Source of the DNA: Cinnamomum chago
Lineage: Eukaryota; Streptophyta; Magnoliopsida; Laurales; Lauraceae
Reading direction: 5' to 3'
NCBI GenBank assembly: GCA_038049695.1
Contig: CP142457.1
Coordinates: forward strand, 59,764,501 to 59,828,500
DNA: 64,000 nucleotides
The notes beneath the pieces are model-generated. The model did no database searches. It saw only the letters and a list, made by a program, of their open reading frames with translations, and was not told the DNA's origin. The position numbers and the translations under genes were made by a program. Below are positions 1-64,000 of the stretch, one piece after another. The stretch's first letter is position 1. Each line of letters opens with the position of its first letter.

Positions 1-142
1 GGTCGCTAATACCTTTAGCGACGCCGTTTTCGCGGCCGCTGCTTGGCGGTCGCTAGGCGGTCGCTAATACTCTTTAGCGACCGCCAGTTGACTTTTAGCG
101 ACGGCAACTGGCGGCCGCTAAAAGTCAAGTTTCTACTAGTGC
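1..142. mobile_element. Right end of a CACTA (En/Spm) transposon, cut by the window edge
   Basis: The segment ends in TTTCTACTAGTG at 131-142. Its reverse complement begins CACTAGTAGAAA, the standard terminus of plant CACTA elements. Inward of it are repeated subterminal motifs of the type TTTAGCGAC or GTCGCTAA on both strands, as expected for transposase-binding subterminal repeats. The rest of the element lies left of the window, so its coding content and the other target-site copy cannot be seen. Confidence 0.75.
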
Positions 143-404
143 TACTACCCGTCCATACTAACTAAATAGAGTTACTAAAAAAACCTTATACAAATCCCAT
201 TTATTTCCAACCATATCATATGTGGAGTTATAGCAAGGAAGCCTAAAGGGTTCATTGCTATTTTGAAAATTCCCAAAAATGGGGCCCCAAGTTATCAAGG
301 CACCAATCCACTGAAATATGACGATATGGATTTGGCTCATAGTCTGAATCGGGAAAGCAAAAATCGATAAAAAGAGAAATAAGAAAAAAGAGCCTTTTGT
401 GCAC
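143..404. other. Spacer without recognised feature
   Basis: AT-rich DNA between the CACTA end and the next repeat. No coding frame with recognisable protein similarity was seen on either strand. Confidence 0.5.
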
Positions 405-2535
405 ATATACCTCCCTAAGGTTCATAGAGTATGTAAATAGACGTATGTGATTTCAATATTTATATATACCCATGCGTTTTCATTTTAGTATCTTCTATAT
501 CCTCAAAATCTATAGTCCTAATGAGAATGGGCAATCACCACGAGGTTTGTCTTGAATTTGTATAAACAAAGACAGCTTTGCCCTTAAATCTATTAAGCAA
601 AAATGATTATGACTTTCAACAAAAGAGGGGGAAAAAAAAACAAACAAACAATATTTTCATTATTTACATAATTAAAGTCCCAATGGCCTCTCTCTCGATA
701 ACTCTCTCAGCACATGAAGCCTAATAATGTATCTTGAAACTTTCATCAATCAAATAGTGGATTGTGCATGGTTTAAGTCAATTATAACCAATAGTAAGTA
801 TAGGTGTTGAATGAAATAGGCTTCGTATTAATAAAAATAAATTTATGCACGATTACGATATCTCACAAAATGTACAATAGTAGCTGTTAATGTTACAAGC
901 TTTAGTGCTTGTTTGTGCAAAGCCTAGTTCCAAAATATGAGCAGAAACAAAAATTTGATTATGGGGTTTTATCAAACTAGGATTCCTAAGCTTATGAAGA
1001 ATAATCATTAAAAAAAAAAAACATTGTTTTCTACTACATTTGTGTTGCCTCGAATAAATCGGCATTACATCGTGTGGAAAGAGACCTTATGCTTCCACGG
1101 AAAAACCGTTGCACATACATGATAGAGGAATGGGCTAAAGTGTCATTTTACTCAATAAAAACTATTATAATAGTTGTAAGGCTATGGATAATGGGATAAG
1201 AAAGTATTAAAATTGAAAAGATAGGAAGGGTGAATATGTGAATACTCAAACCATGTGCGCGTATTTACACATCTTAAGGGCCTGTTTGTTTATGAGAATT
1301 CCTGACAGGAATTCAGGCTGTCGGGCATTTCTTAAATTCCTGTCAGGAATTCAGCGTTTGAGAAAGGGGATCGCTGGGATTTCACATAACCCTGGATATC
1401 TGAATTCCAGTAAAGCTCGATTTATGAATGCTTGGAGGCATCCCAGCATTTGTAAATCTGGATTTCCGAGAGGTGCCTTTTGCTTTCCGACAAGTCTCTG
1501 TAAGTCTCCGTCCATCTCCCCAGTCATCTAAGAATTCAGATTTCAACCGACGACAACATGTAAAATCCATTTCCCATCCTCCTACATCTCCTCCAACTTA
1601 TTTATAGATCCATTTTTTTATGTCCTGGCGGTTTCTGTGAGGAGCTAGAAAGGGTGTATATAGTTTTTTTGTTTGATTGATGAGAAATAGATATGATTTT
1701 GTTAGAGAGTGAGAAGAGGTCTACGAGATGGTTTTGGTGGGTTTTGATGTTCTCGTGGTATTGAGGGTTTTGAATGAAAGATGTTTATTTGTAAAGATGA
1801 TCTTTGCACCATCAGAGCTCCATGGAAGAAGTGCAATGGGCGACGACTGTAATAGGCAAAAAGACCCCAAAAAATTAGGGATTCTATGAGAAGAAGATGA
1901 GTGTAGGGATTCTATGAGAAGAAGATGAGTGTTGGAGTCAATTGTTCAAATTGATCATTGTAGCTATAGATGGAAAGTAAGAGAGATGGATTGAAGGACA
2001 ACTATAGAGACGATGGCAAATCCCTAATTTGAAAACAGAGTTCTCCATGAACGCTGCACTCCTTCTAGTGTCATTTCTCATTTCATAAAGAAGGCCTGCT
2101 AGGATCATTTCAATGTCAGCCCTTGATTATCATGTATCAAGTGTCTTTATTTTCATTTAAGTGAAGAATCTGAATTACAAACCTTTTTTTCTCTCTATGT
2201 TTTTGGGTGTTGGATATTTGGAATTTTTGTAATATGTTCTAAAAGAGTAAAAGTGGTTAATTCCTATTGTATTTATAGGATATTTTGGCTTTGAAAATAT
2301 TTTTTTCTCATAATTCTCGTAAGTTACCAAACAGAGAATTTAAAGAATTCAGGATGGATTGAGTTCTCAGGCATGAAATCCCAAGATAAATCAAACAAAG
2401 AATTAGAATTCAGACGGAGTTTAGTAGCATTCTGAATTCCAATATTCTCAATTCTTCAAATTCCAGCAGACAAGAATTCTTCAAATTCTTGCAACCAAAC
2501 GGGCCCTAAAAATCTTAGCCTGAAAAAGGAAAGAA
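405..2535. repeat. MITE-like dispersed repeat, copy 1, split by a PIF/Harbinger insertion
   Basis: 405-1277 aligns by eye along most of its length with 15600-16316. Shared blocks include a start rich in ATATACCC, a TCTATATCCTCAAA block and an internal CAATTATAACCAAT block. In both copies the two ends are imperfect inverted repeats of roughly 60-70 bp, which suggests a TIR element without a gene. Copy 1 is interrupted at a TAA by the element at 1278-2506; the sequence after 2506 (AAATCTTAG) resumes the alignment. Family is uncertain; no clean target duplication was found. Confidence 0.5.
1278..2506. mobile_element. PIF/Harbinger (Tourist-like) non-autonomous element
   Basis: 1,229 bp. The ends are inverted repeats, GGGCCTGTTTG at 1278 and CAAACGGGCCC ending at 2506. 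It is flanked by the 3-bp duplication TAA (1275-1277 and 2507-2509), the hallmark of the superfamily. GAATTC-type motifs recur near both ends. No transposase reading frame is visible, so it is a deletion derivative. It sits inside an older repeat and is therefore younger than it. Confidence 0.8.
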
Positions 2536-2917
2536 GAAAAGAAGAATGGATGAGATTCTTAACAAACTACTCAGCAGGTCCATTCACAGCCCTACACGAA
2601 GCAAGTTGTCATGTCTAGAAAGTGTGAACAATAAAATGGCGGTTTGTGACGGGAACCATTCCTGCTCCGCCGACTCTACTCACCATCAGCCAACCCCTTG
2701 AGCACTGTAGTCGGTGGAAGGTGTAGAGTATATGGCGTTGATTTAGGGGGTTACGCCCTTTACGGGCCAAAGTGCTGTGTCGTAAAGCCTAGCTTTGGCA
2801 GGCTCTGCCAAACCTGTCCTTAACTCTGTCTGATCTCAGTGGGCCATGTCCTTGACTAAAGGCCTCTTATTGGTCTATAGTTTCTTGGCCAACTAGATCT
2901 GGGACCGTGACAATTCT
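2536..2917. other. Spacer, nothing recognised
   Basis: Moderately GC-rich stretch, including a block around 2640-2860, with no coding frame or terminal repeats that I can identify. Confidence 0.4.
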
Positions 2918-2928
2918 ATTACTTGTCT

Positions 2929-2933
<5 letters not shown>

Positions 2934-2963
<30 letters not shown>

Positions 2964-3124
2964 ATCGGAGGGTTCCCAACCCTTTGGACTGGACTAATCC
3001 CTCCGGGCCCAGAGGGAAGCCGGGTAAAATCCCCTATAGCCCTAGTGTGGTAGCGGAGTTTCGAACCCACAACCTCCGGGAGCAAACCGTGGTCCTAGGC
3101 CAACTAAGCTACCCCTTGGGGTTT
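2934..3124 (-). repeat. tRNA-derived SINE with 16-bp target duplication
   Basis: On the minus strand it opens with a tRNA-like head. It has an A-box-like TAGCTTAGTTGG and a B-box-like GGTTCGAAACTCC, followed by a non-tRNA body, and ends in a long A tract (T run 2934-2960 on the plus strand). A 16-bp target duplication, ATTACTTGTCTCATTT, flanks it at 2918-2933 and 3125-3140. The near-perfect duplication suggests a fairly recent insertion. Related copies occur at about 30979, 31803, 35651 and 47134, and a longer relative at 23254 and 26510. Confidence 0.85.
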
Positions 3125-3140
3125 ATTACTTGTCTCATTT

Positions 3141-5100
3141 GAATACAGAGCTTGATCAGGTCGAGTTTCTTCGTTCGATCTTATGTTCCTAACCATCTCA
3201 TGACTATTAAGTACCATAGTTTTTATTGCCTACAAGACTGGTTAACTTGAGAATAAACCCATATGGGAATATGAAATGGATGAGTGAAATTCATGTAGAT
3301 TTGCTTAGTGTGAAATGGTTTAGTTGGTCATAGATGGGCCAGGCAGATTGAACAAACAATAAAGTGGGAAAAGTTATATTATCCCGGGTTGATATTAGCC
3401 TTTTCCCTTCATGTAATTAGTAACATCATTAACGGTTTGCAGCACTCGAGAATGCATTTTGACTCAAAGCCTGTATCATCATTGCTACATATGTAAATGA
3501 TGATGAAATCTAAATTCAATCATCATTACCCAAGCCAAGACAAACATGTAACGGCATATTGCCGCCGAAAGTTGCAATTGCAGTATGTGATTTAATGAAA
3601 TTAATTTGTTTCTTGCCTGCTTTTGCCTCCATCTTCATCGTATGCAGACTCCGTGTAACGACGGGATTTGCATTGCTAACCGTGAAAATGGACCATCACA
3701 ATCAAAGGGTAAAAACTGCACTGATTTAATGGCTAGGGTTGTTATTACTATAGTTTGTGTGTATTTTGCAGGGCCACTTCAATATGTACCAGCACTAGTT
3801 GCAGCTATTAGACGGAATAATATAATATATGTTTGGAGCTCCATCTACGGCCTACGGAGAGATAATCCAAACTGTTCTAGATGAATTCCAGCCCTACTAA
3901 TTGATTTTGTGAGGTTTATGGGTTTGGATTGAGGCGTAATTTGGTATTTGTCTAAAACTACATATTATCTTTTTTGGTTGTAATCCTAAAATGTGGGAAA
4001 AACTTTACTTAATAGAGAAGAAGAAGAAGAAGAAGAAGAAGATGAGTTTTGTTCGTGAACATAGGTGTAAAATCACCGAACCACGTAAATATGTGTTTCC
4101 TTTTGTATGACTTGATTTGTTTGCTTTTTGATCGCATGCTTACGCACACGCTGATTATAACAGATTTATCCTCAAGTGTCAATTTAAACAGAGTGAACAT
4201 ATTTTGATTGATATTTATCAGTTTATGTGACACAGGCTGTTCTCATAATTTAAAAAAAAAAAATTATTTATCATAGTCAAGCACTCTGGTGATAGTATCT
4301 AAGTTTCATCTAGAAAATCCTAAAAACCGAACTTAAACAAAGAGATTTAATATACCAAAACCCTGAAATTCAACCCCATTTAATAGACGGCCCTTGTATA
4401 GGGACATGTTGACAAATTAAATGTATACAGCCGGCAGACCGGCAAACTTGTGAGACCAAATGGTCAGTGAAACCAACGTGACACTTTAATGCGAACTCCA
4501 CTCCACACACATTGTACCCAATGTCGTATTTTGCATGGTAATAGAGTCTGTTGCTGCGGGCCTTGCGGCCAATGCGGGAGGGAATCTTGATCCAATGAGA
4601 AATGGTCTAAATACAAATCGCGACAGTGGATGAACATTCTTTACCAGAAGATTCCTGGGTCTGCCCAATTAGTCATGGATCCGGATCCGACGAATAAGGG
4701 AGTGACATGCAAGGGGCAAGGGGGGGCAAAGGAAAGAGAAGAGTCATATGGCGACCCATGATTCGTCTAAATAAGACTCCCTGTTTGGACGTAACATGAG
4801 ATCCGTAAGTCTCCTCATGAAAGGATGGTCCATTGGAGTCTATATTTCCATATATCCATGGCCTTAAATGGAGAAGCTATTATAGCCGATTCATGGAAGT
4901 CTTTTAGATGGTTAATTCACACCGACCCTTTATATTTGGTGGATTACTTAGCACTAATAACCTTTCATTTTTCGAAGAAAGGCTCCTTAGGAGTGTGGTA
5001 AGGAGTGACATTCTCAATTTGCTGCATCGTGTTTGAATGCGCCACCTCTTTTTGCATGAATGGGCTTTTTTCTAATTTTTATGAACTTTCGTACTTACAT
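3141..5100. other. Spacer with a GAA microsatellite
   Basis: Contains a (GAA)n run at about 4018-4042. A short stretch at 3645-3890 looks weakly exon-like, with a TTTGCAG before an open frame, but matches no family I know. No other gene was seen. The last part leads into the upstream region of the PADRE gene. Confidence 0.4.
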
Positions 5101-5300
5101 GGTGCAGCTCTCTATTGGTTCCAGCCCCCTTTGCTGGGGTAACAATAAAAATAATAACTTCCATCTCCCCTGTTTGGACATCAGTCGGAATTCATTCGTT
5201 CTCTATCGTCTGTACATGCTTTTCCTTTCAGACATTCCTCCGTGACCTCTCTCCCACTCACTTTGACCCCCACTTTTCTTTAGCTTTATACTCGTGTTCT

Positions 5301-5340
5301 CATATACCTACTAAGGGACCTTCTTTCCACATAATCATCC

Positions 5341-5404
<64 letters not shown>

Positions 5405-5440
5405 CCTACTAAGGGACCTTCTTTCCACATAATCATCCCA

Positions 5441-5491
<51 letters not shown>
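5301..5491 (+). repeat. Duplicated (TC)n microsatellite unit upstream of the PADRE gene
   Basis: A block of about 45 bp (ATATACCTACTAAGGGACC and following) plus a (TC)n run occurs twice in tandem. The runs are at about 5344-5397 and 5444-5491. The tracts lie 85-230 bp upstream of the ATG at 5576, and a TATA-like TTTATACT lies at about 5284, so they are probably in the 5' UTR. CT tracts in 5' leaders are common in plants. The repeat number is likely polymorphic. Confidence 0.75.
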
Positions 5492-5496
<5 letters not shown>

Positions 5497-5575
5497 CTCA
5501 AGATCTCGAACCAGGCATCCGAATAAGGGACTAGGGAGTGCTACTAGCTAGCCCAACAAGTGCATTGAAAGGTAG

Positions 5576-6135
5576 ATGGGAAACTGTATGGTCGGAGGCT
5601 TTGCAGAAGTAGACCAAGTTATAAAGGTAGTCACGTCTAATGGAGGCGTAATGGAGCTCTACACTCCGGTCACGGTTCAACGCATCACCGACGAGTTCCC
5701 CGGCCAAGCCATTTTCCGCAGTGACAACGTCTTCACACGGAGGCCGCTTCCGAACAACGAAGAGCTACATCCAGGAGAAATGTACTATCTACTTCCTCTC
5801 ATAGCCCAACAAGGATGCAATGAAAGAGAAGAAGGCTATCCAATGAATGGGGTGGTTGTAGCGCCTTACCGTATGTCTTCAGATAACAACGGGATTTGGA
5901 AGAGAGTTGAAACTGAAGTGTTCTCTAGGTGTAATAAGAAGGGGATTTGGAAGGTGAAGCTGGCTATCAGTCCTGATAAGCTGACAGAGATCTTGTCGCA
6001 GGAGGCGCCAACGGAGGCACTGATTGAGACCGTGAGAACGGTGGCCAAATGTGGAAGTGGATCGTTTTCTTCTCTGAGTTCAGATCAGTGGAGCCTTGCT
6101 AGCAGCAGCAGAAAGGGTTCTTTGGAGCACATGGC

Positions 6136-6139
<4 letters not shown>
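5576..6139 (+). CDS. PADRE (DUF4228) domain protein
   Basis: Single-exon gene of 187 residues. It starts MGNC, a consensus for N-myristoylation at Gly2 with a palmitoylatable Cys4, so membrane attachment is likely. The family pattern is visible: IKVV near residues 16-19, a glycine pair before a LYTP segment (28-31), FPGQAIF at 41-47, NNEELHPGEMYYLLPL at 60-75, and the conserved C-terminal block WKVKLAISPDKL (125-136) through EALIETVRTVAKCG (147-160). The tail is serine-rich. Length is normal for the family. PADRE proteins are plant-specific and several respond to pathogens or abiotic stress; their biochemical function is not established. The ATG at 5576 is chosen because it gives the canonical MGNC start and an upstream frame is closed. 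A CT repeat lies upstream and a GA repeat begins at the stop codon. Confidence 0.92.
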
Positions 6140-6187
<48 letters not shown>

Positions 6188-6208
6188 AGAAGAAGAAGAA
6201 GAAGAAGA
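6134..6208 (+). repeat. (AG)n/(AGA)n microsatellite at the PADRE stop codon
   Basis: The GA run begins with the stop codon itself (GCATAGAGAG) and continues to about 6183, then changes to an AGA/AAG trinucleotide run to about 6208. It lies in the expected 3' UTR and is complementary to the CT runs upstream of the same gene. Confidence 0.85.
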
Positions 6209-6988
6209 GGAAAGATTTCTGTTGCTTATTTCAGTAGTGTCTACATTTTATTAAATCATGGTTCGTGGGTTGGGCCATCCCGCCGTCGCTTGGTCAGGGT
6301 CATCTCTTGTTTTCCCAGAAAATAATCCTGACCATCTGATACTGGGACAGCAAGAATCCAGAGTAACCAACGGTTAGGATCACTTTTAGGAAAAAAAAAA
6401 AGGAAGAGCAACAACACTGCCTTACTGAATTGGCTTATCTCCTGATTGGTAATGGAGGTCATTACAAATTGTCCACTCAAAGTCCATGAATTTGTTAACT
6501 CGCCTGTCACTGATCTTTTTCTGCTATTTATTTGATAGTAGGTCTCATGACAGTGCTCTTATTACTTTATATGTAATTTTTGTCTAATGAAGTCTTTCCT
6601 TTTTGTTTGATATGTACTACTTGCATCATGGGAGGCATGTGGAGTTGTTCCCCTGTTTTTTAATTGTAGATGGTAGTGAGTGCCCCTTCTAATTCTGATT
6701 TCATGGAATGAATATGGGTGTTTGTTTGAAAGCTTTTCTAACAAGAATTTCATATGGTGGAAATTCCTTTCAGTAACTGTTTCCAACATTTGGAATTCTC
6801 TATTTCAATGATAAGATATTATAGAAATCAGTCTCTAAAATCTACAAATCTTACTTCCCAAAATGCTTTTATCTGGATCATTTGTGAAGCCTGAGGTCGA
6901 GAGCATTTGGCGTATTCCCAAAACCCCCAACAGGAGTTCTCGAAATTCAAGCAAACAAATACGTTCACTTTTAGTTAAGATAGAAGTA
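6209..6988. other. 3' flank and spacer, no gene seen
   Basis: Likely contains the 3' UTR and polyadenylation region of the PADRE gene. No further coding region or repeat was recognised. Confidence 0.4.
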
Positions 6989-6997
6989 TTTATAATA

Positions 6998-7120
6998 GGG
7001 CTATGCTCACACAAGCTGCAACTCACCTTAATACAAGCTGGAGCGTGTGAGGCCCAGATGAGACCCAGATGAGGCTCCAGCTTGTAATAAGGTGGGCTGC
7101 AGCTTGTGTGAGCATAGCCC
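6998..7120. mobile_element. Foldback Mutator-like MITE
   Basis: 123-bp near-palindrome. The left arm begins GGGCTATGCTCACACAAGC and the right arm ends with its complement. The 9-bp duplication TTTATAATA flanks it at 6989-6997 and 7121-7129. A 9-bp target duplication with long inverted repeats fits Mutator-type MITEs. No coding capacity. Confidence 0.85.
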
Positions 7121-7129
7121 TTTATAATA

Positions 7130-8217
7130 TGAGAACTTGGTGAGACTCATCCGAGCCGATTGGAGGTCATAAAAAGTAAAAGTCGATTTGGTGCCTTCAC
7201 ATTCTTCTTCATTCTTGATTTGGTCAGGAGTCAGGACTGAACCAATTTATGAATGTTTTTAAACCAGTCAAACTCGCCCACCATCTGAGTTGACAAGACC
7301 ACGAGAAATGTCTAAGTATCATTATCAAAGAATAATTTAAATCGTGTTAGTCTCTAATCTGAGTACAAACAATCAGTCTTCTTTTTTAACCCAAAGGTTG
7401 CTTTATTCCTTGAGGCTGCAATCATACAGATACAAGATACAGCCCTTTCATGAAAGAAATGCTTCATCACTGTTTGTTTGTGTCCTTTTTTTACTCTTCC
7501 TCTGTGTGTTTTACTCATCAAGGGCATCAAACCTCTCAGATGTTCCTCTTTATTTCGCTCCTCTTCTATTCTTTCTCCTTTATCATGGCTTTGAGGCCCT
7601 CTTTAGTAGTCTCTTGGGCCACTTTTCCAGTCTTCTTTTTGCTTGTTGGACTACATTTCCCTTTATATAAAATGAAGCATAGACTGCAAGTGCAATGTTG
7701 CGAAGAAGATGGGCCGGACCAACTTTGGAGTTCTAAACTTCTGATAGACCCAGGCTTAGCCTGCAGGTTATGAACAAACATGGTTGTATGTCCACTACTT
7801 CTCGGGCCAGGCCTGCGCTCTCTTGAAAGGCCCATTTGGATGACTGGCATGTAAGAACCCAAACAAGCCTCACCCCAATTCTGTTACTGGTTGACTCAGG
7901 CCATAAAGGCTCAAGTATTACCCAATCCATGTAGCTTCATTATAAAATATCCAATAAAAAACATGTACTTTGCGGAACTTATCTTAATATATACCCATCA
8001 TTAGGAAGGGAAACAGATCAGGTTTAATTGTTTAATCTGGGACCATAGTGTACGTGGACCTGATCCCAAATTACTAACGGAAGAGACCTAGCCAGACCCG
8101 AATTGGTCCAGCCTACAGAAACCATACTTCTAACCAAATTTAAATGTAAGATTATTCTCGAGCGCCAATAATGGACTTGACTCAGAATCTAGACCAAAAT
8201 AATTGTACACTTGATTA
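7130..8217. other. Spacer, no gene supported
   Basis: Frames of about 100 residues exist at 7344-7862 on both strands, but they overlap each other, are low in complexity and match no family I recognise. Treated as non-coding. Confidence 0.4.
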
Positions 8218-8226
8218 AATAACTAT

Positions 8227-8369
8227 CAGTAGTGCTACTTGGACAAACTTTTTGGCCAGAATTTTAAACAACCCCTATGATATCCATTCAATATCACTAT
8301 GATATTCAAGGGATATCATAGGGGTTGTCCAAATTTCTGGCAAAAAAGTTTGTTCAGGTATACTTTTTG
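8227..8369. mobile_element. Mutator-like MITE, CAGTAGTGCTAC family
   Basis: 143-bp foldback element with arms containing GGACAAACTTTTTGGCCAG and its near complement, and a core around GGATATCATAGGGGTTGT. The 9-bp target duplication AATAACTAT is perfect at 8218-8226 and 8370-8378. A deleted relative of the same family lies at 25588-25658 within duplicate B, also with a 9-bp duplication. Confidence 0.85.
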
Positions 8370-8379
8370 AATAACTATA

Positions 8380-8658
8380 TACACACGGAACCGGTTTTTT
8401 GGCTCCGGAACCAGAACCAAAATCATATATGTAGATGGGTTTGGATCCGGGGCCAGATCTCGGTAGAGAATTATATTAAAAATATTATAGTTTTTAAGGG
8501 AGATTTTTGAAAATTGAGGTAATATGTCGGGTTTCGGGTCCGAACCAAGGTGGAATCGGACCTGGACCCATTTACTTATCGGGTCCTAAATAAGGACTTA
8601 GACCCGGTTTTTAACGAGTCAGAACCTCCAGGTAATCGGAGACCTGTTTACATCCCTA
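8380..8658. mobile_element. Truncated hAT-like element end
   Basis: The right end reads GTTTACATCCCTA, a common hAT terminus (TAGGGATGTAAAC in reverse). It is preceded by the degenerate GGTCC/CCGGAACC-rich sequence seen in plant hAT derivatives. No matching left terminus was found, so the left boundary is approximate. Confidence 0.5.
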
Positions 8659-9549
8659 CTTGTTTGGTATAGAGTTCTTGTGAACGGAAGTCATGGAATA
8701 AAGTTGGACTGGAATTTTATTTGGGCCTCCAAACCCAAATTAAAACGTGTATGAATGCTGAGGCCATACCCGAATTTTCCAACTTGTTGCTTTGGGTGTA
8801 TGACGACCCATTATTATCCTTAATTGTTATTGGCATGTATACATTTAAAAGTTGGTTTTCGAAACTCTTTTGCCTTCTTTAAGAGGATTTTCCTCTTGCA
8901 ATTTTTAATTTTTTGCTAGGTTGGGATACTAATCCAGAAGTGATATGTCCATTTGAGGATTCAGGGATCGATCTGTGGACATGTGTATGAAACAAAAGTG
9001 CCTACACAACTCAACAACAAGTGTATTGGCGGAGAAAATCTACATTACACCCTGTTAGCAACATACAATTGCTTGAGTGATCCAAAACATAATATGGACC
9101 AGACCATAAATAGTTTGTCTATAAAAAGAAAACGACCTGGAAAGGAGAAATTGGACAGCTTCCTTTTCTCAAAAAATGAAAATTTCCATGATCAGATTGG
9201 AAAAATTCTTACAAGTGCGGGTCATCAGACTTTAATTTATTAGGTACAGGCTCCACCTTAAGATTGAACACATGATTAAAAACACGAGGGGCACTCACAT
9301 CTCTAAGGACGTGGAATTAATCACATTTTCATCGTGTGCTCTAATTGGATGATAAGACATACTCACTCCTATTCAATTTAAATTAGAGGATATTTATGAA
9401 AAGGGATGGGATTCATCTCGAACCGTTCACATTATTGCTACCTATTTAATTTAGATATGAGGATATATTTAAAGAGGATGGAATTTAGATATATGAGGAT
9501 ATATCTTAAAGAGGATGGGATTCATCTTAAATAATTCAAATTATCTCTA
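8659..9549. other. Spacer with short degenerate tandem repeats
   Basis: Around 9380-9540 a motif with GAGGATATAT and AAAGAGGATGGGATTCATCT recurs two to three times. Otherwise AT-rich with no supported gene. Confidence 0.4.
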
Positions 9550-10320
9550 CTTGGAACTAGGGATGAAAGTGGGCCGAGCCGGGCCGAGCCAGGCTTTGAC
9601 GGGCCCTAGGCTCGGCCCTAGTATTTTTCAGTAGGCCCTAGCTCGGCCCTAGCCCTAGAGGGCCTCAAAAACCCTGGCTCGGGCTCGACCCTTATTAAGT
9701 TATGAGGCCCTAGGGCCGGCCCTTTAAGCCTGACTCGATTGAGGCCCTAGGCTCGGCTCGTGAGCTCGGCCCGTTTTATAATGACATAGTACTAGCTGAA
9801 AGAAAATATTTTCAGGAAAAAAAAATCCTGTAGGAATTCAAAGAAATCTGCATATGCAAACCAGAACAAAAAAATGGTCAAATGCATGCATTCATCCCAT
9901 ATTCTCATTCTCATAATTTGGATTGCAGCACTAAAATTAACTAAAATAAGAAAGACTTCATAAAAGCAAAGGGAGCCTAGTTCCAACACTCCATAATAGT
10001 TCAATGTTAATGTAGATTAACATCATTAAACTCCAACAATAATACAAATCAAATTAAACTCCAATAGCATCCTAGAAAAAAATAAAGTATTCGGCTAACA
10101 TCATAAAATAAAATTTTCATCATCACCAGCATCACCTATAACAACAAGAATAGAGCCTTGTTAATAAATAATAATAACAACAAAGGAAAGATTGTTTCAG
10201 AGTTACAAGACTTAAAAACTAGGCAGCCGTTGGTTGGATCCACTTTAATGATCCAACGGTTCCCACTTGACCTGAATAAATCCTTATATATAATATATGT
10301 ATTATAATATATCACTACAA

Positions 10321-10960
10321 CAGAAGACACTTTTAGCGACGTTTTTTTTCGTCGGTAAAAGTCAAAAAAACGTCGGTAAAATTTTTACCGACGTTTTTTA
10401 TTTCGTCGCTCAGACGTCGGTAAGATGACGTCGAGAAAACCCGTTACCGACGAATTAATTTTCCGTCGGCAAAAATGTAATTTTCACCGACGTTTTTACG
10501 TATTTTACCGACGGTTTTTTTCGTCGATAAAAGTAAAAAGCAAAATTATAAATAAATACCAACACTTTGCCGACGTTATTGTTTCGTCGGTAAAATTAAA
10601 AAGAAAATAAATAAAAAAATAAAACTATTTCACCGACGTTTATTTTTCGTCGGTAATATTAAATAGAAAAATTAAAGAAATAAAAAATATTTTACCGACG
10701 TTTTATTTTCGTCGGTAAAATTAAAAGGAATAAATAAAAATTAAAATAAAATATTGACCGACGTTTATTTATCGTCGGGAACATTAAAAAGAAAACATAA
10801 AAAAATAAAAATACTTTACCGACGTTTTATTTTCGTCGGTAAAATTAAATGGAATAAATGAAAATAAATTACCGACGTTTTTTTTCGTCGGTAAATATAA
10901 AATTAAAAAATATAAAACAATTGCCGACGTTTAAAAAGTTTTTTTTTTTTTTTAATACAA
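10321..10960. repeat. Left subterminal repeats of the CACTA element
   Basis: About ten loosely spaced copies of ACCGACGTTT with its partner CGTCGGTAAA, often as short inverted pairs, separated by AT-rich spacers of about 50-70 bp. In CACTA elements such motifs bind the transposase-associated protein. The spacing is irregular and there are no unique spacers of fixed size, so this is not a CRISPR array. Confidence 0.8.
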
Positions 10961-11514
10961 TTCCCTTTTTTCGTTTAAAATTTCCCTGTAAGCATGCTGA
11001 TGCACCTGTAACCTGTAATACACCTGTAACAGGAAATTAAACCTACCAAAATCATCCACAAACCTACTCACAATACAATTAATAATGAATCCAAACAAAA
11101 TCATCCACAAACATACAATTAATAATGAATCCATACAAAATCATCCACATTTTTCATCAAATCATTCATCTCCTAAAAATAACAGTACAATTAATAAAAA
11201 TTTCTAATAGTTGAATAAAATTGTCCAATATACATAAACAAATAAACTAAAAACAACAAAACGACGCCAAAGTGTGCATCCGATCCAAAAGCGTCCATCA
11301 ATCTGCAATGACAAAAACAAAAACAAAAACAAAATTAGTATCTTTTGAATTAATGAATTTATAAATAAAAGATATACATATATATATATAAACTGATTGG
11401 ATCATCCCCAATAAAAAACTGAAACTTCTGTTTGGATCCAAAGAGTTGAGGTTTCACATCATTCAAAGAACAAAAGATAAGAAAAGAAAATGAAATCTAG
11501 AACTGCATTAACCC

Positions 11515-11642
11515 TTACTCAATCAGTTGGTGCTGTACGCTGACTGGAACATCATTACTAGCACCACATAGAACCACCTCTATAATCCCATGATATAGAA
11601 ATCCAACAGTGCCATGAATATGAAGCTTTGTTATATCAATGC
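11515..11642 (-). pseudogene. Captured last exon of an unidentified gene inside the CACTA
   Basis: On the minus strand a good acceptor (TTTGTTTTTGTAG) is followed from 11642 by an open frame of about 42 residues. It begins IDITKLHIHGTVGFLYHG, continues IIEVVLCGASNDVPV and ends in a stop at 11515-11517. Codon use and the acceptor suggest a real host exon. I do not recognise the protein. Another short open minus-strand stretch lies at 11995-12105 after possible AG acceptors and may be a further piece; it could equally be chance. Confidence 0.4.
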
Positions 11643-11811
11643 CTACAAAAACAAAAGCCACAACCACCCTAAAAAGACATAAATAGCAGCAAAACTTTTT
11701 TTTTTTTTTTTGTGTGTGTGTGTGTGTGTGATAGCAATAAAACTTCTGAAATAATTTAAGATTGCAAGTTACTTGTGCATGCCAATCTTTAAGATACATT
11801 TGACAAGGCAA

Positions 11812-11835
11812 CCCCCCCCCCCCCCCCCCCCCCCC
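11812..11835. repeat. Run of 24 C
   Basis: Uninterrupted cytosine homopolymer inside the CACTA element. The minus strand carries G24 and could form a G-quadruplex. Length is uncertain in any assembly. Confidence 0.8.
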
Positions 11836-12169
11836 AACCCAACAAATCTGCGGGCTCCTTCATGGGAATCACACCCTCCATGGGAGAATAGAAGGGCTCC
11901 ACAGTGCATATGGGAATGAGGTGATTCGTGGAGATTAATCTTATTGATTTTATTATATGAAACTGAGGTTTAAAATATTTCAGGATTGAAAGCTTTAGGG
12001 CATGAGGCCCTTATCTGATAAAATTGATCCTTGACCATTGTTTGGACCAGATCTTACTCCAGCAAGCATCCAATCTATTAGTGCATTCAAAAGCTTATTT
12101 GCTCCTACTATACTAAGCATGTTCTGTGGTTGGGCATTGCATCTCTGACTGCATCACATAAACGCGTAC

Positions 12170-12783
12170 CTCCATAAACTCTTCTTTCGTTGAACTAGAT
12201 CCGTCAAGTTTACCTCCAAGAATGTAATCACATACATACATTGCCTGGTTCATTTTGGAAATGTAGAACATATAATGTTAATGATAAAAGTTACATTGCT
12301 GATGCAAATCATTACACATGACAAAAGTAACCAAAAAGGACAAAGTGCAAGATCATACCTCTGCCATGTTCTTAACAATAATATACTTCCCTGCAAAAGA
12401 TGCAGTTGCAACTGTCTCTTCATGAGAATATTTACCATGAATTATTGACGTGTACTCCCCCTTCTTGTGTTTCTCAACAGTGTTCCAGACCTTTACACAA
12501 AAATTTGGGGCAGAGAAAAATAAAATGAATGGTAGATCAAATTAACAATAAGGCCAGCAATTAACATAATCCAATAATTCATTCTGACTTCTGAATATAG
12601 TACCTTAGACACCCATGGGCAAGTTGTATCAACTATTTGTACGTTCTTTTCGCTCAAAGTCAACATCTCTTCCACAGCAGCTCCAAAAGCAGGTAAAATC
12701 ACAACATCATCCTTCTCAACAACATCAAATTGTTTCTTCCCATCCTCAATTGGAATATTCTTGACGTCCATCTCTTCTAATCT
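12170..12783 (-). pseudogene. HDR: HDR (IspH) gene fragment carried by the CACTA: three in-frame exons
   Basis: Minus-strand exons at 12783-12604, 12490-12359 and 12244-12170 (60, 44 and 25 codons) all remain in frame, with AG acceptors and GT donors in place. The protein reads [19 protein letters not shown], then [14 protein letters not shown] and [14 protein letters not shown], then [20 protein letters not shown], and finally [20 protein letters not shown]. This is the middle of plastid 4-hydroxy-3-methylbut-2-enyl diphosphate reductase, last enzyme of the MEP isoprenoid pathway. It includes the Cys of DTTCPW (an Fe-S ligand) and the HGK His region. The N-terminal part with the first cluster Cys and the C-terminal part with the last cluster Cys and the NSSNT substrate loop are missing, so it cannot be an active enzyme. 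The donor gene should lie elsewhere in the genome. Orientation is opposite to the window; any transcript would be chimeric with CACTA sequence. Confidence 0.88.
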
Positions 12784-13904
12784 CTACAACAGAAAACAAA
12801 TGGGATTATATTTTTTTTTTTTTCATCAAAAGTCAAAATCAATGTGAAAAAACATGGTCGGCAAAGATCCTTTTAGATATTTACACTTTCACTTACGTAC
12901 ATGTAAATTAGAATGACATTTAACTATGAAAATCTACACTAGCATCATATAAGGAATTTTCAATTTAACATAGTCCATGACAGATCTATTCCCATATGAT
13001 GGCGATCACTGAAGTCCACTCCTATTACTCTCTAGCACAAAAATCTAACTCAGATTTTTCTCACTGAAGTCCTTGTTCTTAGATTTTCTTCATTATTAAC
13101 AGTTGTGGTATCATGATTAGAATAATTAGGCCAGGGTTTTCCTGTTTGACAGTTAACATGGATACAGGAGCTTCAGAATGTGGAGTAAGGAATGAAGAAA
13201 TATGCAATCGACACTATAAGAATAGGTTTCTAAGAAAAAGGCCCTACTCTTGATAAAGATAAGTTACATCGGCCACCTTTTGAAAACTCTGTCATTCCAC
13301 AAGTACTAGTCCAATTGTAATAAGCTTTGGCTGATGAAAATCAGCAAGTTATGAGGCCCATTGTTGAGTTTCTCACATGTTTTACATAAAGATTAACTTT
13401 CTTTTGTTAGTTTTTTTCCAAGAGAATTAACATGCATGTGATCTAACCCTAGTCACTTGACTCAGCAACCTATATTGAACCGAATCTGGATTTTCAGGAG
13501 CTTGACAAAGTGGAACAAGCAGATGAACAGACCAGGTATTTGTGTATGCCTCTTATAATTTACTTTCACAATGAACAGACCCACATGTATGTATATAGAT
13601 GAACAGACCAGGCTTGAGCCTGGAATCAAAGTTTCTGAAAAAAAAGGGGAAAAACGATAACGATGCACTAAAGTACGGAGAAAAACAACAATCAATGGAA
13701 GAAGAAGATTTAGAAAAACAGAGAGCAGTTGCAGCAGATTTAGAAAAAAAAAAAGGGGAAAAACAATGGAAGAAGAAGAAGAAACCGTGTACCTGGCACC
13801 GGAGAAAGCGTGGGTGGGGCCTGGGCTCCGACTGGGCATGGCACCAGCGACTGGTGAGTGGCGATCTGTTGGCAAGTGTGGTGATGGCTTCGCTGGACCT
13901 TGAG

Positions 13905-14440
13905 CAGAGTGAGAGAGAGAGTGAGAGAGAGAGCGAGAGAGAGAGAGAGAGAGCAGATCGAGAGCGAGAGAGAGAGAGAGAGAGATAATGTGCAGATTGA
14001 GAGCGAGAGAGAGAGAGAGAGATAATGTGCAGATCGAGAGAGCGAGAGCGATAGAGAGAGAGAGCGAGAGAGACAGAGCAGAGCGAGAGAGAGAGAGAGA
14101 CAGAGCAGAGCGAGAGAGAGCAGAGAGCGAGCGAGAGTGAGAGAGAGATCGAGTGAGGGAGCGAGAGAGAGAGAGATCGCAGTGAGGGAAAAAGAGGGGA
14201 AAAAAGAGTGAGGGAAAAAGAGGGAAAAGAGAAGAAGAGAGAGAGAGAGAGCCAAGGGAGAGGGGGAGTGGTGCGCAGGGCGCCACAGAGGAGGAAGCAG
14301 GGGAGAGGGAGAGGAACAGTGCAGGAAGAAGAGAAGAGAGGGAGAGAGGGGAGAGGGGAGGAAGAAGAAGAGAAGGAGGGAGGGAGGGAGGAGAGCAGAC
14401 AGAGAGATTGGGAACAAGGGAGAGAGAGAGAGAGGTGAGC
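13905..14440. repeat. GA-rich low-complexity block in the CACTA
   Basis: Hundreds of bases of (GA)n interrupted by GAGCGAGA and GCAGAG units. It is followed to about 14,800 by a GC-richer part with a tandem repeat of about 33 bp around GATTTGGGCGATTCACGCGG (from about 14570 and 14605). Long Ser/Leu-rich minus-strand frames here are a by-product of the CT repeat and are not annotated as genes. Confidence 0.75.
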
Positions 14441-14830
14441 GGTGTGTGCAAAGTGCAGGAAGAGGGAGGGGTGTACCTGGTGCAGGGGAGGCGTCCGGCG
14501 GCGCGAGGAGGACGATGAAGGCTCTGCGGGCGTCCGGGGGCTGCTGCAGTGGTCGTGCTCCTGGGACTGGCGATTTGGGCGATTCACGCGGAGTGAGGGA
14601 GGGAGATTTGGGCGATTCACGCGGAGTGAGGGAAAAGAGGGATTGGAGAAGAAAAGGGGCGATTCGCGCGACTTCCGGTGGTGGGAGAGACAGCGAGCGA
14701 GGGAGAGAGAAAGAGATCGACAGAGGGCGGGAGAGGGTTTTCGCGCAGCGGGAGTGAGAGAAGAGTGAAAAGAGAGTTAGGGAAAAGAGAGGAAAAAAGG
14801 GGTTTTGGCGCGGGGGAGGGAAAAAAAAAA

Positions 14831-15390
14831 GGCGTTTACCGACGTTAAAAATTCGTCTCCAAAAGCATAAAAAACGTCGGTAAAATCTTTATTAATTTTT
14901 TTAATAACGTTTAGAATTTTTGCCGACGTTTTAAAAACGTCGGTAAAAGTAATAAAACGTCGGTAAATATTAATTTTACCGACGTATTAAAAACCGTCGG
15001 CAAAATGTTTTAACATTATTTCCTTTTATACGAAAATAGTTCTCATTTTACTGACGAAAATAAAACGTCGGTAAAATGGTCTTTACCGACGTTCTTGAAG
15101 AAAACGTCGGCGAATATGAGTTTTACCGACTTTTTAAAAACGTCGGTAAAAGTTTTAGAAATTTTTTACTTTTTATTGCCGACGAAATTTATAACGTCGG
15201 TAAAATTGTAGTTTACCGACGTTTCCAATAAAATACGTCGGTAAAAATTAACTTTTACCGACGAATTGTTTAGACGTCGGCAAAAGTTCACTATTTACCG
15301 ACGAATTTAAAAAACATCACTAAAAATATACTTTTACCGACGAATTTTAAAAACGTGGCTAAAAAACGTCGCTAAAAGTGCAACTTCTTG
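14831..15390. repeat. Right subterminal repeats of the CACTA element
   Basis: Dense TTTACCGACG and AACGTCGGTAAAA motifs up to the right terminus, mirroring those at 10321-10960. They confirm that both ends belong to one element. Confidence 0.8.
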
Positions 15391-15599
15391 TAGTGTATGC
15401 AGGCCCTAGGGCTTACGAGCCGGGCTTCATCAAGCCCTAGCTCGGCCCTTTTAAGCAAACGGGCCTCCTACTAGGCCCTAGCTCGGCTCTTTTGTCTTTT
15501 GAGCTGAGCTCGGGCCAGCCTATAACGGGCCGTCCGCGGGCGGCCCTATGACGGCCCGGCCCACTTTCACCCCTACTTGGAACCCAATGAAATTTGAGT

Positions 15600-16316
15600 T
15601 TTTTGTATATACCCCCAAGGCTTTACAGAATTTGTAAATAGGCCCCTCTGGTTTCAGTATTTACATATACCCCTTACCTTTTCAATTTAGTACATTCTAT
15701 ATCCTCAAATTTACTAGTCATAGTGACCACCAAAAGATTTGTGTTGAATTTTTATAAAAATGACAACTTTGCCCTTAAGTTAAATTAAAAGAATATAAAC
15801 ATATTATTATTTATAAAAATATCATTATTTTATCCCAAGTCCCCATAATCTCTTTCAAATTCTCCCATACACATGACACCTAATCATGTATATGAGACTT
15901 TCATTAATTTAATTGGAGGTTGTGCACGGATTGGGTCAATTATAACCAATTATAAATACAAGTGAAGATTTTCTTTGTAATCAATTTAGATTTGATGAAA
16001 TGGGCCCCATATTGATAAAAATGGATTTATGTAGTGTTAATCTCTCTCACTGAATGTACTATAGTAAGTGTTAATATTAAAAAGTTTAAAGAAAAATAAA
16101 TTCAAGCTTTTGAAAATATACATAGATATATATGAATAAAGAGACGGACAAAAATGTCATTTTACTCTAAAGAACTTATGGTAATTGTAAAGCTACTAAT
16201 TTTGGGACATGAAAAATATTAAAATAAGAGGGTGCGGGGAGGGGGGTATATACAAATATTGAAACCATAAAGACCTATTTTAAAAATCCTATAAACTTTA
16301 AATGGGTATACACTCA
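15600..16316. repeat. MITE-like dispersed repeat, copy 2
   Basis: About 715 bp aligned with 405-1277. The left end (TGTATATACCCCC, then CTGGTTTCAGTATTTACATA) and right end (ATATTGAAACCATAAAGACC, then GGGTATACAC) are imperfect inverted repeats of about 65 bp. The copy begins about 17 bp after the target duplication of the hAT element ends. No coding frame. Confidence 0.5.
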
Positions 16317-16562
16317 CACGACTCCCATGTAATAGCTAGCTTAGACTGGGGATCCGGACTCCTTATATCAAATTCTTTTCGTGAATCCGGTGAAAGTGAA
16401 AGAGAGATGCTTACAGCTGGATTACACAAATCATTCGTGGCCCACTGTTGGATAATTCAGTCTACGGTCTCAGATAAAACACAGTTTTCTCCCCAAACCC
16501 AGTAAAGTAGATATAGACGATGGATCCTTCCTGAAGAGATAAAAAGGAAATGAAATCTCTTA

Positions 16563-16668
16563 GCCACGTGTATGCCCAGAAAGTTCCACTTCACAACCCC
16601 TCGACCCTTCACGATGCCTCTACTCTGTTCTCAACTTCTCTCTCTCTCTCCCTCCCTCTCTATAAAAT
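16563..16668 (+). promoter_or_regulatory. sHSP promoter: G-box, heat shock element, TATA box
   Basis: A G-box/ABRE core CACGTG lies at about 16565-16570. A perfect inverted heat-shock-element pair, AGAAAGTTCC, lies at about 16579-16588, followed by CACTTC, which adds a third imperfect unit. TATAAAAT lies at 16661-16668 after a CT-rich run, about 85 bp before the ATG. This is the arrangement expected for a heat-inducible plant promoter with HSF binding just upstream of TATA. Confidence 0.7.
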
Positions 16669-16752
16669 CCCTGCACTCTCTCTTCCATCATCACAAGCAA
16701 TCTGCAAATACAAAATCCATAACCTTCGTCACTTTCAGTAGCAATAACAAAC

Positions 16753-17563
16753 ATGTCAACCTGCAGCAGCGCCAGCTCCATCTGCTCTCCTTCTTCATCT
16801 GCTATCTTTTCACGTCATACCCGACATATCAGCTCCCCTGCTTTGGTGTTCATCCCATCCAACGGTGGTCATCCTTGCACGTACAGGGTCCTGAAACCAT
16901 CCCGACTGTACGTTCTAAAGCCAAAGGCCACAGCAGAGCAGAAAGACACTGCGATCGATGTGAAGAAGGACGAAAAGAAAGGCAAGGAGGTAGAGAGGAA
17001 GCCTCGTCGCTCGCCCTTGGAGATCTCTCCCTTGGGTAAAATCTAATCATCTCTCTCTCACTTCCATTTTTAGGCTCTTCATATGGTACTCGTACTGACA
17101 AATGGGTGGGTCGGGTTTGAAATAAATTGAACATACGCTGGACCCACTCTCTCCTATGAGGACTATGAAGCAGATGCTGGACTCAGTGGACCGGCTGTTC
17201 GAGGACGCGTTGACGTTCCCCGGTTCGAACCGGGCGGTGGGCGAGATCCGGTCGCCGTGGGATATTAAAGAGAACGAGAAGGAGCTGAAGATGAGATTCG
17301 ACATGCCGGGGCTGTCGAAGGAGGAGGTGAAGGTGTATGTAGAAGACGATATGTTGGTGATAAAAGGAGAGCATAACCAGGAGAAGGAAGGAGGAGAGGA
17401 GTCATGGTCGAGCAGGAGTTCGAGCTCTTACAACGTGAGGCTGCTGCTTCCTGATAACTGCGAGAAGGATAAGATCAAAGCGGATCTGAAGAATGGGGTG
17501 TTGCTTATTTCGATTCCAAAGAGGGAGGTAGAACACAAGGTTTTTGATGTTCAGATAAACTGA
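16753..17563 (+). CDS. HSP21: Chloroplast small heat shock protein (HSP21-like), two exons
   Basis: Exon 1 (16753 to about 17035) encodes about 94 residues: a Ser/Arg-rich plastid transit peptide, then a charged linker ending [11 protein letters not shown]. Exon 2 ends at 17563 and begins near 17138 with LDPLSP, followed by [17 protein letters not shown]. That is the methionine-rich amphipathic helix unique to plastid sHSPs. Then comes the alpha-crystallin domain: [53 protein letters not shown], with the terminal [16 protein letters not shown]. Total length about 237 residues, normal for HSP21. It acts as an ATP-independent chaperone in the stroma. The exon 1 donor is GGGTAAAAT at 17035/17036. 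The acceptor is odd: no AG exists between the TTTTTAG at 17071-17073, which gives a stop and a 38-nt intron, and the ATG at 17156. Either splicing is non-canonical, or the allele is damaged, or there is a base error near ACATACGCTGG (17131-17141). Confidence 0.85.
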
Positions 17564-18138
17564 TCTTGTGAGAGGTAGGTCTACTAGTGCCTGCTACTGC
17601 TGGCTGAGTCGAGTTCGGCGTAATGTGTAGATATGTTGGTGAACGTACTGTGAAGTTTAGATATATATTGAGATGTTTTTCTTTAGTTGGAATGTAAGAG
17701 CGTGGGTTTGTTTTCCTTCATTCTTTGATCTTGGATTTTCAAGTATATATGCGGTTTCGATAGGAATGATTAGTTAATGAAATTTAATGTAGCATCATAG
17801 TGTCAACTGCTTATGAGTTTTTCGACCAAAGTGACTTTGCCAAAATTGTGGCAGCCAGGCTTTGCCCCCATTGAGTGTTGTCCAAGGGGGAGTATTAAAT
17901 AGTAATTATGCTGCTTTTAATGGAGCCCACGATTTGAAGGTGACCCCAAGTAGCCCTGGCATGACTTTCTGAAATTAGGATAGGTAGATTTGAGAATGAC
18001 GACGAAATTAGCCTCACACTTGCCTCACTTAAATCTTTAATCGTGATACTGAGAGCAGAGAAGTTCCCGGTTTTCAGTTTCAGAATTCTCATGGATTCGA
18101 ATCCTTAAACCTTTAAACCTGTGCTCAACCAGCTACCC
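17564..18138. other. sHSP 3' flank and spacer
   Basis: 3' UTR with several AT-rich possible polyadenylation signals to about 17790. The tract near 18090-18130, with GATTCGAATCC-like and CTCAACCAGCTACCCC words, may be a decayed SINE. No other gene was seen. Confidence 0.4.
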
Positions 18139-18385
18139 CAATAAATTAATGAGGGTCACCTAGTAACCTGAAAGTCCCTACATAAAAATTTATCATGTCC
18201 ATATACAGAACCAGCAATTTAAGCTCGTTATAGATCTTATTGACAAGGACCTGATTTAGAATCACACTCATTTTTGACCTTACCCGAACAGGGCCAATTA
18301 TACCTCTAAGGAAAATGGGGCCTGAGATATTCAGTAATCTCGTTATTGCGGTCTTCCAAACACAATTAAGTTCTAACATGTCCAG

Positions 18386-20857
18386 TGCCACACTCCGATA
18401 TCCAAATTAATCGTGATTAATACTAATTAAGCATGAGTAATCGTATCAATGAAGATTAATGACCAAAGAGAAACAAATTAGTCTCAAATGATATATTAAG
18501 CATAATGGGATGGATTTGAATGGAATTGAATTGGTTAAGATGGGTTTAGACTTAAACAAGGTAGGTTAAGGACTTTTTCGTGAATACGGATTTTTACGTA
18601 TTTCGTCAAATACGAGAATTCTTGATACCAACGTGTGTATCTCGAATAGTACGTTAACTTTTATAATAGACGCGACTCCATTTGACCTCAAATTGATCAA
18701 ATGAGGTTTCATTTGATTCAAAATGTAATAAGACTAAATAAAATGGGGTTTTTGTGTAAGAAGGCCTTATATTAGAATGAAATGAGTCATTCTTTCATTT
18801 CACTCAAGCAAACCCTAGATTCATCTCCATCTTCATCTTCTTTTTTCCTCTTCCATTTTCCTTCATCAATAGTGAGATTATGAGAGATTCAAGTGGTTTT
18901 GAAAAGTGTAGTTTCATCTTCATCATCTTCCCCAAGACATCTTCCACATTGTTGAAGTGTAGAGCTTGAGAAAGATCTCAAGATTTTTCCCATTGAGCTA
19001 CAAGTAAGTACTTGAAACTTTTAATGAGTTTTCAAGCTATAATGAGTGATTAGGCATGGTTGTTAGCATAAATAGCTTATGAGATATATTTTTATGTTTT
19101 CATGAAATTAGGGTTTGAAATTTGGGGATTTTAATCTCAACCCAAGCTAAGGAAAAATGGGGCTTTTACTAATATAAATTTCAAAAGAGCAAGTATAAAC
19201 ATTTGCTTGTAATTAGTGTTAATCATTGTAAAAGTTCATAGAGTTTTCCATGGATTTGGATCTTGTTCATTTTCCATTAAGTTTTGGAAATAATTTATGG
19301 ATTGATTGAAATGGTTAATGAAGGATGTATGAAGAAGGAGCATGAAGTTCCATTATCTTGCAGTATGGGAATGATATGAATGTAGAAAAGAGAGGAATGA
19401 AAGGGAGAGAAAAATTAGTTTCGGACCTGTAACTCGTCCCAGGTCCGATCGATCGAACTGTCATCCGATTGATTGGACATGCCTTTAACTAAGATGTTTT
19501 TTGGTTTGAATCCAGTTGAAAATGGTTCTTTTTGGAACCAAGTACTCTTTCTATGAGTCTTAGTGGCCTATAAATTAATGTTAGAAGTAATTATGCCCTA
19601 ATCTAAGATTTGTCAAGGTTATAGAAAATAAAAGAAAAGGAACAGTAGCGAATTAAGTATAATTAAATTGTGTATAGATTCTTTAAATGTGTTATCTAAA
19701 CCTGCATAAATGTTAGCTAAGTTATTGAATGTACAAACTACTATTAAAGTGATGTTCATCGAAAATAACATGTACATTCAATGACGAACGTTTCACTCAT
19801 TTGTTTGGTTTAAGAATTTGACTAGAAGCTTGGATAGAATTAATAGATTTGATTTGATCCCTAAGTCCGACACTACATAGTAGTTTCTTAAACTCATTAT
19901 TGAGTTGAACTGAATAATAGAATGAATGAATTAACGAATGAATAGTTACTAAAGGTAACAATGAATTATGAATAATCTTACTACAGTGGATGGATTTGGG
20001 GCGTTCCGGAGTTCCGTGGTAATACTAGTTGTCCCTGGCTCGGACACTAGTAAGTCCCACAATTACGATCATATCTATGGGTATTGATTGATGCCTTACA
20101 TTTGGAAGATGAATAATTCATTTGAGGGAAGACGGTAAATAAAATGAAATGGAATACAATGCGATAAAGTGAAATGTAACGAAATGAATGCTATGGTAGT
20201 GACTATCTTGCACATGTTCATTAAACGACTTTTGTGTATTCACCATTGTCATTATAAGCTTTATCTAGACTTGTCTAGAATTGAGATTGTTATTAAATAG
20301 ATTGAATGAATTCAATATATGTATTAACATGTGCAATTACAAGATTTGTTTATACATTGTTGAACCGTCCCGTTCACTAGTGTTATTGATGGCATTACAT
20401 GCCCGTTTACCCATGCCGGTCTAGCAACGCCTCCGGCGCCAGCGGAAGAGATCGCTCCGGTTCCTTGAGGATGACTGAATGAATGGAATGGTCGGGATAC
20501 CATTTGATATGGGTATCCGAGCACGAGACAGAAGTATAACATTTTGAGAAACTTTTTGAAAAGTTATTTTGTATATTCATTTTTGGAATGTAATTAATTG
20601 TTATTGTACGGTGTTTTGGATATGCACCGATTGACAAATAATGATGGAAATGATATAAGACTTTATTTTTGTATACATGTAAATCGTAAATTGATATTGT
20701 CAAATATAATGTTTCCGCAAAAATTATGTATTGGATATGTTTATTGATAATGTTATCCCTTGTGGATTCCGTTTTAACTTCGGTTAATTTGGAGTTTACG
20801 GGAGTAAGTATGGGCTCACGACTCGGGATTATCATAATTCAGGCCCGAGTCGTGACA
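18386..20857. mobile_element. Solo LTR (fossil LTR retrotransposon, probably Ty3/Gypsy)
   Basis: 2,472 bp beginning TGCCACACTCCG and ending GAGTCGTGACA (TG...CA ends). The 5-bp duplication is TCCAG at 18381-18385 and TCCTG at 20858-20862. Duplicate B has the empty site (GGTCCAGTTCATATAATTGC at about 25279), which proves an insertion. There is no internal coding region, so it is a solo LTR left by recombination. Length and TGYCACAC-type start suggest a long-LTR Gypsy lineage. It inserted after the A/B duplication, or was absent from the copied template. One change between the two target copies indicates moderate age. Confidence 0.85.
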
Positions 20858-21053
20858 TCCTGTACATATAATTGCAAATCCAAACACATGGCTTCTCAAC
20901 TTCCAACAATCTAATTCCTTTCTTCAACCTCATTGACTCTGAAAATTTGGATTACAGAATTATCAGTACAAGAAGTCAAGAACAAGGAAACAAGAAGTCT
21001 ACTATGTCAGGCGGGTCAGCTGTACAAAAAAGGTTAAATAAGGAGCATAAATT

Positions 21054-21542
21054 GCTGGATCTGTATATAGGATTTGGGTGGTGAACACAAGCGCAAATCG
21101 GATTAAAGATTAGGAGAGACAAGTATGAGGTCCTCATTTCTAAAAGACATGTCTGGGCTATAATTACAGTAAGATATACTCAATTAACATGGAATGACTG
21201 TAATTCTATTAATGTTGCTGGATCTGCATATAGGATTTGGGTGGTGAACACAAGCGCAAATCGGATTAAAGATTAGGAGAGACAGGTATGAGGTCCTCAT
21301 TTCTAAAAGACATGTCTGGGCTATAATTACAGTAAGATATACTCAATTAACATGGAATGACTGTAATTCTATTAATGTTGCTGGATCTGCATATAGGATT
21401 TGGGTGGTGAACACAAGCGCAAATCGGATTAAAGATTAGGAGAGACAAGTATGAGGTCATCATTTCTAAAAGACATGTCTGGGCTGTAATTACAGTAAGA
21501 TATACTCAATTAACATCGAATGACTGTAATTCTATTAATGTA
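21054..21542. repeat. Three tandem copies of a 163-bp unit
   Basis: The unit starting GCTGGATCTG (21054, 21216, 21380) and ending TAATTCTATTAATGT is repeated three times with only a few differences. Duplicate B has a single copy at about 25479-25715, broken by a MITE. Confidence 0.85.
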
Positions 21543-21944
21543 GGCATGTTTCTCTATAATGGATGCCTTCATAGACTAATTCTGATCATGTGAACTTTTA
21601 CCTGAAAAAAACTTTCTAACCATGAACACTATCGATTATCACCCATGCCAGGTTTGCCAAGATCCGTGCATCTATGACCAACATGAGCATAGTGTTTATA
21701 CAACACCTGCAAGTTCGAACCTAAAAGCTACTTGACTTGAAAAACAGAGTTTCACCTGTAGCACCAGGGAAATACAGTCCTAGAGCCCACACTAGTTACG
21801 TCTACACAAGAAGTTTTGTTGTCAGAATACAACTGTGACCTTTTTATTTTTGTTGGTAAAGTAACTGTGACTTTAGCAGCACTAGTGAAGATACAATGCC
21901 AGTAATTTCTAACTACAATAAATATGATGAATACAGATTACTGA

Positions 21945-22836
21945 CAGGGCGGCTCGGTTATTGGACAAGAAAAGCCCTTACTTTAGGCTCCCTAAAAAAT
22001 AAGGTCCCATAAAATTCATCTTTTCAAATTCCATAAAAGCATTCAAGCAATTGTCATAGTTTTTTTTTTCTTCTCCCAAGGCCCCATAATAGTAATTAGT
22101 ATCACATCTTATTAAAGCCATATTTTCACATTTAAACAAAGCATTAAAGCAAGCGTCATCCTTCTTTTTCTCTACACAGTGTCTTTTTAAATCCCAACAA
22201 ATTTGAAACTCAACCTCTTTGCCACCTCACCAGTAAGGTTTTTCAAATGAACGTTTCTCCACCAACGCTTTTTCATCTCACATACTCTTTACTCTCACCC
22301 TCTGTCTCTCTCATAGATTGTCTTTCTCTATAATTACTTTTTTTTTTATTTCTAAAGCAATCTTCTTTAAAGATTTATTGATCTGGTTTTGTCTTCTTTT
22401 TAATAATATATGTGGATATATTCTGATAATATATGTGTCTTTTTTATAATATATGTTAATCATAACCCACTAACTCAAATATAATTAATTTTTTTCATAA
22501 TAAAAATACTGGATCAAATTCGAAATTCATCTACATCTACAATCTTATGGCCAACAATGATAAATCACTAAATCAGGTATTATTGTTTTATGATTTTAAG
22601 ATTTTTTTTTAATTCCATGCTTGTATTGTATGTTTATTATAGTTAGTGATCGTTTTATTTATAAATATTATTAGTTATAATTTATAAATGATAAATGTAT
22701 CTATTAGAAAATACGAATTCAGATGCTGAAAACTTAAAAAAGAAAAAGAAAAAGAAAAAAAAAAAAGAATAAATAATTTGATGCCTCATTTAGGATTTTG
22801 TCACTTTAGGCTTCAAATTGTTTCGAGCCGACCCTA
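21945..22836. mobile_element. hAT-like non-autonomous element
   Basis: The left end CAGGGCGGCTCGG and right end CGAGCCGACCCTA are inverted repeats. The 8-bp target copies ATTACTGA (21937-21944) and ATTACAGA (22837-22844) differ by one base. The empty site is seen in duplicate B near 26095. 892 bp, AT-rich, no transposase seen. Confidence 0.75.
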
Positions 22837-22842
22837 ATTACA

Positions 22843-23030
22843 GATGTTAGCAGCACTAGTAAAAATGAGGGGGCTACAAGTTCAGTCAATTATCCTGTTT
22901 CTAAGGTTATTTTGTCTGCATCAGACAAGGCCAGGGAACAATGGTTTGCAAATCAGTCATGTTCGCATGAGAATGGAAGCTTAAGTATGCAGACCAGAAA
23001 GGGAATGCTGAAAAAAAAGTTCAAATTGTA
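22843..23030 (+). pseudogene. Gene-like terminal exon, copy A (interrupted by hAT)
   Basis: Open frame DVSSTSKNEGATSSVNYPVS, continuing KVILSASDKAREQWFANQS and ending GMLKKKFKL, then a stop at about 23028. The matching frame in duplicate B (26059-26283) extends upstream to a Met. Here the hAT element at 21945-22836 separates the upstream part. The nucleotide sequence is identical to B over roughly 195 bp although the flanks differ. I do not recognise the protein; it is Ser-rich with a basic end. Confidence 0.3.
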
Positions 23031-23253
23031 GGGTGCAAGATGCCATTAGAGATGTTCATAATGAGAACTGTTGGGGGATGTAAAATCATGTTCTTTTAAC
23101 ACGCAGACTTCGTGCTAATAAGCACAATATAATCTTTTAGAAAAATGTGATGGAAACATAATAGGATATTCCCACTATTATAGCTTGGCTTGAAATATTG
23201 ATTAACTGTGATATTAATACTGCTTGAAGTTTCCTATTATTCTAGCGGTTTTT

Positions 23254-23472
23254 TTATTTTTTCCTAATGGAGGGTTCCAAACCCTTTGGGCCGGACTCAT
23301 CGCTCCAAGCACAGAGAGAAGCATGGTAAAATCCCTGTGCCCCAAGGTGGTATAACACAAGTGGACTTAACCTTCGGTTTCTGAAGAGGGGGAAGTGGGG
23401 GTCGATACCATGACCTTTAGGTTTGAAAAAGGGAGGAACCGTGGTTCTAACTCACTCGGCCAACCCCTTGGG
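23254..23472 (-). repeat. tRNA-derived SINE, longer subtype, in duplicate A
   Basis: On the minus strand it starts GGTTGGCCGAGTGAGTTAG (A-box region) with a B-box-like GGTATCGACCC. It shares with the other SINEs the 3' part ending GGAACCCTCCATTAGG and an A-rich tail. The target duplication ATTATTCTAG(C/T)GGTTTTT lies at about 23236-23254 and 23473-23490. Present at the same site in B, so older than the duplication. Confidence 0.8.
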
Positions 23473-23703
23473 ATTATTCTAGTGGTTTTTACATGACGTC
23501 GCTTTTGGTTCCGGTGTTAGTCACACCAAGTTGGGTCTTTTATAAGCTTTCAATTTAGTGTGCATTTATGCTGGATTATTGCGAATTGCTTATTTGATAA
23601 AGGAAGGTTAAGTCAATAAAAATGCGTTCATCATGTTTCCACTATTGCTTCTTTAATTGCATGCAGACATTTGTTGTAACAAACCTGCTAAATAGTAGCA
23701 TTG

Positions 23704-23916
23704 ATGCCCGCTGTTTTTAAGAATAAAATTGGGAAAAACTGCGTCACGATCAAGGTTGTGTCAGATTTTGGAAAGGAAATGCCCAGGATGACGGCAGTTG
23801 ATGAACACATCGGGCATTATTATCGTTACAAATCAAAGGGAAACCCAATTTTATTGAACCAGAATTCAATCCAAATTCCAGAAGGGCAAACTTACAACCC
23901 ACTTGATGAAAGTTGA
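23704..23916 (+). pseudogene. Gene-like open frame in duplicate A
   Basis: 70 residues from MPAVFKNKIGKNCVTIKVV to SIQIPEGQTYNPLDES, preceded at about 23666 by an acceptor-like GCATGCAG. The equivalent in B (28983-29202) has lost the frame. No family recognised. It may be a remnant exon of the same unidentified gene as 22843-23030. Confidence 0.3.
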
Positions 23917-25587
23917 CCCACATTAAAACTATAGGTATTTTAAGCTAAAAAAAAGAAAAGAAAAGAAAAAGAGTTTAGATCCTCTTAGTGTCTCACTCAC
24001 ACTTCCCATGAGTTAGGGGAGTGGACTCTGCGAGAGGATCACCTTATAAAAATATCTCTCTCAATCAGTGGTTGACCCCCGAATTCTACTCCAATCAAGG
24101 GCACTAATTTTTATTAGAGTAAATTTTGGGATATTCCATAAAAGGGGAGGACGTTCACTTTAAGAGTTCAGATTTTCTTTCTATGAAATAAAAAATGAGT
24201 CCAGTTCAAAAAAAAAAAAAAAAAAGCCCACGCCCCTGCTTGCATTTAAATGGAAATCATTTATTGATAATTATGAATTTTCATATGAACCATACCCTAA
24301 ACCCAACCAAAATATATGGGATTGAGAAAAAAATTAGAAACCTATAGATTTGCTCGAGCCATTCCCCTTACCCAACCAAGACCTAAAGGGTTGAATTTGT
24401 TTTGGAAAAGCTGCAATTTTGCCTCCTTTATAGCAGTGGAAACGTTGTACATGGTGGGTGCTGCTTAGAGATGAGGAAAACTTACCAGGATAGGTGAATA
24501 GAAAAGTGCAGGTTTTCCTCCTCTTAGAGAGGAGGAAAAGTTGCAAAGGTGATTAAATAGAAAACATGCAGCGGAGGAAAGCTTGCACGGGATGGGTGAA
24601 TAGGAAAATTGTGTGGGTAGAAAAACCTGCAAGATTTCCTCCTCTTAGAGAGGAGGAAAAGTAGCAAAGGGTGTTACCTCCAAGTTTTCCTCTCCTTAGA
24701 GAGTGGAAACATTGCACGTGGCATTTTTGATGGCTTACCTTCGTCTCGTTTCTAACAAACACAAGCTAAACCAGAGTTGAACTTTTTGGTCCGGCTACCC
24801 TATTTAGCATGAATAATAGTACATATGATTTTCAACTTAGACATGCATCAACCTTTATTTTAGGGCCATGGCTAGGTGAGGTCCTAAACTTAGGCCGATA
24901 ATCAAATGGGTCATGGCTCCAAAATATATTATGGGATCGAGGGGAAAGAAGTAAAAAAAAAAAAAAAAACTGAGTAACGATTCTTGTGACATTTACAAAA
25001 ATTTAATCATGAAATTGGAGATTGAATGTCTAAAAAATGTCGAGTCCCCATAAATTAATGAGGGTCACCTAAGTAACCTGAAAGTCCCTATATAAAAATT
25101 TATCATGTCCATATACAGATCCAGCAATTTAAGCTCGTCATAGATCTTATTGACAAGGACCTGATTTAGAATCACACTCATTTTTGACCTTACCCGAACA
25201 GGGCCAAGTATACCTCCATGGAAAATGGGGCCCACGATATTCAGTAATCTCGTTATTGCGGTCTTCCTAAGTTCTAACAGGTCCAGTTCATATAATTGCA
25301 AATCCCAAACACATGGCTTCTCAACTGCCAACAATCTAATTCCTTTCATCATCCTCATTGACTCTGAAAATTTGGATTACAGAATTATCAGTACAAGAAG
25401 TCAAGAACAGGGAAACAAGAAGCCTACTATGTCAGACGGGTCAGCTGTACAAAAAAGTTAAATAACGAGCATAAATTGCTGGATCTGTATATAGGATTTG
25501 GGTGGTGAACACGAGCGCAAATCAGATTAAAGATTAGGCGAGACAAGTATGAGGTCCTCATTTCTAAAAGACATGTCAGGGCTATAA

Positions 25588-25658
25588 CAAAAAGTTTACG
25601 TGGACAACATTTTTTGCCAGAATTTTAGACAACCCCTACGAATTTCGTAGTACTACTG
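25588..25658. mobile_element. 71-bp Mutator-like MITE derivative in duplicate B
   Basis: Flanked by a perfect 9-bp duplication GGGCTATAA (25579-25587 and 25659-25667). It shares with the element at 8227-8369 the words TGCCAGAATTTTAGACAACC and the CAGTAGTACTAC terminus (in reverse). Absent from duplicate A, so it inserted after the duplication. Confidence 0.75.
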
Positions 25659-26058
25659 GGGCTATAATTACAGTAATATATACCTTATTTAACATCCAAT
25701 GACTGTAATTCTATTAATGTAGACATGTTTTTCTATAATGGATGCTTTTATAGACTAATTCTGATCATGTTAACTTTTACCTGAAAAGAACTTTCTAACC
25801 ATGAACACTATCGATTGTCAACCATGCCCGGTTTGCCAAGATCCGTGCATCCATGACCAACATGAGCATAGTGTTTATACAACATCTACAAGTTCGAACC
25901 TAAAAGCTACTTGACTCGAAAAACAGAGTTTACAGTCCTAGAGCCCACACTAGTTACTTCTACACAGAACAAGTTTTGTTGTCAGAATTCAACTGGGACC
26001 TTTTTTTTTTTTTTTTGGGTAAAGTAACTGTGACTTTAGCAGCACTAGTTAAGATACA

Positions 26059-26283
26059 ATGCCAGTAATTTCAAGCTTCAATAAATACGATACAGATGTT
26101 AGCAGCACTAGTAAAAATGAGGGGGCTACAAGTTCAGTCAATTATCCTGTTTCTAAGGTTATTTTGTCTGCATCAGACAAGGCCAGGGAACAATGGTTTG
26201 CAAATCAGTCATGTTCGCATGAGAATGGAAGCTTAAGTATGCAGACCAGAAAGGGAATGCTGAAAAAAAAGTTCAAATTGTAG
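26059..26283 (+). CDS. Uncharacterised 74-residue open frame in duplicate B
   Basis: Starts MPVISSFNKYDTDVSSTS and ends KGMLKKKFKL. Ser-rich, no signal peptide or membrane segment, basic C-terminus. The 3' two thirds are identical at DNA level to duplicate A while the neighbourhood has diverged by several percent. This could be a small gene, a last exon, or a chance frame spared by gene conversion. No homologous family comes to mind. Confidence that it is translated is low. Confidence 0.2.
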   Translation: MPVISSFNKYDTDVSSTSKNEGATSSVNYPVSKVILSASDKAREQWFANQSCSHENGSLSMQTRKGMLKKKFKL

Positions 26284-26509
26284 GGTGCAAGATGCCAATA
26301 GAGATGTTCATAATGAGAACTGTTGCGGGAATGTAAAATCATGTTCTTTTAACATGCAGACTTCGTGCTAATAAGCACAATATAATCTTTTAGAAAGATG
26401 TGATGGAAACAGAATAGGATATTCCCACTATTATTGCTTGGCCTGCAATATTGATTGACTGTGATATTAATACTGCTTAAAGTTTCCTATTATTCTAGTG
26501 GGTGGGTTT

Positions 26510-27209
26510 TTTTTTTCTTTTTGCTAATGGAGGGTTTCAACCCTTTGGGCTGGACTAATCGCTCCGGGCCCAAATAGAAGCCGGGTAAAACCCTTGTGGC
26601 CTCCAGGTGGTAGCACAAGTGGATTCAACTTTCGGTTCCCAAAGAGTGGGGAATCGGGGATTGATACTGATGATGCCAAAAAGTGTTTCGAGCACCACCG
26701 GTCAAGTGATAAGCAATTAATGTGAAAATTAATGGAGAGAGAGAGTTTATAGTGGTTCGGTCAGTGTGACCTACGTCCACTTTAATTGGTGAATTTACTG
26801 CTCTGGGGAAGAGATTACAAAGCAAAAGATTATAATGATAGTGAAAAAGTAGATAAGAGTTGTCCTCCCCCTTCCAGCGTTGGTGGGACTCTCTTTATAT
26901 AATCTTCCCCTAACGGATGGGGACGATTCTTCAGCGAGGTACGCTCCATTCTGGTGGAATCTTCCGAATTGCCCTCAACAGATGAGCAGGTAAGATCTCC
27001 TCCGCAGGACTTGGTAAAAGCCGGTTAAGGAGACGACGGACTGACTCCGTCACTTTGTGGATCTGGATCTGGGCTTGTCACTGACTCGGGTCACTTAGGC
27101 CTGACCCACCATCGTGGACCGAGTCATTTGGGCCTGACCCATCAGATACCATGACTTCTAGTTTGGAAGATGGAGGAACCATGATCCTAATCACTCGGCC
27201 AACCCCTTG
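26510..27209 (-). repeat. SINE in duplicate B, split by an LTR
   Basis: Same insertion as 23254-23472, with the same ATTATTCTAGTGG flank at the right. The SINE body lies at about 26510-26667 and continues after 27149; the element at 26668-27144 interrupts it. Confidence 0.75.
26668..27144. mobile_element. Solo LTR, about 477 bp (fossil, probably Copia or TRIM-like)
   Basis: Starts TGATGATGCC and ends ACCCATCA, with the perfect 5-bp duplication GATAC at 26663-26667 and 27145-27149. Duplicate A has the empty site (GTCGATACCATGACC near 23402). A TATA-like CTTTATATAATC lies inside at about 26893, and the motif GTGGTTCGGTCAGTGTGACC is typical of short plant LTRs. No internal region, so a solo LTR. 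The perfect target repeats suggest it is young. Confidence 0.8.
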
Positions 27210-27234
27210 GAATTATTCTAGTGGTTTTTACATG

Positions 27235-28762
27235 AGTAAATTAGCCAACAGTTACTGAGCACGGTCTTCTAAGGCATCAAGGACAACAACTTTTTCTCTA
27301 ATGTCTCTAATCCAGACAGCTAGAGATATTTTGGTGAAAAGTCCCTCATATGCCACTTCATATATTTTCATGACCAATTTGCCCCTTTCAATCCTCATTC
27401 CTCGGCCAAGTTCTCTCTTATTCTCTGTTGTCCTAGGGAACTCCTTTTTTCTTCTTTTCTCTCATTTTTCATTTTTCGTTCCTTTCCATGGTTATGGAGT
27501 ATTGTTGCAGAGCACCTTTCGTTGCCACCATGACTTCCAATTCTCTCTCTTTCATTTCTTCAAAGATAGAAACGGTTTTGAAATTTCTCTCTATCCAAAT
27601 TTCTCTCTACAACTGATTTGAAGAGAGAAGTTTGTTCTTTTGCTTGTTTTCCCTCTCTCTCTTTTCTTGATTGGATAATGGTCATCAAGTGTTCTTGTTT
27701 TGGATTTCGATTTTTATTATAATTTGATTTTCCGTATTTTGACTTTTGATGTTGTCGAGCTCAGATAAATTTTCCATAAATTCTGATAAAATGGACAAAA
27801 ACTCAGATAAATTTATCTGAGTTTTCGGCAAACTTACTTAAACTTCTGGCAAAACTCAGATAAATTTATCTGAGTTTTGACAAATTTATCTGAGTTTTCG
27901 GCAAACTTACCTGAATTTTTGGTAAAATTCAGATAAATTTATCTGAGTTTTGACAAATTTATCTGAGTTTTCGGCAAACTTACCTGAATTTTTGGTAAAA
28001 TTCAGATAAATTTATCTGAGTTTTGGAAAATTTATCTGAGTTGGCAAGAGAACCAACTACTTTAGTAGGCCCTGAATGCAAGGCCTGCCCAACCACTAAC
28101 AAGTCTGGACTGGAAGGGATTTCCACATCGTGGTGCCTCCCTGATGATCATGACCATCAAAGTAGGGCCATCAAATAGACAGTGGTGATGGAAAAAGAGG
28201 GTCGGTGGTCCAAATTGGAGGGGCAAAATCTGATGGTACCACTACCACTACTCTGCCAATATTTGGAAAGTCACCACAATTTGACTGACGACACAAGATA
28301 AGAAATTGTAATTGGGGATAGTAAAGAACACGTGAGGCCCACTGTCAGAATATCATGACCGTTAATTTCATGAACCCAGATCAGCTATAGGTTAAGGTCT
28401 CATGGAGGTCCCAAGTGGAGAGCAAATGATGAATCACATCAGAAATGCATGTTCATGTTAAAAAGAAAAGAAAATGAAAGGGCCCAATGTTTTCAGAGAA
28501 TGGTGTCTGCAACTGCAAGTGCATACACTGTGATCATGATCTATCTGATCAGTAGCGTGGACAGGTTTGACTACTAAAAAGTGGGTCCAATGTTGTAGCT
28601 ATTCTGTCCACAAATAAACCAACATGTAAAACTCAGATAAATTTGTCTGAGGTCTGTTTTTTGCTGACGTGTAACGGGCTTTTTGTCTTTTTCACTGCCT
28701 CATTTTTATGAGAGGACTTCCGCCGGTACGAGCAAATGATGAAAGACCTACCCCAAGGTCTC
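27235..28762. mobile_element. 1.5-kb insertion with 10-bp target duplication and palindrome arrays
   Basis: Absent from duplicate A. Flanked by TTTTTACATG at 27225-27234 and 28763-28772. A 9-11 bp duplication suggests a Mutator-like element, but clear terminal inverted repeats are not visible (left AGTAAATTAGCC, right CCCCAAGGTCTC). Inside, 27762-28045 holds tandem units of about 88 bp built on the palindrome CAGATAAATTTATCTG; one more copy lies near 28632. A frame at 27301-27621 is CT/Phe-rich and unconvincing. Confidence 0.6.
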
Positions 28763-28982
28763 TTTTTACATGGCTGTTGCTTTTGGTTCCCGTGTTGGTC
28801 AGTGTAAGATGGGTCTTTTATGATAAGCTTTCAATTTTCTGTGCATTTATGCTCCATTATTTCCAATTGCTTCTTTGATAAAGAAAGGTTAAGCCAATAA
28901 AAATGCGTTCATCATGTTTCCACTATTGCTTCATTAATTGCATGCAGACATTTGTTGAAACAAACCTGCTAAATAGTAGCAT

Positions 28983-29202
28983 TGATGCCCGCTCTTGTTA
29001 AGAGTAAAATTGGGAAAAACTGTGTCATGATCAAGGTTGTATCAAATAATTTGGAAAGGAAGTGCCCAGGATGACAACGGTTGATGAACACATCGGGCAT
29101 AATTACTGTTCCAAATCAAAGGGAAACCCAATTTTATTGAACTGGAACTCAATCCAAATTCCAGAAGGGCCAACTTACAACCCATTTGATGAAAGTTGAC
29201 CC
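28983..29202 (+). pseudogene. Duplicate-B counterpart of the 23704 frame, frame lost
   Basis: Aligns with 23704-23916, but a one-base difference near GTATCAAATAATTTGG and several substitutions destroy the frame. Shows that this part is not under protein constraint in B. Confidence 0.35.
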
Positions 29203-30239
29203 ATGTTAAAACTATAGGTATTTCAAGCTAAAAAAAAAAAGAAAAAAAAGAAAAAAGAGTTTAGATCCTCTTAGTGTCTCACTCACACTTCCCATGAGTT
29301 AGGGGAGTGGACTCTGCGAGAGGATTACCTTATGAAAATATCTCTCTCAATCAGTGGTTTACCCCCGAATTCTACTCCAATCAAGGGCACTAATTTTTAT
29401 TCGAGTAAATTTCGGGACATTCCATAGAAGGGGAGGACGTTCACTTTAAGAGTTTAGATTTTCTTTCTATGAAATAAAAATGAGTCCAGTTAAAAAAAAA
29501 AAAGCCCGCGCCCCTGCTTGCATTTAAATGGAAATCATTTATTGATAATTATGTATTTTCATATGCACCATACCCTAAATCCAACCAAAATATATAGGAT
29601 TGAGAAAAAAAAAAATAGAAAATCTATAGATTTGCCCGAGCCATACCCCATTCCCAACCAAGACCTAAAGGGTTGAATTTTTTTTGGAAAAGCTGCAATT
29701 TTGCCTCCTTGATAGCAGTGGAAAAATTGTACATGGTGGGTGCTGCTTAGAGATGAGGAAAACTTACGCAGGATGGGGGAATAGAAAAAATGCAGGTTTC
29801 CTCCTCTCTAAGAGGAGGAAAAGTTGCAAAGGTGATTAAATAGAAAATATGCAGTGGAGGAAAGCTTGCCCGGGACAGGTGAATAGAAAAGGCGTGTGAG
29901 TAGAAGAAACTTGCCAGATTTCCTCCTCTCAGAGAGGAGGAAAAGTTGCATAGAGTACACCCTTCACGTTTTTCTCTCCTTAGAGAGGTGGAAACATTGC
30001 ACATGGCATTTTTGATGGCTTACCTTCGTCTCGTCTCTAACCAACACAATATTGGAATTAGGTTGTGCTCTTAGGCCCGTGGGCTAAACCAGAGCTGAAC
30101 TTTTTTGTCCGGCTAGCATATTTAGCATGAATAATAGTACATATGATTTTCAATTTAGATGTGCATCGACCTTTATTTTAGGGCCATGGCTGGGTGTGGT
30201 CCTAAACTTAGGCCTAATAGTCAAATGGGTCATGGCTCA

Positions 30240-30976
30240 CAACCTTTTGCCCAGCTAGACCCAGAAAAAAAAAGAAGCCATAATGGCCTGATAGCAAGAA
30301 GAGTGGCAATGGTATGATATGAAGATTCATGTGGAGCCCATCAACATCCTCTTAGGCCCAAGCATGGAGCCCAAAATCCCCAATTTCGGCTGTGCAAGAC
30401 CCCTTCCTAGCAACATCGTAGTGGATTTTATTTTATTTTTATACCTTTGCGAACCTTACTTTGACAATGGTATGATATGAAGATTCACTAATGTTGTGGA
30501 AAAGGTCAAACTCTCTTTGAAAAAAACATTTCTACAATTTGGTGCAGTACATTTTTGAAAATAAAGAGGTACAATGCTTTAGAGGAATGAAATTGAGTTA
30601 ATTTTCCTCAGTTCCATAAAAAAATTGATAATTACATTCACGCCAAAAGGGATTCATGTGGAGTGTGAAGTCCCGATGTTAACAAACAAGTCTAAGCTCT
30701 TACAAAAAAAAAAAAAAAAAAAGTAAAAAAAAAGGGAAGTTTCTTGGGTCTGAGCCAGGCTTAAATTCTTGGAATTATGGTCCTCGCAGGCCCGTGGGAT
30801 GGATCGTGCCTAAATAGTGATAACTGTATTGGCCACATGGGTAGCCCATTCAAGCTTGATGTGATTGATCCAAAGGGTAAAAAAAGAGAGAAAAGGAATG
30901 AACATCTTATTGATAGTGTAATTAATGCATGTAATTCATGATGCATAAGATTGAGCAAATCACGTCATAATTATTG
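30240..30976. other. Spacer, no gene seen
   Basis: AT-rich sequence with a short repeated phrase (GGTATGATATGAAGATTCA at about 30312 and 30470). No supported coding region. Confidence 0.4.
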
Positions 30977-30978
30977 TC

Positions 30979-31125
30979 TTTTTTTTTTTTTTTTGCTATC
31001 GGAGGGTTTCCAACCTTTTGAGCTGGATTAATTTCTCCGGGCCTAGAGGGAAGCTGGATAAACCCCCCTGTATCCGAATGTAGCAGTGCAATTTGAACCC
31101 ACAGTTTCCGAATGCAAACCGTGGT
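30979..31125 (-). repeat. tRNA-derived SINE, diverged copy
   Basis: T run at about 30979-30994, then GCTATCGGAGGGTTTCCAACC and a B-box-like GGGTTCAAATTGC in reverse. It matches 2934-3124 but with more changes and an incomplete head; no target duplication was found. Confidence 0.65.
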
Positions 31126-31695
31126 CCCAACTTGCTTAAAGATTACTTAGACATATAAAGGGGAGCCGCGTCCAAGACGTCAATTACTAAAAGGAGCATC
31201 GTAGTAAGTTAACTAAAGAGGAATTGTTTGCTTGCCCTTGGTCATGCATTGATGAAACAAGGCACTGAATGAATTTTCTATAACTCAGGGGATTTGATTT
31301 GTCAAAATTTCTGGCCCCACCCCTGCAGATTACTCAATTTATGCATAAATAAGTCTCAAACATTTCTTTTTAAATTAATAATAGTTCATGAGTTATGCAA
31401 CTCATAGTTTCCGTTGCCAGGGATGACCACGCACCCGCCAATGTTTTTCCGAAAGCACTGCCATTAAACTTTGTTGCTCTTTTTTTTTTCTTTGACTGCG
31501 CGCAATCACTCACTCATGTCGCTTACCAGTTAAATTACGACGTAGAGACTCCAGATTTTATTACCTTTTCTGTAAAGCAAATCTTATTATTTTGAATTTT
31601 CCTTACTTTAGGACCTGGTTTAGAACCAAACTCGGGCTTGACCCTAGATGACCCGGACCCATTACACACCTCAAAATTAAAAAAGAAAAGAAAAG
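31126..31695. other. Spacer, no gene seen
   Basis: No terminal repeats or recognisable coding frames on either strand. Confidence 0.4.
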
Positions 31696-32092
31696 AGGGG
31701 GGGCCAAGGATATTCAGTAATGTCTTCCAAAGCCAAACGCAATAAAGTCCTGACAGGCCCAGTCCAGTCCATATAATTGCAAATCCAAACATACAGCTTC
31801 TCTTTTTTATTTTGGTAATGCACGTTCCAGTTTCTTGGGCTAAAATAATTCTTACGAGTCCAGGAGAAAAAACTCGGTAAAATTTTCCTGTGGCTCCAGT
31901 GTAGTAGTACAATTTTGAATTCATAACTTTCGGATGCAAACTGTAATCCTAAGCTAACTGAATTATCTCTCGGGATTAAACACGTGGCTTCTCAAAACAA
32001 TCTAATTGCTCTCATCAACCTCATTGACTCAAAATTTGGATTACAGAATTATCAGTACAAGAAGTCAAGAACGGGAAACAGGAAGTCTGATC
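31696..32092. repeat. Third partial copy (C) of the A/B duplicated segment
   Basis: Shares with A and B the words GATATTCAGTAAT, CCATATAATTGCAAATCC, TTTGGATTACAGAATTATC and AGTACAAGAAGTCAAGAAC in the same order. It ends about 80 bp beyond the stop codon of the methyltransferase gene and is split by a SINE at 31803-31977. Confidence 0.7.
31803..31977 (-). repeat. Old SINE inserted in copy C
   Basis: Diverged member of the SINE family (CCTGTGGCTCCAGTGTAGTAG and CTTTCGGATGCAAACTGTAA words). Its 16-bp target copies AAACATACAGCTTCTC (31787-31802) and AAACACGTGGCTTCTC (31978-31993) match the uninterrupted word in A and B, which confirms the insertion. Confidence 0.75.
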
Positions 32093-32174
32093 ATTTCTCT
32101 TAGCCTACGTTTACGTGGGAAATGCAGCTAACCTTTATGAACAAATGCCAAAGAGAATCGGCACCGTAAGATTT

Positions 32175-32873
32175 TCAACTCCTCCCTATTCTTCTTTCAA
32201 TATTGTTCCAAGCTGTTGGGAAAATTGGGAGGGGGGGAGCAAGAACGAAAACAGCAAACATGGATTTCTCTGCAGCAATCTCCAAATCATCAGTGGACAA
32301 AGGCGAATCAGACAAAGGAAATTCACCCACAACTTCAAACCCCTCTCCCTTCAACACCTCCAAGCAATCCCCCGTCTGTGACCGAATCTCGCTCGCGGAC
32401 CAGACCCTTGTCTCTCTCCCACACACCCTTTTCAGTGTCTTAGCCAGCGCGGGCATCTCCAACGGGTCGTAGAAGACATCAGACATGAGAACAAGGTCCA
32501 CCTCGCCGACCCATGGCTCGTCCGAACCCCAGACCAGCTCACGCACCTCGACTCGGTCGTTGAACCCGTTGGCCTCGACGCTGCTGTGTAGGCCAGGTAG
32601 AAGGGGTGCAATGTCGGTCAAGAAGACATGGGCTGCGCCCAATGTAGCTGCCATGAGCCCAGGTAGACCCGTCCCAGCGCCCAATTCGAGGACCGTTTTG
32701 GATTGGAGCTGGTACTCGGCTAGGCCCTGGGTCACAATCCAGTTGGCGAGATGTAGGGCTGAGTCCCAGACCCAGGAACCGGTGAGGGCTCTTCCTGTGT
32801 TGGGATCGCATACATCTTCTTGTTCGTGGATTACCAGCTTCTTGCCTACAATCTCTACTTCTTTCTTACCCAT
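32175..32873 (-). CDS. METTL21-type SAM-dependent protein-lysine methyltransferase
   Basis: Intron-less gene of 232 residues. Class I methyltransferase fold of the Methyltransf_16 family. Residues 29-48 (ALTGSWVWDSALHLANWIV) are the family's N-terminal W-x-W-like segment. Motif I is VLELGAGTGLPGL at 61-73 (SAM-binding glycine loop), the acidic end of strand 2 is LTDI at 85-88, and SDVFYD at 131-136 carries the DxxY/F signature of lysine methyltransferases. Animal and yeast relatives methylate Hsp70, eEF1A or other translation factors, probably in the cytosol; the plant substrate cannot be told from sequence. Length and motifs are complete, with no breaks. A TATATATTC box lies on the minus strand at about 32968-32977, about 95 bp upstream, with a CT-rich leader. 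The 3' flank carries copy C of the local duplication. Confidence 0.9.
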   Translation of the reverse strand: MGKKEVEIVGKKLVIHEQEDVCDPNTGRALTGSWVWDSALHLANWIVTQGLAEYQLQSKTVLELGAGTGLPGLMAATLGAAHVFLTDIAPLLPGLHSSVEANGFNDRVEVRELVWGSDEPWVGEVDLVLMSDVFYDPLEMPALAKTLKRVCGRETRVWSASEIRSQTGDCLEVLKGEGFEVVGEFPLSDSPLSTDDLEIAAEKSMFAVFVLAPPLPIFPTAWNNIERRIGRS

Positions 32874-32989
32874 CTCTCTCTCTCTGTGTACTTTCTTGGT
32901 CTCTCTGTGTATTCTCTCTCTGTTTCTGTATTTTATTGGTTATGTATGGTTGAATGGATGGAGAATGGAATATATACTACACGTGCAAG

Positions 32990-34306
32990 GCATTTGATGC
33001 TCATCATTAGAATATAGGGCTAACTGTCTGTCCAATTGCAAGTTGCAAGATATTGGCTTCCTTTCTTTACTTGAAGAATCTTGGGTTGGCTTAGGAAACT
33101 GTGATTTTACTGCAATTGTTCTGGGTTTTCCTTTAATTTGGAGAATTGATGCTTACCAAACTGTCGGAACGAGGGAGTAGAGCCTGACCTATTTAAAGTT
33201 CTGCATGCATCAGGACCTGACCCGTCTGAGGTGGTCAAAGGACCTGGTTCTTGTCCAATCCCCCCCCATAAATCTGAACGACCTCATCTTACATTCAGAT
33301 GATTAGAGAAACTGGGTGTGTGCCTAACTTGGGTGGAAACGGGTCAAGTTAGTTCAGGTTCAAGCCTCGGCCTGTTGGTAAGATGGATAGGCCAACATGA
33401 AACCAACTCATTTATAAGTTGGTTAAAAGCATCAAAACCAACGTAACTCGGAAGTTAAAAGGGAACACCTAAACGTTTAACTAATATGTTGGATATTGGT
33501 TAGGTTAAGGGGTGATGGATTAGTAGTCAGGTTGGTGGGTTGAGAACAAGGATTGGGTAGACCAAACCCAGCCAACTTATTAGGACAATGCTACCTGGAC
33601 AAACTCCTGGGACCGGACCATGGCCCGGTTCTCAAGAGGACCGTAGGATCCCAGGTAGCTCCAGATGGACTTACTCAACTTATTAAGTGGGTGAGAAATG
33701 TCATCCCAAATCCAATTTTTATTTTGGTAAAAGATCCCAAACCCAACCTGGAAATGAAAGAGTTGAGCTGCACGTTGAATTACCTGGTTGGGTTGGTGGG
33801 CGGGGTCGAGAACTGGCGCACGTACACTAAGATTTAAGATGTAGAGTACTCTAAATGTCATTAGGGTTTAGGCTCAAGCTAATCGACCAATAGAGGGCCC
33901 TAGAAAAGGAGGCGGTGGTCCAAATCAAATGCAGAATTTGCTATGCCTCCTTTATGCAGGTACATCCGATACCATTCATTCCATACCTCACACCAATTGG
34001 AGTTTGATGGCCACAGACTTGAATATCGTAGTAGGGCATGTTTACAGTCTGATCAATTGTTGAAATGAAACATGCTGTACAGAGGACTACGGAGGGAAAA
34101 CCCTTAGCAAATTAAGCAACTATAATGCTGTAACAGTTATGCCCTTGAAGAAGTGTTGAGCCCTGTAGAGAGGAGTGAGGACAAGTCCAGCCTAAGAATT
34201 TTAAGTTTACTTCCCCACATGTGTCATTGTCATTCCTTTGATTCAGCTGCACCAATTTTAAGGCCGTGGACTTAGATCATGGGCTTCGTTGATAAGACAT
34301 TTCAGT
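32990..34306. other. Spacer upstream of the methyltransferase gene
   Basis: No gene supported. Around 33590-33665 a short imperfect inverted pair (GCTACCTGG ... CCAGGTAGC) could be a small MITE. Frames at 33553-33861 on both strands overlap and look like chance. Confidence 0.4.
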
Positions 34307-35415
34307 TAGGCGTGTCAGTGGGACGGGCCGGGCCTAGCCTGGGTTGTCCAATCCCGTCCCAAAAATAGAACGGGTTTGCTAGGTGTTGTCCAATCCCGAC
34401 CCTAAATTGAACGGGCATACTTCAAATTATTTCTAATAGGACAGGGCCGGGCCAGGGTTTAGCTCGATCCTGGACATAAGCAAAACATTCTTTAATTATT
34501 CTTACTGTCACTAGACACACGGTGTAAACCGGACTTTAAACTCTCCTCCTTTTTTCTGGGTTCGATACTGGCAATGCAATGCAACAAGTAACGTGACGGA
34601 GTTTGTTTTTTGTTTTTTGCAGGTGACAGTAGAAAATCAGAAAATCAATAGAAATGAATGAATATCCTATAAGCTATATGAGTGAAGTAATGTAGGAACG
34701 ATTAAAACCTTTTTTTTTCCGATGAAAGTAGAAAATTAGAAAATCAATAGAAATGAATGAGAATGCGTACCTTATATGAGTCAAGTTAAAGTAATGTGGG
34801 ATCGGTTAAAAACTTTTTTTTTTTTTTTGGGGCTGGTGAAAGTAGAAAATCAAAAAAAATAAAAAAAAAATGAGAATGAATATCTTATATGGGTCAAGTA
34901 ATGTAAAAAAGAAATCAATAGAAATTATTTTTCTTTCAATATGTCTAAAACATCAGCTAGTGCATTCTCATCATTGTCTAAATCACCATCACTAGTTGTG
35001 TCATGACTAAACCAATCTTGGGCACAAACTAATGTTTCTACCGTATTTGGTTTCAAAGAAGTCCTATGTGGGTCAAGTACCCTCCCTCCGTGCTAAATGC
35101 TGACTCTGAAGCAATGGTAGAAACTGGAATAGCTAAAACATCACGAGCCATTCGAGATAAAATAGGATACTTAATTGAATTTAATTTCCACCATTGTAAT
35201 ATATAAATTATTATTATTAAATGACTTTGCAGCGGGTCAGGCCGGGCCTGAACGGGCTGGGTTGTTTCTACCCAGTCTCAGTCTCATTTTGGTAAGGCTT
35301 TAAAATGTATTATCCAAACCCAGCCCATTGGGCTTAATTTTTTTTTTCAAAAGCCCTATATTTTTGGGCCCGGGCCGGGCTTTTTACCCATTTCAGCGCG
35401 TCCCATTGACACCAA
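34307..35415. mobile_element. hAT element with transposase remnant
   Basis: The left end (TAGGCGTGTCAGTGGGACG) and right end (CGTCCCATTGACACCAA) are inverted repeats, and both subterminal parts are rich in GGGCCGGGCC. The 8-bp target copies are not clearly preserved, so the exact borders are uncertain by a few bases. It contains the end of a hAT transposase on the minus strand (34925-35196). T runs near 34710 and 34815 accompany a repeated GAAAGTAGAAAA block. Confidence 0.7.
34925..35196 (-). pseudogene. hAT transposase C-terminal dimerisation domain, broken
   Basis: Minus-strand reading gives WWKLNSIKYPILSRMARDV, then LAIPVSTIASESAFST, then after a one-base frame change near 35090 VLDPHRTSLKPNTVETLVCA and QDWFSHD. 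This is the conserved hAT dimerisation domain (Ac/Tam3-type, with the ASESAFST signature). The tail is acidic (DGDLDNDENA) and ends at 34925-34927. Only the last exon part remains. The frameshift and missing catalytic RNase-H-like region show it is dead. Confidence 0.85.
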
Positions 35416-37138
35416 GGGGTAGGGAGTTGGAACAGGAATGTTTCTTGGGTCGGACTTGGCCTGGCCCAAGGTTGCTATGGGTTTATGCTGCTAAGGATGG
35501 GTTAGAACTCTTCTTTCTTTTCTTTAAAAAACAGCAATAGCACATACTAGTATCTTTGTTGGATATAAATAACAGAGACAATCTTCAGCAGGCTGTGACG
35601 GTGTCGTGGCTATTGTAGTTTTTCTCTTTGTAATCCCTCTTATTTTTATATAGGTTAGTTGGCTTAAGACCGACCAGAGTTTGCACTCGGAGGTTATGTA
35701 TTTGGAACTACACTACCACATTAGGGTCACGGGGGGATTTTAGCCGACTTTCTCTTCTGAGCCCTAGGGATTATTACTATATTTGTTACCGTCAATAAAT
35801 GAAAAAAGCGCACCATTGAAATGTATTTATGTCCTTTTACAAATGATCCATCCACGTGTAAGTCATAGTGCATGCCGCTTCACTAATAAACATTCTACTA
35901 AAAGCCCAGGTGACCTGAGCAGATAAGATCATGTGGAAATAGGTCCCATACATAATTAGTCAGGTTTCAACATGCTGGCACTACACATAACTATAAATAG
36001 TTGTATTCTCATGGCATGAGCAGGTTTCACCAAATCTCAATTTACCATCCATCCAAACACGCCCCAAAGTCTTAATTTGACACAAATATCATTAGGTTTT
36101 TGTCACAAATTTACGTAATATATGACCATTAAACTTTTAAGAGGGTTAGGATCCTCTCACTAAAGTGTTAATTTATGGGCTCATTCTTTTCCTTAATTCT
36201 CATGTGGTGAGGCGCCCTCACAGGAAGTGACAAATGCAAAGATCGATACACTTCTTGTTGTATATTTAGTATATCCATCTTCATTAATTTTATTAAAGAC
36301 TGCTGATTCAGCCATTGACATGGTTGATGATTTATTTATTATTTGAAGATTTTAATAGTCTAATTCATGAGCTCCATATTATAAAAATAAAATAACGCAC
36401 AACTATTGGAATGAACTCATACTTAAAACACTTTGTTTTTACAAAGTAATGAACATAAGTATAAGAAATAAGCCAAGATTAGGAGCTAGTTGTTCCTAAA
36501 AGGAATTGTTCTATATTATTAAGAATTCCATACAATCCATGTTTGGTTGCAAATAATCTCTTACACTAGTGTGGGTGCTGATATCCATAAAAAAAATGTA
36601 TGCTCTGATTTAGACCTTTATAGTGAGAATTTTCAACCTTTTTTCCAAAATCGTCCCTACGTGTATGATGTTATTGGAAATCCAACACGAAATCCAAAAT
36701 CAGAGATTTAATCATGATCTAAAACACGGGTGCAAGGTCGGGCTATCAGCGCCTTAGATCTAGGGTTGGGAGGCTAGCATGTTTGTGTTTGCATTGGAGT
36801 ACATAGGAATTGGATTCTTATTGTTTTAGAAGTATATTATTAAAATGGCAAAGATTGAACAATAATAAATACGAGGTTACATATAATAATCAATCTTTTA
36901 CTGGAAAATGAATAAAAGAGGGATAGAAATTGATTTTCTACGGTGGTGGCTTATTATTCATTTCCTATGTCTCCTTAATCCATCTCTCTTAATTTATTTT
37001 CCAATAAACGGTCAATCATTTTGATTGCCCTTTATTGAACATCAACTTCACTTCTTAGATTTTAGCAATTTTGAGATATTTTTACTTATAATAAATATGA
37101 ATTCAATTTATATGAATTTCAATGCAAACAAACATGCT
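35416..37138. other. Spacer with a decayed SINE
   Basis: Apart from the SINE relic at 35651-35765, AT-rich sequence without a supported gene. Confidence 0.4.
35651..35765 (+). repeat. Decayed SINE relic
   Basis: GGTTAGTTGGCTTAAGACC (A-box-like), GCACTCGGAGGTTATG and TAGGGTCACGGGGGGATTTT follow the SINE order seen at 2934-3124 read on its own strand. Many changes; the tail is lost. Confidence 0.55.
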
Positions 37139-37146
37139 CTTAGATC

Positions 37147-37551
37147 TAGGGGTGTTCAGGGGCTTGGCCAGGCTGGGCTGAGGCATATTTAGGCCCAGCT
37201 CGACTTTAGAAACACAGGTTCACACAGCAAGCCTGACCCGGTCTTACACAGGCCCATGCCTGCTAATTTAGTCAGTGGGAACAACTCTGGCCAAGCTTGC
37301 TATCATTTGTTTGAGCCTTCTAATCACTAGTTTAGATAAATTAGTAACTAAACTGCATGCATTACTTATTTGGGCCTGGGCAACCTGGGCTTCACTCTTT
37401 CTATCACTTAACTCAAGCCCCGCCCATTATCAGAAAAGGGTCGAAATTTAGATTCAGGCCAGAAAAAGTACTAAGGCCCAAGTCAGATTCTGGCCAAAAG
37501 AGGGCTGGGCCCTGGTTGGGCTTGGGTTGACCCAGCCCTTGAGTACCCCTA
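37147..37551. mobile_element. Short hAT-like MITE
   Basis: 405 bp from TAGGGGTGTTCAGGGGC to CCTTGAGTACCCCTA. The 8-bp target copies CTTAGATC (37139-37146) and CTTAGAAC (37552-37559) differ by one base. Interior rich in GGCCCAG and GGGCTGGG, no coding region. Confidence 0.75.
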
Positions 37552-37559
37552 CTTAGAAC

Positions 37560-38665
37560 TACCATACTAAAATTACTTTAAAAGGTGAAGAAACTTGGGG
37601 CACCGGATTGCTATTCACGAGGCTCGAAATTAGTAAACTTGGGACCATGGACCAATAGCTAATCACTTTCCTTCTTTTCCTTTTGGCCTTTTTTTCACCA
37701 CTTCTGTTTTATCACCCACTACAATGCAATAGTTGTGAATACACCAGGGGGCATGGGGCTTAACAATTGGCCTAAAGAAGCAAAGAACTGGGTCAATTTG
37801 GCCAATCTCAAAGACAGCTAATCTAGTGGGGCTGTCCCTGGCTAAATTCAGGTTGGTCTCATGTGGCCCAATAAGGGTTTCATATTCCAATTATGTAAGT
37901 CTAGGTCTTCTCAAGTGATACATTGACCCTGGCCGCCCTGTTAAGGACACAGGGCTCTGTTCATCAAGGGCTCCAACCCTGATAAGGGTTGGATCACTAG
38001 ATTCCTTTCAGGTCAAATAATAATTTTGGACTTCTTAATTAGACCTTTGGGGCAGTTTGAACCTGATATCCGAGTTCCAGGTCCGTTGGCAATCCTACAA
38101 GCTATGAGAGAAATGGTGGTTGGAAGCACAGCCACCAATAATTACACTTTTAGCAAGGACTACTTTATTCCAATTATTGAGGGACTGTTGTTTGGATGGA
38201 GATGAATTCCAGTGAATTCATGGTAAAATTGTATGGATGAACCCTAACTTTCTTAGAATTTTGATTTACTAAGGCGGTGGCTCGGTTTTGATTTATCTTC
38301 TCCCTTTATTCACCTCCCTCTGAAGGAAGATTATTTGGTGTGAATCTTCTCACTTTGATAAGAATATATTTCTTAGAATTCCAAGGAAGTCAATTACATG
38401 AAATGGCCATAAATGGAATGCAGAAACTCGTTGAATATATAAACAGATAATTCATGGACTAAATCTGGAGACCACGTTTAGGAAAGGAGGGATGATGCAC
38501 AAAGAATCCACCACACCCAAACAGGGAGCCACCAACTCTCTCTGTTTATAACAGTAAAAGTCTCATCATGGGTAAGTTTGGGCGTGAGCCATTCTTGCTA
38601 AACCATAAGACAAATAGGTTTTCGTGTCCCAATTATTTAACTGTACTAGTGGAAATAACATCCAG
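37560..38665. other. Spacer, no gene seen
   Basis: No protein family or terminal repeats recognised. Confidence 0.4.
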
Positions 38666-38935
38666 TAGGGGTGCCCATGGGTTGGGCCAGCCTGGACCCA
38701 GCAGCTAAGCTTTTAGGACGGGTTCCAGCCTTGGGTTGTAGTACTTGTTGGGCTGGGCCTAGATTAAAGATTTGGGCCGTTACATTAAGTGATAGCCAGA
38801 TCTAAATAAGTAGTGCTTGGTTTTAAGGACTCATTTGCCAAAACAGTCAATAGAAGACCCAGCCCAATGGGCTCTGGCCTGACATGATTTGGGCCTGGAA
38901 CTTATGCTTGGTGTGGATCAGCCTATGTTTCTAAA
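38666..38935. mobile_element. Truncated hAT-like fragment
   Basis: Begins TAGGGGTGCCCATGGGTTGG, a hAT-type start, followed by GGGCTGGGCCTAG-like composition as in the neighbouring hAT MITEs. No matching right terminus was found, so the right border is approximate. Confidence 0.45.
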
Positions 38936-39782
38936 ACAAGGAAGGCCAATCCTACCATGAAGAAGAACCCTGCAATCAAATGGTATATATGAGAACAAAT
39001 TAAGATGATGGGGAAGTAAGTAGCTACATACATGGGGGGACATTTGTTTGATATAGGGTGTTATTGATGACTGGTGGGTCCCACGGGAGGCTCCTACCTA
39101 CATGGGGACAAGCCACACGCTATCTAATTTTCATTTGGTTGAGTCTAAACTCTAAACAATAATATTTTGGCTTCCACTACTGTCCTTCATGTGTGGCGCC
39201 CAATGAGAATTGGAGATGGCCATGGTTAGGTGATGGGCTCTACTCTTCACCTAACAGAACAAACCCACACTCACCAGCGAAAGCTGTGGGACTATATGAG
39301 CATCTTTACTGTTATTTGATGGGCGCACCAGATCCTACTAATGCCATTTTCCTGAAAACAAATTAACAAATCAAAGAGGGGATTTTCACAGCATACTGAC
39401 CTCATCGACCTCATCTATTTGGACGACTTGCACTGTTGGACATTCCTTTCCCAAGTAGACCTACCCATGGAGTGATTCACGTGTGTGTATTGTGGTCACA
39501 ACATCAGCGGAATATTTCATGGTCCATCAAGATCTGAACCGTCCATACAATGGGGTCCTGCAATTAAATGGCGACAGTCCAAATGTCACATCAGTTGGCC
39601 TTTTAAGCATTAGGGGTGGGGCTGGATTTGAATTTCCATCCACTAATGTCCTCATCAACACCTTATGCTTGGATTTAGTGGGAGAATGGCACATTCCCAT
39701 TTATATATATATTATTTTGTATAACATCATGAAATGAATCACGTGCCTTTGGGGGTTGGATCCGGATCCCCTATTTGGACCT
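38936..39782. other. Spacer, no gene seen
   Basis: No coding frame or repeat recognised. Confidence 0.4.
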
Positions 39783-39840
39783 CCAATCAAGGGATGCCAC
39801 ATGGAAAAGGAATCTTTTCCATGTGGCACCCCTCGATTGG
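39783..39840. repeat. 27-bp inverted repeat with 4-bp loop
   Basis: Arms at 39783-39809 and 39814-39840 pair with two mismatches around GGATGCCACATGGAAAAG and its complement; the loop is GAAT. A compact hairpin; no target duplication was seen outside it. Could be a small foldback element or a structured RNA; neither is shown. Confidence 0.7.
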
Positions 39841-42768
39841 TCCAAGCAGGACTTTCCTGTTCGGTACAAACAGGAGATCCATTTCCGGCTTGGGGGGTTT
39901 GGGTCATACAAGGTCTGTTGCACAACTGTCCACGATCTAGACCGGGTATCAGGTGGGCCATGCAGATAAGTTGGCCAACTTTATCAGTACCATATCATGA
40001 GGTGGGAAAGCTCTATATGTCTCTTTGGACGACCAGCAAATGGTCAGCGGTGACAAGGAATCAGACAGAGGTGTGTTGGAAACCACAATCTATAAAGACA
40101 TTGGCTATGGGACAAGAATCATGAAATATGAATCACACGGCTTGCAGAACTGCTAAATCGATCCATATCCTCTTGCCTTCATTTTTTTTCTATCTTCCTA
40201 AAAAAGTTAAAGTGATGTTTGAAAATGTGTGTGTGAGAGAGAGAGACAGAGCGCTTTAACGACTATAGACTTTATTTCTAACAGGGTTCCGAATATAAGG
40301 TGAAATCATCATACTAATATATTAGCGGCCCAATTGACATGACAATAGGTTAGGCTAAACAGGTCACCTAATGACCTACCCCTCCAATTTGGGTTAATTT
40401 TGTTAGTGATTTTGATCGATTTGAGGTGTATGTAAGCTAGTTGTTTTTTTTTGTCCCAAAGTTTTTGGGTTTGGGCGGTCCGAGTCACTCTCCTTTTTTT
40501 CCTTTTTAGCTTAGTATGGACTATGTAGTGTTATAGGGAAGACTGCGGGACACCTACTCGCCTAGATATCAATCACTCGAGGCTAACAAAGTGAGACACC
40601 ACTTTGCTACAGTGCGGTGTGGCACTTCTAGACTTATGTTTTCTTATTTGTCACTTATCAATATATTTAATAACAAGAATTATATAAAATAATATAAATA
40701 TGCCGGCACACTAATGGTTAAATGATGTTCGATTTTAGTTTGACACAAATACCTCAGGGCCGTTTGGTAATTTTATATATAAAATAAAGTATAATATAAC
40801 ATTAAATCAAGAGAGAATGTATTTTAATTTTAATTGTTTGATATGAAATTATTTTTACTTTTTGTCATTGAAGTGACATCTTGTCTGAAAAATAAAAGAT
40901 TTACTTAACTTTTACTAATCTAGTAAAGTGAAAAATGGGCCTAACAGAATCGAACGTTGGAGATGGATCCTCAAATTAAAGTACCACACCTGAACCAGTG
41001 TCCTAACATAATAATAATAATAATAATAAGACTCAATTCGTAGCCCCCCTATATATAGTTAGGCTTTATCACTAACATAATAGGAAAACCATCAAAAGGA
41101 ACACCCAATTGTAGCCCCACTATAGCTAGGCTTTATCACCAGTCAAAGCGATTAATTATACAAATCTTTCTAAAATTGAAATCTGTTTGTTAAGTTGAAT
41201 TTAGGCCATTAAATATTAAACACATCATCAATTGAACGAGTGTGGCGGCAGAGCAGTAGAAGTCTAGAAGACTATACATGATCACGTCACCAGACGTCGC
41301 CATGTAACCATACCGTTGCTTCTCATGCAAACTTCCACGTCCGAAGTGGTAGATGTGTATCAGTATTATTAAATTGGATTTTCTAGTATACCATCGATTC
41401 CTCTCACGTTTTTCAACAAGGGCTTTGAATTTTGTGACCCCTATTAAAATTACTGCAACAGCATGTAATGACGTGGGACGTTTGGCACCCACCTCACGGA
41501 TGTGGCCAGCATTCGTAAGCTATGACGGCAAAATTAATTAATTAAGTGCCTTAAACCATAACATGTTTTCTTTTTTTCTTTTTATTTAATATCTATTTCT
41601 TTTTTTATAACATTGGAATCTGTTGACCTCCCTTCCATTGATCCTAAATATTTGTAGTTTGTTTTCAACCGTACCATAGTCACCCATGTCCAAAAGAATT
41701 TCTGCATCTCCCAAATTACGGTGTGGGCATATCCAACCAAGTAGTTGTGTTTTGGGGACAAATTCAGAGTTTTAATATCGATTTTGGTGATATAATTATT
41801 ATGTGGATGTTGGAATCAGACCCATAGTTTTCATATGGATTTTGGAAGCACAGTGGTGGCGAGATTGTCAAATTAATGGTTTGATAAACTCTACTTATTT
41901 AAGATTAGAATCCAAGTAGCAATAGAATGGAGAAAGCAGGATTGCACAGTTGACAACGTCGTCAACTCTCATCCCATGGCTCGATCCCTGTGTATGTAAA
42001 TTTTTTCATGCGTATGGGTCTATACGGTCCACTGATTAATATCCGTCCATACACGTGGACCCCATGGGCTGCGAGCCGACGATGTCATCATTCCAAGGAA
42101 AGAACTTTTTGATTAGGTGAAACTGTGAAAGAGAGAAGTCATCAATCTTGTCATGTAGTGGAAATCTGTATTCTTCTGTGTATTCCATGGATGAGATTCT
42201 CCAATCAATCTGGGTTTTTGTTGTGTCAAATTCTAGAGTGGAGTTTTTGATGGATGAGAAATAAAATAAAACAGAACCTCCCAAGTTGATTAGGGATTGA
42301 GAGTCACAGTCTGACGTGAGCATGTTATCACTGCCACGTGTACGGCTGTGGAGATAGGAGGGGCTGAATCCGTTCCATTCCGTTCTTGTCGTAACGGAAA
42401 TGAGGGTGTGGAGAAAAAGGTGGAGAAGAATGGTGATGTGGAGTTGCACAGAGAGGGCTGTTGTTGAGGGAAAGGTGGGTGCACTGTCGTTGTCGGCTTC
42501 AAAAAATGATTATGCATGGAATTTAGCAAAGCAATAAAACATGATTGGTATCGTGACGGAAAACGCCATAACTGAATGTTGTGGTGCTACCGTTAGAGAA
42601 AGTGAAAGAAGAGATAGAGAAAACCACGCATGGCCATGAGCAGCTCCAACTTCACTTATTTATGTATGGTTTATATATGTCGTCTAATCGTCGTCATCTC
42701 AATCTAGAAAATAAAATATGCACTCGTGCGGTCGACCATTGAGGCACACTGGGATTATCCATCCCACC
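39841..42768. other. Spacer, no gene supported
   Basis: AT-rich with an (ATA)n run near 41009-41030. Several frames of 60-137 residues exist (for example 42036-42449) but carry no recognisable domain and overlap on both strands. Confidence 0.4.
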
Positions 42769-43270
42769 TAGGGTTGCAAACAGGATTGTTTCGAATTGAA
42801 ATTATAGTGGACTCGGATTCGTATCAGTTTCGAAATAACAGTTCTGATTCTAGATTCGGTTTTAACTCGTAATCTGTTTTGTTTCTTTCAGACCCAGTTC
42901 TGATAGGAAAATCCGGATTCGGTTTTGAAACTTTATTGACCTAGAGGATTGGAATTTGGTTTCAAAATTGATTCTAATTTCTCTTTATTCTTCATTTTTC
43001 TTAAAAATAAGCATATTATTCAACTTATAACAGTGCATCAAGTCTACTACCTCCAGTATTATACATAAATATGTTTTTAAAAAAAAATTGATTTTCGGAT
43101 ACAATATTCAACATCTTAGGCTCATATGCCGAGTCCTGGCTACATAGGCCGGAACCTATATGAACCTGAACCCGTTTATAAATCGAAACCTAAAATAAGT
43201 TCCAGATCCGAATTTTTGTAGGTTGGAAGTTTAGGGTAATCGGTGAATCAGATACTCACATGCAATCCTA
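42769..43270. mobile_element. hAT-like MITE, old
   Basis: Starts TAGGGTTGCAAACAGG and ends CACATGCAATCCTA, inverted termini of hAT type. The 8-bp flanks (ATCCCACC and ATTGCCAC) match poorly, which suggests age or imprecise borders. Interior has the TTCGGTTTT/GGTTTTGAAAC words common in such elements. Confidence 0.5.
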
Positions 43271-43658
43271 ATTGCCACCCATCACAGGCCACTGTCCCTC
43301 CTATTATCCTAGATTTTATTTTTTAATGCTAATACAAATAATCATTGCAATGAAATCAACTGGAGCGTGCTGAAATGTTTGATTGAATTTGAGAGTCATG
43401 AATCAAGAGGTTAGAAAGAATGGACTTGAAGCTTTTGTACACAAGTAAGCCTATTTAGAATTTTCTATCCCACACCTCCTCTATGATTGGTGGGCCCCAA
43501 TAGTTGTCTCGCATGGAGCAGGACATCCGCACCTGAAGATAGGCAAGATACATATATGTGTGTAAAAAGTTTTTGAATTTTGACCTGTGGGCTGCGGCCT
43601 GCGAATCAAAGGGTTAAGGCATCTATTGACTTAAAGTTTGTTATCTGAGGCGTCGGTC

Positions 43659-45147
43659 CCATGGTTCAAAATCTCGGTCTCGGTCGCGGTATCGGCCGGG
43701 CCGAAAAATCGATATGATATCTGTATCGGTCGCGGATATCGGTCCGTCGCGGTAATCGCGTTATGAATTTTTTTTTAATCCAAAAAAATTCGTAAAAATA
43801 TCCAAAAAATCCAGAATATTAGAAAATGTTGGAAAACAATATTTTTTTCCATTAATAACAGCAATAAATCAAAATCTCGGTCACCTTAAGTTATAAGTCC
43901 TGTCTGTATCGCTGCTGTCGCAGTTAACTGTCTTTTCCATTATTTTATATAATGCAAACATTATAGATGCTCATGATCAATTTATTAGTGTAAAATATAA
44001 GAAAATAAAGATAATATATCAATCATCATTTAATACTAACTTAATCATCAAATAAAGTTGTGAAATTCAAGACCTAAAAGATTAGTGACCAAGATAGTGA
44101 GTTAGTGACTGAGATAGACAAATTATAAAGCACTTGGGAATCAAAATGTTCATGGTTTACCTGAAATTAGAGGGGACTAGTGGAGAGTACTAGTAGAGAC
44201 TAGAGAGAGACTGATGAGTATGAGTGTATAACAGATTGACAGCCTAAAACCAAGTGGAGTGTCGCACTGGCTCGATATCATCATCATTATCATTTTTTCG
44301 GTATTGGTTAAAAAGATATGATCTATACTGTTGTGCAGCACTAGCACTACCATACCCATAACCATATTCAGATTGTTCTTAATAAGATGATGAAATATCT
44401 ATCATCTACACACTATTAATAAGTCATTAAGCCTTTGGTATCACAAATATCCTAACAAGTAACAAAAAATATTTTTTGGAAAACAAAAGTTAATAAAATC
44501 ATTTTCAAAATCCTAAATATATAGATCTAACATAAAAGCATGTAGATCAATCATTTACACACCATACAATGATCATGAATCATTAAAACAACATATTTAT
44601 GATGAAATCCCCAAAAAATGATATATTAGAATTCAAATATTAAAAAATCCGAAAAAAAAAAATTAAAAAAAAAGTTCAAAATCATGTGTATGAGTAGATC
44701 TAGCATGAAAGCATGTAGATCTAACTTCGAAATGAAAAAAACAACACAAGTGAGTAAGTGACAACTAAATGAAGAAAAAAAAACCCATAATAAAATGCTT
44801 TAAGTTGATTTCCTCTTACCTTAAATAATATTTTCTTCAAAAAATAGAAGTGAGATTTGAAAATATGCAAGACAGATGGTGGTTGCTGCTATGACTAGTA
44901 AGGAGTTGAGAAAAGAGGAGAAGAAGATGAAGATGGGGGAAAAAATAAAAAAATTTAGGTTTTCACCATTTTTAACATATTTCGGCCGATATTTTCAAAA
45001 TATCAGCCAAGATATCGCTAAATCCGAGATGATCAAAATCTCGGCCGAGATGAGCCGAGATTTTGAAGATTTTTCCCACTACCGATATCTGCTACCGATA
45101 TCTCAGTGAGATATCGGTGCGGTATCAGCCGATTTTTAAATCTATGG
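43659..45147. mobile_element. Unclassified TIR element, TATCGG-rich
   Basis: The left end CCATGGTTCAAAATCTCGG and right end CCGATTTTTAAATCTATGG are inverted repeats. Both ends carry clusters of GGTATCGG, CGATATC and TCGGTCGCGG. The interior is AT-rich with no transposase. Target duplication not clear; superfamily unknown. Confidence 0.6.
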
Positions 45148-46212
45148 TGGGACCTACTTACATTCTTTCTACCTCACTTGTCTCATAATCTATGGGGGTG
45201 CCAGTACAATTTACCGCGCAGGGTACTGTATAGGTGGATGCACATAAACTAAAACATATACACACGCACTCACACTAAACCACAATAGCCTGTCTTTTAC
45301 TGGTCCCAGTAGATGGATGACAACTAAAAGAAGCACGGTAATGAAAAGTTTTAAGCAGTAGATGAAGGAAATGTGTGATATTACACCAATCAAATTATCG
45401 ATGATTTTCGGGGGCAAAGCTACATACAGCATGTAGCGCTTGGCATATGCAAGTGGGTAGGGCCCACCCTTAAGAAATCCAATCCATTTTTTTTATTCTA
45501 ATATCCATTGTGGGATATACATTTAAAATATTATTTAAATAAACAATGTGCACACCGTTGGATTAACTAAATCCTAAACACATGATTCAACTTTATTAAT
45601 TTTCTCTCTCTTTCCTTATGGAAATAAAAGTTGGGCACGTATTTAAAATCAAGAAGTCAATCTAATGGTAGGCCCCACGGAATACATTTTGAAGTTATAT
45701 ATATACAGAAAATAAGATGTGTGTAAAAGACGATGGATGGATTGGATTTCTTGGCCCACCCTCTTGCATATGCCAGTATGATGCAACGCTGGTGTATTTA
45801 GGTCTCTGTCCCATTTTAGGTCTCTGTCATCAAATATTTAATAGCTATTCAATGTAAGGAATTTGTTGTGATAGAATACAGAGGTTAACAATATAAAAAT
45901 AAATACGAAACTTGGATCAATAAAATTTGATCTTGTTGACTTGCGTAAATGGACCGGATTGATTATAAATAAACAACAACTATGAAACATAAAAGAAGCA
46001 TTGAAAGGGGTCGGCGGAAAAAAAGTGTAAAATAAATACATACATAAAAAGACAAATTGGATAGCGCACGCCATTTCTTTGGATCTTATGGTGCACACCA
46101 CTCAATGGGGCCCACTTTATCACCAATTCGAATGGACAATACAGTAAGTCACTTGTAGACCACGAATCAAGGAAAAGGGTTTGGATGATTTGTGGGACAA
46201 CAATTTAACACA
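45148..46212. other. Spacer, no gene seen
   Basis: Two related phrases about lowland repeats (GGATTGGATTTCTT near 45735; CAAGAAATCCAATCC-like near 45470, inverted) may mark another decayed TIR element at about 45440-45775. No gene supported. Confidence 0.35.
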
Positions 46213-46220
46213 CATGTAGG

Positions 46221-46968
46221 TAGAGATGTCAAATAGGCCGGACTGGGCCGAACCAGTCAACGGCCCGTGGCCCGGCACCGCCCGGTCAACGGCACGGCCC
46301 GCAAGGCCGAGGAGGCCGGGCCTGTTGGCCCATTTGGCCCGGGCCCGCCAGGCCCGCTAGGCACATGGGCTGCCCTCCACGGCCCGCCTGGCCTGCAAGG
46401 CACGGCCTGTCTGGTCCGCCCAAAAGTGATTTTTTTTTATACAAAAAATCCATTTTAACCCCCCAAAACAGCTATGAAACGGTCATATAAGAAGTATTTA
46501 TATGATAGAAAATGTCGTTAACAAGCATGGAGGGACTTTGACTAGGAGTATGATTCTGAACACCACCAAAAAGAACCTAATGAACATAATGCATGCATAT
46601 CTGGAGCCATTTCATAAAACCTCTAATAACCTTTGCACAACTTGATGAACATAATGCATGTATTGGGCTTTTTAAGATCAACACTAGGTCTGGTCCATTG
46701 ACTTGTTAACGATAAATCTTCTACTATGCATGTATTGGACTTTTTTTTAATACTGAAAAAAAGAAAGAAAAGAAAACAGAGCAGGCCCGCCTGACCCGGC
46801 CCGCTCCAGCCCGCCTCATGGCGGGCCATACCAGTGGGTCGGGCCGTGCTAGGGTATTTCCCTGGCGGGCCGTGCCGGCCCGACTTGCTAGCTGGGGTGG
46901 TCCAGCCCGGCCCGTGGCACGGGCGGGCCGAGGCTGGAGCGCACGGCACGACCCATTTGACATCTCTA
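46221..46968. mobile_element. hAT non-autonomous element, 748 bp
   Basis: Ends TAGAGATGTCAAATAGGCC and GACCCATTTGACATCTCTA are inverted repeats. Flanks CATGTAGG (46213-46220) and GATGTAGG (46969-46976) match at 7 of 8 bases. Very GC-rich subterminal parts (GGCCCG, CGGGCC) surround an AT-rich core. Long frames across it are by-products of composition. Confidence 0.8.
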
Positions 46969-47133
46969 GATGTAGGGCATATGGACAACTTTTCATGCCC
47001 CACCTTCTCCTTGAATTTTCTTTTGGTGAAAGACCTTCTCCTTGATGGGTGAGGCTCACAACGTCGTGGTACCGGGGGGTGCGTGCACGTATATACTTCT
47101 CTCAACCAAGACTATCAAATAATGCTTCAATCA

Positions 47134-47272
47134 CCTGGAGGTTGTAGATTCGAAAATGCACTACTACACTGGGCTACAAGGGAGTTTACTCGGCTTCCAT
47201 CTTAACCCGGATGGATTAGTACAGCCGAAAGGATTGGAAACCCTTCGATAGTAAAAAAAAAAAAAAAAAAGA
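47134..47272 (+). repeat. 5'-truncated SINE
   Basis: Starts inside the head (CCTGGAGGTTGTAGATTCG, B-box region) and ends with GATAGT plus an A run at about 47253-47270. The 10-bp target copies GCTTCAATCA are at 47124-47133 and 47273-47282. Confidence 0.8.
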
Positions 47273-47282
47273 GCTTCAATCA

Positions 47283-47856
47283 AAGATACAGATATTTTAA
47301 TTGATCAAAATCAAGGACTTCTCATACGTTGGGGTGCCAAATTTTACTTCAATAGTAGTTCAGACCATTAATGTTATAATTAATCGTTTGCTCCACGGAT
47401 GAACGACTGGTACTGTTAGAGGGTACCAACTCTACTTAGATTAAAATTAGGCCTATATCACATATCTTGAGTGGTTTAAATTTTTGGAGACAGGCCACTC
47501 ACACGGCCGCTGGCACCAAGGTTGGTGTAGAATTCCAGAGGCCGCCCCAGATTCACTGTCTGAACCATTTGATTTTGTTTATTCAATTTAGACAGTATCA
47601 AGCAAATCATGACTGTCCATTTCATAATTAGGTGAATCTATTTACATCCTAAATTGTCTGCTCGGTTGGTCACATTATTTTCCCTTTTGGTGATATTAGT
47701 ACGATATCTCCAACTTTATTAACGCTATACCTAGCTCATTCACAAAGATTCCAGCATGTGAAAAAGACCACACATTTTTAAATCACATGGATTTATTGGA
47801 ACCAAATTGCAGACCAGATCAAAAGGAGGTAAAAGGGTTGCTGTGGGGACTGTTTA
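47283..47856. other. Spacer, no gene seen
   Basis: No coding frame or repeat recognised. Confidence 0.4.
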
Positions 47857-47877
47857 ATGTAAAATTAAAAAGTAGGC

Positions 47878-48468
47878 TTTGGCTTTGGCTATGCTATTTG
47901 GTACACTACGGGATTTAAGTTTTTGATACACTACGGGCAAGGCTCAAGTGTTCATCGATGCCTCATTTAGAGCCGCGGATGGAAAAGCAGGCTTTGGCTA
48001 TGCTATTTGGTTTGATGGTTCTTGGATGCATGCAGGATTCATCAATGGTCCTCAAGTGGACTCCTTAAAAGAAGCCGAGGCAAGGGCAATTCTTCATGCG
48101 CTAAAAGAAGCTATGTCACAGGGTTTCAGCATGAGCCATCTTTTGTCGGATGCTCGTGAGGTGATTCTAGCCATAAATGGGTTGATGGATTGGTCAATTC
48201 ATCCTATTTTGTTGGATATCAAAGACTTCATCTCCAAGTTTGAAGAGATCTCATTTGCCCATGTTCCTAGAAATGTAAATGTGTTAGCTCATGAACTTGC
48301 GAGGGTCTAGCTCTCATGTTAGGCCTGAGGAGGTTATGCAGCCTACGTAGGATGGGGTTTTGTTTTGTTTCGTTTTTACGTTGGCTGCTCTTCCTCTCGT
48401 TTATTCTAGTTGTTTTGCTCTTTCATTCAATGACAACTGCTTCTACCAAAAAAAAAAAGAAAAAAAAA
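47878..48468 (+). mobile_element. 5'-truncated L1-type LINE with RNase H domain
   Basis: An open frame (47948-48310) encodes the C-terminal RNase H (RVT_3) domain of plant L1 elements: FIDASFRAADGKAGFGYAIW, EAEARAILHALKEAM, LLSDAREVILAING and HVPRNVNVLAHELARV. The catalytic Asp of FIDAS, the Glu of EAEA and the Asp of SDA are visible. A 3' UTR and an A-rich tail (about 48448-48468) follow. The target copies, about 17-21 bp ending AAAAAGTAGGC, lie at about 47857-47877 and 48469-48485 with a small indel. Reverse transcriptase and endonuclease are absent, so it is a dead 5'-truncated copy. The frame is still open, which suggests youth. The first 70 bp contain a duplicated piece of the domain sequence. 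Confidence 0.85.
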
Positions 48469-48485
48469 ATGTAAAAAAAGTAGGC

Positions 48486-49334
48486 ATGGTTGCCGTTACA
48501 GGAATGAGACCGTGATTTGAGTCCCTCTGTTTTGTGAGACACATGGTTTTGTTGGGATACTGATCTTTTTTAATTTTTCTCTGGGCATGAACGGTGCAGG
48601 GACAAGTTGAGTCAATAAATTTTTGATGGCTCCCAACCGAACCACCCCACCCATTTCTGATTTCCCTACTCCATTTACCATCATCTGATCTTCTGCACAT
48701 TTTTGGTAATGAGATTTACAATTGCTTCCACTATAGAATGCTTCAATTAGCCGTAACTACATCAGAGCGGACCACACGTGTGTATTCTACATTTCTACTG
48801 GAGCTTGCTTGTGAGAATATATACATTTTTGATCTCCATTGTCGCATTTGGAATGATTAAACTAGGAGGAAAAGTAAAGGGGGAATATCTTCTCCTAGTT
48901 CTCGTGAAGATATCCTTGTCATGCGTGGGATGTATGTATTTGTTCTGGGGAGTTGGGGCCATGAAAGCGCAATGCCTCCCGACTCCATCAACTCCTTGGT
49001 CTCCCTTGTTGTTGCGGTGGTTACACAGGAAAAGCAAGTGTTTGGGTACGCAGATTCTTTGGTGGTTCCGGAAGTGCTTTTCCCCGAGATTTTTGAGGTC
49101 GCATGTCGTGGTAAAGATAGAGGCCTCTTGGACCCTTTGACCCCACACATCATCATCCCTCTCTCTCTCTCTCTTTCTCTCTGTGGGACCACCACACTCT
49201 CCCTCCCTCTCAAGGTGGGTGGCACTTCTGGAAGAGGGGAGCATAGCGAACTAACCCCACTTGCAAGTACGCCAAGGCCATGAAATGGAACCTTTTTTAG
49301 TGGGCCATGTCTTACACCCTCCGTGTCCCACGCA
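48486..49334. other. Distal promoter region of the NAC gene
   Basis: No gene on either strand; frames here overlap each other on opposite strands. Contains a (CT)n run at 49161-49180. Presumably carries regulatory sites of the NAC gene, none of which I can assign. Confidence 0.4.
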
Positions 49335-49342
49335 TATAAATA
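49335..49342 (+). promoter_or_regulatory. TATA box of the NAC gene
   Basis: TATAAATA in the context CGCATATAAATAGTCGG, about 290 bp before the start codon. Transcription would start near 49365-49375. Confidence 0.65.
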
Positions 49343-49451
49343 GTCGGACCGGGCGACACCCATTTGCTCAGCTCATACCATACTCATATTCATTTCTTTT
49401 GCAATTCCCCTCCCTCAATATCCTGGTCTATCCAGTTTGCAAGCCTCTCCT

Positions 49452-49624
49452 GTAAGTTCCCAAGCCTTTTGGATTTCTTTACCTTTTAGCATTTCTTATG
49501 ACTTGGTTTTCACAGGACTTTTGATGAACATTCAAGTATTTTATCATTCTTGAGTGATGCCATGCTTTTACTTTTGACAATTGGGTTTTGTTGCTTTCCT
49601 TTTGGATTGCCTTAGATTTATCAG
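49452..49624 (+). other. Probable 5' UTR intron of the NAC gene
   Basis: Donor CTCCTGTAAGTT (GT at 49452) and acceptor TTTATCAG (AG at 49623-49624), after which only GGATAG precedes the ATG at 49631. The interior is T-rich. Inferred from the splice signals only. Confidence 0.5.
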
Positions 49625-49630
49625 GGATAG

Positions 49631-51279
49631 ATGGAAGACATGAGTCTGTCGGTGAACGGGCAGTCCCGCGTTCCGCCGGGCTTCCGTTTTCATCCAACCG
49701 AGGAGGAGCTATTGCATTACTACTTGAGGAAGAAGGTGGCGTATGAGAAGATCGACTTAGATGTCATCCGTGACGTTGATCTCAATAAGCTCGAACCTTG
49801 GGACATACAAGGTTGCTAATTTTGCATGAATCCTTGGTTTATATCAATATGATCGGATGACCAACATGACCATTTGTCTTAATTATCGTCCTAAATTTTT
49901 CAGAGAAGTGCAAAATCGGATCTACTCCACAAAATGACTGGTACTTCTTCAGCCACAAAGATAAGAAGTACCCGACCGGCACCCGAACCAATCGTGCAAC
50001 GGCTGCCGGATTCTGGAAAGCCACCGGCCGTGATAAGGTCATCTACACCAGCTTCAAAAGAATAGGAATGAGAAAGACTCTTGTTTTCTACAAGGGAAGA
50101 GCACCCCATGGCCAAAAGTCGGATTGGATCATGCACGAATACAGACTCGATGATCACACCGACAACAGCCCGCAATCAAATGTAAGAATTCCTTTCTGAA
50201 TTCCATGTATCTTTTTTTTTACCTCATTCCTTCCTCAATTCAATGTATCTTTTCTTTTTTTTTTTTTTTTTGGGGGTTGGTTTTCTTCTCATAGTGTCTA
50301 GAATCACCAAACACATTTGGACTTTTTCACTAGACTTGTACATGGAAACAAATCCCCATACCATGAAAAAGACATATTTCCTTTAGTATTGACATTTGCC
50401 GGTTTGTAGTGACAAATATTTTAAAGACCAATCCCAACATCTAATGGTTAATTAGAATATCTTTTTTAACTAGAACTATTGTTGTTGAGTATATGTTTAT
50501 GACAGTTCTCTTACTAACTTCGTTGGAATTCTTATCATAAAATACAGGCCTCTAGTTCGGTTGGGGAGTCCACACAGGAAGAGGGGTGGGTGGTCTGTCG
50601 CGTCTTCAAGAAGAAAAACTATCACAAGACGATGGATAGCCCCAAAAATTCATCAATCACAAGCGATGGTCACACGCAGATGTTCCATTCTACTAGTGAT
50701 GGGGCCTTGGATCAGATTCTTCAGTACATGGGGAGGATGTGCAAGCAGGAAACTGAACCCAACAACAACAGGAACTGCTACAATAACAATTTCAACACCA
50801 ACACCAACTACAGCAATATATCCAGATGTCTTCTAAGGCCAATTGAGACTAATATGGGCAATGGGGTCTATGAAAGATCCATGCAACTGCCACCACTTGA
50901 CAGCCCGACCGTCCAAACTCTCTCCGGCAGTAGCCAGAGCTGCTACACACCTGGGGATGTGCCAGCCATGGCATCTGGCACAGAAGCTTCCGTCACCGAT
51001 CAAAGCGGCGGCGGCCATTTGAACCCGGTCTACCCAGTCGAGCACGGCATCAGCGACTGGGCCACCTTGGACCGGCTCCTTGCATCCCAATTCAATGGAC
51101 ATGGCGAGACATCAAGACAACTAGCTAGTTGTTTCAATGATCCCAACCTCAACTTCTCCTCCACCCAAGATCAGGACCTTCCGTCACTGCCCTATCTTCG
51201 ATCCAGATCGTTCATCCCCAATCAGGACTACAACAGCGACAACGACCTTTGGAACTTTGGACGGTCATCATCTTTGTGA
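49631..51279 (+). CDS. NST1: NST1-like NAC transcription factor (secondary wall regulator)
   Basis: Three coding exons at 49631-49811, 49904-50181 and 50548-51279, all with GT-AG borders, giving 396 residues. NAC domain at about 14-175: subdomain [50 protein letters not shown] with TGRDK (DNA contact), [20 protein letters not shown] with [11 protein letters not shown], and [12 protein letters not shown]. The N-terminus [18 protein letters not shown] and the C-terminal [17 protein letters not shown] place it with NST1/NST2/SND1, master switches of secondary wall deposition in fibres and similar cells. The tail is Asn- and Ser-rich and ends [10 protein letters not shown], an expected activation region. 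Intron positions are those conserved in NAC genes. The family acts in the nucleus as dimers on SNBE sites, upstream of MYB46/MYB83. Which of the NST/SND paralogues it is cannot be fixed; the symbol gives the nearest match. Confidence 0.93.
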
Positions 51280-52549
51280 TTGAAAAGCGCCTCTTCGCCA
51301 CATCTTAAGAAACTGCTCCATCTAATTAAACGTTTCAGCTTAGTCTTAGATTAATGTTATTAGAGTATTGTCTTTTGTCCATGTAAGATATTTTCATACT
51401 TTGATAATAATAATAATAATAATAATAATAATCGAATTTGAAGCTGGGGTGGCACTATCAAGCCTTATCTTATCATAATCACGATGTCTTCCATTTAACT
51501 GATTCTGTCGACGAATATGGAATTTTGGATGGTGGGTGATAATCTCCTTCTACCTATAAATAATAATTTCCCACCCTCTGAGAAATGCCTGAAATTGTTA
51601 TGCTTTATATGGTATGGTATGAAAAGCTCCATCCATGGCCATGGGTAGGGAAAGGAGACAGAGACGAAAAAGGTGGTTCCATTAGTCATGGGCTACGACA
51701 TACATACTCTCTCTCTCAATTATCAGCAATAGCATTGAGGGCGGGATTCGGACAAGGAATACGACTACGTAAAGTAAAGACACTTTCTAGCGGAGGGATA
51801 CAATGAGGTAGGTAGAACAGAGCACTCATGGGATAATAGAAGACAAAAAGGATGGCTTTGAATCTGGCTACGTTCTCTCAAGAAATGGTAATAATTGGTT
51901 TCAAGAAACAACAATAATGGATTTTGAAATATGGCTAGTGGGGTGGGACCAATCGTCCATGTAGGGGATGCCCCTCTCAGGTAACAAACCAAGTGTCCCA
52001 CTTAGACACACCCATAGGTTGTCGGTCCGTGTGGGACCGACCCTCTCTGGATAGGAAATAATTACATTTATCTAATGCTTTTAGGTGAATAATTAGATGA
52101 TTTAGGAACACGTGGATTTCATTGCCACTTTCATATGAGGTGGGCCTCACTTTCACTTATAGTCAGTTTTATTGGGCCTTAGTGACCTGTGATGATTATA
52201 AGATACCGTTATAGTGTAGAATATGTCCTATCACAGTCGATTTTATTGTGGATGTCTATGATAATTGCTTTTCAGTATTTGAGAATTGGTATTGGACCGG
52301 CCGGTTCAATCACGGACCAGTGCCAAGTCTGGTTTGCACTGTTTAAGTCAGACCTGTTTGACTGGCAGGTTTAACCATCTATTAACCACAAAATAACAGG
52401 GCGGAACTTTCAGTAACACCCTTCATTGTAAAGGATTATGCAAGTGGGCTAAGGGAGTGAGGGTGCCTTTGGGGATTTTTTTTTCCCTTCTATTAAAGAA
52501 TTCATCGGTCTAAAATTGACAAGGGGTTTAAATAGAGGAATCACCTGAC
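51280..52549. other. NAC 3' flank and spacer
   Basis: 3' UTR to about 51450 with an (AAT)n microsatellite at about 51404-51433. Beyond it no gene or element was recognised. Confidence 0.45.
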
Positions 52550-53990
52550 GGTGGAGGAAGTGGAATCTCTCAACAAGAGGAAGAAGAAGAGAGATTCTTG
52601 CTAATTAGACAAGTCCAAAGCAACTAACACTTTCATTCTTCTCTTTGGCTTATAATTTATATGCAATATTCTACTAGAGCTAACAATAGACAAAGACTAA
52701 TTATAACATAAACAAAAACAAATCTAAGCAAAAAGCACGAACTAAATAAAAATACTAACATCAAGGCAATAGGCCTTTAGGATGCATCATTCTTCTCACC
52801 GAAGAGAAGAGCTCTCGTCCTCATATTTCTAGTTTAGGATAGCATTGAGCAAGGAGGAGTATTTTGAGACTATGCATCCTACTATGAACCTATATGGTCT
52901 CATAAAGAATTCCATTTTGTCTTCCCATTTAATCTCAACCCAATGGGCGATAAATAGATCTTTTAACAAATTGAAGAAGATAGATGTGGGCATACCATCC
53001 GTCAAAATGGATATTCAAAGTAAAGGGCTCGTTGAAATTGATTTGTGAAAAATAGAAGGGCATCCCCTTGTTGACACATTTACGTGTGTTTTCTCATAGA
53101 ACGATGAGTCAATATGGAAGAGCTCTATTGCCTATGAATGGTTATCAAGCATGGATATCAAGTGATCATAGAAACTATTATTGTTCTTCCCAAGTCCATC
53201 AACAACCAATGGGTTAATATTTTCTTTTGATACTGTGAGAAGCGAAAATGCTATCTTCATAAACTAAGGAGATGGATACCATAAGTGGATCCCAATAGAT
53301 CATACTTAGTGGGTTATACTTTTTCGCTCATCCTAACATCCCAATTGACAATTGGATCATACTTTTTACTTGCTTCTAGGTTAATTTTATCTTTTTTAAG
53401 CTTGTACTAAACCTCTTACCCATTATTCATTAGCGAATCAATCAAAACATTAATCTGTCCTGATGCACATTCTTCTGATGGTTCAGCTACAGTTTCGAAA
53501 TTGCTCTATTGCATCTTTTAGCTGTCCAATTTCACTGTCTCTTTGAGTGGTGGCATAGGCATCCTCATTGTTTGGAATGTGTAGATCACTGGTTGAAAGA
53601 AGTCTATCTAGGAACAGAAAAATATATATATATATATATAATTTTTGGGCCAGCGGTTCAAAATTTTAAAGCAGGCTTCACTTTAGGACCTCATGAATTT
53701 CTTGAGTCAGGGATGGAGACGGTCTAGAATTTATTTTTCTTCTATTACCTCTTTCAAAGAGTTTTGAGGGGGCGAATTACTCCACAAGGCAGAAGGTGAC
53801 TCCTGAGAAGGAAGACTTCTTTTTCAACACTAGACTCGACAGCAATCAACTCTTTCATTTCTTTCTTTAGCTTATATACAATAACCCATTCATGCTCCCA
53901 ACAAATAATGACAAAAAAAACATAAACTCAAATTAATAAAAAAAATATATAAATCAGAACCCCGAGGTCAAACTCCTGGACCAAGCATGC
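52550..53990 (-). mobile_element. Possible LTR retrotransposon remnant (fossil)
   Basis: About 52560-52760 and 53760-53960 resemble each other as direct repeats (GCTTATA, CTTTCATT, ATAAAC and AGAAGA words in the same order). On the minus strand, near 52800-52830, a short segment resembles the conserved C-terminal end of plant Ty3/Gypsy polyproteins. It is short, much decayed, with many breaks; the family assignment is tentative. Confidence 0.3.
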
Positions 53991-54375
53991 ATGGCCTTAT
54001 GTGTGGATCAACATAAAGGTCCTCAATCCTTGCCCATTTCCTGGGCAACTTTTAATAGCTTTCTCAAGTGGGCCCCGTTGGGGAGCAAACTTTTTCCACT
54101 ATGTCCAATGAGGTCACACTTGGCCAGCTCCAGCGGAAGTTGACTTACATGATGTTAAGCAAGGACGAGGTCGATTAGTTTGGCTCAACTGGTATCTTTA
54201 AACGCCCATGTGATTTATGGCCCTCACTGCAATAAAAGAAAATTGATCCATTGATTTAAAGTTGACCTTCTTTTCATACTAATATATGAAGTGTCAGTTT
54301 CAATTTGAGAATTTCTCACTGCTTCGTTAGATTTTTCATTTAGCTAGAATTTGTATAACTATGGATTTCACATCG

Positions 54376-54410
<35 letters not shown>

Positions 54411-55549
54411 TGCAATATTGATGTGTGTAGCTGAGAAAAATTGATATGGATGTATTAATTCCGTAAAATGAGGATTTACCATTGTTAAACTTACATTTCA
54501 TTATTCTCTAGTATGTCAATCTCATGATCCGTTTTTCGTCAATCATGTATCCCTTTCTTCCACTTGCCACGGCGTTGACATGTTGCATGTTAGGTCCTGA
54601 TTGCTGTGGGGTCCAATTGGTGGGGAGGGTCAAATTCCCATCTCCTGCCGACAAAACCCCACCACAAACCCTGGTTAGTCACTTAATAAGACGACGAGAG
54701 TGCTTCACCTTTACCTCCTGCCGCTGAGAGGGCTTTGTCAAGTGTGTCTATAGCGGCCGTGAGTGCTGACCCATCTTTGTTTCTGACTATGACTATACTT
54801 GTTGAATATACACCACTGCTCCAACACAGTCCTGTCGTGGCTTGATAGTGGAGGGGTTGGGTGGTCAGTCCTGAGTCCTGATAGACATGATACAGCCCTT
54901 GTTCTTACAATACAAAGTAGTGGGTCAGTACTCATTAATGGACATGCATAAACCAAAAACAGCACCTAATATAAACGATACTTACAATTGGGTCATTGTA
55001 CTTTGTAGCTTTGTGTTGGACAAATGTACTTGTTTTTTCGACAATGAGATCTTCAATCACAGAAGGAAGAGTATTCTGAAACAAAGCCACAACTAACATG
55101 AAGTCATGAAGCATTTTCAATGGGATGCAAGACAAAAACAAATGAATGGTCCAGAATATATATATCTACAAGCATTTTAGTAGCTTTTATTTATGATCAT
55201 TTCCTTAGGATGAAGATTAACAAACTTATCATTTTCAAGAATTCTCAAAAATAGAAAGATTGGTATCACTTTAGGCCACCGTGTTGAGAATCTCATTCAT
55301 TGGTCCTGCGAGAACTTGAGGAATTCTCATTTTTATTATTTAAGAAAAATCGTCCTTGCTTCAATTAAAGTTTAAACCCAATCAACTTCCCACTGGTTAC
55401 TTGGTTTACATCAACTTTCAAGTTTCAAAACAGGAGATTACCTTGATGGCTATGTACGTGCGACACCAACCTGGTTGATGTAGGCTTTGCTAGGAACAGT
55501 GTTTAGGACAATAACATGCAGAGGTCAAATGCATAAAAGACCTTGGGCT
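53991..55549. other. Spacer with a (TA)n run
   Basis: (TA)n at about 54378-54408. No gene supported. Confidence 0.4.
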
Positions 55550-55846
55550 TATTGAATTTTTTTAGCTAATCATTCCCGCCAAAACCTTAAGGTGTTAGTA
55601 GAAGCAGCGAAAATACTTTTCAATACCCCCCTTGAATTGAGCTCACTTCTCAATACTCTCCCTCATGTCGAACCCGGCCGACGCACTTTTGGTGACATGC
55701 ATTTTTTTTCTTTTTGCGCTGAGTCATTCTTCCTTGGATTCGAACTCACGACCGGTTGACTCTGATACCATCTTAAATTTTTTTAGTTAACTATTTCTAC
55801 CAAAACCCCTAGGCGTTAGTAGAGGTAGCGGAAATACTTTTCAATA
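55550..55846 (-). mobile_element. TRIM/SMART-like miniature LTR element, 297 bp
   Basis: Two 76-bp direct terminal repeats at 55550-55625 and 55771-55846. Read on the minus strand, the first repeat is followed at once by TGGTATCAGAG (55770-55760), the initiator-Met-tRNA primer binding site. The second repeat is preceded by a purine run ending GGGGGG. The flanks AGACC and AGCCC are a likely 5-bp duplication. The internal part is about 145 bp and has no coding capacity. Size and layout match TRIM/SMART elements, which move with help from other retrotransposons. The repeats differ at a fair number of positions, so it is old. Confidence 0.75.
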
Positions 55847-56036
55847 GGTCTCTTACAGGATAAAATCTTCATTTGAATAAGATACATATGGCACATAATG
55901 CTTTTGGAATTAAGTTTCTTTAATAGATTAAGAAGAATGCTTTTGAGGAGTGCGCACACTCGTGTGCATATGTTTTTAATCACTTCTTTGCCTATCTTGG
56001 TTTTGTGCAATAAGGCAATGGCTGTAGAATCTAAGA

Positions 56037-56080
<44 letters not shown>

Positions 56081-59000
56081 TTAATTGCCCAAAGGTTGTA
56101 TCTTTGGCTTCAAGAAAAAAAATCTAGATCATGGGCCTATATTTTCATAAGTCTTTCTATTCGAAATAGAGATGAATGAAAAAGATTTATTTGAGATTCA
56201 AATAATTTAATCTGACATCTTTTACAAATAGACTCTCGAACATGTTTGATTTAATTAAAAAAAAAAGCAAACTTGGCATGATGGAAAAGTAATTACATAG
56301 GCACAATTGTAATATAATAAAAGTAGTGTGTAGATAAATTCATCATTAAATAGAAGTAGTATAGACAAACTTGTTGTGTTATAAGAGTTACGTGAAAAAT
56401 TCTCTAGCAAAAAAGCAAAAGGTGTCTTTATTATTGGAGCCAATTTGGCCATATAGTATTAAAGTAGAAGTGATGTAAAGCATCAAATGAAGAAATAGTA
56501 AAATTTAAAGGGGTTATGATGGTATTTTATCTTTAGTAGATTGGTAGGGAATCTTTTAGGTTTTTTTTTTTTTTGGTAAAAAGTAAGTATATTTTGAAAT
56601 GAAGTTACTTTTTGACCTTAAAAAAAAAAAAAAAGAAGAAGGCGGAAATTTTGAATAAGCCCATTTTTCATATAACCTTTTGTCTTGAAAAATGGAGGCA
56701 TTACATTACTTTTACTAATATAGTAAATTGTTAAACAGGCTATGGTTTAAATTAATGTTTGGGTACGTCTATTTTAATTTTTTTAAAAAGAGATAAAAAG
56801 TCCTGAAACAAACTGAGATACATCCACATAAACTTTGACAAAGACCCACACTCAAAAGTATCAATCTAAATCAGTAGTAAATCAAATAAATACAAAACAC
56901 AGACTTGCATGAATTATTTATGATTTGACTTTAGACAACTGTCTTAAAATTGGTGACAGCAAACACAAACCAGCGAGTTGGAAGTCACAAACCCTTAGAT
57001 TAGTGGCCTTTAAATGAAGGATGTGAGCTTTTAATTCAGAGGGAGAAGTAGGATACAGCCATACTGTGATGGCTGTCTCAATCAGCCCTCCCCCACCCAT
57101 CCTTCCATTAGATTGTTACAAGTGACTCGGAAATGCACAGGAAATCAGAGTATTGAAGAATAAAATAAGGGAACATCCATAACAGATTAATCATGATTTA
57201 CAAAAAAGATTTTAAGAAAATGTTCCTTTCAGTAAGGAATACAAGTCAAATTTTAACAATGCTTTAATCTATCATCCCAAGTCACATTAGGCCATACACA
57301 TCTCTCCACGTGCAATGACCTATAAATATATATTTTTTTAACCAAAGAGTTGTGTCATGTTAGGTAAGGAGAGACCGTCCAAATCTCTCATAGCTCCATA
57401 GGTATTGCATCTTGGTTGGGAAGTGGCTTTAGTCTTCTGATGAGATGATAATAATAATACTACTACTGCTGCATAATAGAGATTACTTCTTGGGGTTTTC
57501 TATTTTAATCTTTGACAATCTGGCAAAGGGATGTGACCAGGAATGGTTTGATGTGATAAAAGATGGTTTTGATGTGATTAGAGGGAGGCCTTTTTTTTTT
57601 TTTTTCCTTCTCTTTTACCTTGAAACATCCACACGATTTACATACCATTTTATGCTGCTGGGCTAAATTCCACGAAACAAGAAACACGGGGCAGATTCTT
57701 TCACAAAGTTTCCAAAGATTATATTTTCATTTTTATCCTTTTTTGGGTAAAACAGTCTCCACAGATGTTGCTTTTAGTGTGGGGCCCACTATTTTGACCC
57801 AATCGTTCATACAGGGACAGGCTACGTAACATCACGTCAATCAATTACTTTGTCTTCGTACAGCTGGTTGACCATAGCGCATTTGATAGGACACGCTTCG
57901 GATGGATGGGCCATGATAAAAGAATATAAATAATCTTGCTGTGGTTAGTTCTTTATGGGGCCAGTTTGTTTCCAAAATTGATTTCTTTGGATCATCTAAA
58001 TGAGGGTTGATATATAATAAAAAGTCTAAAAATAATCATCAAATAATATTTTTCTAGACTAATAATCGCTCAGGCAAAAAAATTATTGCATAGCACGTAT
58101 GTTTCAGATAAATTTGAAAGGCGTCAAATGCATAAAAAAACACGTGGCTAATTTCAAAAACACCCAAGTGGGTCTTTTAACAAAAATGGATCAAGGAAAG
58201 ATGAGATATGAAAAACCAGTCATCATCCAAACAATTTAGTTAAATCTTAGGAAAGTGGTCTTTTCTAGATCTCTACCTTGTATTTTTATCCCTCTTCTTA
58301 TATCCTCACACCTCACACTTTTAGTCACCCTTCCATTGGAGTTTATTTGGCCATAAATTCTTTTGTACTCGATGTAAGAAAATTGGCGCTAAATCTATTA
58401 GCAGGATCACTTCAAAAATCAGTGGAGCTTCCTGAATTGACGCCAACCCAAATTTAACTTCAATTATAGTTGGACTCATCATCGATTGATCATGTGTAAC
58501 ACTAAATCAAAATAACAAAAAGTTTGTAAAACTTAATTGAAATGGAGGGCCAGTCTTAGACTCTGAGTAATCGGAATCTTTTTGCAATGGAGATTTTATT
58601 GGCCCCGACCATAGGCATTTCATCATCTACCTAATTCCTTTTCCAAGTACTGTACAACCCACAAAATTAGTCAATAGGAACCTGTTGGGTGCCACAATGC
58701 CGCTCTCCACGACCACTCTAAAAACCAGGCCCGTAGGCGCGATATCAAATGCCGTATAAAATATTGAATTGTGCCTCTCCCATCACCAATTAAATTTGGA
58801 AGAAATGATAGCTCAATAAGTGCGTAAGACCTAAACCAATCTCCTGTTCAATCCTTGAGCCAAATTTTAATCCAAACCTTCTCGTTTGGTTTTTTTATTT
58901 TAAAAACACGTTAAATATGAGATCAACTTTATGGTGGGCCATTGTGGTATTGAAGGTCGTGTTCTTCAAATTCTAGTTCTACAAATATTTATCTAGATTC

Positions 59001-61797
59001 ATACTATGAAGGGCAGCAGTCTTAGCCTTAGCTAGACAGGCTGGACCAAGCAGATCAATGACTTTGATTGCAGCCGAGCCTGATTAGCGTTAGAGCATAA
59101 ACTCTAAAGCTGACCTGACCCATCAAGATTAACGGTCCAGGTCTAAACGATTGAACCCAACCTATGACCAGTGAGGCCCGAATATCTATTGGGAATAATT
59201 TTAAAAAAATATGAATTTTAGCGGTGGAAAAATCCCTTCCTAGCGGTGTTTTTTTTTTTCCAACCACTAAACGCCATTTCTTATTAGCGAAAATTGTTTT
59301 CCTCTGCTAAAACCACCTAAAAAGTTTAGACAGTAAGTTTCGAGGGAAAACTTTTAGCTGCGGAGAAAAAAATTGGGCTACTAAAAGTTACATTTTCATA
59401 GAATTAGATATATTTGATCATTGTGCTACCACAAGTCCCCATGTGGAAATTATGTATTTGACCAAGCCAACCACCAGTGGGCCCATTGTGCATGTGACAT
59501 GCCACAAACTGAAGATAGGTCACTGCCCACCTGATGTATTGGCTTCTCCATCCAAATAAATTCCCCACCCACTGCATGGCTTGGACATAGTAGATGTCTT
59601 GCCTCATCTGGGACTAACAAAACATCTTCAACATGAACTTTTGCTTTGAGTAGGTGCCTAGGTGAACGAACATATCTTGTCAATGCCCAAATGATAGGAA
59701 AATACAAATTCATTTCCCCTTATAAACATCCCAGGATTGTGTTATGAAGCATGAACTAATTAGTACTTCAAAATTCTACATGGAGAATTGCTACAGAATA
59801 AAATTTGAGAAGATAATTCTCAATCAAAACCACTACATTTTCCAAACCACAAGAAACCGAAGAAGATAGATGAACGTTACTCATCAGCTGTCATCAAGTC
59901 ACCTTTTGGGAAATCTACAAATGAAATGGTTACTATCACATTTGTCACTACACGAAGACTTTTGCAACTTGGCATAACTGCTTTATTCCATGTCTACATA
60001 CTTAAGGAAAGATCTCAATCTTATCTCAGATTGAAAAGAATGGCCAAACGGTTTGAGCTATGACTAAATGAAACATAACAACCAAGAAAAAAGAAAAAGA
60101 GTGGAAAAGATGGTGATAATTCATAATATCTTACTCTCTTGGTGAGCTGTACTTTTCATATCAAATGCAGCCCCCCTACATCTGATTCTACTCGTTGCAC
60201 TAGAGATTACTAGCCTATTTCCTCAAAGTTAGATTTGGAGTGTGGAAGGAGAGCTAGCCTCAGAGATATATCATCTCCATTACTTGTTAAGGTAATGATG
60301 GCCTTCTTAGGTAATATATTACAAGAAAACCAGGGGGCGTTTTATATAATAATGATGTTTTGGTCAAAAGAAGATGTTAATTGATGTTTATTTTTGAAAA
60401 TTCACTTTTGATCTTTTTTTTAACAACTCCATGTATTTTATTCTTATGTATTCATAAGAATTTTGGAGTGAAATTAAGCAAAACAAGATAGGTTAGTGCT
60501 CGTTGGCCTCACCAGATACAATTGAGGATTACCCATCTACTAAAATATTTTTGAACACCTTGTATTTCCTTACTTCATTTAATGAAAATTATTGATCACC
60601 AGCACATCATGGTGGATAGTTTTAGGCCGAACATTGACTAAATAGTTTGTGATAACAAGGGAGAACAATGTAACTAATTATATGATCTTTCCTTGATATG
60701 ACCATCCAACTGCAAAATGATAATAGAGAATATAAGGATGTTGAAGTACAGAATTCACCCTATGTTTTTATCATCTATTTGTGCTAGGCGAATGATAGGG
60801 GAGCAATCGAACATGCAAAGTTTTACACTTTATCCATTACCACCTTCTCTGCATAAAGTTTGCACATACAATTTCATTAAAAAAAAAAAAAGGTATATAA
60901 ATAGTTATATAAACTGTGTGTGGTAAAATAAGGCCAACCAAAATCCAAACCTACCCCGAATTTGCCTAACCCACCATTAAACGTATCTGACCCAATAGTA
61001 GGGGGTCAAGTTGAGTCAAGGCAGGTGCAGTTTCCATCCATATTGAGTAGTGGCATCCTATGAAACTGATTTTTTTTTTTTTTTTGTTTTGGTTTGTTAA
61101 TTTGCACTCCCTCTTCGTATCTGGTGTGCTAGGATGCCCCACAGATATTACACTTGTTATTTTTCTCTTTTCTCATAGATAATTTGAAAAATTACTAAAA
61201 GAATTCTAAATGAAATCATGTTGATTGCAATTATTTTGATAGGGAATATTATTATAATATTCCTGTTCCGGTCACTTTTCAAAATTGGTGATGTTTGCTA
61301 AAAGATTTTTTTCACATGACATCAGATTGAAACAACTCATGTGCTTGTTTGCAATGAGATCTCTCTCGATGTAATAAATAAAATGTAAAGAGTGAGACTC
61401 TTTCCATTGGGAAATTGAACGAAAGGAATTAGAGTTAAATGATTTAGAAATTGGTAGTATATGGAGTGAAAGTTTCGAAGTCACAGGGTTATTGCTATGG
61501 ATGGGACATCGATCTCCTAAACTCCTACAACTGCAATCAGGGATTGATCCCTTGAATGACAGTTGACGTCCGCGTTCCTTGGCCACTAAACCAATTTTTA
61601 GTAAAAAAAAATACATGTGAGAGAAAGATGAAAGTTGAAAGTAAAATCCATGACAAGCTGCATGAAAGAAAAGTGAAAGCAAACTAGCAGAGTATTAGAA
61701 GGAAAAGGTAGTATTAAAAAGAAAAGGCGGCACTTTGGTCAAGAGGATATAATGGACTGACATTCCACTTTATTAGTTTTCTTTGTATTTTCTTTAG
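55847..61797. other. Long spacer without supported gene
   Basis: Nearly 6 kb of AT-rich DNA. Contains a (GA)n run at 56042-56076, T runs near 56563 and 57590, and a stretch at about 59190-59402 with TTTTAGCGGTGG and CTACTAAAAGTTACATTTTC words. The last may be a decayed CACTA-type MITE. No protein family or intact terminal repeats were recognised. Confidence 0.35.
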
Positions 61798-62217
61798 GGT
61801 CTGTTTGGGAAGGGGGGGAAAAATGGGGAGAGGAAAAAAATGGGGGAAAGTGGAGGGAAAGTGCTTTTGGGGAGTGTTTGGGAAGGGGGGAGGGAAAATG
61901 GGGGGGAGGAAAATGGAGGGAAAAATATACCTTTTTGCCTCAAAATTTCCCCCCCAAAACAGGGGGGAAAATGAGGAGAAAGGGAAGAAATGACCATATT
62001 GCCCTTTTACTTTATTTGAACTTTTTTCAAAAGCAAGGGTAAAATAGTCATTAAAATTATACTTTTTTACTTTCCTTCCCCCTACTTTTTTTACTTTCCA
62101 AACAAGAGGAGGGAAAATTAATTTTTCCTCCCCTCTCCTTTATTTTCCTTCCCCCTCAAATTTTCCCTCCCCCTCAAATTTTCCCTCCCCTCCCCTCCTC
62201 CCTTCCCAAACGGAGCC
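61798..62217. mobile_element. MITE with GTTTGGGAAGG termini
   Basis: Left GGTCTGTTTGGGAAGGGGGG and right CCTTCCCAAACGGAGCC are inverted repeats. Both arms are long G- or C-rich runs (GGGGGAAAATGG type). Target duplication not clear. Resembles Tourist-like MITEs by its termini, but the superfamily is uncertain. Confidence 0.6.
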
Positions 62218-62326
62218 AAGAGTGCTCTTTTCATCTTTTTTAATATAAGTTCAGTTCCCCTCCCCTCCTCCCTTCCCAAACGGAGCCAAGAGTGCTCTTT
62301 TCATCTTTTTTAATATAAGTTCAGTT
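62187..62326. repeat. 70-bp tandem duplication
   Basis: The right end of the MITE plus about 35 bp of flank, ending ATATAAGTTCAGT, is repeated once exactly with a 70-bp period. No differences seen, so the duplication is recent (or an assembly artefact). Confidence 0.8.
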
Positions 62327-62379
62327 ACTGATAAAAAAGAAATTCTTACATCATATGGAGCTTATTAGTGGACACGGAA

Positions 62380-62690
62380 GCGACATTCGTCTGTGTTCTG
62401 CTTGTGAATCAATGTTAGCAAAAAGGCAATAGATATTAATTTATCTTCTTCGATTAAAGTTTTATTTTTTCATATTTGTCAGTCAACAAATGATATGGCA
62501 GACTCTCTAACCTAACCAAACAAGGGATGCATAGAGTTGTTTCGCTTGTGGCCCATATTATTTAGTTTTGTTGTTTTTTGTGTTGGTATAAGGCTTTTGT
62601 ACCAACTCCTTTTTTTATTTTTTTGGAGATTTTTTTGTACTGTTACTTTATCTTTAATTTAATTTACCGCTACCGATAAAAAAAATAGAC
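62380..62690 (+). mobile_element. 3' end of a decayed L1-type LINE
   Basis: Weak reading of the C-terminal RNase H end (ICQSTNDMADSL, matching the common plant LINE ending RSANDMADSLA). It is followed by a T/G-rich 3' UTR (GGCTTTTGTACCAACTCC) and an A run at about 62679-62686. Interrupted by stops, heavily 5'-truncated; borders approximate. Confidence 0.55.
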
Positions 62691-62759
62691 AATAATTTAA
62701 AAATAAGTACCGAAGAGAAATCTACAAATGGTTAAAAACGCAATAAAAGTACATAAATA

Positions 62760-63420
62760 GTGACATGTTGTGAGGCCAAAAGTACATCAGACGCAGAGAG
62801 GCACCTCGCTATAGCAAGGGTCTTGCTCATTATAGTGAGCGTGGTGGACGGATAAAGCCCACTTGGATCCGGACTCTATCAAAGAGTTTCAAAAGAACTC
62901 TTATTCTGATTGTATTATTATTATGAGTCTCTTGCACGGATTTAAGACTATATATTGGGCGTTTCTCACAATCCAAAGAGATAGATCACCTCTCAAGTTC
63001 GAGAGAAATCTTCTCTAAATATTTATTTAAGAGTTGTGCTGCCGAGTTCTCTAAAGAGCCAGTTTTTTCTGCATCTATTGTAGAATATCAACTTTTTGCA
63101 TAGAAAATTTGAGGAGTTAAGCGTATGATTGAGTCTATTGCAATCAACGATGTGAAGTCGTGGAAACGTGAAGCAAAAAAAAGTAGCTTCAGTCCTTATG
63201 TAGGGAATATCTGGGGAGGAAATATGAGTTTCTTGTAATTGCAAGATTAATAGTGTTTGATTGTTGATTCAGTTCGGATTCGTGGTTTTTCACTCAGTTA
63301 GAGTTTTCCACTCTAAATCTGGTGTCCTTGTGGTAGGTGTCTTTTGAGTTTATTTCCGCTATATAGTTTCTTATTTTTGCACACTAATGAGTTGTTTTCT
63401 TAAATTGACAAATCTAGAGA
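62760..63420 (+). mobile_element. LTR-like tract (fossil, possibly Copia)
   Basis: Contains a TATA-like ACTATATATTGGGC at about 62948 and, downstream, GTTTTCCACTCTAAATCTGG followed by a GT-rich stretch, as in many plant Copia LTRs. Ends and target duplication could not be defined. Tentative. Confidence 0.3.
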
Positions 63421-64000
63421 TCTCATACCCGAACCTTCACATGTCGTTACCGATTGCTGAAATGGTTGGGGATATGAGTATGTGCAAAAGAAATTGCACG
63501 AGTTTAAGCACTTAATGTGGGGAGGAAAAAAAGTCGAATAATGCAAATTCAAACATATTAGTTTAGGAAAAGATGAAACCTATCTCAAAGAAGAAAGAAA
63601 AGAGTGAATAAGTAAATGTTAACAAAATAAAGCCCCAAAGGAGGCAAAGTTGCCTTGATCGGAGCATTCTTTTTTGGCACCTTTTATGTAACCACATGTT
63701 ACAACTTGCTGAGAAGCTAAAAGCAATTGCTTTCTAGCACTGTTGCAAGTAGGGTTTTCAGGAGTGAAAAGTACGACACTGGGAGATCCATGAGAATAAA
63801 GATCATTAAGAAAGAAGTTATTTAATGGTCATATTTTTATACTCACTTTTACGTCTTCATTTTAAACTACCTATAGAAATAAAAGTCTGAAGTTCCTAAA
63901 ATTTTAATTACATGACACAAACAGGCTCTTTACAAGAGAAGAGTATAAGAAAAGTGAGAGTAAGCCGATATAGTGAAAGTAGAGGGTAAAAGTAAAAGAC
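63421..64000. other. Spacer to the end of the window
   Basis: AT-rich, no gene or repeat recognised. Confidence 0.4.

Follow-up and report, generated by a model that had tools for sequence, protein, structure and literature searches.

The 64,000-nucleotide stretch of Cinnamomum chago DNA analyzed here (the window) contains a complete non-autonomous CACTA element that carries three exons of the MEP-pathway gene HDR together with their introns. Its history is very probably one of capture by break repair, followed by amplification and deletion. Briefly, a CACTA element would have broken at one internal point and been repaired with a copy of approximately 2.0 kb of unlinked HDR that starts within intron 2 and stops within intron 5; copying would have begun at a shared AAAACTT and finished by a template switch that re-copied approximately 20 nt of the element from approximately 50 bp downstream. 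The HDR- and transposase-bearing element then spread to at least ten sites, and one descendant lost its transposase region through an internal deletion with inverted filler before it inserted within a high-copy repeat, at its present location in the window, most likely with the HDR exons carried as a passenger.

Structure of the element and its larger relatives

The CACTA termini, TAT target duplication, and subterminal repeats reported in the initial annotation are borne out by the end sequences, motif counts, and empty site. The element ends (CACTACAACAG...CTTGTAGTG) are bordered on both sides by TAT, and 29 of the terminal 35 nt are complementary, the outer 8 (CACTACAA) being exact at both ends (Table 1). 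Copies of the motif ACCGACG/CGTCGGT number 17 in the leftmost 620 bp of the element, 14 in the rightmost 570 bp, and 0 in the intervening 3.9 kb; thus, all 31 copies in the element lie in its ends, and three more are found elsewhere in the window. Shuffling both ends base by base yields a mean of 0.016 copies and a maximum of 1 (1000 shuffles). The flanks of the element fused with one TAT match at least 40 repeat places with 98–99% identity (among the matches listed, 38 span all 215 nt and two span 213 and 214 nt); therefore, both ends are part of one insertion, and an origin of the ends from two different elements is excluded. Inverted CACTA termini, a 3-bp target-site duplication (TSD), subterminal repeats in both orientations, and a tnp2-type transposase in full-length relatives are the characters of the CACTA (En/Spm) superfamily, and the interval is one complete CACTA element. 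The left stretch (11040–11740), which has a C-terminal-like ORF, was considered as a fourth captured fragment and rejected; it counts as element sequence because HDR-free copies are among its 53 matches, obtained by scoring 40 of 660 candidates, and the C8 form of its ORF gave no Pfam match.

Table 1. Features of the element and its borders in the window.
Position	Strand	Feature	Basis or remark
10310..10312	.	Left TSD, TAT	Read directly
10313..15395	.	Complete non-autonomous CACTA element, 5083 bp	Termini, TSD, family copies, empty site
10313..10932	+	Left terminus and subterminal repeats; 3′ end in transposase orientation	17 motif copies, repeat families
11040..11738	.	Element's own 3′ region, common to many family copies including HDR-free ones	53 matches
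11739..11745	.	Left capture junction: 7-nt microhomology, AAAACTT, shared by element and HDR donor	In 10/10 HDR copies
11746..13051	-	Genomic HDR segment taken up by capture: exons 5–3 with parts of introns 5 and 2	96.9% to donor C11
12170..12244	-	HDR exon 5, 25 codons	Phase 0
12359..12490	-	HDR exon 4, 44 codons	Phase 0; differs from donor by a single synonymous change
12604..12783	-	HDR exon 3, 60 codons	Phase 0
13052..13144	.	Internal-deletion scar (transposase region removed)	18 bp without assigned source, then inverted larger-element piece (C10 11037–10963)
13145..14825	-	Element 5′ region, GA/CT-rich, brought against the HDR segment by deletion	
14826..15395	-	Right terminus and subterminal repeats; element 5′ end in transposase orientation	14 motif copies
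15396..15398	.	Right TSD, TAT	Read directly

The nine other HDR-bearing copies measure 13.8–16.1 kb, lengths taken from the full sequence in three and from the right-end position in six. Both TSDs are established in four of the ten HDR copies, and the right-end position alone in the other six; the TSDs of four relatives of the window copy are TAT, GAG, AGC, and ATA, of which TAT, GAG, and AGC are perfect duplications at the three fully read larger HDR elements. These three contain a long tnp2-transposase ORF, intact in C3b and broken in C10 and C8. The C3b ORF (737 aa, on the HDR strand) matches Transposase_21 (3.2e-100), DUF4218, and Transpos_assoc. The window copy aligns to C10 apart from the deletion and has no transposase region; it derives, by internal deletion, from larger elements that carry transposase, and is probably mobile only with transposase in trans. 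The initial description as a Pack-type transduplication therefore stands for a CACTA element with transduplicated HDR, and the term "Pack-type" describes the window copy alone: host coding DNA lies inside the terminal inverted repeats (TIRs; HDR exons 3–5, donor on C11), and non-autonomy applies to the window copy and not to the three large HDR relatives read.

The HDR segment, its donor, and exon conservation

The three consecutive in-frame HDR exons (129 codons, minus strand, GT-AG borders) described initially are confirmed by their coordinates and by a Pfam LYTB match of the 129 residues (E = 2.6e-22); the 60 + 44 + 25 codons are stop-free, with AG acceptors and GT donors. The exons stand as first given, and the captured stretch proves longer, with host DNA including introns at 11739–13051, 96.9% identical to the donor. 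The other HDR exons were found at one locus only, the donor on contig C11, so that an HDR gene in place at the window, complete or otherwise, is rejected. The full gene, high intron identity to it, and further copies of the element, which the initial annotation had named as checks, were all found: HDR exons 3 and 4 occur at ten places besides the C11 donor, the window included, and a DNA search recovers the identical ten places plus C11, with exon 5 in 10/10. Introns were captured together with the exons. BLAST matches of the 10-kb donor locus, compared as a whole with the ten oriented copies, are confined to donor 5144–7145. The left junction common to all ten copies and 16 fixed differences from the donor indicate a single capture. 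Intact splicing and the lack of stops, initially taken as signs of recent capture or retention, are both present; open frames were rejected as proof of either recent capture or selection because they are weak evidence on their own at a donor-copy intron divergence of merely 1.9–2.7%, which we take, from assumed substitution rates, to represent approximately 0.7–2.0 My.

Among the ten HDR copies, variable sites number 0/387 in exons and 11/839 in introns (binomial P 0.015, Fisher 0.021), and fixed differences from the donor number 1 in exons versus 15 in introns (P 0.019, Fisher 0.029), to which the donor's own constraint contributes; these tests involve few events, were picked after the data were seen, and are uncorrected. 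The sole exon change is synonymous, so that exons and donor agree at 386/387 sites. Elsewhere in the element, away from the subterminal repeats, 1.5–2.8% of sites vary; the left subterminal repeats, at 13.6%, were kept out of the comparison because repeats align unreliably. Before counting, homopolymer stretches were removed along with the uneven edge of the deletion and the terminal bases of the HDR alignment, and a DUF4216 control, with 0 usable columns, was unused. Exon invariance with varying introns is suggestive of constraint, short of proof, and is somewhat unexpected for a pure passenger.

Selection might thus keep the HDR exons, via a chimeric product useful to the element or host or via silencing camouflage, the latter drawing on an epigenetic-conflict idea outlined in PMC8978399, in which identity to an essential gene limits silencing. 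Both exon-intron contrasts, the variation elsewhere in the element, and the arrangement of all three exons in phase 0-0 on the transposase strand favor such selection. Against it stand the small, post hoc, and uncorrected tests, the splice donor after exon 4, mutated from GT to AT in the C5 sister copy, and a sublineage without HDR, in which a P450 5′ end from C9 occupies the same region, flanked by the same parts of the element, which shows HDR to be dispensable for amplification; selection is unlikely. A fragment matching C2 (C2:73241417–73242108) lies in this region as well, and it would be similarly improbable that a recurrent cargo slot, filled by break repair (HDR, the C2 fragment, and the P450 5′ end replacing HDR), is combined with selection of the HDR exons as a shield or product. 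If true, a single internal site in a CACTA lineage with transposase would have received unlinked host gene pieces in succession, and selection would hold the HDR exons at donor identity because a match to an essential gene shields the element from silencing or yields a product. Most likely, the HDR exons travel as a passenger, any function being putative at most.

Capture junctions and transcript orientation

Four HDR-free copies (L055–L058) keep the pre-capture site as uninterrupted AAAACTT-AT-TATAGAGTG, and in the C8 HDR copy this sequence is split by HDR plus the filler GTTGCACTGAATCCTCTC. The source of the filler (18–20 nt) at the second junction is located downstream within the element. 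This right junction is complete in one of the ten HDR copies (C8), partial in five, and absent from four including the window copy, presumably owing to later deletions. The fifth HDR-free element read, C3a, has P450 and C2 sequence there instead of the empty site. The AAAACTT microhomology, the filler, and the four uninterrupted related copies are the hallmarks of gap-filling capture. By contrast, fusion of two neighboring CACTA elements, in which complementary terminal deletions leave the outer halves around host DNA, is a published CACTA mechanism, reported for Arabidopsis Pack-CACTA according to a review (PMC13317346), and calls for host DNA between two once-separate elements; the HDR segment is instead an insertion in a continuous element, with an unlinked donor and, at one border, templated filler of element origin. 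At most 2–3 bp of element are absent at the junction compared with the four uninterrupted copies, so that two independent deletions must have met almost exactly under fusion, and the confinement of donor matches described above also speaks against it. Fusion is already disfavored and very unlikely; the junctions support break repair with template switching, as the probable pathway.

HDR lies on the same strand as the transposase in the elements read; therefore, element-driven transcripts would be sense, and the antisense RNA initially envisaged is rejected as the default transcript. Silencing of HDR by a predicted antisense or hairpin RNA of the element would benefit from the near-complete exon identity, as any small RNAs would match donor HDR. 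Antisense RNA requires outside transcription, however, and the nearest listed ORFs to the right (16554–17039 and the HSP20 ORF 17126–17563) both point away; furthermore, no inverted HDR pair was found at the ten places, each having both exons on one strand. Such silencing is highly improbable, and spliced chimeric sense RNAs are possible, as predicted from splice-site and frame integrity. The last alternative, unrelated CACTA ends assembled by chance or a decayed HDR paralogue in place, is refuted by the empty site with one TSD at at least 40 places, one left capture border in ten copies, and the missing HDR exons on C11, with nothing found in its favor.

Comparison with known systems

Pack-CACTA (Pack-TYPE) elements, as outlined in PMC8903248, are likewise non-autonomous CACTA elements with captured coding DNA between TIRs and transduplicated host exons; here, larger relatives with a transposase ORF share the cargo, the window copy having lost that region, and the junction indicates repair copying rather than tandem fusion. 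Soybean Tgm-Express1 is similarly described as a CACTA element with host gene fragments including introns, whose exons are spliced into chimeric RNAs (PMC1947982); that element carries five fragments and lies in an F3H intron, whereas the window element, known from sequence alone, has one identified host fragment and is inserted within a repeat and in none of the ORFs listed for the window. In the grapevine CACTA family Cactavine-5 (PMC2528002), a PPR fragment downstream of the transposase ORF was amplified with the element, in two copies and antisense to the transposase, whereas the HDR fragment is sense and present in ten copies, and copies predating its capture survive. Animal Pack-TIRs formed by gap filling or template switching, as summarized in PMC8277862, arise when a break inside the element is filled with a copy of genomic DNA from elsewhere, with breakpoint microhomology, and some were amplified by later transposition, as here; the present case differs in being a plant CACTA element with a donor on another contig and element-templated filler at the second junction. 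In maize Ds, of the hAT superfamily rather than CACTA, internal sequence is replaced by filler DNA, some of it from intron-bearing genes, and the source portrays the capture step as unknown, suggesting replication errors in break repair (PMC3260210). A literature search combining "hydroxymethylbutenyl diphosphate reductase" (that enzyme name only), "transposon", and "CACTA" found no paper.

The kind of element is already known, and its capture history is unusually clear. According to a 2026 review, DNA elements may take up unlinked genes through a mechanism that has yet to be discovered (PMC13317346). The donor, copies from before and after the capture, and both scars are readable in one assembly and point to templated break repair, and the ten loci are defined places for testing the sense-RNA, small-RNA, and camouflage ideas on an MEP-pathway gene.

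Insertion and family of the window element

The element in the window is a single CACTA-ended unit of 5083 bp (10313-15395) with TAT duplicated on either side; the motif ACCGACG/CGTCGGT is found in it 31 times, always within one of its two ends. When the flanks are fused with one TAT, the resulting 215 nt match at least 40 places at 98-99% in the assembly (1.06 Gb, 14 contigs), a lower bound because 40 of 382 candidates were scored; 38 of the 40 listed matches are full length, and the other two cover 213 and 214 nt. The whole element therefore jumped as one intact unit into a high-copy repeat, and the termini, target duplication and subterminal repeats described in the initial annotation are borne out. 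The window element and its relatives are CACTA (En/Spm) elements, and the window copy is of the Pack-CACTA kind.

With up to two mismatches allowed, the genome has 226 right ends of this family (115 forward, 111 reverse; 0 with a reversed-pattern control). Four perfect right ends on the same strand, spaced 17-20 kb at C5:6337426-6394110, resemble a local cluster or a segmental duplication. All ten HDR-bearing copies were retrieved as 10-kb pieces, and three were taken to full element length; the six remaining large copies measure 13.8-14.9 kb, as judged from a right end located by pattern. The C3b copy encodes a 737-aa ORF with Transposase_21, DUF4218 and Transpos_assoc and a second ORF with DUF4216; the rest of DUF4218 is found in an ORF of C10, and the long transposase ORF is disrupted in C10 and C8. 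The window copy aligns with C10 up into the HDR segment; next come 18 bp that are unassigned, then part of the larger element in inverted orientation, then the opposite end of the element. It carries an internal deletion with scrambled filler.

Features of the window and full-length relatives of its element
Feature	Location	Strand or direction	Details
HDR exon	12604-12783	minus	60 codons; phase 0; intact AG/GT borders
HDR exon	12359-12490	minus	44 codons; phase 0; intact AG/GT borders
HDR exon	12170-12244	minus	25 codons; phase 0; intact AG/GT borders
HSP20 (small heat-shock protein) ORF	17126-17563	away from element	~1.7 kb right; E = 3.1e-30
ORF, possibly first exon of HSP20 ORF (by eye)	16554-17039	away from element	right of element
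PADRE-domain ORF	5576-6139		E = 1.7e-20; nearest listed ORF of at least 130 aa left of element
Lysine-methyltransferase-family ORF	32175-32939	minus	Methyltransf_16, E = 2.1e-29
Tandem repeat	21052-21541		163 bp, three copies, 98% matches
HDR element	C10		14,627 bp; TAT/TAT
HDR element	C3b		14,904 bp; GAG/GAG
HDR element	C8		16,101 bp; AGC/AGC
HDR-free relative	C3a		10,591 bp; ATA/ATA

Origin of the HDR segment

The cargo encodes part of HDR (IspH/LytB; Pfam LYTB, E = 2.6e-22), and the three in-frame minus-strand exons with GT-AG borders proposed earlier were confirmed. In a LYTB search of the genome (26 of 26 candidates scored, 24 matches), contig C11 carries four matches, over exons 3 and 4 and protein parts on both sides, and ten places, the window included, carry two each (exons 3 and 4). 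The complete gene and further copies sought in the initial annotation are present, the other exons being legible by eye in order on C11. Window 11739-13051 is 96.9% identical to the C11 gene (BLAST), and the introns are part of this match; the segment was captured as genomic DNA and is no retro-copy.

Intron divergence between copies and donor (1.9-2.7%) suggests, very roughly, an age of 0.7-2 million years at plant substitution rates. All 387 exon sites are invariant across the ten copies, whereas 11 of the 839 sites in introns vary (binomial P 0.015, Fisher 0.021); in three further stretches of the element, none of them in the subterminal repeats, 1.5-2.8% of sites are variable. Fixed differences from the donor number one in exons (synonymous) vs 15 in introns (P 0.019, Fisher 0.029), a contrast for which the donor gene's own constraint partly accounts. 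Constraint on the HDR exons across copies is suggested only, as the events are few, the tests were picked post hoc, and the C5 copy no longer has a splice donor behind exon 4.

Capture site and further cargo

A search with the left stretch yielded 53 matches, HDR-free copies included, from 40 scored of 660 candidates. All four HDR-free relatives read at the site (L055-L058) run uninterrupted through AAAACTT-AT-TATAGAGTGAAAAGCC; a fifth, C3a, holds other cargo there. By eye, the C12 copy L058 also has a SINE-like, tRNA-like insertion with a poly-A tail at approximately 180-360. In the HDR copy on C8 these flanks recur: HDR begins within the shared AAAACTT and terminates in GTTGCACTGAATCCTCTC, ahead of TATAGAGTG. 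The filler repeats the 20 nt TTGCACTGAATCCTCTCTAT, its last three nt being common to the resumed element, and this source lies ~50 bp downstream in all of L055-L058. Break repair with template switching would leave such microhomology on one side and templated filler on the other. Had two neighbouring CACTA elements fused around HDR, an element otherwise unbroken to within 2-3 bp at the site would be unexpected.

All ten HDR copies have an identical left junction. C8 retains the complete right junction, five copies have part of it and four have none; these states and the 16 fixed differences from C11 show a single capture of HDR and subsequent amplification.

Five of the HDR copies (C3b, two on C4, C6, C12) have a shortened filler, after which comes other sequence; two pieces of it match C2:73241417-73241901 and C2:73242035-73242108 at 96% identity. 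This C2-matching fragment (L053:9068-10000 vs C2:73241417-73242108, 96%) is common to the five HDR copies and three further copies (C3a, C11:20.39M and C4:51.64M), which retain it and carry a cytochrome P450 piece in the HDR place (L054:133-1135, C3:5168132-5169134; reported 100% identity among the three). The piece comprises an upstream region and the first 94 codons (Pfam p450, E = 2.7e-7) and is 97% identical to its donor at C9:68454886-68455788. Because the filler is truncated in C2-bearing copies, the simplest cargo order would be HDR, then C2, then P450 in place of HDR.

Transcription and known systems

Transposase ORFs and HDR share the minus strand, so a transcript driven by the element itself would be sense, and splicing could join the phase-0 exons to it in the way described for soybean Tgm-Express1 (PMC1947982). 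In the C5 copy (L010, C5:30.24M), the exon 4 donor (intron 4) has changed from GT to AT; splicing ability therefore varies within the family. The antisense-RNA route raised in the initial annotation gains no support from the anatomy: the LYTB profile search showed no HDR pair in inverted orientation at the ten places, and the nearest right-hand ORFs listed are directed away. Nothing in the sequence analysis shows a function for the HDR cargo, which is probably a passenger of the element.

Capture is reported for a Chenopodium CACTA (PMC8978399), a gap-filling model is argued for animal TIR elements (PMC8277862), and a 2026 review holds that unlinked-gene capture by DNA elements may use a still undiscovered mechanism (PMC13317346). 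A host fragment downstream of transposase is already known in a grapevine CACTA (PMC2528002). The kind of element is already known, and the contribution of the C. chago family is a well-resolved case of capture.
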